Assembly: GCA_001801515.1 (NCBI GenBank)
Contig: MGXX01000020.1
Coordinates: 1 to 32,047 of the forward strand
Length of the DNA: 32,047 bases
Direction: 5' to 3'
From: Gammaproteobacteria bacterium RIFCSPHIGHO2_12_FULL_38_11
Lineage (GTDB): Bacteria; Pseudomonadota; Gammaproteobacteria; Coxiellales; Coxiellaceae
Shown: in pieces, positions 1-32,047 of the stretch
Numbering within the stretch: the stretch's first letter is position 1
How the letters are laid out: the number at the start of each line of letters is the position of its first letter
Notes under the pieces: generated by a model
Seen by the model: the letters and a program-made list of their open reading frames with translations, nothing else
Told to the model about the DNA's origin: nothing
Databases searched by the model: none
Translations under genes and position numbers: made by a program

Positions 1-23
1 CGCCATAATTCTCTCCCTCCTTG

Positions 24-90
24 GGTAAGATTTATTTTGATGCAACGAATGGTTTTTTAGCTAGCTTCGGTAAGATTTAATTTGATGCAA
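24..90. repeat. 22-bp direct repeat pair upstream of the first small gene
   Basis: Two copies of a 22-bp element beginning GGTAAGATTTA and ending TTTGATGCAA lie at 24-45 and 69-90. They differ at one base (T/A in the middle) and start 45 bp apart. The second copy ends 17 bp before the ATG at 108. They may be operator-like sites or the remains of a local duplication; the sequence alone does not decide. Confidence 0.6.
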
Positions 91-107
91 TTCGCTCAAC
101 AGGACCG

Positions 108-449
108 ATGGCTGACTTTAAGTTACAAAACCCAGCCAACATTTACATAGTAGGAAGTCCCTGGAGTGGTCCCGCATGGACCTACTATGCAGCTTCATCT
201 GGCCCAGGAAATTGCGTTCAATTTTCGTTACAACCTAAAGTAATTAGAGCAGATAATGGTCTGTTACAATCGACTACGCAATGCTTAAAGTTTGATCCAA
301 ACTCATTGACATCGACGAAATATAATATTTCTCGCAACAACAAAAATACGTTAACTGTTGATATCGCAGAATCTAATGGTAACCCTGTTATCAATAGCGC
401 CACTTTTAACGGTGTGGATGTTAGCTCGATGATTGGCTCATGTTCGTAA
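108..449 (+). CDS. Small hypothetical protein (113 aa), orphan
   Basis: I do not recognise this family. The start is the only ATG after the in-frame TAA at 78-80, with a weak AGGA a few bases upstream. The product is rich in Asn, Ser, Thr and Gly with short alternating hydrophobic stretches, which suggests a beta-rich fold, and has three cysteines (one near the C-terminus, SCS). There is no signal peptide from this start, although the composition resembles an exported protein, so the 5' part may have been lost. A terminator follows directly. The next gene also codes for a small unknown protein and ends in a near-copy of the same terminator. Both proteins carry a G-x-PWS motif followed by an aromatic-rich stretch, a weak hint of distant kinship. 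Probably an accessory gene. Confidence 0.5.
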   Translation: MADFKLQNPANIYIVGSPWSGPAWTYYAASSGPGNCVQFSLQPKVIRADNGLLQSTTQCLKFDPNSLTSTKYNISRNNKNTLTVDIAESNGNPVINSATFNGVDVSSMIGSCS

Positions 450-473
450 CTTGTTGAGATACACCATTGACAG

Positions 474-500
474 TCCCCGCCCACGCGGGGATTTTTTATT
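474..500 (+). terminator. Rho-independent terminator after the 113-aa gene
   Basis: A 7-bp GC-rich stem (TCCCCGC at 474-480 pairing with GCGGGGA at 485-491), a 4-base loop and a run of six T form a textbook intrinsic terminator 25 bp after the stop codon. Confidence 0.85.
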
Positions 501-575
501 TCACGACATTTGTAAACACGCTTTTTGATCTGTACAATAATTAAACCTCAACTAAACAACTTAAAGGATTATTGT

Positions 576-1049
576 ATGAAAAAATTAATAATTGCATCAG
601 TAGTTTGCTGTGCAGCGCCATTAGCGGGCATTGCGTGCGACATTCCTAATTGCATGACTGTCACTCCAGATAGCAGCATTCGATTCGTGACATTTTTTGC
701 AAATAAAAGCGGCGCCACTATTCAAGGTGGGCCATGGAGTAAACTTGCACCCGGTTCATACGCTTGGGAACCAAAGTATTATCAGGGCAAAGTTGGCACT
801 ATCTATGTCGGCCAGGCTACCTATACGAATAAGGCAGGCAAGCCAGTTGAAGTATATGGGACATACAAAGTTGCCTTTAAAAAAACCACTAAAAATGCAA
901 CGTTAGCATTGTCGATAGTTCCTGGTACAACAAACACAAATGCCGCATGTAAAGTTTTGAGCGCGACGGGTACAGGGGTTGTCGTGACGCCACTTTCAAC
1001 ACAAATACGAAATACTGCGCCAGTATGCACGGCTGTATCAACCAAATAG
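576..1049 (+). CDS. Small secreted hypothetical protein (157 aa)
   Basis: I do not recognise the family. The ATG at 576 is preferred over the TTG at 525 because AAAGGA lies just upstream and because it gives a clean N-terminal signal peptide: MKK, a hydrophobic core (residues 4-19) and a likely signal peptidase I site after AGIA, before CDIPNC. The lipobox is poor (Gly at -3), so a lipoprotein is less likely. The mature part is small, basic and Thr/Gly/Ala-rich, with four cysteines after cleavage (two near the N-terminus, two in the C-terminal third) that could form periplasmic disulphides. It is followed by its own terminator, so it is probably monocistronic. A secreted accessory protein is the safest description. 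Confidence 0.6.
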   Translation: MKKLIIASVVCCAAPLAGIACDIPNCMTVTPDSSIRFVTFFANKSGATIQGGPWSKLAPGSYAWEPKYYQGKVGTIYVGQATYTNKAGKPVEVYGTYKVAFKKTTKNATLALSIVPGTTNTNAACKVLSATGTGVVVTPLSTQIRNTAPVCTAVSTK

Positions 1050-1054
1050 CATAA

Positions 1055-1078
1055 TCCCCGCCTCGCGGGGATTTTTTT
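1055..1078 (+). terminator. Rho-independent terminator after the secreted 157-aa gene
   Basis: Stem TCCCCGC (1055-1061) with GCGGGGA (1065-1071), a 3-base loop and seven T. Both stem arms are identical to those of the terminator at 474-500; only the loop differs (CTC here, CCAC there). Confidence 0.88.
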
Positions 1079-1168
1079 ATCCCACCCTATGGACGTGCAT
1101 GAAATAGAATAAACGGATTATGTTCCGGTTTTTCATCGAAAAAACGTATTTAGTTCCGGATTTTCGAT

Positions 1169-3733
1169 CTAAATCGTGTTCCCGAATCCATAATGCCCCC
1201 TATTTGAGAACACATCAGAAAATCCAGGTAAGGTTGTCGCAAGCATATCTTCAGCACGATTATTGGCAACACTGCCCAAGCCTTTCAATAAAAATTCAGC
1301 ATAATAATTTGTGCTGTATTGACTTTCAAATGAAGCGCTTCCATTAACCGTAGGCACACCATTATAATCTTTTGAAACAATAAAACGAAACGCCCAACAA
1401 CACGTGTTATAAGATAAACCAACATATTGATCGCGGGTAAGCGAATTCGTGAGATCATAATATTCATATCCAAAGAATTGCCAACGCACCGTGATCGGCC
1501 AAATTAAGCCTGCAGAAATCAAAGAAGAATCACCATTGAAAACAGGCGCATCATACGGTGTGTCCGAACTATTATTGGTGTATTGATAATTAAATAAAAT
1601 AATTTTACGTTGTAAAAAGTGATATTCAACACCCGCTTGCGCATTATTCACTTCACCCAACGCAGTATCCCACGCAACTCGTGAATTAATCGCCCACAGC
1701 GCATTCGGATTCCAAATTAAACCACCCGTAATAGGCGAAATAGATTTGGGCGCCTGGCAGCTGGTTTGTGATAAACAGACATGCGGATCAGTAAAATAAT
1801 CAATAAACCCTAATTGTGCCGATAAAATATCATCCGCATCATTTTGACGTAATATATTACTCGATAACCCCACACTCAATTGATTTGCATTTTGAAAACG
1901 ATCAAAACCTGAGAATTCATTAATTGAATATAAATTACTGGTTGAAAAAGGCAATAATTGCGTATCAAAATTCGGATAATTATTTTGATTTAAATACGGC
2001 GTATACAGATAAAAGATGCGTGGCTGTAATGTTTGAATATATTCTTGCCCATCAATATGCATTTGACGATCAAAATATAAACCACTGTCGATATCAAAAA
2101 TTGGCAAGGTGCGATTAATATCATAATTCGATCGTGGCGCTGTTGGGCTCACGCTGGGCAATTGCGCAAAATAACTGGTGCTATCTGCAATAAGTTTGGG
2201 GGTCAGGTAGAATGAAGCCCAGGTAAAAGGTCTGCTGATACTTGGCTGAAAATGTAATCGTTCACCAATCGGCATTTGAAACGTTTGCGGCGTGAAATTA
2301 CTTTGATACATGAAATTGACCGCTTGTGCCGATAAATCAAAATTATAATTTGGGATAAATTGTGGATAAGCTGCACTAAAATCCAATTCAGGTAATCGCG
2401 TATATTGATTTTGTGCGGGCGTGTTAATTTGACCCAGTGGATGCAAGGTTTGATAAGTTTGTACTAAAAACGTATCCTGCCAATGCAAGCCTGCGTAATC
2501 TAATTCTGAAAAGCTGGGTATTTGATTAGAGTTTTGGGATAAAAAATCAGTTTGAAAATCCTGCGCATAATAAGAATCACTTATGTAACGCGCATAAAAT
2601 TTTCCAGTCCAATATTTATTAAATGTCACATTGTTTTCTAAATTAATAAAGAGGCGATTATTGCTGTCATCTTGTAATTCTGAAATATAAGGTGGCGATG
2701 CCGATGATGAATTATTTGCCACGGCATTTAACGTGTTTTGACGGAAACTGGCAAATTCACGATCATCTGGTAAGATACCCGCATACAAAAAACCATCAGA
2801 TTGACTCGTTAAATAACGAAACAATCCATTTAATTGTACACCACGTTTGGAATACCATGATGGCGTAAACAATAAATCATAATTTGGCGCTATATTCCAA
2901 TAATAAGGTTCTCCCACATAAAAGCCATGTTGCCCCGTGCCATTTTCATAACCCATTCTAGGTGGTAAAAATCCTGATTTGCGCGCATTATTTAACGGAA
3001 ATGAAAAATAAGGCGTGTAAAAAATCGGTACGTGCTTAAAGTGGATGACAACATTATGCGCATAACCTTCGCCTTTACTGTGGTCCAGCTGTATCGACTT
3101 TGCATTAAGGTACCATGATGGATTTTTTGGAGAACAAGTGGAATAGGTTGCATTTTTCAAATCAATCTCACCATTGGGTTTTCGATGAATTGACTTAGCC
3201 ACTCCCCACGCATCAAATGACGTAATCACCATAGGTAATTCATGCTCACCAACAATGTGATACAGCGCATTATTCAAGGAGATCGTATTTTTAACAAGGT
3301 TATAATCTGCCTTTTTTCCCAACATTAATTTGCCCGCTTCTTGTACGCGCACGTGACCAATTAGTTTAATATCGGTTATTTTTCCAGATTTGCTATCTCG
3401 ATAAACAAGGGCCTTATCAGTATAAATTAACCGACCTGGTTGACGGATAAGCACACTGTCTTGCAATACAGAAACACCATTGGTACGAAAAATCACAGGA
3501 CCCTTTGCCGTAATAACAACAGGTATTTTTTTATAGGGTGGAGGATGGGGGACGTCTTCAACTGATTTCGGTTGTGCATAAAATCCATTACACTGCGAAT
3601 GTTTTTCACCCGGAACATGCCCGGTTACCCAACCTAGCGCATCCGCCACTGAATCAGATGCAGAAACATCTACACTCGCCAATACCACGGCTGCAAATAA
3701 AATCGGGTTAATAATTATCGTTAGTTTTTTCAC
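1169..3733 (-). CDS. lptD: LPS-assembly protein LptD
   Basis: Outer-membrane beta-barrel of the LptD/LptE translocon, which inserts lipopolysaccharide into the outer leaflet. The GTG at 3733 is chosen because it gives a signal peptide (MKKLTIIINPILFAAVVLAS, cleavage near SASA); the reading frame extends to a TTG at 3784 without a good ribosome binding site. The 854-residue product has an N-terminal OstA/LptA-like jellyroll (about residues 60-190) followed by a Tyr/Asn-rich barrel. The cysteine pattern expected of LptD is present: one near the N-terminus (QCNG), one after the jellyroll (CSPKNP) and an adjacent pair near the C-terminus (NTCCWAF). An extra pair (VCLSQTSC) sits in a barrel loop. 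surA, often next to lptD in this class, is not adjacent here. LptM, which helps LptD disulphide maturation in E. coli, is encoded at 7766. Confidence 0.96.
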   Translation of the reverse strand: MKKLTIIINPILFAAVVLASVDVSASDSVADALGWVTGHVPGEKHSQCNGFYAQPKSVEDVPHPPPYKKIPVVITAKGPVIFRTNGVSVLQDSVLIRQPGRLIYTDKALVYRDSKSGKITDIKLIGHVRVQEAGKLMLGKKADYNLVKNTISLNNALYHIVGEHELPMVITSFDAWGVAKSIHRKPNGEIDLKNATYSTCSPKNPSWYLNAKSIQLDHSKGEGYAHNVVIHFKHVPIFYTPYFSFPLNNARKSGFLPPRMGYENGTGQHGFYVGEPYYWNIAPNYDLLFTPSWYSKRGVQLNGLFRYLTSQSDGFLYAGILPDDREFASFRQNTLNAVANNSSSASPPYISELQDDSNNRLFINLENNVTFNKYWTGKFYARYISDSYYAQDFQTDFLSQNSNQIPSFSELDYAGLHWQDTFLVQTYQTLHPLGQINTPAQNQYTRLPELDFSAAYPQFIPNYNFDLSAQAVNFMYQSNFTPQTFQMPIGERLHFQPSISRPFTWASFYLTPKLIADSTSYFAQLPSVSPTAPRSNYDINRTLPIFDIDSGLYFDRQMHIDGQEYIQTLQPRIFYLYTPYLNQNNYPNFDTQLLPFSTSNLYSINEFSGFDRFQNANQLSVGLSSNILRQNDADDILSAQLGFIDYFTDPHVCLSQTSCQAPKSISPITGGLIWNPNALWAINSRVAWDTALGEVNNAQAGVEYHFLQRKIILFNYQYTNNSSDTPYDAPVFNGDSSLISAGLIWPITVRWQFFGYEYYDLTNSLTRDQYVGLSYNTCCWAFRFIVSKDYNGVPTVNGSASFESQYSTNYYAEFLLKGLGSVANNRAEDMLATTLPGFSDVFSNRGHYGFGNTI

Positions 3734-3763
3734 GGCAGACTTAATTTTTTTTAAAACTCCTGT

Positions 3764-3769
3764 ATTATA
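3764..3769 (-). promoter_or_regulatory. Possible -10 box for lptD
   Basis: A perfect TATAAT reads on the minus strand about 30 bp before the GTG at 3733, in the short divergent lptD-amgK gap. No convincing -35 was found 16-18 bp further out. If real, transcription would start near 3757, downstream of the alternative TTG start at 3784, which supports the GTG start. Confidence 0.35.
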
Positions 3770-3799
3770 CCCATTGTGTTTCAATATGCGAGCAGTTCA

Positions 3800-4762
3800 A
3801 TGGACACTTCAATTGATTCCAGGTTATCTGCATTACATGCTTGGCTATCTGGCCTTTTTCATGAGACCACTGCTTTCACAATCACACCCTTAACAGGCGA
3901 TGCAAGCTTTCGTCGCTATTTTCGCGTCATTATTGCAAAAAAAACGTTTATCGTGATGGATGCGCCGCCAGAAAAAGAAGACTGCACCGCTTTTATTGCT
4001 ATTGCAGATGCATTTAAAAATGCATCAGCGCGTTTTCCCCACATTATTTCTCACGATCTCAATCAAGGATTTTTATTGCTGCCTGATTTCGGTGATCGAC
4101 AATTATTGCCTTCACTTGAAAATAATGCTGCTGATAAATTGTATCAATCAGCGATGACCACTTTATCGCAAATTCAACAGTGTAGTATCGTGCCGAATTA
4201 TAATTTACCCTGTTTTAATGCTGTTTTATATTGGCGTGAATTTGAAATTTTCGACACCTGGTATATCAAAAAAAGACTGGGCAAACAATTATCCAACGTC
4301 AATGAAAAAAAATTAAAATCATGTTATCAATTATTGATTGATTCTGCCAATGCGCAACCGCAAGTATTTGTCCATCGCGATTACCATTCACGCAATATTA
4401 TGGTGTGCGATGATGGTGAACTGGGTGTTCTGGATTTTCAAGATGCGGTTTTAGGCCCCATCACCTATGATTTAGTTTCCTTATTGCGCGATTGCTATAT
4501 TGCATGGCCCGATGATCAAGTAGAGAAATGGGTTAGGTTGTTTTATCAACAATTAAATTTGTCGCTTGATTTTAAAATTTTTATGCGTTGGTTTGACTTA
4601 ATGGGATTGCAACGACACCTAAAATGCCTGGGTATTTTTTCACGATTATATTATCGCGACGGAAAAGAAGCTTATCTCAAAGAAATTCCGCGGGTGCTAA
4701 ATTACGTGATGACTGTTTGCAATAAATACCCAGAATTGCAATTGATGATAACATTACTTTAA
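3800..4762 (+). CDS. amgK: AmgK-type anomeric MurNAc/GlcNAc kinase
   Basis: Aminoglycoside-phosphotransferase-fold sugar kinase. AmgK phosphorylates C1 of MurNAc (and GlcNAc) so that MurU can make UDP-MurNAc, a cell-wall recycling route that bypasses de novo (fosfomycin-sensitive) synthesis. Seen in the 320-residue product: Gly-rich GDASFRRYFRV (33-43), the catalytic loop HRDYHSRN (H192, D194, N199) and the metal-binding DFQDA (D212, D215). The ATG at 3800 is the first ATG; a GTG at 3776 would overlap the long form of lptD. The lptD-amgK-murU order is also known in pseudomonads (PA0595-PA0597), which supports the assignment over a generic phosphotransferase. Here hipBA separates it from murU, and its 3' end overlaps hipA by 9 bp. 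Confidence 0.85.
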   Translation: MDTSIDSRLSALHAWLSGLFHETTAFTITPLTGDASFRRYFRVIIAKKTFIVMDAPPEKEDCTAFIAIADAFKNASARFPHIISHDLNQGFLLLPDFGDRQLLPSLENNAADKLYQSAMTTLSQIQQCSIVPNYNLPCFNAVLYWREFEIFDTWYIKKRLGKQLSNVNEKKLKSCYQLLIDSANAQPQVFVHRDYHSRNIMVCDDGELGVLDFQDAVLGPITYDLVSLLRDCYIAWPDDQVEKWVRLFYQQLNLSLDFKIFMRWFDLMGLQRHLKCLGIFSRLYYRDGKEAYLKEIPRVLNYVMTVCNKYPELQLMITLL

Positions 4763-6064
4763 TTTATCCCTGGCCAATCGCATGCCATCAAAAACAGGCT
4801 TTGCTATTTTTCTCGGAAACCGCTTTGGTAATTCTTTTGTGACAACACAAATAACATCATCCACCTTACTCAACATGGAATTTATTATTTCTTCGGCTTT
4901 CTCGGGCGAAAAACGCGCTGTTTTTGCAGCACTTAAAAAATGACGTCGTTGCATTTCATGCCAATGATAATGCTTATTTTTTCCTTCCAGTGCCATTGCC
5001 ATTTTTATTTTTTTTGCTTGCAATTGCTTGTTGGCAATTAACGGATAGGCTGACATGATGTCATACAAGGGTGTTAATCGAAATTGCCCACCAGGCTCTA
5101 AAAAAATACTGAAATTTTTGGCATGGCCATCAATAGCCGCCAACAACCAAAACAATACCTGCGTCCCAAAAAAAAATTCGCGATCTTTATCTGGTGTTGC
5201 AGAACCCAGCAATAATTTCATAATATCTTTTATACCAGGACCACCATCCGATTGATATTTAAAATCAGGAGGAATACCCAATGCTTGACACATATCTTCT
5301 TGTGGTAAACGCAGTATTTTTTTTCGATCACGTGATAATTTACGATCAAAGCGCTTAACAATCAACGCTTTTACACCATCAAAAATGCCAATGTCGCATG
5401 AAGCTGTCGGCAATCCAAATGCTCTTGCAATCTGCGCACATAACCATTCGTTTTCACAGCTGTCACTTAAATCCATTTTCTGATGCAAAATGACACCAAT
5501 CGGCAATTTAAAAATATGCGTTGTGGGTGTTGAACCAATAGGTCGCATCCATTTTTTGCGCCAATATAATAATGCAGATTTTTCTTGTGCGCCCGCTATT
5601 GAAATACGAAAATCATTTTCATCATGCGTCATTCCCAATGGGTTTGTTTTTATATTACGCAGCAGCGATGCTATTTTTTTTTCACTGAGCGGCGCACACT
5701 GTATTCCACTTGAAAATTTATTATCATCCGGCATACGCAGTTGTATTGCACCAACGCAATCTTTTCCAATTACCGTCAATAAATCAAATGGTTCATTCGT
5801 GGCCGCATGAAAATAAGCTTGAATACGTGATCGAATTTGCGGATTATCAGGAAGTAAATTATCAAAAAAAGAATAAACCGTTCGCGCCGTAAATTCTTTT
5901 GCAAGCAAAGGCAATGACAACGATATAGGGCGTGCGCCTGGCATAGCTAACCATGTTGCATCATAAGAAAAACAAAATGCACGGCTTCCCTTTTTTTCAA
6001 GTGTGCCGACTCTTTTTTCATTCATATACACATGCAAAACACGATTTTTTGTATTGTTTACCAT
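4754..6064 (-). CDS. hipA: HipA serine/threonine-protein kinase toxin
   Basis: Toxin of a type II HipBA module. E. coli HipA phosphorylates glutamyl-tRNA synthetase, stalling translation and promoting persistence. The 436-residue product matches the full E. coli length (440). Visible parts: N-terminal HipA-N1 domain (about 5-115); the loop RISIAGAQEKSA (153-164) with S155 at the position of the E. coli autophosphorylation site; THIFKLPIG (182-190); catalytic DGHAKN (D312, N317); and metal-binding YDIMS (D335). Nothing essential appears missing, so it is probably active. The ATG at 6064 has GGAAGGA just upstream and overlaps the hipB stop by 7 bp, indicating translational coupling; a GTG at 6076 is the alternative. 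It lies convergent to amgK, sharing 9 bp of 3' end. Confidence 0.94.
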   Translation of the reverse strand: MVNNTKNRVLHVYMNEKRVGTLEKKGSRAFCFSYDATWLAMPGARPISLSLPLLAKEFTARTVYSFFDNLLPDNPQIRSRIQAYFHAATNEPFDLLTVIGKDCVGAIQLRMPDDNKFSSGIQCAPLSEKKIASLLRNIKTNPLGMTHDENDFRISIAGAQEKSALLYWRKKWMRPIGSTPTTHIFKLPIGVILHQKMDLSDSCENEWLCAQIARAFGLPTASCDIGIFDGVKALIVKRFDRKLSRDRKKILRLPQEDMCQALGIPPDFKYQSDGGPGIKDIMKLLLGSATPDKDREFFFGTQVLFWLLAAIDGHAKNFSIFLEPGGQFRLTPLYDIMSAYPLIANKQLQAKKIKMAMALEGKNKHYHWHEMQRRHFLSAAKTARFSPEKAEEIINSMLSKVDDVICVVTKELPKRFPRKIAKPVFDGMRLARDKLK

Positions 6065-6303
6065 TCTTCCTTCCACTCAGTTTGATCAGATGATTTATCC
6101 AACGCACTTAAATCAAGATTAACCGCAGACAATATGTAAAAAAGCGTTTGCAATTTTGACCTTTCCGGTTTATTTTCAAATGATGAAATAGTTTGCTGTT
6201 TAACACCAATTTTTTTCGCAACCATGGATTGACTGAGTTTGAGTTTTTTTCGCTGCTTAATGACCAGCAATGCCAATTCAGCAGCAGAACGAAGAATAAT
6301 CAT
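6058..6303 (-). CDS. hipB: HipB antitoxin, XRE-family repressor
   Basis: An 81-residue DNA-binding antitoxin (E. coli HipB is 88). A helix-turn-helix of the XRE type covers about residues 17-70, with recognition-helix region VKQQTISSFENKPE. The tail ending TEWKEEW matches the C-terminal Trp found in E. coli HipB. It binds HipA and represses its own operon. The ATG at 6303 is preceded by GGGGG, which is part of a palindromic operator (6305-6324), so repressor binding and ribosome binding involve the same bases. Upstream are two more operators and a good promoter (6330-6358). Confidence 0.93.
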   Translation of the reverse strand: MIILRSAAELALLVIKQRKKLKLSQSMVAKKIGVKQQTISSFENKPERSKLQTLFYILSAVNLDLSALDKSSDQTEWKEEW

Positions 6304-6304
6304 A

Positions 6305-6380
6305 TTACCCCCTATAACGGATAAAACAAATTTTATCCCCTATAGAGGGTAAAGTCAACATTATCCGCTATAGGGGGTAA
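6305..6380. promoter_or_regulatory. Three HipB operators at 28-bp spacing, shared by hipBA and murU
   Basis: Three 20-bp palindromes fit TTAYCC-N8-GGRTAA: O1 6305-6324, O2 6333-6352, O3 6361-6380. Start-to-start spacing is exactly 28 bp both times. The E. coli HipB operator is TATCC-N8-GGATA, so the half-sites and 8-base spacing agree with the known family. O1 read on the minus strand (TTATCCGTTATAGGGGGTAA) and O3 on the plus strand (TTATCCGCTATAGGGGGTAA) differ at one base. Each ends one base before an ATG (hipB and murU) and supplies its GGGGG ribosome binding site. O2 lies between the -35 and -10 boxes of the hipBA promoter. Confidence 0.9.
6330..6358 (-). promoter_or_regulatory. hipBA promoter
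   Basis: On the minus strand TTGACT (6358-6353) and TAAAAT (6335-6330) are separated by exactly 17 bp, a near-consensus sigma-70 promoter. Operator O2 occupies the spacer, and O1 covers the predicted start point and the hipB ribosome binding site, so autorepression is expected. Confidence 0.75.
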
Positions 6381-6381
6381 A

Positions 6382-7041
6382 ATGAAAGCCATGATCCTTG
6401 CCGCCGGCCGCGGCGAACGACTGAAACCATTAACGGTCATTACCCCAAAACCCCTATTAATAGTGGGTAATACCACTTTGCTAGGGCACACGCTACATCA
6501 GTTACATGACGCAGGAATTAAAGATGTGGTTATTAACGTGCATCATCTAAAAGACCAAATCATCGATTATTGCGGCAATGGTTCTCATTTTAATTTAAAT
6601 ATTCAATATTCAATTGAAGATGAATTACTGGAAACAGGCGGCGGACTTTTTCAAGCGTTACCTTTACTGGGCAATAAACCGTTTTTATTAATCAGTGGTG
6701 ATATCTGGACGGATTATCCATTGACAAATTTAATAATAAAACCTGTGCGCGCTGCACATTTGGTATTCGTGAATAATCCTGATTTTCATTTAGCGGGAGA
6801 TTATAGTTTAGATAAAAATAATATTGTACGCGCCGATCACTCTGAAAAATTTACCTATGCCAACATTGGCATAATTCACCCTGATTTATTTTACGCTGAA
6901 AAACCCGGCGCCTTTCGTTTAACAAAGGTTTTGCAGCCCGCGATTAATCAAGGCCTGGTAACAGGTGAGCATTATAGTGGTGTTTGGCACAACGTTGGCA
7001 CAACCAAAGCGCTACACGAACTACGCGAACACCTTCGTTAA
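6382..7041 (+). CDS. murU: N-acetylmuramate 1-phosphate uridylyltransferase MurU
   Basis: Transfers UMP from UTP to MurNAc-1-phosphate made by AmgK, giving UDP-MurNAc. The 219-residue product starts with the nucleotidyltransferase signature LAAGRGERLKPLT...PKPL (residues 6-26), followed by ETGGGL and the metal-site region ISGDIW. This length and these motifs fit MurU; a mannose- or glucose-1-phosphate nucleotidyltransferase is the alternative, made less likely by the amgK neighbour. Its AGGGGG ribosome binding site is inside HipB operator O3, and the ATG follows O3 after one base. The usual amgK-murU junction is broken by hipBA on the opposite strand, so murU must use a promoter in or near the operator region. 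Its last 21 bp overlap the convergent esterase gene. Confidence 0.88.
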   Translation: MKAMILAAGRGERLKPLTVITPKPLLIVGNTTLLGHTLHQLHDAGIKDVVINVHHLKDQIIDYCGNGSHFNLNIQYSIEDELLETGGGLFQALPLLGNKPFLLISGDIWTDYPLTNLIIKPVRAAHLVFVNNPDFHLAGDYSLDKNNIVRADHSEKFTYANIGIIHPDLFYAEKPGAFRLTKVLQPAINQGLVTGEHYSGVWHNVGTTKALHELREHLR

Positions 7042-7695
7042 CCAATTGTGAATATCCTGAATTTCTGGCGGCGTGATTTCATGTTGCATAGCATATTCCT
7101 TCCATTGCGTATTTGGATGTGTTTCACGAACAATGTCATATGCCATTTTTCCCGCGAAACACGGCAAGGTCATATCATGCGATCCATGTGCAATAAAAAT
7201 AGGTGTTTGTAAATTGGTTTCCACTACATGCTGACCATGTTCGTGCAACAACGGCAAATAACATGAAAGCGCTAAAATCCCCGCTATTTTTTGTTGCTGA
7301 CGCACACCCGCATACAACGCCATTGCTCCGCCCTGTGAAAACCCCGCAAGTACAATACGATTGGCAGGCATGCCATTTGCAATTTCCGCTTGAATTAGCT
7401 GCGTAATCGCGTGCTGTGATGCAATAATTCCCGCTTGATCCTCATGATTTAAATCCGTCAAACTATAAATATCATACCAAGCACGCATCAACACATGATT
7501 ATTAATCGTAACAGGTCGAACAGGTGCATTAGGAAATATGAAACGCAGCGGCAATCGATCACCACGCCAAAGATCAGGCACAATCGTGTCAAAATCAGCG
7601 TGATGCGCACCTAAACCGTGCATCCAAATAACACTGCCGATGCTTTTTTGTTTTGGATTTAAAATATGCGTTTCTAGATTTGAATTGGTGTTCAT
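7021..7695 (-). CDS. Alpha/beta-hydrolase, phospholipase/carboxylesterase family
   Basis: A cytosolic serine hydrolase of the carboxylesterase/acyl-thioesterase family (PF02230 type, which includes YpfH and Pseudomonas carboxylesterase). The 224-residue product has HGLGAHHADF near the N-terminus (oxyanion region), the nucleophile elbow GFSQGG, the acid-containing GSHDMTLP and a C-terminal His in HEITPPE, giving a complete Ser-Asp-His triad. There is no signal peptide. The ATG at 7695 is the first ATG; a TTG at 7710 is less likely. The substrate cannot be told from sequence. The gene is divergent from lptM and convergent with murU. Confidence 0.87.
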   Translation of the reverse strand: MNTNSNLETHILNPKQKSIGSVIWMHGLGAHHADFDTIVPDLWRGDRLPLRFIFPNAPVRPVTINNHVLMRAWYDIYSLTDLNHEDQAGIIASQHAITQLIQAEIANGMPANRIVLAGFSQGGAMALYAGVRQQQKIAGILALSCYLPLLHEHGQHVVETNLQTPIFIAHGSHDMTLPCFAGKMAYDIVRETHPNTQWKEYAMQHEITPPEIQDIHNWLTKVFA

Positions 7696-7723
7696 ATGAT
7701 TTTTTCTCAATATTACAATATTA

Positions 7724-7732
7724 TGTTATGAT
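7724..7732 (+). promoter_or_regulatory. Possible extended -10 promoter for lptM-dapF
   Basis: TGTTATGAT carries the TGn extension plus a TATGAT -10 box, about 35 bp before the lptM TTG. The -35 region (TTCTCA at 7704-7709) is weak, as is common for extended -10 promoters. Confidence 0.4.
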
Positions 7733-7765
7733 TTCGTCTTTGAATTTTATCACAGGATAACCGCA

Positions 7766-7900
7766 TTGAAAGCATTGTTTTTAATTTTACTGTGTGTAAG
7801 CGTTAGTATGTTAGCAGGCTGCGGACAAGAAGGCTCATTATATTTACCCCATGGGAAATCAGAAGCTGCTCCTATTTCAACCGGGAAAGTAACACAATGA
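7766..7900 (+). CDS. lptM: LptM (YifL-type) lipoprotein, LPS translocon maturation factor
   Basis: A 44-codon gene that is easily missed because it is short and starts with TTG (AGGA sits 8 bp upstream). The product has a short hydrophobic signal (residues 2-15), a lipobox LAGC with the lipidated Cys at 19, then CGQEGSLYLP (19-28). This CGxxGPLYxP-like motif is the hallmark of the YifL/LptM family, which helps LptD and LptE assemble with the correct disulphides. Its stop overlaps the dapF start as ATGA (7897-7900), so the two are translationally coupled. In E. coli yifL also directly precedes dapF, and this synteny strengthens the call. Its partner LptD is encoded 4 kb away in this window. 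Confidence 0.88.
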   Translation: MKALFLILLCVSVSMLAGCGQEGSLYLPHGKSEAAPISTGKVTQ

Positions 7901-8724
7901 ATGAACTGTTTTTTACTAAAATGCACGCATTGGGTAATGATTTTGTTGTACTAGATACCATTCGACAATCCGTTACAATCACCCCTGAATTTATTCGCCA
8001 TATTGCCAACCGACATCGCGGCGTAGGATGCGATCAAGTATTGTTGTTAACGCCCACAGAAAATCCTGCGGCTGATTTTGGTTATCGTATTTTCAATGCG
8101 GATGGCAACGAAGTGTATCAATGCGGCAATGGTGCGCGCTGTATGGGCTTATTTATTCAATCAGAAAACTTAAGTGAAAAAAAAATTATTTATTTGGCAA
8201 CACGCCATCATGTTATGCGTGTGGCTTGCTTACCGCTAAATCAAATAGAAGTGGATATCGCCATACCTAACTTTAATCCTGCAAGCCTGCCTTTTATTAC
8301 CACAGAAAAGGCAGCACCTTATCACCTTCAATTATCAAAACATCATATTATTTTTGATGTGGTGAACGTCGGCAATCCTCACTGCATTATACGCGTAGAA
8401 AATGAAGTGGCCGACGATATAATCGACATTGGCAAACAGCTCAACGAACACCCCGTTTTTCCGCAAGGCGTAAACGTGGGATTTGTTTACGTTCAATCAC
8501 GTGACGCTATCAAATTAAACGTGTATGAGCGCGGCGTGGGTTTAACAGAAGCCTGCGGTAGTGGCGCCTGCGCTGCCGTGGCCATAGGTCGATATGCCGG
8601 TTATTTAAATGAAACTGTCACAGTACATCAAGCCGGTGGTTTATTACGCGTTACCTGGCCATCAGATGACGCGATGATCCAGCTGCAGGGATCAGCAACA
8701 ATTGTTTTTCGCGGTGTTTGGTAG
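7897..8724 (+). CDS. dapF: Diaminopimelate epimerase
   Basis: Converts LL- to meso-diaminopimelate for lysine and peptidoglycan synthesis in the cytosol. The 275-residue product (E. coli 274) has both catalytic cysteines in context: C76 in QCGNGARC and C220 in EACGSGACAA. The substrate-binding segment FTKMHALGNDFVV is at 6-18 and NVGNPHC at 157-163. Its ATG overlaps the lptM stop by 4 bp. A gap of about 85 bp with its own promoter separates it from the dksA-like gene. Confidence 0.97.
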   Translation: MNELFFTKMHALGNDFVVLDTIRQSVTITPEFIRHIANRHRGVGCDQVLLLTPTENPAADFGYRIFNADGNEVYQCGNGARCMGLFIQSENLSEKKIIYLATRHHVMRVACLPLNQIEVDIAIPNFNPASLPFITTEKAAPYHLQLSKHHIIFDVVNVGNPHCIIRVENEVADDIIDIGKQLNEHPVFPQGVNVGFVYVQSRDAIKLNVYERGVGLTEACGSGACAAVAIGRYAGYLNETVTVHQAGGLLRVTWPSDDAMIQLQGSATIVFRGVW

Positions 8725-8733
8725 CACTTCTTC

Positions 8734-8761
8734 TTGCTCATTTCACCAAATCAGATAAAAT
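8734..8761 (+). promoter_or_regulatory. Putative promoter of the dksA-like gene
   Basis: TTGCTC (8734-8739) and TAAAAT (8756-8761) lie 16 bp apart, roughly 50 bp before the start codon. The -35 matches at four of six positions. Confidence 0.4.
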
Positions 8762-8809
8762 GGCGTTTACATTATTTGGAAGCCTTTTCGTTTAAAGAGG
8801 GAGTGCATT

Positions 8810-9628
8810 ATGATAGCAAAAAAAAAGAAAAAGGTTATTAGCAAAAAACCGGCAAGAAAAGCAGTAAAAAACCCAAAAAAGGCCGTTAAAAAGGCGACAA
8901 AAAAAATCGTTAAAAAAGCAACGGTGAAAAAAACAGTAAAAAAAGCAGCAGCGAAAAAAACAATAAAAAAAATAACAAAAGCAAAACAACCCGCCAAAAA
9001 GACAACGCAAAAAACCGCAAAAAAAGCGCCGTCTAAAAAATCATTGGCAAAAAAATCTATTGTAAAACCTGCTACCAAACCTGTTGTTAAACAAAAAATC
9101 ACGAAGAAGCAGAGAAGTAAAAAAATGACTGAAAAACTGGAGTACAATGCAGGTGAAGAATTTGATGTTATTCAATTGCCAGAAAGAGCAACACCACGTA
9201 AAGCAACCACATTACTGGGCGCGCTGGAATTTACACCTTATCAACCTAAGCCCAATGAAACCTACATGAATGACGCGCAACGCGATCATTTTAGAAAAAT
9301 TTTAGATGCATGGAAGCAACAGCTAATGCAAGATGTCGATTTAACAGTAGGCCACTTAAAAGAAGAAGCTGTTTTTTACGCTGACCCTGTCGATCGCGCC
9401 ACACAAGAAGAAGGCTTTAATTTAGAATTGCGTACACGTGATCGCGAACGCAAATTAATTAAAAAAATTGAGCAATCACTCGATTTACTAAACACGAGTG
9501 AATATGGTCATTGCGAAGATTGTGGCGCAGATATTGGCATTCGTCGATTGGAAGCACGCCCAACCGCCGTAAAATGCATTGATTGCAAAACGTTCCAAGA
9601 AATTCGAGAAAAGCAGTTAGGTGGGTAA
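8810..9628 (+). CDS. dksA: DksA-family RNA polymerase-binding regulator with histone-H1-like N-terminal tail
   Basis: DksA binds the RNA polymerase secondary channel and works with ppGpp in the stringent response. Residues 106-272 form a normal DksA: coiled-coil region, the tip motif DPVDRA (D192, D195, A197), and a four-Cys zinc finger (C235, C238, C256, C259). Ahead of it lies a tail of about 105 residues with roughly 44 Lys, no Asp or Glu, and KKA/KKT/KKI repeats like bacterial H1-like proteins, so DNA or RNA binding is expected. AGAGGGAG gives a strong ribosome binding site for the ATG at 8810. An in-frame ATG at 9125, preceded by AGAGAAG, could start a 167-residue canonical form. E. coli DksA has 151 residues. 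A stop/start overlap of 8 bp links it to folB. Confidence 0.9.
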   Translation: MIAKKKKKVISKKPARKAVKNPKKAVKKATKKIVKKATVKKTVKKAAAKKTIKKITKAKQPAKKTTQKTAKKAPSKKSLAKKSIVKPATKPVVKQKITKKQRSKKMTEKLEYNAGEEFDVIQLPERATPRKATTLLGALEFTPYQPKPNETYMNDAQRDHFRKILDAWKQQLMQDVDLTVGHLKEEAVFYADPVDRATQEEGFNLELRTRDRERKLIKKIEQSLDLLNTSEYGHCEDCGADIGIRRLEARPTAVKCIDCKTFQEIREKQLGG

Positions 9629-9968
9629 AATTATTATTTCAGGTTTAACCGTGCACGCCGTCATTGGCGTGTATGCTTTCGAACAATCAATCACACAAAC
9701 TTTATCAATTGATTTATCTTTCGCAGTCGACGTTAATCATGCCGCAGAAAATGATTTATTAAATGATACACATGATTACGCGGTGATCTGCCACAGCATT
9801 ACTTCTTTTATCGAAAAAACACCCTGTCGCTTATTGGAAACATTAGCAAAACGATTAATCGACTATTTAAAAAATGAATTACAACTGACACAAGTACAAT
9901 TATCAATTACCAAGCACCCCAAGGATTTGCCCAATGTTAGCGGCATCACTGTTTCTATCAGCGCGTAA
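9621..9968 (+). CDS. folB: Dihydroneopterin aldolase FolB
   Basis: Cleaves 7,8-dihydroneopterin to 6-hydroxymethyl-dihydropterin in folate synthesis. The 115-residue product has the usual length, the ISGLTVHAVIGVYAFE segment with E21 at the pterin-binding position, a central ETLAKRL helix, and the late catalytic Lys in SITKHPK. The start is GTG and overlaps the dksA stop by 8 bp, so translation is probably coupled. The paralogue FolX (dihydroneopterin triphosphate epimerase) is a possible alternative, since a FolM-like reductase is close by. The last 66 bp overlap the convergent kinase-like gene, an unusually long shared end. Confidence 0.85.
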   Translation: MGKIIISGLTVHAVIGVYAFEQSITQTLSIDLSFAVDVNHAAENDLLNDTHDYAVICHSITSFIEKTPCRLLETLAKRLIDYLKNELQLTQVQLSITKHPKDLPNVSGITVSISA

Positions 9969-11735
9969 AGCCTGCCGTTTTTGCTGCTTCCAAATTAAAT
10001 GTAATGAGCTCGCTGCAAAACCAGACCCAATAGGCACTGGTGCCGGCACAGGACAAGCATAATCAGCCAGTGTTGTTCCCCATAACAATTCATTTGAAAT
10101 TTTTCTTTCGCGCAATATCTCCATCATTTTAAATTTAACGCGACTAACATGACCGCCTGAAAATAATCTGTCTGCCTGATCACGAATATTTTTCGTGAAT
10201 AGCGCTTGTTTTTTTTCAAGCTTCTTATCAACTGTTTCAGCAGTCCTGTTGCGAAAAGCTGCTATAAAATATGTAAATCCATTCATAGAAGGAAGAAGCT
10301 CAGAATAAACTTTATAAGGAACACCAAGCGAAATTAATTCAAGAAATTGTGTGGCGCATAACATGTTTCTCATCTGACCATTAAAAAATATTTTAGAAAA
10401 GTCTTCATACTGCTCATATGAAGTGTTCGTTTCACTGAAGAAAAGATCGAAATTCTTCTTATTGGCAGATCCCTCTTTACAAAAAGTCTCATAAAGTTTC
10501 GCTGCATAAGCCTGCCTTTCAATTTCATTTTTCAAAATAAGCCTAACATTCTCTCTTGTCGCAATATCTCTTACTAAGCAAGCAATAGCGATATCTTCTG
10601 CTCTTTCTTCTCGGGCAGCATCAGTATCATTTGTAACAGCCATTTTCACTTCTATTTTCAATTTTCGCAATGCTTCAAAAACTTCTCGTATCTCTTTTTC
10701 CTGAAGCGCATATTCGGCTTTATCGGGTTTTATATGTTTATCTGCATCACAAAATTCTTCGTTATAAGCACAAATATCTTTTCTCAAATGAGAATGTATA
10801 TACGCTTTATGCGTTTCCAGAAATTGATGATATTCTGGCATAAATACAAGTACTTTTTTAATCCGTGCTTGATGCGACATAATCGTATTCAATAATGCAT
10901 CAGAAAAAAAGGGGGAAGTGCCAGCGGGCGAGTGCGCTTCAATAAGCGAACTCACTCTATTTGATGTTGGCAGCAAAAGGAATTTGGTGAGTCGGTAAAA
11001 TAAGTGCTGCCTAAAATAAGGATCAATTGATAATTCTTCAATGATAACGCTTTCAACCAAATTAATTCGCCACTGAGAAAAAGGATCATTAAAAGGTTTA
11101 AGATTGTTAAACACACTAAGCTTAAGAATATCATCCGCAGATATAATACTAAAAGCATCGCAGGCATAATAAATTAAATTTGGCCATCGTGTTAACCGAT
11201 AATCGTCCAGTGTTTTTTCACCATATTGCCCTCCATCTGACAGAAGATTAGAAAATGTCGCCCACTTTCTATCATGATCAAAATGACATATTTCTTGTTT
11301 ATCGTAATCAAATCCCCAATTTTTCGTGTGTAAATCAGGATCTTGAAAACACAATACCGTTAATAAGATTTTTGAAAGTTCATCCTGCCTGTAAGGAAAA
11401 AAATTATCAATTACCTCTGCATGAAGCCTACACGCAGGCACGAACTGGGGAATGGTTTTTGATAGGAATTGAATATCGATTTTTTCAGGTGTTTCAACCT
11501 GATACACCCTTCCTTTTGGCGTGAACGCTGAATCAAAAACAAGTCGCATCAAATGCGCAGAAACAGCTTCAACCGTCGCAAGAAAGGGGTTCACTATGTT
11601 TTTTTTATCATGATAAGGGGTTGTTCCACCGCTTTTCTTTGTTTTTAGCGCAGCGCGAACATTATTATCGGCAGTATTATCCTCTAAGAAAAAAACAAGT
11701 GTTTGAGGTGTCGATTTAATAAGACATTTTGGCAT
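9903..11735 (-). CDS. Large orphan protein with kinase-like active-site motifs (610 aa); effector candidate
   Basis: I cannot assign a family. Residues 130-160 carry two motifs in the spacing of HipA-like or phosphatidylinositol-kinase-like folds: QDPDLHTKN (D134, N139; a D-x4-N catalytic loop as in HipA DGHAKN) and, 13 residues later, CHFDHDRKW (D153 or D155 at the metal-binding DFG position). E56 and the basic segment before it could serve the N-lobe. Residues 200-610 are mostly helical, charged, Leu-rich and without membrane segments or signal peptide. In a Legionellales-type genome a large, poorly conserved kinase-like orphan is a reasonable type IV effector candidate, but no clear C-terminal E-block was seen. 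The ATG at 11735 is preferred over a TTG at 11750. It follows folM by 33 bp on the same strand. Confidence 0.6.
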   Translation of the reverse strand: MPKCLIKSTPQTLVFFLEDNTADNNVRAALKTKKSGGTTPYHDKKNIVNPFLATVEAVSAHLMRLVFDSAFTPKGRVYQVETPEKIDIQFLSKTIPQFVPACRLHAEVIDNFFPYRQDELSKILLTVLCFQDPDLHTKNWGFDYDKQEICHFDHDRKWATFSNLLSDGGQYGEKTLDDYRLTRWPNLIYYACDAFSIISADDILKLSVFNNLKPFNDPFSQWRINLVESVIIEELSIDPYFRQHLFYRLTKFLLLPTSNRVSSLIEAHSPAGTSPFFSDALLNTIMSHQARIKKVLVFMPEYHQFLETHKAYIHSHLRKDICAYNEEFCDADKHIKPDKAEYALQEKEIREVFEALRKLKIEVKMAVTNDTDAAREERAEDIAIACLVRDIATRENVRLILKNEIERQAYAAKLYETFCKEGSANKKNFDLFFSETNTSYEQYEDFSKIFFNGQMRNMLCATQFLELISLGVPYKVYSELLPSMNGFTYFIAAFRNRTAETVDKKLEKKQALFTKNIRDQADRLFSGGHVSRVKFKMMEILRERKISNELLWGTTLADYACPVPAPVPIGSGFAASSLHLIWKQQKRQALRADRNSDAANIGQILGVLGN

Positions 11736-11768
11736 CGTATATAATCTCAAAAAGTGTAATTGTAGACA

Positions 11769-12521
11769 CTACAAATAGCTTAGGAGCATGCCTGCATCAA
11801 CAGAAATCATTTGCCCTGTAATGGACGCTTGCTCTGCTAAAAAAAAGGCAGTTTGCGCAATATCCATTGGGCTTATCTCTTTTTGCAATAGAACCGCAGC
11901 TTCAATCGCTTTTTTTTCAGCATCAGAAAAAGCATTTTTATTTTCAGGCCAAATTACATGTCCTGGTGCTACTGCATTCACACGAATTTGAGGTGCTAAT
12001 TCTAAGGCCAACGATTGCGTTAACATAGCTAACCCTGCTTTTGCACAAGAATAAAGGGGATAATTTTTCATCGGTTTTTTATTGGCATGCGTATCAACAA
12101 TATTAATAATATTACCATTGTTTTTCGCCAACAAAGGGGCAGCTGCCTGCGATAAAAAAAATGGCGCTTTGAGATTGCTGTTTAACAATAAATTCCAATC
12201 ATGCTCATTCGTTTTTCCAACAGGTGTGGGAAAAAAGGTTGACGCATTATTAATTAAAACATCCAAGCGATGCCAAATTGCATTTGCATCAAAAATTAAT
12301 TTTTCATAGGCATCAAAATTGTCTAAATCAGCTGAAATTGCAGCAGCAAAATTATCACGTCGTTCATTTAATTTTTTAATAAGTGTTTCTGCATCCTGTT
12401 TTGAATGCCGATAATGTACAATGACACGATAACCATTGAGATGAAAATACTCGGCAATCGAAGCGCCAATCCGCCTTGCCCCACCCGTTACTAACACAAC
12501 CTTTTGGTTTTTGTTGCTCAT
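11769..12521 (-). CDS. folM: SDR-family pteridine reductase (FolM/PTR1-like)
   Basis: NADPH-dependent short-chain reductase likely to reduce dihydropterins or dihydrofolate. The ATG at 12521 gives 250 residues and has AAGAG upstream; the longer frame to 12569 overlaps the divergent gene and adds no conserved sequence. The cofactor motif is TGGARRIG (12-19), where the Arg pair is typical of pteridine reductases, followed by NNAS (91-94). The usual SDR catalytic Ser is replaced by Asp (D143 in INIVD), as in Leishmania PTR1 and FolM, with Y157 and K161 completing the site. The surrounding pterin genes (folB, the PTPS-like gene) fit this role. An ordinary SDR of unknown substrate is the alternative. 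Confidence 0.8.
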   Translation of the reverse strand: MSNKNQKVVLVTGGARRIGASIAEYFHLNGYRVIVHYRHSKQDAETLIKKLNERRDNFAAAISADLDNFDAYEKLIFDANAIWHRLDVLINNASTFFPTPVGKTNEHDWNLLLNSNLKAPFFLSQAAAPLLAKNNGNIINIVDTHANKKPMKNYPLYSCAKAGLAMLTQSLALELAPQIRVNAVAPGHVIWPENKNAFSDAEKKAIEAAVLLQKEISPMDIAQTAFFLAEQASITGQMISVDAGMLLSYL

Positions 12522-12567
12522 ACGTTTATACTCTTGACTAGACAGGAATAGGGAATGTAGCCCCATC

Positions 12568-13692
12568 ATGACTCAATTACCATCACCTCATCCAGAAGCC
12601 AAAGCCCTATCAGATCAACTATTGTCGCAAATTATCGCCGAAATTAAAGCAACTCAGTTTATCTCTTTTGCGCGTTACATGGAATTGGCTTTATATGCGC
12701 CACAGTTTGGCTATTATCGTAATGGATTAAGGAAATTAGGTAAAGAGGGGGATTTCGTCACTGCGCCTGAAGTTTCACCCTTATTCTCCTACTGCCTTGC
12801 CAATCAATGTTCGGAAATTTTGCATAAATTAAAAGATGGCGATATCTTGGAATTTGGCGCTGGTACTGGCGTCATGGCTGCTGATATTTTAATAACACTG
12901 AAAAAACGAGGGCAATTACCCGATCATTATTATATTTTAGAGTTAAGTGCTGCATTAAAATCGATGCAAATGAAAACAATTCAAGAAAAAATTCCCGAAT
13001 TGCTTCACAAAGTAACCTGGTTAGATGCATTTCCCTCCAAACCCATTCAAGGCGTTATTTTAGCAAACGAAGTGTTGGATGCGATGCCTGTTAATGTGTT
13101 TAAAAATACGGGTGGCATTAAGGAATGTGCCGTAACACTAGATAATAATAATTTGTTGACGCTGTGTATTTCAGAAAATATTAAATTAACAACTGAAATT
13201 AATCAGTATGATATTAATTTTTCAGAAAACTATATGTCTGAAATTAATTTATATTTACCCGGCTGGATGAAAAGCATGGCCGATAGTTTATCGCGCGGCG
13301 CAGTATTTATTATTGATTACGGTTTTTTGCGTCATGAATATTATCACCCCGACCGAATGCAAGGAACATTGATGTGTCATTATCAACATCACGCACATCC
13401 CAATCCGCTTGTTTTTCCAGGCATTCAAGATATTACCGCACATGTTGATTTTACGGCAGTGGCAGAATCCGCTGAAAAATGTCATTTAAATGTTGCCGGA
13501 TTTTCTAATCAGGCAAGTTTTTTAATCAACTGTAACTTATTATCTTTTATCGATAATACATTAGATGAGAAAAAGCGTTTTAATCAAAATCGGCAGATTA
13601 TGAAATTAACATCACCAAATGAAATGGGTGAATTATTTAAAGTAATGGGGTTAACGAAAAATTATGAAGCAGAATTAATGGGATTTAAATAG
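12568..13692 (+). CDS. Class I SAM-dependent methyltransferase, MidA/NDUFAF7 family
   Basis: Member of the PF02636 (former DUF185) family. The mitochondrial homologue NDUFAF7 methylates an arginine of complex I subunit NDUFS2; the bacterial substrate is not established. The 374-residue product shows the family N-terminus ISFARYMELALYAPQFGYY (32-50) and GDFVTAPEVSPLF (61-73), then the SAM-binding LEFGAGTG (94-101), and later LANEVLDAMPV, which corresponds to the family NE(L/V)LDA(L/M)P motif. The gene is divergent from folM, with the two starts about 46 bp apart. Confidence 0.85.
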   Translation: MTQLPSPHPEAKALSDQLLSQIIAEIKATQFISFARYMELALYAPQFGYYRNGLRKLGKEGDFVTAPEVSPLFSYCLANQCSEILHKLKDGDILEFGAGTGVMAADILITLKKRGQLPDHYYILELSAALKSMQMKTIQEKIPELLHKVTWLDAFPSKPIQGVILANEVLDAMPVNVFKNTGGIKECAVTLDNNNLLTLCISENIKLTTEINQYDINFSENYMSEINLYLPGWMKSMADSLSRGAVFIIDYGFLRHEYYHPDRMQGTLMCHYQHHAHPNPLVFPGIQDITAHVDFTAVAESAEKCHLNVAGFSNQASFLINCNLLSFIDNTLDEKKRFNQNRQIMKLTSPNEMGELFKVMGLTKNYEAELMGFK

Positions 13693-13788
13693 CACAGTGC
13701 GAATACGACAGGGCTGTTCCCTAAAATTAACGTGCGCAGCTGATTGCGAATGATTCACGCGAGAAACTACTTACAGCAAGAGGTTACC

Positions 13789-14277
13789 ATGAAAAACAAA
13801 CACGCAACATTATACTTCAACCAAGGGCAATTTAAATTTTCTATTGCACATTTTACCCTTTTTTCCAGAACAGAGCGTGAGCCACTTCATGGCCATAATT
13901 ATTCTCTTCAAATAAAATTAACGGCGAAAATAAATGAGCCGGGTATTACCTTCGACTATCGATTACTGCACGATAAATTAAATGTACTGTGCAAACAGTT
14001 AAATTGGCACACCTTAATTCCAACCCAATCACCTTATATGCAAATCGAAGAAGATCCAGAACATTATCAAATTACGTTTAATCATAAATCTATGTGGTTA
14101 TTAAAAACGGATGTCGTTTTAATGCCCCTTGACAACATCACATTGGAAACCTTATCGCAATGGTTTTCCGATCAATTGGCGCAAGAAAAGCAATTTATCG
14201 AAGAATTTAGCATAAAGGATATTGCTATCAAAGTATTTAACGGCCCTTTTCATGCGGCACAGGCGTGTTGTTTATAG
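13789..14277 (+). CDS. 6-pyruvoyltetrahydropterin synthase-family enzyme, PTPS-III-like
   Basis: The 162-residue product belongs to the QueD/PTPS superfamily. Zinc ligands H21, H34 and H36 are in place (AHF...HGH). The catalytic Cys of QueD (CxxxHGH) is absent and E31 forms E-x-x-H-G-H (EPLHGHNY), the signature of PTPS-III enzymes, which turn dihydroneopterin triphosphate directly into 6-hydroxymethyl-dihydropterin and can replace FolB. It is therefore more likely a folate-route enzyme than a queuosine QueD, even though queE is nearby. The protein is longer than E. coli QueD (about 120). AAGAGG 5 bp upstream fixes the ATG at 13789; the frame runs back to 13744. The next gene starts 43 bp after its stop. 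Confidence 0.75.
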   Translation: MKNKHATLYFNQGQFKFSIAHFTLFSRTEREPLHGHNYSLQIKLTAKINEPGITFDYRLLHDKLNVLCKQLNWHTLIPTQSPYMQIEEDPEHYQITFNHKSMWLLKTDVVLMPLDNITLETLSQWFSDQLAQEKQFIEEFSIKDIAIKVFNGPFHAAQACCL

Positions 14278-14320
14278 AAAAATATGCTTTAATGTCGCCA
14301 TCATTATGGGGACTACTTTG

Positions 14321-14539
14321 ATGCATTATTTTTCATTACTACTTACTGCCACTGTGCATTTACGCCCAATTGTATTTTACATATCCTGCGCGACAATATT
14401 ATTCGTATTCACATTATTACTTTTTATATCAATTAAGCATAAAAAAGCCAATTACACAGAAATAACCTGGTCGCTCATTCCCTTCATTATGTTATTTTTA
14501 TTACTCATCCCTATTGTCACGGTATTTTTTACTTCATGA
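14321..14539 (+). CDS. Small membrane protein resembling the COX2 transmembrane hairpin (72 aa)
   Basis: Two membrane segments (about residues 16-37 and 51-70) joined by a short basic loop. The second segment begins [10 protein letters not shown], matching the E-x-x-W-T-x-x-P signature at the second helix of cytochrome oxidase subunit II. The periplasmic CuA domain of COX2 is completely absent: the protein ends two residues after the second helix. GGGGA lies 8 bp before the ATG at 14321; the open frame extends upstream into the PTPS gene but without a better start. Its stop overlaps the cyoE start as ATGA, so it is coupled to haem O synthesis. It could be a remnant of a lost coxB or a dedicated small partner of CyoE or of an oxidase encoded elsewhere. 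Confidence 0.7.
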
Positions 14540-15417
14540 AAAATAAAATTAAATCTTATCTCACCCTCTGTAAACCGCGCGTTGTTTTGTTAATGATATT
14601 AACCAGCATGGTCGGAATGGCTTTAGCACCTGTTCATTTTTCCTGGACAGTGTTTATTTTTGGCAATACCGGCATTGCATTGATGGCAGGCAGTGCTGCC
14701 GCCATTAATCATTTGGTTGATCGTCAAATTGACCGCATCATGAATCGCACACAAAATCGGCCCGTCGCACAAGGCACGATCACCACACGCAATGCGATTT
14801 TATTTTCAATTATTTTATGCGCGTTCTCACTTTTTATATTAATTAACTATGTAAATAATCTCACAGCGTTGTTAACCTTTTTAACCTTAATCGGCTATGC
14901 CGGTATTTATACTTTATTTTTAAAACATAAAACACCACAAAATATTGTGATCGGCGGCATAGCCGGTGCCGCACCACCATTACTGGGTTGGGTTGCAATG
15001 ACAGGACACATCGACCCAGGTGCCTTGTTATTAATGTTAATTATTTTTATTTGGACGCCCCCCCACTTTTGGGCCTTGGCAATTTACCGCGTTGATGAAT
15101 ATGCAAAAGCAAATGTCCCCATGTTGCCCGTCACGCACGGCATTTATTTTACAAAAATGAATATTGTTCTTTACACTATTTTATTATTTGCAATCACCCT
15201 ATTGCCTTTTGCAATCAACATGTCTGGTTGGCTATATTTAATTTCAGTTATTTTATTAAATATGCGATTTTTACAATGGACTATTCGTTTACTTTATACA
15301 AATAAACCCAAGATTGCTTTGTCTGTGTTTCGTTTTTCAATCATCTATTTGATGAGTTTGTTTGTTATCTTGCTTGCGGATCATTTCATCAAAACACCAC
15401 AATTTTTTATCCATTAA
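14536..15417 (+). CDS. cyoE: Protoheme IX farnesyltransferase (haem O synthase)
   Basis: UbiA-family membrane prenyltransferase that adds farnesyl to haem B, giving haem O for terminal oxidases. The 293-residue product has about nine hydrophobic segments and both Asp-rich motifs: NHLVDRQID (N58, D62, D66) and [16 protein letters not shown]. It follows the COX2-like mini-gene with a 4-bp ATGA overlap. No oxidase structural genes are in this window. Its last 81 bp overlap the 3' end of the convergent ttcA. Confidence 0.95.
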
Positions 15418-16143
15418 TTGGCTCGGATGCACACTTTGTAATGCATGCAGCATATTGCTCGGCACTTTTGGATTATCCAGCGTCAACGCTTCCACTAGTT
15501 TTTTTATTTTTTTACGCGTTAGATTTTCCTGTAACCCGCATAACGTGCAGGGAATAATGGGGAATTGTTGTTCGCTCGCGTAAGTTTTGATATCTGCTTC
15601 CTGGCAGTAAACCAGCGGGCGAATTACGATATGTTTTTTATTATCCGACAGTAATTTCGGCGGCATCGATTTAATTTGGCCGGCATATAAAATCGACATT
15701 AATAATGTATGAATCAAATCATCTCGATGATGCCCTAATGCCACTTTATTAAACCCATTTTCTTGCGCATAACGATAAATATTGCCACGACGTAAGCGCG
15801 AGCATAATGAACAGTATGTTTTTCCTTCAGGAATGACACGTTTAACAACAGAATAGGTATCGCGCGTTTCAATTTCAAATGGAATTTTATGATCGCTTAA
15901 CCAATTGCGCATGTGGGAATCATCCCAACCCGGTTGCGACTGATCTAAGGTAAATGAAAAAATATCGAATGCATTGTGCCATTCAAGACGAATAAGGCTG
16001 AGAATACGCAGCAGGGTATAGGAATCTTTTCCACCCGATAAACAAACCATCACGCGATCACCCTTCTCGATTAACTTGTAATCGGAGATAGCACGACTGA
16101 CATAATGTAATAGTTTTTTTTCGGATTTGGACGAATTACGCAT
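15337..16143 (-). CDS. ttcA: tRNA 2-thiocytidine biosynthesis protein TtcA
   Basis: Iron-sulphur-dependent thiolase that makes 2-thiocytidine at position 32 of some tRNAs. The 268-residue product has the ATP-pyrophosphatase P-loop SGGKDS (36-41), CSLC (C111, C114) and CTLC (C199, C202), which supply the three cluster-binding cysteines plus one, and ALGHHRDD (135-142). E. coli TtcA is longer (311), mainly at its ends. The ATG at 16143 is preferred over the TTG at 16149 because of its distance from AGAGGG. A hairpin at 16155-16175 overlaps that ribosome binding site. The C-terminal 27 codons lie antisense to cyoE. Confidence 0.94.
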
Positions 16144-16154
16144 AATCAAACACC

Positions 16155-16175
16155 CTCTTTCGCAAAACGAAAGAG
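16155..16175 (-). promoter_or_regulatory. Hairpin overlapping the ttcA ribosome binding site
   Basis: A perfect 8-bp stem (CTCTTTCG with CGAAAGAG, 5-base loop) lies just upstream of ttcA. On the minus strand its 3' arm provides the first four bases of the AGAGGG ribosome binding site. There is no T-run, so it is not a standard terminator. It may hold the site partly closed. Confidence 0.5.
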
Positions 16176-16193
16176 AGTATCAGAAAAACAGGT

Positions 16194-16589
16194 TTATTGC
16201 TCCTGTGTTTGCGCAGGTGCTGGTTCAGTTGTTGCATTTGTTGACTCTGTTGATGTGCTTGCTACATCAGATGGTTCAGATGGCGCAGATGGTGCAGCAG
16301 CTGTATCACTTGAATCAGTGGCAGGTGTTGCATCAGCTGACGCTGACGAGGTCGCTGGCATTGTTTCAGCTGTTGTTGCCGCTGGCGTTGTTGTTGCTGC
16401 TGCTGGTGTTGCCGCTACTGCTTCAGTTGTTGTTGCTGTTGCGGGCATAGTTGTTGATGTGTCCCCCATTGCAGTCGTTGTCACCGCTGCATTATCCATT
16501 CCTGCTTTCATATAATGATGATAAGTCAGGCCAGCACCCACAAGACCACCCACAATAAAAATAACCAATCCACTTACACATTTATTCAT
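16194..16589 (-). CDS. Membrane-anchored low-complexity Ala/Thr/Ser/Pro protein (131 aa)
   Basis: No family recognised. One N-terminal membrane segment (about residues 6-23, VSGLVIFIVGGLVGAGL) is followed by roughly 100 residues of Ala, Thr, Ser and Pro with scattered Met and Glu and almost no hydrophobics, so it is disordered and probably extends into the periplasm. The DNA is repetitive (GTTGTTGCTG-type triplets on the plus strand) and prone to length variation. A strong AGGAAGGAAG ribosome binding site precedes the ATG, which argues that the gene is real. The lone Cys at 4 is ahead of the hydrophobic stretch, so it is not a lipoprotein. It sits between queE and ttcA on the same strand. Confidence 0.65.
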   Translation of the reverse strand: MNKCVSGLVIFIVGGLVGAGLTYHHYMKAGMDNAAVTTTAMGDTSTTMPATATTTEAVAATPAAATTTPAATTAETMPATSSASADATPATDSSDTAAAPSAPSEPSDVASTSTESTNATTEPAPAQTQEQ

Positions 16590-16611
16590 AACTTCCTTCC
16601 TCTATAATAAT

Positions 16612-16654
16612 TGTTAAAAAAAATAAACAGTAGAATCTGAATCGCTATTCTACT
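16612..16654 (-). terminator. Terminator after queE
   Basis: On the minus strand an 8-bp stem (AGTAGAAT at 16654-16647, ATTCTACT at 16636-16629, 10-base loop) is followed by GTTTA and a run of eight T. It closes the LbtU-like/queE transcript about 40 bp after the queE stop. Confidence 0.7.
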
Positions 16655-16693
16655 CAAGCGCTATGCAATAGCCAATAACTTTCTTTCCGCTCC

Positions 16694-17329
16694 CTACTTT
16701 CCTGGCACGTCCCCCCAAATTACTTTGTGCAGCTGAGTTTGAAACCGCACGGGTAGCTGATCTTTCAAAATCCAATCTGCCAAATCCGCATTAGACAACT
16801 GCTGATAGCTCGGCGAAAACAAAATTTCACATTTTTGGTTCAATTTAAATTGATCTATTATTTTTTTTGCCCATTCATAATCAGTTCTGTCACAAATGAC
16901 AAATTTAATTTGATCATGCGGTAATAAATAAGCGATATTTTCAAAATTATTTTTTGAAGATTCGAGTGAAGCCGGTGTTTTAATATCCACAATTTTAACA
17001 ACACGGGGATCAACGTCAGCAGTAATAATAGCACCGCTGGTTTCTAACGAAACCAAATAACCGCGATCACATAATTGCGTTAACAACAGCAAACATTCTT
17101 TTTGCGCCAACGGTTCACCCCCCGTGACGGTAACGTATTTTGTACTGTATTTTAAGAGTGTTTTTAATATTTCATCAATCGAAATATTTTTTCCACCGGA
17201 AAAGGCATAAGCGGTATCGCAATATTGACAACGCAACGGACAACCTGTCAAACGTATAAATATTGTCGGTAATCCTACCGTTCGTGTTTCACCTTGAAGT
17301 GAAAAAAATATTTCAGTAATTCGCAACAT
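16694..17329 (-). CDS. queE: 7-carboxy-7-deazaguanine synthase
   Basis: Radical-SAM enzyme that contracts 6-carboxytetrahydropterin to 7-carboxy-7-deazaguanine, a precursor of queuosine in tRNA. The 211-residue product begins with ITEIFFSLQGE (4-14), as QueE proteins do, and has C30, C34 and C37 in CPLRCQYC binding the 4Fe-4S cluster, then VTGGEPLAQ. The ATG at 17329 matches the family start and lies 4 bp after the stop of the LbtU-like gene; an ATG at 17347 would overlap it. Neither start has a clear ribosome binding site, so coupling to the upstream gene is likely. No queC or queF is present in this window. Confidence 0.93.
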   Translation of the reverse strand: MLRITEIFFSLQGETRTVGLPTIFIRLTGCPLRCQYCDTAYAFSGGKNISIDEILKTLLKYSTKYVTVTGGEPLAQKECLLLLTQLCDRGYLVSLETSGAIITADVDPRVVKIVDIKTPASLESSKNNFENIAYLLPHDQIKFVICDRTDYEWAKKIIDQFKLNQKCEILFSPSYQQLSNADLADWILKDQLPVRFQTQLHKVIWGDVPGK

Positions 17330-17333
17330 AATT

Positions 17334-18824
17334 TTAGAAATACACATTCACATCTGCTAATACGCTGATAATTCCTATCCCGGTTCCATTGATTACGGCA
17401 CCTGATGCTGCACCACGTCCAGTTGATGTATTTACACTGCTGTAATCGCCTTCGTAGTTAACTTCAAGACTTTCCAAGGTTTCGCGCCAAATATTGGCAC
17501 TCAAAAACAGAGCATATTTATTTTCTTCTAAGTTCAAGGCCAAAGCCTGCCAAGTATGATCACAGGAAGCACCAACAGCAACGCCATATTTTTTAGCGAA
17601 AAAGGGTAACGCATAGTCGATTTCACCATGTACTGCCGCTGGTAATGCACCAGCGTTATCATACTGTAAATCTTGTGGTGAAAATTGTGTTATGGCAGAC
17701 ATACCTTCTGCCAAAAAGGTAAATCTGCCCAACACCAATGATCCATTCAAATCTGCACCACCAACAGGATAGACCAAATTATTTGATGTGCTATTTGCAC
17801 CAAATCCACTGAATTGGTTGTTCGTTGTGGAATAACCCGTTCCTTGCATACCTTGAGAATCTGCAATATTTGACACCCAACCCCCACCAACACTATAACT
17901 ATCATCGCCATGGAATATTTTTTTATAACCGGTATCAGCACCCGCTTGTTTAACAACGCTGTCTTCGCCTGATGTTTGACTACCACCATATCCAAAAATA
18001 GACGCATAATAATTACCCACCGAATAACCTAAAATAGCCGTCGGCGTACGAATTTCCATCATGGATTGTGTCATAGGCGTACTAACCATACTGCTTGTAT
18101 AAGCACCAAAAGGCGCATACATTTCACCAATCGTAAAATAAAGCGGGCACACATTTAAATTACCGATGGTTAAAAATCCACGCTCTAAGTAAATAGTAGA
18201 ATTGGGGGCACGATTACCTGTACTCACTGGACTACCATTGAATGACAAAGCCATAAAACCCGATGCCCATTTACTTGCAATCGCATTAATATCTAATTCT
18301 GCTGTCGATAAGTTAAATCCAGACGTTGGACTGCCACCCGTCGAGTTGGGCGTAAATGCACCGCTAGAATAAAACTGCCCTGCAAGCGATCCGCTGACCT
18401 GTATAACAGGGCGATGGAGCGGATATCCTGCTAGATCCATCGCCTTAACCAGTTCTTTTTTCTGCCTCAACAAAATCAAATCTTCATTGATTGAAGACAC
18501 GTTATACAACAAATCTGAGCCACTATAAGCTAAATGCCTTGATAAATAGGGAACGGCTGTTATGGTTACATAGTGACTCCACATTTTAACAATTTCTGGC
18601 GATTCATGACTTGTTGCTGCTGCTGTTGGCATTTTCAGTTTCGGCGTTTTTGTTTGTTTTTGCGTGGTTTTGTGACGCAATAACCAAACATCATGTTCTA
18701 ATTTTTTTGTTTGCGCACTCAGTTGATCCACCTGCGCTGATAAATTCGCACTATTATCCGCTGCAAAACTCGGTACAGATAAAGCTAAAGCTGCTGCAGT
18801 CATTGGCAATACAAACTTTTTCAC
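17334..18824 (-). CDS. Outer-membrane protein resembling LbtU/DUF3573 siderophore porin
   Basis: The 496-residue precursor has a signal peptide (MKKFVLPMTAAALALSVPSF, cleavage after FAA), a short coiled coil (about 24-55, heptad pattern QVDQLSAQTKKLEHDV), a linker, and a long Ser/Gly/aromatic-rich beta-barrel ending in VNVYF with the C-terminal Phe typical of BAM substrates. This architecture matches LbtU of Legionella (legiobactin uptake) and Francisella FslE/DUF3573 proteins. A different porin-like function remains possible. GTG start with AAGGAG 9 bp upstream. queE follows after 4 bp, so they share a transcript. A weak Fur-like site lies about 80 bp upstream. Confidence 0.75.
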   Translation of the reverse strand: MKKFVLPMTAAALALSVPSFAADNSANLSAQVDQLSAQTKKLEHDVWLLRHKTTQKQTKTPKLKMPTAAATSHESPEIVKMWSHYVTITAVPYLSRHLAYSGSDLLYNVSSINEDLILLRQKKELVKAMDLAGYPLHRPVIQVSGSLAGQFYSSGAFTPNSTGGSPTSGFNLSTAELDINAIASKWASGFMALSFNGSPVSTGNRAPNSTIYLERGFLTIGNLNVCPLYFTIGEMYAPFGAYTSSMVSTPMTQSMMEIRTPTAILGYSVGNYYASIFGYGGSQTSGEDSVVKQAGADTGYKKIFHGDDSYSVGGGWVSNIADSQGMQGTGYSTTNNQFSGFGANSTSNNLVYPVGGADLNGSLVLGRFTFLAEGMSAITQFSPQDLQYDNAGALPAAVHGEIDYALPFFAKKYGVAVGASCDHTWQALALNLEENKYALFLSANIWRETLESLEVNYEGDYSSVNTSTGRGAASGAVINGTGIGIISVLADVNVYF

Positions 18825-18903
18825 TGAAATGTTCTCCTTGGGATTTTAAATAAGCCAAAATCATAACGCTATTTTTTCAGATTTGCTACAATGTTCCTAA
18901 ACT

Positions 18904-18922
18904 AAAAATGCGTATCATTTAT
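18904..18922. promoter_or_regulatory. Weak Fur-box-like palindrome between the LbtU-like gene and pyrC
   Basis: AAATG-CGTAT-CATTT forms a short palindrome. The 19-mer at 18904-18922 matches the classical Fur box at 11 of 19 positions by eye. It is about 80 bp upstream of the LbtU-like gene and overlaps the pyrC start codon. The match is marginal in AT-rich DNA. Confidence 0.25.
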
Positions 18923-19946
18923 GAACACAATCACACTCATTCAACCTGACGACTGGCACTGTCATTTGCGAGATAATGTGTACTTATCTCGCACTGTTTC
19001 AGACACAGCGATGCAATTTAAACGTGCGATTGTGATGCCCAATCTTTCATCCCCTGTTACGACTATTACCGCTGCAAATGCCTATAAAAACCGCATTGAA
19101 AAACATATTCCCGCTGGTTATGACTTTTTGCCATTGATGACATTATACTTAACTGAATCTATGTCACCTGAAATAATAAACGCAGCAAAGGGAATAATAA
19201 CGGCTTGTAAATATTATCCTGCCGCTGCAACAACCCACGCGAAAGCGGGTATCGATGATGTAAAAAAGATTTATCCTTTGCTCGAACAAATGCAATCAAG
19301 CAACATGCCATTATGTATTCATGGTGAATCAATCAATAAAAACGCTGATATTTTCGATCGTGAAAAATTATTTCTAACTGAAACATTGAATAATATTATA
19401 AGCGACTTCCCAAAATTACGCGTGATACTCGAACATATTTCAACAAAAGCTGCCGTTGATTTTATTTTGCAAGCACCACAAAACATTGCCGCAACCATCA
19501 CCCCTCATCATTTACACTATAATCGCAATGATCTTCTTCGCCACGGTATTCATCCCCATTATTACTGCCTGCCTATTTTAAAGCGCATTGAAGATCAACA
19601 AGCTTTAATTCAAGCCGCTATTAGCGGGAATCCAAAATTCTTTCTGGGCACAGACAGCGCACCCCATTCAGTAGAAAAAAAAGAAAGTGCCTGCGGATGC
19701 GCTGGCATTTATTCTGCACACGCAGCCCTTGGGCTTTATGCGGATATTTTCGAAAAATACCATGCGCTTGATCGACTAGAAAAATTTGCCAGCATCGCGG
19801 GCGCGGAATTTTATCAACTCCCCATCAATAAAAATAATATTATTTTAGAAAAAACCCCTTATAAAATAGCTGAAAAATTATCTTTTGGCCACACACAATT
19901 AATTCCCATGAAAGCAGGGGAAACAGTATCTTGGAAAGTGCAATGA
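18921..19946 (+). CDS. pyrC: Dihydroorotase
   Basis: Zinc amidohydrolase that closes carbamoyl aspartate to dihydroorotate in pyrimidine synthesis. The 341-residue product (E. coli PyrC 348) is the short class II form: PDDWHCHLRD with H13 and H15 as metal ligands, CIHGE and HISTK with the other metal-site histidines, TPHHLHYNRND, and the late catalytic Asp in GTDSAPHS. No good ribosome binding site precedes the ATG at 18921. Its stop overlaps the rnt start as ATGA, the same pyrC-rnt pairing seen in pseudomonads. Confidence 0.96.
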   Translation: MNTITLIQPDDWHCHLRDNVYLSRTVSDTAMQFKRAIVMPNLSSPVTTITAANAYKNRIEKHIPAGYDFLPLMTLYLTESMSPEIINAAKGIITACKYYPAAATTHAKAGIDDVKKIYPLLEQMQSSNMPLCIHGESINKNADIFDREKLFLTETLNNIISDFPKLRVILEHISTKAAVDFILQAPQNIAATITPHHLHYNRNDLLRHGIHPHYYCLPILKRIEDQQALIQAAISGNPKFFLGTDSAPHSVEKKESACGCAGIYSAHAALGLYADIFEKYHALDRLEKFASIAGAEFYQLPINKNNIILEKTPYKIAEKLSFGHTQLIPMKAGETVSWKVQ

Positions 19947-20542
19947 AAATGAAAAAGCGTTTTGATGGTTATTTACCTGTTGTTATTGATATTGAAACCA
20001 GTGGTGTTGATTATCAAAAAAATGCGATTCTTGAGATTGCAGCGGTCAATGTTGATTTTGATGATCATGGGAAGTTAATACCCGCGGGTGATTTTGCCTG
20101 TCATGTCACACCATTTGAAGGTGCCCGATTAGACAAAGAAGCACTAGAAATAACAGGCATCGATCCTTTCCATCCTTTTCGATTTGATATTAAAGAATGC
20201 GACGCACTCACCCAACTATTCCAGTTTGTTCGTCAAGCGCTGAAAGACACGGATTGTCGACGCGCGGTTTTAGTCGGCCACAACGCACATTTTGATTTAT
20301 CTTTTATTTTAATGGCAGCGAAACGCTGCAAATTTAAAGAAACACCTTTTCATGCATTCACGGTTTTTGATACGGCCACTTTATCTGGATTGGTATTTGG
20401 AAAAACAGTACTAGCCAAAGCATTACGCGCTGCAAAATTGGGGTTTAATGAAAAAGAAGCGCATTCTGCGATTTATGATGCCAAACAAACCGCAGCGCTG
20501 TTTTGTCATATTATTAATAAAATGACACTTAATCGAGATTAA
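19943..20542 (+). CDS. rnt: Ribonuclease T
   Basis: DEDDh 3'-5' exonuclease that trims tRNA CCA ends and the 3' ends of stable RNAs; it acts as a dimer. The 199-residue product has D16 and E18 in VIDIETSG, GHNAHFDLSFI (Exo II Asp) and the HSAIYDAKQTA block with the DEDDh His and Asp. The ATG at 19943 overlaps the pyrC stop by 4 bp; a TTG at 19931 lies inside pyrC. A second in-frame ATG is two codons downstream. Confidence 0.93.
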   Translation: MKMKKRFDGYLPVVIDIETSGVDYQKNAILEIAAVNVDFDDHGKLIPAGDFACHVTPFEGARLDKEALEITGIDPFHPFRFDIKECDALTQLFQFVRQALKDTDCRRAVLVGHNAHFDLSFILMAAKRCKFKETPFHAFTVFDTATLSGLVFGKTVLAKALRAAKLGFNEKEAHSAIYDAKQTAALFCHIINKMTLNRD

Positions 20543-20577
20543 AAACAAGCACGAAATCCAAGTCGAGCAATTAAAAA

Positions 20578-21600
20578 TTAATTTGTATAAAATTCTTTTA
20601 TAGGTATTTCTCGAATTTCTAACTCTGGACTACTCTGACTAGTAGTTCTATATTTTGGAATCCCTTTCGCAAGCGCTATTGTGTCATCATGCGTAAAGTG
20701 TTTATTGGTTCTAATGGTTGCAACTACCCACGTATAATTACCTCGCTTTTTAATTTCTACAGAAACCAGTTGACTGTGTTTGAATTTTCTTAACTCAAGC
20801 GCTAATTTTTTTTGAACCGTATTTTCGTAAATTTGTTTATCAAGGCTATGGCGAAACGCTATAGTCAAAATGATGGCTAAAAAAACAATTGTAATAAAGC
20901 TAGTTGTATTGCGCACTAGAAACCAAATTAATTTCTGATTTTCACGACGAAAAAATCGTTGATAACCCACAAACCAAAAAACAGCTGATGCTGAAAATTC
21001 AATACCAACCAAATTGGTAAAAAACAATAAAAATGCGCCAAAGGCAGAACCATATTGCCCATGCGCTAACAAAATACCGGAGGCAGCTAAAGGAGGGGTT
21101 AAGGAAACAGAAATGGCGACCCCAATAATGCCCGCGCTTAATTTTTTAGAAACAAGCGCAAATGAAACTGCAGTACCACAAGTCAAAGCAACCGCTAAAT
21201 CAAAAATACTGGGGTGTGTTCTATTCATGACTTGATCGCCTAACAAAACCTCATGATGAATTTTGGCGATAACAAAGGCAGTGATAAAAACAAGTAACAC
21301 ACCAAAAAATTCAATCAAGAGTGCTTTTTTCAGTAATCCGTAATCACCTTCCGCCAGTGCTAATGCAATCCCCGTGATCGGACCCAGCAGCATAGAAATT
21401 AACATGGCCCCAATAATTGTTGGGACGTTATTTGCAAGTAATCCATAAGTTGCAATAACGGTTGCAAACAAATTCATGACCATCTTTTCAATACTAAAAT
21501 GGGCTTCTTTTCGAATTTCTTCTGCCGCTTTTTTATAGCGCCATTCCGCTTTTTGATTCTCAAACATATCAGAAAGCGTTGACTGATCAGGAGGGGCCAT
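20578..21600 (-). CDS. DUF389 multi-pass membrane protein
   Basis: Member of the DUF389 family (TIGR00341-like), function unknown. The 340-residue product has a polar N-terminus, then about six hydrophobic segments between residues 38 and 265, including the family-like stretches NNVPTIIGAMLISMLLGPI and ALTCGTAVSFAL, with GVAISVSLTPPLAASG in the middle. A soluble C-terminal domain of about 75 residues ends the protein. No signal peptide. The ATG at 21600 lacks an obvious ribosome binding site; ATG at codon 13 is an alternative, and a TTGACA on the minus strand at 21627-21622 would put the transcript start close to it. Confidence 0.8.
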   Translation of the reverse strand: MAPPDQSTLSDMFENQKAEWRYKKAAEEIRKEAHFSIEKMVMNLFATVIATYGLLANNVPTIIGAMLISMLLGPITGIALALAEGDYGLLKKALLIEFFGVLLVFITAFVIAKIHHEVLLGDQVMNRTHPSIFDLAVALTCGTAVSFALVSKKLSAGIIGVAISVSLTPPLAASGILLAHGQYGSAFGAFLLFFTNLVGIEFSASAVFWFVGYQRFFRRENQKLIWFLVRNTTSFITIVFLAIILTIAFRHSLDKQIYENTVQKKLALELRKFKHSQLVSVEIKKRGNYTWVVATIRTNKHFTHDDTIALAKGIPKYRTTSQSSPELEIREIPIKEFYTN

Positions 21601-21705
21601 AAATTTCTACAAATGAGTTGTTGTCAATTTTAAAAACGCACAGAATGTCAGTTTAACTTAAATTCATTTTAGCTAGGATTGAGTAAAAATGATACTGATG
21701 AGTGA

Positions 21706-23322
21706 TCATGTGACTTCAGGCTGCGGCAACTGCGTAGATATTGGCGGCGCCAATTTCACCAATGGCGGTGACGGCGTTTTGGGTGAAACAACAACCGGCA
21801 TATTATTACCGACAGAATAAATAGCTGATGCATTTTTATCAGTTGAATTATCCGTCATAAAATGACTTGTTTTAGCTTCTATTTTTTTGGGCTGCACAAC
21901 ATCATCCATTTTTAATTTTGGATTATCATTTGCAGTTGGCACGGTTGAAACGCTAATTTGATCCGGGAAAGTAATTGATTTTCCCAGCCAGGAATTAATG
22001 ACTCGCAAATCAGAAATGCTCAATGTTCCCGCAGCTGCTTTCAAACTAATTAAATTATTAATATACGAATACTGATCATTTGCATATTGCTCTTGTGATT
22101 GATACAACGTTGTCATCGCGCTCAATACATCAACCATCGTACGCGTACCCACTCTCAAGCCCGCTTCTGTTGCAGCCAGCGCATTGCGCGATGAAATAAT
22201 GGTTTGCTTATCTGCTTTAATTTGACTGGAATTGGATAGTACATTTAAAAAACTAGAGCGTGCTTGATAAACCACACTGCGATGTGTTTGCTCTAACAAA
22301 CCCGCTGCAGTGACGTAGTTATAACGCGCTTGTTCTTTCGAAGCAGTTACCAGTCCACCTTGAATTGGTTGATATGCCAACGATAAACCAATATTCGCAG
22401 ATGTAAAATCCGTGCTCGTTGACAATCCTGCCACATTACCACTATTTAAACTTTGCGTACTATTCCCGCCAGCATAAGCGCCTGTCAAACTCACTGATGG
22501 ATAACCACCCGAAGCTTTCTGCTTAATCATTTCCATTGCGGCTTGCACGTTATAATTTTGTGCCTGCAAACTGTAATTTTGTTTATCAGCAATATCAACC
22601 CAAGTATTAATATTGTTAGGTTGAGGACGAATTAAAGGTAATTTTTTACCCAAACTTTTTAATGAATAATAATTACGCCCTGTTAGCTGACGCAACGCTT
22701 CGAGCTGTGTATTTAAATTATTTTGCGCGGTAATTTGTTGTGCGATAACTTGGTCGTAATTCGCTTGTGCATCGTATTCGTCGGTAATTGCGATAAGTCC
22801 CACACGAAATTGCTCACGCGCCGTTACCAACTGCTGCAAAATGGCGCGCTTATTGGAAACGGTATAACGCAGCTGATCATAAGCTTGCAATACATTAAAA
22901 TAAGCAAGTGCCGTGCGTTGCATCAAAGATTGTTGTGCCGCAAGATAGGTGGCCGTCGCCGCTTTTACCGATGCATCAGCACCTTTAATTTGATCCCAAA
23001 TCCCGAGATTAAAAAGTTGTTGGCTAGCACTTAAAGTATAACTATATTGCCAACTACTTGTGCTGGATTGACCTGAAAAAATGGTGCTGCCAGAAGTAGT
23101 GTAGCCAGGGCCTGCATTCGCCCCAACCGTTACTTGCGGCAAATAACCCGCTACGGCTATAGGGACATTCATTTTTTGCGAATGCCAGGTTGATTCTGCT
23201 TGCGCAAAAATAGGATCGCTTTTCACTGCTTGTGCGTATACTTGTATCAAATTATCAGCGTAGGCAGTTGAAAGCGCAAATCCCACTGTAAAAATACTGA
23301 ATAACCGCAGAGTTCGTTTCAT
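21706..23322 (-). CDS. tolC: TolC-family outer-membrane channel protein
   Basis: Trimeric outer-membrane and periplasmic tunnel for multidrug efflux and type I secretion. The 538-residue precursor starts at the ATG at 23322 with a signal peptide (MKRTLRLFSIFTVGFALSTA, cleavage after AYA); the frame extends to 23385 without adding a sensible N-terminus. Two OEP repeats are visible: NLIQVYAQAVKSDPIFAQAE...WHSQ near the N-terminus, with long heptad-like helices in each half and GLRVGTRTMVDVLSA in the second, close to E. coli TolC. The last 60 residues are a Pro/Thr/Ser-rich tail. hemL lies 72 bp upstream on the same strand. Confidence 0.92.
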   Translation of the reverse strand: MKRTLRLFSIFTVGFALSTAYADNLIQVYAQAVKSDPIFAQAESTWHSQKMNVPIAVAGYLPQVTVGANAGPGYTTSGSTIFSGQSSTSSWQYSYTLSASQQLFNLGIWDQIKGADASVKAATATYLAAQQSLMQRTALAYFNVLQAYDQLRYTVSNKRAILQQLVTAREQFRVGLIAITDEYDAQANYDQVIAQQITAQNNLNTQLEALRQLTGRNYYSLKSLGKKLPLIRPQPNNINTWVDIADKQNYSLQAQNYNVQAAMEMIKQKASGGYPSVSLTGAYAGGNSTQSLNSGNVAGLSTSTDFTSANIGLSLAYQPIQGGLVTASKEQARYNYVTAAGLLEQTHRSVVYQARSSFLNVLSNSSQIKADKQTIISSRNALAATEAGLRVGTRTMVDVLSAMTTLYQSQEQYANDQYSYINNLISLKAAAGTLSISDLRVINSWLGKSITFPDQISVSTVPTANDNPKLKMDDVVQPKKIEAKTSHFMTDNSTDKNASAIYSVGNNMPVVVSPKTPSPPLVKLAPPISTQLPQPEVT

Positions 23323-23394
23323 TAAAAAATCCAATAGCAACACAAAAACAATACCCATTATCCAGAATATAAAAACAAGAAGCAATCCGTGTTT

Positions 23395-24693
23395 TTACCT
23401 AAGTTTAACAAACACTTGCTCTGCCGCATCCAATGTCTTTTCAATTTCAGTATCTCCATGCGCTAAGGAAATAAACCCTGCTTCGTATGCTGATGGCGCT
23501 AAATAAATACCTGCATTTAACATTCCTGTAAAAAAAGCATTGAAACGCGAAATATGACATTGCATAACATCAGCATAACACGTGATTTTTTTTGCATCTG
23601 TAAAAAACAATCCAAACATACCAGTAGCATAATTAACAGTAAAAGCAATATTAGCAGCAACAGCGCGCGCACTTAATCCATCCATTAATTTTTTTGTTTT
23701 TTTTGCTAAAACAGCGTATTTTTCAGGCGTTAATTGTTGTAACGTTGCTAGGCCTGCAACCATCGCCAATGGATTCCCTGACAATGTCCCAGCTTGATAA
23801 ATAGGCCCTAGTGGTGACAACTGATCCATAATGTCTGCTCTACCGCCTACCGCACCAACCGGCATTCCACCACCAATAATTTTTCCGAGCGTTGTCAAAT
23901 CTGGCACAACCTGCGTATGACTTTGAAATCCTTGATAACCAACACGAAACCCGGTCATCACTTCATCAAAAATTAATAATGCTTTATTTTGATTACACAA
24001 TTCACGTAATCCTTGTAAAAACCCTGATTTTGGCAGGATCATATTCACATTTCCCGCAATGGGCTCGATAATAACACAAGCAACTTGATCACGATTTTTT
24101 TCAAACAATTGCACAACAGAATCTAAATCATTAAATGTTGCAACCAAAGTATCATTCGTTGAACCCAGTGGCACACCCGGTGAACTCGGTGTTCCAAAAG
24201 TTAATGCGCCTGAACCTGCTTTCACCAGCAAACTGTCGACATGTCCATGATAACAACCTTCAAATTTTATAATTTTATCACGCCCAGTTGCGCCGCGCGC
24301 CAAACGAATGGCAGTCATCGTGGCTTCGGTTCCCGAATTAGTCATGCGTACTTTTTCGATTGAATCCACACGCGTGCAAATTTCCTTAGCAAGCAGCACT
24401 TCATATTCACATGGCGCGCCAAAACTCAATCCTTTTTTTGCTGTATCAATTAGCGCTTGAATAACAATGGGATCGGCATGTCCTAAAATCATGGGTCCCC
24501 ATGAATTCACATAATCAATTAATTCATTCCCATCCACATCAATTAAATAAGCCCCTTTTGCAGAAGCAATAAAACGGGGTTCACCACCAACTGATTTAAA
24601 TGCACGCACAGGAGAATTAACGCCACCCGGAATATACTGTTGGGCTAATTGAAAAAGATCATGAGATTTTTTTGTATTAGAAACCATTTGCAT
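23395..24693 (-). CDS. hemL: Glutamate-1-semialdehyde 2,1-aminomutase
   Basis: PLP enzyme that makes 5-aminolevulinate in the C5 route to haem. The 432-residue product has the family start ([13 protein letters not shown]), [16 protein letters not shown], the cofactor Asp in [11 protein letters not shown] and the PLP Lys in [23 protein letters not shown] lies about 8 bp before the ATG at 24693. It is divergent from the rubredoxin gene, with 49 bp between start codons. Together with hemJ and cyoE it gives this window a haem theme. Confidence 0.97.
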
Positions 24694-24742
24694 AAAGACG
24701 CCCCACTTGCGTATATTAAAATCGTTTTAATTGGAGCGGATT

Positions 24743-24916
24743 ATGCCATATCAAAAATACATTTGCCTACTATGCGGTTTTATCTACGACGAAGAAAAGG
24801 GCTGGCCTCAAGATGGTCTTGAACCAGGCACTCGATGGGATGAGATTTCTAACGACTGGACATGCCCTGAATGTGGGGCGACGAAGGATGATTTTCAGAT
24901 GATTGTGATTAATTAA
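24743..24916 (+). CDS. Rubredoxin
   Basis: Small one-iron electron carrier. The 57-residue product has both CxxCG knuckles: C8/C11 (CLLCG) and C41/C44 (CPECG), plus the conserved aromatic residues and the [14 protein letters not shown] segment. GGAGCGGA precedes the ATG at 24743; the open frame runs four codons further back to a TTG. Its stop is 4 bp from the convergent hemJ end. Redox partners are not encoded next to it. Confidence 0.95.
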
Positions 24917-24920
24917 ACAC

Positions 24921-25337
24921 CTATGGCTGCACAATCGCCATTATAATTATTCCAAGTAGCAGTAATGTCGGCACTTCGTTAAACACGCGATAAAATTTTT
25001 CTGAAAAAGTATTACGGTCAAATTGAAATAATCGCAGCAAATAACCGCAATAAATATGGTAAATCCACAATAAAAAAACCAAGCTTATTTTGATGATAAA
25101 AAAAGTATGTTGCAATAACTCAGGCTTTAAAAACAATAACCACAATCCCAAAATACTGGTCACCATTCCCGCGGGTGTCATGATCATCCAAAATAACTTA
25201 TATTCCATGGTTTTAAACCTTTCCAAACCCAGCCGATCCGTACATTTCGTGTGATACACAAATAAACGCGGCAAATAAAACAGGCCTGCAAACCACGCAA
25301 CCATAAAAATAATATGGAAGGCTAAAATCCATTTCAT
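24921..25337 (-). CDS. hemJ: HemJ-type protoporphyrinogen IX oxidase
   Basis: Membrane protein that oxidises protoporphyrinogen IX to protoporphyrin IX. The 138-residue product has four hydrophobic segments and the HemJ N-terminal pattern (ILAFHIIFMVAWFAGLFYLP, with H8 and R24) and a conserved Lys/Glu-containing loop later. GAGGAT precedes the ATG. The upstream small gene's stop overlaps this start as ATGA, so hemJ depends on its translation. hemL is encoded just beyond the rubredoxin gene. Confidence 0.92.
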   Translation of the reverse strand: MKWILAFHIIFMVAWFAGLFYLPRLFVYHTKCTDRLGLERFKTMEYKLFWMIMTPAGMVTSILGLWLLFLKPELLQHTFFIIKISLVFLLWIYHIYCGYLLRLFQFDRNTFSEKFYRVFNEVPTLLLLGIIIMAIVQP

Positions 25338-25540
25338 GCTTGAAAATCCTCATATTGAACGATGTTATCAATTATATCGTGCATCCCCGCAGGATGATTA
25401 AGAAGCATAATCGCATGATACAAAATAGGAATTCCAATGAGAATACAAACCGCGCGCAGAGGATGCGCCATGATTCGGAACTTATCTGCGATCCTCAGAT
25501 AATTTATCGTTTTAATGAGTTTTAAGCTTATTTTTTTCAT
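25334..25540 (-). CDS. Small membrane protein coupled to hemJ (68 aa)
   Basis: Not a family I recognise. The product is basic at the N-terminus (MKKISLKLIKTINYLRIADK), has one membrane segment (about residues 31-47, VCILIGIPILYHAIMLL) and an acidic C-terminus. The ATGA overlap with hemJ (25334-25337) is the best evidence that it is translated. The frame stays open to 25753, but that part is antisense to erpA and its Val/Thr run comes from the microsatellite, so the ATG at 25540 is chosen. No clear ribosome binding site; TACAAT 7 bp upstream of the start could be a -10 box, which would make the mRNA almost leaderless. Confidence 0.55.
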   Translation of the reverse strand: MKKISLKLIKTINYLRIADKFRIMAHPLRAVCILIGIPILYHAIMLLNHPAGMHDIIDNIVQYEDFQA

Positions 25541-25559
25541 GGGGCAATTGTAACAAAAA

Positions 25560-25588
25560 TTGACAGGAAAATAAAAAGACTTGATAAT
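25560..25588 (+). promoter_or_regulatory. erpA promoter
   Basis: TTGACA (25560-25565), a 17-bp spacer and GATAAT (25583-25588) form a near-perfect sigma-70 promoter. Transcription would start near 25595, so the following hexamer repeat lies at the very start of the 5' untranslated region. Confidence 0.8.
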
Positions 25589-25600
25589 GCGTTCAGTCTC

Positions 25601-25634
25601 TGTGACTGTGACTGTGACTGTGACTGTGACTGTG
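25601..25634 (+). repeat. Hexanucleotide microsatellite (TGTGAC)5.7 in the erpA leader
   Basis: Five exact TGTGAC units plus TGTG run from 25601 to 25634, directly joined to the GGAG ribosome binding site of erpA. The unit length is a multiple of three and stays in frame with erpA, where it would read as Val-Thr repeats with GTG codons. Confidence 0.95.
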
Positions 25635-25640
25635 GAGCAT

Positions 25641-26042
25641 ATGCCAAAAAACTTAAAAAAATTACAAACACCCGTCGAAGCGAGCCCGCTAACCTTTACT
25701 GATGCCGCAGCGAAAAAAGTGTATTCGTTAATTATTGAAGAAAATAATTTCAAGTTAAACTTACGCGTGTTTATTACGGGCGGGGGTTGTTCTGGTTTTC
25801 AATATGGATTTACTTTCGACGAAAGCATTAACGAAGATGATTTTGTTATCGAAAAAAAAATTATCGACGAGAAAAACGAAGGGGATGCAATTACCGTTAA
25901 ACTACTCGTTGATTCCATGAGTTTTCAATATTTGAAAAATGCTGAAATTGATTATCGTGAAGATATAAACGGCGCACAATTTATTATTCGCAATCCCAAT
26001 GCAAAAACGACTTGCGGCTGCGGATCTTCATTTTCCGCGTAA
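25641..26042 (+). CDS. erpA: Iron-sulphur cluster insertion protein ErpA
   Basis: A-type carrier that delivers 4Fe-4S clusters to apo-enzymes such as IspG and IspH. The 133-residue product has the three cluster cysteines: C50 in [11 protein letters not shown] and C125/C127 in the C-terminal CGCGSSFS. Compared with E. coli ErpA (114) it has about 15 extra N-terminal residues. The ATG at 25641 follows GGAG by only 3 bases. In-frame GTG codons in the repeat could give longer versions, but the ATG at 25587 overlaps the -10 box and cannot be on the main transcript. QueE, TtcA and other Fe-S enzymes in the window are possible clients. Confidence 0.93.
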
Positions 26043-26049
26043 AATTTTC

Positions 26050-26808
26050 TTAAATTAAATAAACATCAAAGCGACTACTTCTTCCTTCAAAAACAATATC
26101 CGGTTTTTCATCAGACAACAGTGGCGCTAGTCGCGCACGTTTCACCACTACCCTTTTTTTAGCAATCTTTAACGCTGCCTGTAACAATTTTTCAGAATCA
26201 GCATCATCACCCACCATATCACGCAAAATGCGCATTTCTTTTTTCACCAACGCTGACTTTGTTTTTTCTGGAAACATGGGATCAATATAAATAACATCCG
26301 GTTTATTTTCATCCGCTATTTTTGAAAGATAATTCAGTGCATCAACGTGGTTTAGTTTTAATGACAATTGCTGAAACCAAACTTCTTTTTGCGCACGCAA
26401 CAACCCATCATGTAATAAAGCATAAATAATAGGCGAGCGCTCGCACATTGTTACATCACAACCCAATGTCGCCAGCACAAACGCATCACGCCCTAATCCG
26501 GCTGTGACATCTAAAACGACGGGTTTTTGTTTTGCTTTAATACCCACCGCTTTAGCAATTAACTGATTTTTTCCACCACCGTAATGTCGACGGTGATTTA
26601 ATGCACCTTGAAGAAAATCAATAAATAGCGGGGTAAATAATTTTTTTTGAATTATTTTTAATTCCAGATGTTCGCTCGTCACAATTAAGAACGCAGCATA
26701 ATCTTGCGAGCTTAATTCTGTTAAAGGTAAATTTAATTCGTTAGATAGTTGCTTAGCAGAAAATATTAAATCGGCACTAGTATAAGAAATGGCAATATTA
26801 TATGACAT
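26050..26808 (-). CDS. rsmJ: 16S rRNA (guanine1516-N2)-methyltransferase RsmJ
   Basis: SAM-dependent methyltransferase acting on G1516 of 16S rRNA. The 252-residue product (E. coli 250) has the family blocks VDFLQGALNHRRHYGGGKNQLIAKAVGIK-like (positions about 84-112 in two parts: FLQGALNHRR and GGGKNQLIAKAVG), VLDVTAGLGRDAFVLA and YIDPMFPEKTKSALVKKEMR. The ATG at 26808 gives the normal family length; the frame extends to a GTG at 26895, but that extra part is made of the repeats behind gshB and is unlikely to be translated. Confidence 0.95.
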   Translation of the reverse strand: MSYNIAISYTSADLIFSAKQLSNELNLPLTELSSQDYAAFLIVTSEHLELKIIQKKLFTPLFIDFLQGALNHRRHYGGGKNQLIAKAVGIKAKQKPVVLDVTAGLGRDAFVLATLGCDVTMCERSPIIYALLHDGLLRAQKEVWFQQLSLKLNHVDALNYLSKIADENKPDVIYIDPMFPEKTKSALVKKEMRILRDMVGDDADSEKLLQAALKIAKKRVVVKRARLAPLLSDEKPDIVFEGRSSRFDVYLI

Positions 26809-26831
26809 AAGTTCATTTTCCACTCGCTTCA

Positions 26832-26888
26832 GCTCCGGGTTCTGAGCTGATTTATGCTCCGGGTTCTGATCTATGCTCTGGGTTCTAG
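26832..26888. repeat. Three imperfect 14-bp repeats at the gshB end
   Basis: GCTCCGGGTTCTGA occurs at 26832-26845 and 26856-26869, and a variant, GCTCTGGGTTCTAG, at 26875-26888. The third overlaps the last codons and stop of gshB; the other two lie in the 62-bp gap before rsmJ. They look like tandem copies of the gshB 3' end. Confidence 0.8.
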
Positions 26889-27821
26889 GATACACTCAAT
26901 CACATCCAAAAAATCCGACGCGAGATTTAAACTAAATAGCTTATCCAATTCTCGCACACATGTAGGGCTTGTCACATTAATTTCTGTTAAATAATCCCCG
27001 ATAATATCCAAGCCTACAAATAATAACCCTTTTTCTTTTAATGTAGGGCCCACTTGTTCGCAAATCCAACGATCACGATCCGTTAATTCACGTCCTGCAT
27101 AGGTTGCACCCACTGCTAAATTACCGCGAAAATCGTCAATTGCTGGAATTCGTGCCAATGCATAGGGCACAGGCTCACCATCAATCATCAAAATTCTTTT
27201 ATCACCGTGCATAATTTCAGCAATAAATTTCTGAACCATTACCATACGTGTGTTTTTTTGTGTGACAGTTTCAATAATGACATGGTGATTGGGATCTTCA
27301 TGTGACAAGCGAAAAACAGAATGTCCACCCATGCCATCTAATGGCTTAATGACTGCATGCTTAACAGAATGCATAAAATCCACAATTAAATCAGATTGCG
27401 TTGTCACCAATGTTTTTGGACAACATTGCGGAAACCACGAAGTAAATAATTTTTCATTGACATCTCGCAAGCTTGCAGGTTTATTTAAAACAATTAATCC
27501 TTGTGATTCTGCTTGCTCTAACAGATACGTTAAATACATATAATTCATATCAACAGGTGGATCTTTTCGCATTAATAATATATCTAAATCAACCAAAGGC
27601 TGCTCTTTGATTTCCCCTAATGTAAAGGGATTATTTTCGGCATCACACACCTCAAGAAATTGCATTCGTGCCCACGCAATACCATCACGCAACCAAATAT
27701 CATCCGACATAATGACACAATTTTTCCAACCGCGTTCTTGCGAAGCTAACAACATTGCAAAACTGGTGTCTTTTTTAATGTTTATTTTTTCCAGCGGGTC
27801 AATCAAAAATCCGATATTCAT
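26871..27821 (-). CDS. gshB: Glutathione synthetase
   Basis: ATP-grasp ligase that joins gamma-glutamylcysteine and glycine. The 316-residue product (E. coli 315) starts MNIGFLIDPLEKINIKKDTS, has the ATP-grasp elements RMVMVQKFIAEI and HGDKRILMIDGEPVPYA, and ends with the LLFVGLDIIGDYLTEINVTSPTC-type metal and substrate region (VGLDIIG, EINVTSPT). The ATG at 27821 overlaps the gshA stop as ATGA; the frame extends six codons further inside gshA. Its last codons form the first copy of a small repeat. Confidence 0.96.
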   Translation of the reverse strand: MNIGFLIDPLEKINIKKDTSFAMLLASQERGWKNCVIMSDDIWLRDGIAWARMQFLEVCDAENNPFTLGEIKEQPLVDLDILLMRKDPPVDMNYMYLTYLLEQAESQGLIVLNKPASLRDVNEKLFTSWFPQCCPKTLVTTQSDLIVDFMHSVKHAVIKPLDGMGGHSVFRLSHEDPNHHVIIETVTQKNTRMVMVQKFIAEIMHGDKRILMIDGEPVPYALARIPAIDDFRGNLAVGATYAGRELTDRDRWICEQVGPTLKEKGLLFVGLDIIGDYLTEINVTSPTCVRELDKLFSLNLASDFLDVIECILEPRA

Positions 27822-29113
27822 AATAACACTCCCACGCATACTTCCCTTGCAGCAGCGACCATCGCTAACCGTCCAACCACACCATAGGCATAAAACCGGT
27901 TAACGTGGTCTGGTTTATCAATATCATTTTTTCCACATGGTGGTAGATGACAATTTTTTGCAAATGCCAATGGTTGAAAATCCATCCCTGGTGCATTTAA
28001 ATTTTCATCATTACCGCGATTTTTATGAATGCGGTAAAACCCGCCAACCACGTGTCGACCGATATGATACACAACAGGCTCTGCAACAGCATGGTCCACG
28101 CCCACTGTTTCAAAAGTATAAACACCCTCTTGCATGAGGATTTTAGTTACTGCGCTGCCCCCTTTGAGTGAGCCCATTTTCGTACGTTGCTTACGATTTA
28201 ATTGCAATAATTCATTCGAATTTTTAATCATCATGACTGCCATTCCATACGTTCCTTGATCTGCTTTAACAACAACAAAAGGTGGCTGATCAATTTTATA
28301 TTCTGCATATTTTTTTCGAATTTTATCAAATAAAATTTCGGCGCGTTTGGCCAGCCATTCATGACCAGCTTGAACTGAAAAATCCACCTCATCGCAATGA
28401 TCAAAATACGGATTAATCAACCAAGGATCTAAATCAATTGTTTTTGAAAATTCATCACACACGGTGTGATATAAACGAAAATGATCTGATTTCAGACGCG
28501 TCGACCACCCCAATGCTAATGCAGGCATCAGTAATTGTTTTATGTTTTTTAAAATATCAGGAATTCCAGCAGAAAAATCATTATTTAAAATAATACAACA
28601 CGGAAAATAATCTTTTATGCCAACGCGATTGTTTTCGCGAATTAAAGGCGCTAGTGTAATTTCTCGTCCTGATGGCAGTAATTGTTTCAAGGGTTCCATT
28701 AAATCAGGAATTAATGAAGCCATTCGAACATCAAATCCCGCGCGTTCTAAAATTTCCAAAAGCGTTGCTAGATTTTCAAAATAAAATAAATTGCGCGTAT
28801 GACTTTCAGGAATTAATAATAAACGTGTTGCACTCGGACACTTTTCGGCCATCGTTGCTTGTACTGCCTGTACACACAAGGCCATCATTTCAGGATTTAA
28901 ATTATTAAATCCGGCAGGAAATAAATTGGTATCCACAGGTGCTAATTTAAAACCAGCATTACGTAAATCAACTGAACCATAAAACACAGGTGGGGTTAAT
29001 TGCCACTGATGTCGAAACCAACTTTCAATAGCAACTTGCGCCGCTAAAAATTTTTTTTCCAGATGTTGTAATGGACCCGTTAAAGCCGTTTCCAAATGTG
29101 GCACTTGAAGCAT
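27818..29113 (-). CDS. gshA: Glutamate-cysteine ligase, ferrooxidans type
   Basis: First enzyme of glutathione synthesis. The 431-residue product belongs to the GshA group named after Acidithiobacillus ferrooxidans (TIGR02049), not to the E. coli-type ligase. Visible family features are FYGSVDLRNAGFKLAPVDTN (about 44-63), FPAGFNNL, and VVVKADQGTYGMAVMMI in the ATP-grasp-like part. AGGA lies 8 bp before the ATG. gshB follows with a 4-bp overlap, so both steps are co-translated. The leader contains a half-conserved HipB-like palindrome (29116-29135). Confidence 0.93.
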   Translation of the reverse strand: MLQVPHLETALTGPLQHLEKKFLAAQVAIESWFRHQWQLTPPVFYGSVDLRNAGFKLAPVDTNLFPAGFNNLNPEMMALCVQAVQATMAEKCPSATRLLLIPESHTRNLFYFENLATLLEILERAGFDVRMASLIPDLMEPLKQLLPSGREITLAPLIRENNRVGIKDYFPCCIILNNDFSAGIPDILKNIKQLLMPALALGWSTRLKSDHFRLYHTVCDEFSKTIDLDPWLINPYFDHCDEVDFSVQAGHEWLAKRAEILFDKIRKKYAEYKIDQPPFVVVKADQGTYGMAVMMIKNSNELLQLNRKQRTKMGSLKGGSAVTKILMQEGVYTFETVGVDHAVAEPVVYHIGRHVVGGFYRIHKNRGNDENLNAPGMDFQPLAFAKNCHLPPCGKNDIDKPDHVNRFYAYGVVGRLAMVAAAREVCVGVLL

Positions 29114-29115
29114 AT

Positions 29116-29135
29116 TTTTGTCCTGTAGGGGATAA
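29116..29135. promoter_or_regulatory. Degenerate HipB-operator-like site in the gshA leader
   Basis: Read on the plus strand the 20 bp match operator O3 at 14 positions plus one R/R position; read toward gshA the left half is the exact half-site TTATCC, but the right half (ACAAAA) has lost the GGRTAA pattern. It ends 2 bases before the gshA ATG, as O1 and O3 do before theirs. Confidence 0.25.
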
Positions 29136-29179
29136 AGTAATGCTACAATCTTATCCTAAAATAAAAGCGATAACACGCT

Positions 29180-29950
29180 ATGAAATTCAAAGGAAAATTA
29201 CTCGGCACTCTGTTTGGTCTGATGTTCGGACCCATCGGTATGGCGTTGGGATTCATTGCAGGTCATTTATACGATCTTGGCTATTTTCGCGCTATTATTC
29301 AGGCCACGCAAGGCAACATTCACACACACGCTCAACAGGTTTTTTTCGCCAGTACGTTTAAAATCATGGGTTATATTGCAAAATCAGATGGCCACGTTTC
29401 TGAAAATGAAATTCAGACTGCACGTGCTATTATGTCTAAAATGGGCCTGAATGACACCCAAAAAGAGCAAGCCATCTATTTATTTTCTCTTGGAAAAAAA
29501 GCAAATTTTAACATCAATCAAACCTTACTCGAGCTGCGTCAGGTTTGCATTATTCAGCCCGCTTTATTGCAGCTTTTTTTAGATATTCAATTGCAAATGG
29601 CTTCGGCTGAAGGTTATTTATCAGCCGCAAAAAAAGAAACACTACAGCATATTTGTGCACAACTGGGGATTCGCGGCTTTCAATTTAACGCCAATGAAAA
29701 TCAACATTATTCGCGTCAACACCATCGATCAGAAAATACCATGACTACTGCGGATGCTTATCAAATTTTAGGCGTGACAAGAAATTCAACGTCAGACGAA
29801 ATTAAAAAAGCGTATCGACGATTAATGAGCCAAAATCATCCTGATAAATTAATTTCTAAAGGGTTACCGCCAGAAATGATCAAAGTTGCCACTGAAAAAA
29901 CCCAGCGGATTAAAAAGGCATATGAAATCATTTCATCAAAAAAACATTAG
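29180..29950 (+). CDS. djlA: DjlA-type membrane-anchored J-domain co-chaperone
   Basis: Inner-membrane DnaK co-chaperone. The 256-residue product has one N-terminal membrane segment with a Gly-rich face (about residues 8-30, FGLMFGPIGMALGFIAGHL), a TerB-like helical domain (about 50-170) and a C-terminal J domain (about 190-256) with the HPD motif at 220-222 that stimulates DnaK. E. coli DjlA has 271 residues. There is no clear ribosome binding site before the ATG at 29180. It is divergent from gshA with 66 bp between starts. In pseudomonads a DnaJ-type gene lies close to amgK-murU. Confidence 0.93.
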   Translation: MKFKGKLLGTLFGLMFGPIGMALGFIAGHLYDLGYFRAIIQATQGNIHTHAQQVFFASTFKIMGYIAKSDGHVSENEIQTARAIMSKMGLNDTQKEQAIYLFSLGKKANFNINQTLLELRQVCIIQPALLQLFLDIQLQMASAEGYLSAAKKETLQHICAQLGIRGFQFNANENQHYSRQHHRSENTMTTADAYQILGVTRNSTSDEIKKAYRRLMSQNHPDKLISKGLPPEMIKVATEKTQRIKKAYEIISSKKH

Positions 29951-29974
29951 GGAACTCAATCTACTGGAGAAACC

Positions 29975-30655
29975 ATGTCAAATAAAATCATTATCGCTGC
30001 TTCAATACTATCTGCCGATTTTGCAATTTTAGGGCAGGAATCAAAAAACATCTTATCTGCGGGCGCTCATTGCCTCCATTTTGACGTAATGGATCATCAT
30101 TTTGTACCCAACCTCAGTTTTGGATCAGTGGTTTGCCAAGCACTACGCAATGCTGGCATTACAGCGGAAATTGACGTACACCTAATGGTCACCGATCCAG
30201 AATGCTATATCGAGCCTTTTGCTAGAGCAGGCGCGACACGTTTAACTTTCCACCCCGCGGCATTAAAATCACCTAACGATATTAAATTAATATGCGACAA
30301 AATTCATGATGCCTCAATGCAAGCAGGCCTTGCATTTAATCCTGATAAACCAGTGCATATCGATAAAGCACTTTTTTCTGAATTTGAATTAATTTTATTA
30401 ATGTCTGTTTTTGCAGGTTTTGGCGGTCAATCATTCATCCCCGAATCTGTTGAAAAAATTCGCGAAACAAAAAAATTAATTAATAAATATAATCCAAATA
30501 TTTTATTAGGCATTGATGGCGGAATTAAAGTAAATAATATTAAGCAAGTAATTAATGCAGGCGCCAATTTTATTGTCATGGGATCTGAATTATTTGGCAC
30601 GGATGATTATGCTTTACGTATTAAGCAATTATATGAAGAAATTAATCGCACATAA
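29975..30655 (+). CDS. rpe: Ribulose-phosphate 3-epimerase
   Basis: TIM-barrel metalloenzyme of the pentose phosphate pathway that interconverts ribulose 5-phosphate and xylulose 5-phosphate. The 226-residue product shows IAASILSADFAILGQE at the start, HFDVMDHHFVPNLSFG (catalytic Asp and metal His), IDVHLMV, and the phosphate-binding LGIDGGI and FIVMGSELF late. TGGAG precedes the ATG. It is 24 bp behind djlA on the same strand, so probably co-transcribed. Confidence 0.95.
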   Translation: MSNKIIIAASILSADFAILGQESKNILSAGAHCLHFDVMDHHFVPNLSFGSVVCQALRNAGITAEIDVHLMVTDPECYIEPFARAGATRLTFHPAALKSPNDIKLICDKIHDASMQAGLAFNPDKPVHIDKALFSEFELILLMSVFAGFGGQSFIPESVEKIRETKKLINKYNPNILLGIDGGIKVNNIKQVINAGANFIVMGSELFGTDDYALRIKQLYEEINRT

Positions 30656-30675
30656 TCTCACACAAGGACATCAAT

Positions 30676-31065
30676 ATGTCATTAACCACTCTCGGACTTC
30701 GCCACATTGCACTCAATGTATTTGATGTCGAAATCTGCGCGACATTTTATAAAACAATTTTCAATATGCAAATCGAGTGGCAACCCGATCCCGACAATGT
30801 TTACTTAAGCTCAGGCAATGATAATTTAGCATTACATCGTGTGCCTGAAATAAAACGCGTTAGGGCTTCACAACGTTTAGACCATATTGGTTTTTTTGTT
30901 CAAACACCAAAAGACGTCGACACCTGGTTTATTTTTTTAAAGGAAAACAAGGTGAAGATTGTGGCCGAACCCAAAACTCACCGAGATGGTGCGCGCAGTT
31001 TATATTGCGCAGACCCCGAAGGAAATGTAATACAGGTGATTTTTCACCCGCCAATTTCTAAATGA
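30676..31065 (+). CDS. VOC-family (glyoxalase/dioxygenase superfamily) protein
   Basis: A 129-residue single vicinal-oxygen-chelate domain with both beta-alpha-beta halves: LRHIALNVFD (first metal His), LDHIGFFVQTP (second His) and DPEGNVIQVIF (Glu ligand). This is the general fold of glyoxalase I, fosfomycin-resistance enzymes and related proteins; the substrate cannot be told. AAGGA precedes the ATG and the gene follows rpe by 20 bp, so djlA-rpe-VOC may form one transcript. Glutathione genes nearby would allow a glyoxalase-like role, but this is only a suggestion. Confidence 0.88.
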   Translation: MSLTTLGLRHIALNVFDVEICATFYKTIFNMQIEWQPDPDNVYLSSGNDNLALHRVPEIKRVRASQRLDHIGFFVQTPKDVDTWFIFLKENKVKIVAEPKTHRDGARSLYCADPEGNVIQVIFHPPISK

Positions 31066-31067
31066 TC

Positions 31068-31703
31068 CTAAATGCGATACGCCACCGTCGTCATGACTTT
31101 TGCATTCAGCTGCATTAATTTTTTAATTATTTCAGGCAATTCACACGCACCCGCATCAACCGCTGCTTTTTCATGTTGCATTTCCTCATCACGCATTTGC
31201 GACACAATTGCACGACTCTTTAAATCATTTTCAGGTAATTTCATTAAATGATTTTTTAAATGATTCGCCACTTGAATTTCCGTTTCTGAAACAAAACCCA
31301 AACTCCAGCGATCCCCCGCTAATCCGGCGATCAATCCAATTAAATAGGAATTAAAATACCAAAGTAAATTTAAATAACTTGTCTTACCATGCAATTCAAT
31401 TAAACGCTGTTTTGTCCATGCCAAATGATCTGTCTCTTCTTCACATGATTTTTCAAGCATTGAACGTGTTTTATCAGCGCTGCACGTGATTAATTGTCCA
31501 CGATACAATGCTTGCGCACACACTTCACCCGTGTGATTCACCCGCATACACCCAATACTATTTTTTTTCTCCTCGTTATTTAATTCAGGCTCGGCAAGTA
31601 TTTCTGCAGGATTTTTTCTCGCGCTCAATGCAACTGTAAAAACAGTGGTTAATGCCGCATTGGCTTGCGAAAGCAGTTTGTCGATTAAAGAATAGTGCCG
31701 CAT
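31068..31703 (-). CDS. coq7: Coq7-type demethoxyubiquinone hydroxylase
   Basis: Di-iron monooxygenase in ubiquinone synthesis (C6 hydroxylation, the role of UbiF in E. coli). The 211-residue product has the ferritin-like four-helix ligand set in the expected order: NHTGEVCAQ (Glu), EEETDHLAW (E and H), SETEIQVANH (Glu) and DEEMQHEKAA (E and H). Two hydrophobic stretches in the middle (YLIGLIAGLAG) fit membrane surface attachment. It is convergent with the VOC gene (2 bp gap). Confidence 0.94.
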   Translation of the reverse strand: MRHYSLIDKLLSQANAALTTVFTVALSARKNPAEILAEPELNNEEKKNSIGCMRVNHTGEVCAQALYRGQLITCSADKTRSMLEKSCEEETDHLAWTKQRLIELHGKTSYLNLLWYFNSYLIGLIAGLAGDRWSLGFVSETEIQVANHLKNHLMKLPENDLKSRAIVSQMRDEEMQHEKAAVDAGACELPEIIKKLMQLNAKVMTTVAYRI

Positions 31704-31774
31704 GACAAATCTCTATTGCTAATAGTGTTAACGAAAGATAACATAATCCCTATTCGCAAAAAAGGAAAATGCAG

Positions 31775-32047
31775 ATGACAACACCCGCAGAAACAGGCAA
31801 GGAATTGGCAAAACGATTAACCGCAATCCGTCTACAAAAAGCATGGACACGCGAAATGCTAGCGAAGGTTGCACATATTAACGTGCACTCTCTCAAGCGC
31901 TTTGAGCGGACAGGGCAAGTTTCATTAGAAAGATTGATTGCCATTGCGCAAGCACTCGATTCTCATTACGAAATTGAACGCTTATTTAAACCACGTCATC
32001 GAGTTGATATTGACAATTGGCAACCCGTGACACACCCATTACGTAAA
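31775..32047 (+). CDS. XRE-family helix-turn-helix regulator, HipB-like, cut by window end
   Basis: The frame is open to the last base, so the 3' end is missing; 91 codons are visible. A helix-turn-helix of the XRE type covers about residues 9-66 (LAKRLTAIRLQKAWTREMLA, then VHSLKRFERTG and SLERLIAIAQALD). The tail LFKPRHRVDIDNWQP, with more basic residues at the cut, looks like short HipB-type antitoxins that precede a hipA-like gene. AAAGGA lies 8 bp before the ATG at 31775; an in-frame ATG two codons earlier is too close to it. Whether a toxin gene follows cannot be seen here. A stand-alone XRE regulator is the alternative. Confidence 0.7.
   Translation, partial: MTTPAETGKELAKRLTAIRLQKAWTREMLAKVAHINVHSLKRFERTGQVSLERLIAIAQALDSHYEIERLFKPRHRVDIDNWQPVTHPLRK

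Follow-up and report, generated by a model that had tools for sequence, protein, structure and literature searches.

In E. coli, HipB recognizes the operator TATCCN8GGATA, and four operators with cooperative HipB binding have been described, as has an O1O2 probe laid out as 20-8-20, the layout also found in the locus described here (PMC3376134). HipB is further reported to repress relA, eutH, and fadH in E. coli, with its palindrome upstream of 33 genes (reviews PMC10305079 and PMC3920263, citing Lin et al. 2013). Repression of unrelated chromosomal genes by an antitoxin is already known, HipB included. In Legionella pneumophila hipBST, hipB is preceded by three HipB sites at even intervals, separated by 53-bp gaps (PMC10653801).

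Here we analyzed a 32,047-bp stretch of DNA, referred to as the window, whose numbering is used for all coordinates. Its gene order is lptD (minus strand), an amgK-like kinase (plus), hipA (minus), hipB (minus), murU (plus), an esterase-like gene (minus), and dapF (plus), the last two identified by eye from their translations rather than by family search. MurU, the MurNAc-1-phosphate uridylyltransferase (6382–7041, plus strand), is full length at 219 amino acids and scores 257 bits against a cut-off of 250 for NCBIfam NF045761. The sugar kinase upstream (3776–4762, plus strand) matches Pfam APH, and its best match is NCBIfam AmgK NF045759, which aligns to residues 16–328 at 276.1 bits, below the cut-off of 550; based on this best match and the gene order, we consider it amgK-like. 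The predicted kinase toxin gene hipA (4754–6076, minus strand) is convergent with amgK, and their 3′ ends overlap by 9 bp. HipA contains the N-terminal coupling domain (Couple_hipA, PF13657) and the HipA_C kinase domain (PF07804), both above gathering scores; it shares 44% identity with E. coli HipA and retains the AGAQEK and DGHAKN stretches. The HTH antitoxin and repressor gene hipB (6058–6303, minus strand) lies directly upstream of hipA and overlaps it. HipB is above the cut-off for HTH_3 and matches the HipB of PDB 2wiu at 2e-10; the E. coli HipB model gives it 60.5 bits, under the cut-off of 79. A KQxT(I/V)S motif, which we take to be the DNA-reading helix, and a C-terminal EW are invariant in all six aligned HipBs, E. 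coli among them.

The gap between hipB and murU is 78 bp long and holds three exact TTAYCCN8GGRTAA palindromes, O1 (6305–6324, minus strand), O2 (6333–6352), and O3 (6361–6380, plus strand), with registers 28 bp apart. These are the only exact matches in the window, where about 0.009 would be expected from base composition. When up to two mismatches are allowed, there are nine matches versus 3.5 expected from shuffles, so only the three exact sites stand out. All three fit the HipB operator TATCC-N8-GGATA with C or T at the third base, and Tandem Repeats Finder (TRF) reports 6304–6382 as 2.8 copies of a 28-bp unit. O1 read on the minus strand and O3 read on the plus strand differ at one of 20 bases. 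Each is separated by a single base from a start codon, that of hipB (6303–6301, minus strand) for O1 and that of murU (6382–6384) for O3, and each contains GGGGG. In O3 this run (6373–6377, plus strand) is the likely Shine-Dalgarno (SD) sequence of murU, and the G-rich half of O1 is the likely ribosome site of hipB. The palindromes, their spacing, and the near-identity and placement of O1 and O3 had all been claimed from the sequence before this analysis and were confirmed to the base.

Further repeats occur elsewhere in the window. A perfect hexanucleotide repeat, CTGTGA, is present in 5.8 copies at 25600–25634 within overlapping ORFs on both strands; by eye, this is the N-terminal part of a putative iron-sulfur protein. 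An ORF at 8810–9628, DksA-like by eye, has a long lysine- and alanine-rich N-terminus and carries a 27-bp tandem repeat at 8900–8971.

The hipBA promoter is predicted on the minus strand at 6330–6358, with TTGACT (−35, 6358–6353) and TAAAAT (−10, 6335–6330) separated by a 17-bp spacer and 10 of 12 sigma-70 consensus positions matched. O2 lies between the two elements, as originally predicted, and also overlaps the −10, so that it covers both the spacer and the −10. The arrangement had been called a near mirror image as well. This stands for the outer operators and for TAAAGT (6350–6355, plus strand), a −10-like mirror of the hipBA −10 that was found by eye and is not listed in the promoter scans, but the mirrored −35 position (6327–6332) reads CAAATT and is no match. 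That the sites are of HipB type is borne out, with KQxT(I/V)S conserved throughout the aligned HipBs, and the sequence supports O1–O3 as HipB-type operators that belong to a hipBA promoter.

The array closely resembles that of E. coli K-12 hipBA (locus L106), where the motif is also TATCC-N8-GGATA, O1 and O2 are 28 bp apart, and O2 sits at the −35/−10 spacer with a −35 of TTGACT that also runs into O2. HipB may bind the window array cooperatively. Unlike the three even sites of the window, E. coli K-12 has four sites, starting at 4465, 4493, 4532, and 4560, with steps of 28, 39, and 28 bp, and the annotated feature flanking them is the pseudogene yneO rather than the start of an opposing gene. 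The L. pneumophila hipBST locus shares three even sites before hipB; however, it has 53-bp gaps, another motif, and a split toxin, whereas in the window HipA is full length and the motif is of TATCC type.

We also compared the array with other hipBA loci. The closest HipA relatives in the taxonomic order of a Coxiellaceae MAG (L001) are those of L081 (64%) and L082 (60% over residues 2–320, at a contig end). Both have three sites at 28/28 bp upstream of hipB, those of L081 being degenerate (10, 8, and 9 of 10 positions), and the upstream neighbors of these arrays, named from ORFs, look like a Nudix gene and ispH, not murU. A HipA at E ≤ 1e-60 was present in 34 of 369 gammaproteobacterial genomes; 30 loci were taken, and HipB was located by tblastn in 26. 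Counting sites with at least 9 of 10 positions within 300 bp, at least two occur at 13 of these 26 hipB genes, a single one at one gene, and none at 12. The 22 spacings are 28 bp (16), 27 bp (5), and 56 bp (1); loci L188 and L124 are one and the same. Three of nine viral HipA loci carry arrays, with steps of 27/27/27 in L107, 27/27/28 in L108, and exact sites as in L108 for L109, and the other six have none. Four plasmid loci were also compared: L155 carries two scored sites at a distance of 56 bp, between which a weaker one can be seen, L156 has two at 27 bp, and no TATCC-type sites were found in L157 and L158. The motif is not shared by all hipBA relatives. An O1 core 4–6 bp from the hipB ATG also occurs in L162, L163, L171, L188, L108, and L156. 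Even 28-bp spacing is, judging from these loci, ordinary for hipBAs that use the TATCC-type motif, and we rejected the idea that it identifies a special shared array because it is general in hipBA, in E. coli, the relatives, and the sample alike. The idea of a dedicated hipBA–murU design was likewise not upheld, since the same 27–28 bp arrays and an O1 abutting hipB occur without murU. Searches with the pattern itself gave one of the 369 genomes (L124) and eight viral stretches for tandem operators, and, for single sites in three whole genomes, one in G027, two in G030 (both in the hipBA array), and two in G001. In viral contigs L116–L123, TTAYCCN8GGRTAA pairs 28 bp apart (three sites in L121) occur with no HipA relative found by tblastn, in several cases near phage ORFs that are HNH- and lysis-like by eye.

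The cell-wall genes on either side of hipBA correspond to the amgK-murU operon of Pseudomonas and relatives. In the best 80 of 589 confirmed murU loci (44–51% identity), the gene immediately preceding murU is amgK in 68 cases, and 63 have lptD. The amgK stop and murU start overlap by 4 bp in 59 of those 68, and the other nine gaps are 3–143 bp. Unlike the window, none of the 80 has hipA or hipB beside murU. L001 has the order lptD-amgK-murU-esterase-dapF, with hipBA absent; its genome, G001, occurs in both murU samples, as L001 and L133. Across the order of L001, a MurU match of some kind occurs in 31 of 36 genomes, many of the matches being paralogues. Among the 30 loci taken, amgK and murU are together in 25, and the gap, computable in 24, is −4 in 13; none of the 30 has hipA or hipB at murU. 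The closest locus there, L125 (69–70% MurU identity), has a gap of 19 bp. Because amgK and murU are usually adjacent and neither hipBA nor a HipB site is found between them in these relatives, the simplest reading is that a 1.6-kb hipBA module inserted between amgK and murU in the lineage of the window. A chimeric assembly is unlikely, since the genes flanking the insertion on its two sides follow one another in the lptD-amgK-murU-esterase-dapF cluster of relatives.

O3 might instead predate hipBA as a murU control site, recognized at that time by HipB or a different factor. The original prediction had accepted that an O3 equally conserved before murU in relatives without hipBA would count against it. 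HipB sites were absent within 120 bp upstream of murU in all of the best 80 of 589 loci and from the 30 loci in the order of L001, so this check did not refute the original prediction, and with no support found for an ancestral site we rejected this explanation as extremely improbable. O3 is best read as the outer operator of hipBA itself, which murU probably came to abut on insertion.

Several of the murU loci had features of their own. In L127 (G005), TTATCC followed by four 7-bp GGATAAC repeats lies at about 1460–1500, directly before the murU start and with no hipBA there; the repeats resemble HipB half-sites, but their spacing does not fit. Short repeat-like, GCGAGC-rich stretches were seen by eye at the amgK-murU junction of L125, L126, and L128, as though the junction were a frequent target of insertions. 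In L148, L149, and L152 (G022, G020, and G015, all in the order of L001), amgK and/or murU seem broken, with split matches and in-frame stops, which suggests that the salvage pathway may have been lost in these genomes.

The position of O3 sets the window apart from other arrays. In none of 17 others (L107 and L108 being nearly alike) is the outer operator core followed within 40 bp by the start of an opposing ORF of at least 80 amino acids; the nearest starts are at 45, 45, and 46 bp, compared with 2 bp in the window by the same measure. No second hipBA–murU case was found by tblastn, with murU or amgK beside 0 of 20, 0 of 30, and, for viruses, 0 of 9 HipA loci, and hipBA between amgK and murU was seen on one contig. 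HipB identical to that of the window is present on four contigs (P0001), and identical MurU on three (P0052). The two closest MurU relatives among the matches listed are P0053 (84%, on a 24,794-bp contig) and P0054 (78%, on a 31,584-bp contig). Neither contig was matched to any of the HipB matches listed, and no common contig was recognized between the closest HipB matches (P0003–P0006, down to 68% HipB identity) and the 120 MurU matches listed, comparisons that are weak either way. The original prediction took the sharing of a HipB operator with a chromosomal housekeeping gene in this way to be undescribed. This was too broad, since repression of relA, eutH, and fadH is published (PMC10305079, PMC3920263). 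Those genes likewise combine a HipB palindrome with a non-toxin-antitoxin gene; however, they have separate chromosomal sites according to these reviews, whereas in the window it is the module's own array that abuts its neighbor. Within the literature searched, we found no description of murU with hipBA or of a hipBA-type operator shared with a housekeeping gene. What is new, as far as searched, is a hipBA array overlapping the start of the gene next to which it inserted, a cell-wall recycling gene.

We propose that a hipBA module with its own three-site, 28-bp-spaced array inserted into the amgK-murU operon of an uncultured gammaproteobacterium, which to judge from its relatives is probably Coxiellales-like. 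The main job of the array would be hipBA autorepression, with HipB, probably together with HipA, covering O1–O3 and the hipBA promoter. Insertion would have separated murU from amgK and removed the 4-bp stop/start overlap usual in relatives, leaving the G-rich half of O3 to supply the murU Shine-Dalgarno sequence with the start codon one base beyond. A murU transcript from the gap or from amgK must cross DNA that HipB could cover, so murU expression would most likely fall on binding of HipB or HipAB and rise in the absence of HipB. Although an operator overlaps the start of murU, its regulation by HipB is a prediction, and repression is plausible from the sequence. Taken together, insertion with its own array and probable HipB repression of murU is the reading we favor, with modest confidence.

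The source of the murU transcript bears on this proposal. There is no convincing murU promoter in the gap, where the sole plus-strand match has its −10 on the murU ATG, although TAAAGT at 6350–6355 could possibly act as a weak −10 without a −35, in which case the RNA would begin near 6362. Promoter-like matches in 3700–6500 number nine, versus 9.6 from shuffles, which is chance level; there is a plus-strand promoter-like site inside hipB (6156–6184) with 9 of 12 consensus positions. A crude scan found no plus-strand terminator-like site from amgK to murU, so read-through from amgK is possible, and Rfam gave no match at gathering score in 3500–8000. These observations would also suit an O3 that serves hipBA only, with murU read from amgK or the hipB-internal promoter, indifferent to HipB, and the overlap an accident of insertion. 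The generic nature of the array favors this as well. However, read-through transcription would be expected to meet HipB bound on the DNA, and read-through RNA is predicted to hide the start of murU (see below), so we regard this explanation as possible but on the unlikely side.

As O1 and O3 are inverted near-copies, folding predictions give plus-strand RNA across the gap a stem (6301–6384; −40.5 kcal/mol, z −8.17 for 6295–6400) that encloses the murU SD and ATG. The predicted unpaired probability of the SD is 0.00 for all ten 5′ ends from 5900 to 6325, 0.03 at 6335, and 0.17–0.18 for four 5′ ends from 6345 to 6365, and that of the ATG is 0.02–0.06 for 5′ ends up to 6301. On the other strand, the hipB SD is unpaired at 0.00–0.02 for 5′ ends at 6350 and beyond, at 0.18–0.25 for ends at 6323–6324, the expected hipBA transcript start, and at 0.08 at 6320. 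This could indicate that hipBA has captured murU and that the array, through its DNA operators and the RNA hairpin, acts as a two-way insulated switch coupling UDP-MurNAc salvage to the HipAB persistence state. RNA from outside would then fold the ribosome site and start of murU (or, on the other strand, hipB) into one stem, and murU would be translated mainly from transcripts starting within the HipB-covered array. The switch is weakened by the SD being mostly paired even in short murU transcripts. Moreover, palindromic operators fold by nature, so the hairpin may be a mere by-product. When 20 other hipBA arrays were folded in the same way, z lay between −0.6 and −5.8, with unpaired values of 0.01–0.84 for the SD region; the window is the most extreme (z −6.2 on the murU side and −7.0 on the hipB side, SD 0.00), with comparable closure at the L163 SD (0.01) and the L155 ATG (0.05). 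We consider capture of murU by such a switch rather doubtful.

The same hairpin could mean that the insertion largely silenced murU, which would be off amgK, with its start folded away, and heading for loss. The broken murU genes of G022, G020, and G015 are in keeping with such a course. However, murU in the window is full length, above its family cut-off, and has a plausible SD, which makes silencing improbable.

Under the favored reading, insertion of hipBA with probable HipB repression of murU, the locus may be informative in two ways. The salvage pathway that includes murU lowers fosfomycin sensitivity in Pseudomonas and Caulobacter (PMC7038268, PMC13046382), so a link to a persistence module would be open to direct test; should murU prove indifferent to HipB, the locus would be an ordinary insertion. 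In addition, a HipB half-site (GGRTA, often behind purines) resembles a Shine-Dalgarno sequence, and a hipBA module landing by a start codon can therefore supply a ribosome site and a repressor site together. In this simple way, a toxin-antitoxin module could gain control over a housekeeping gene.
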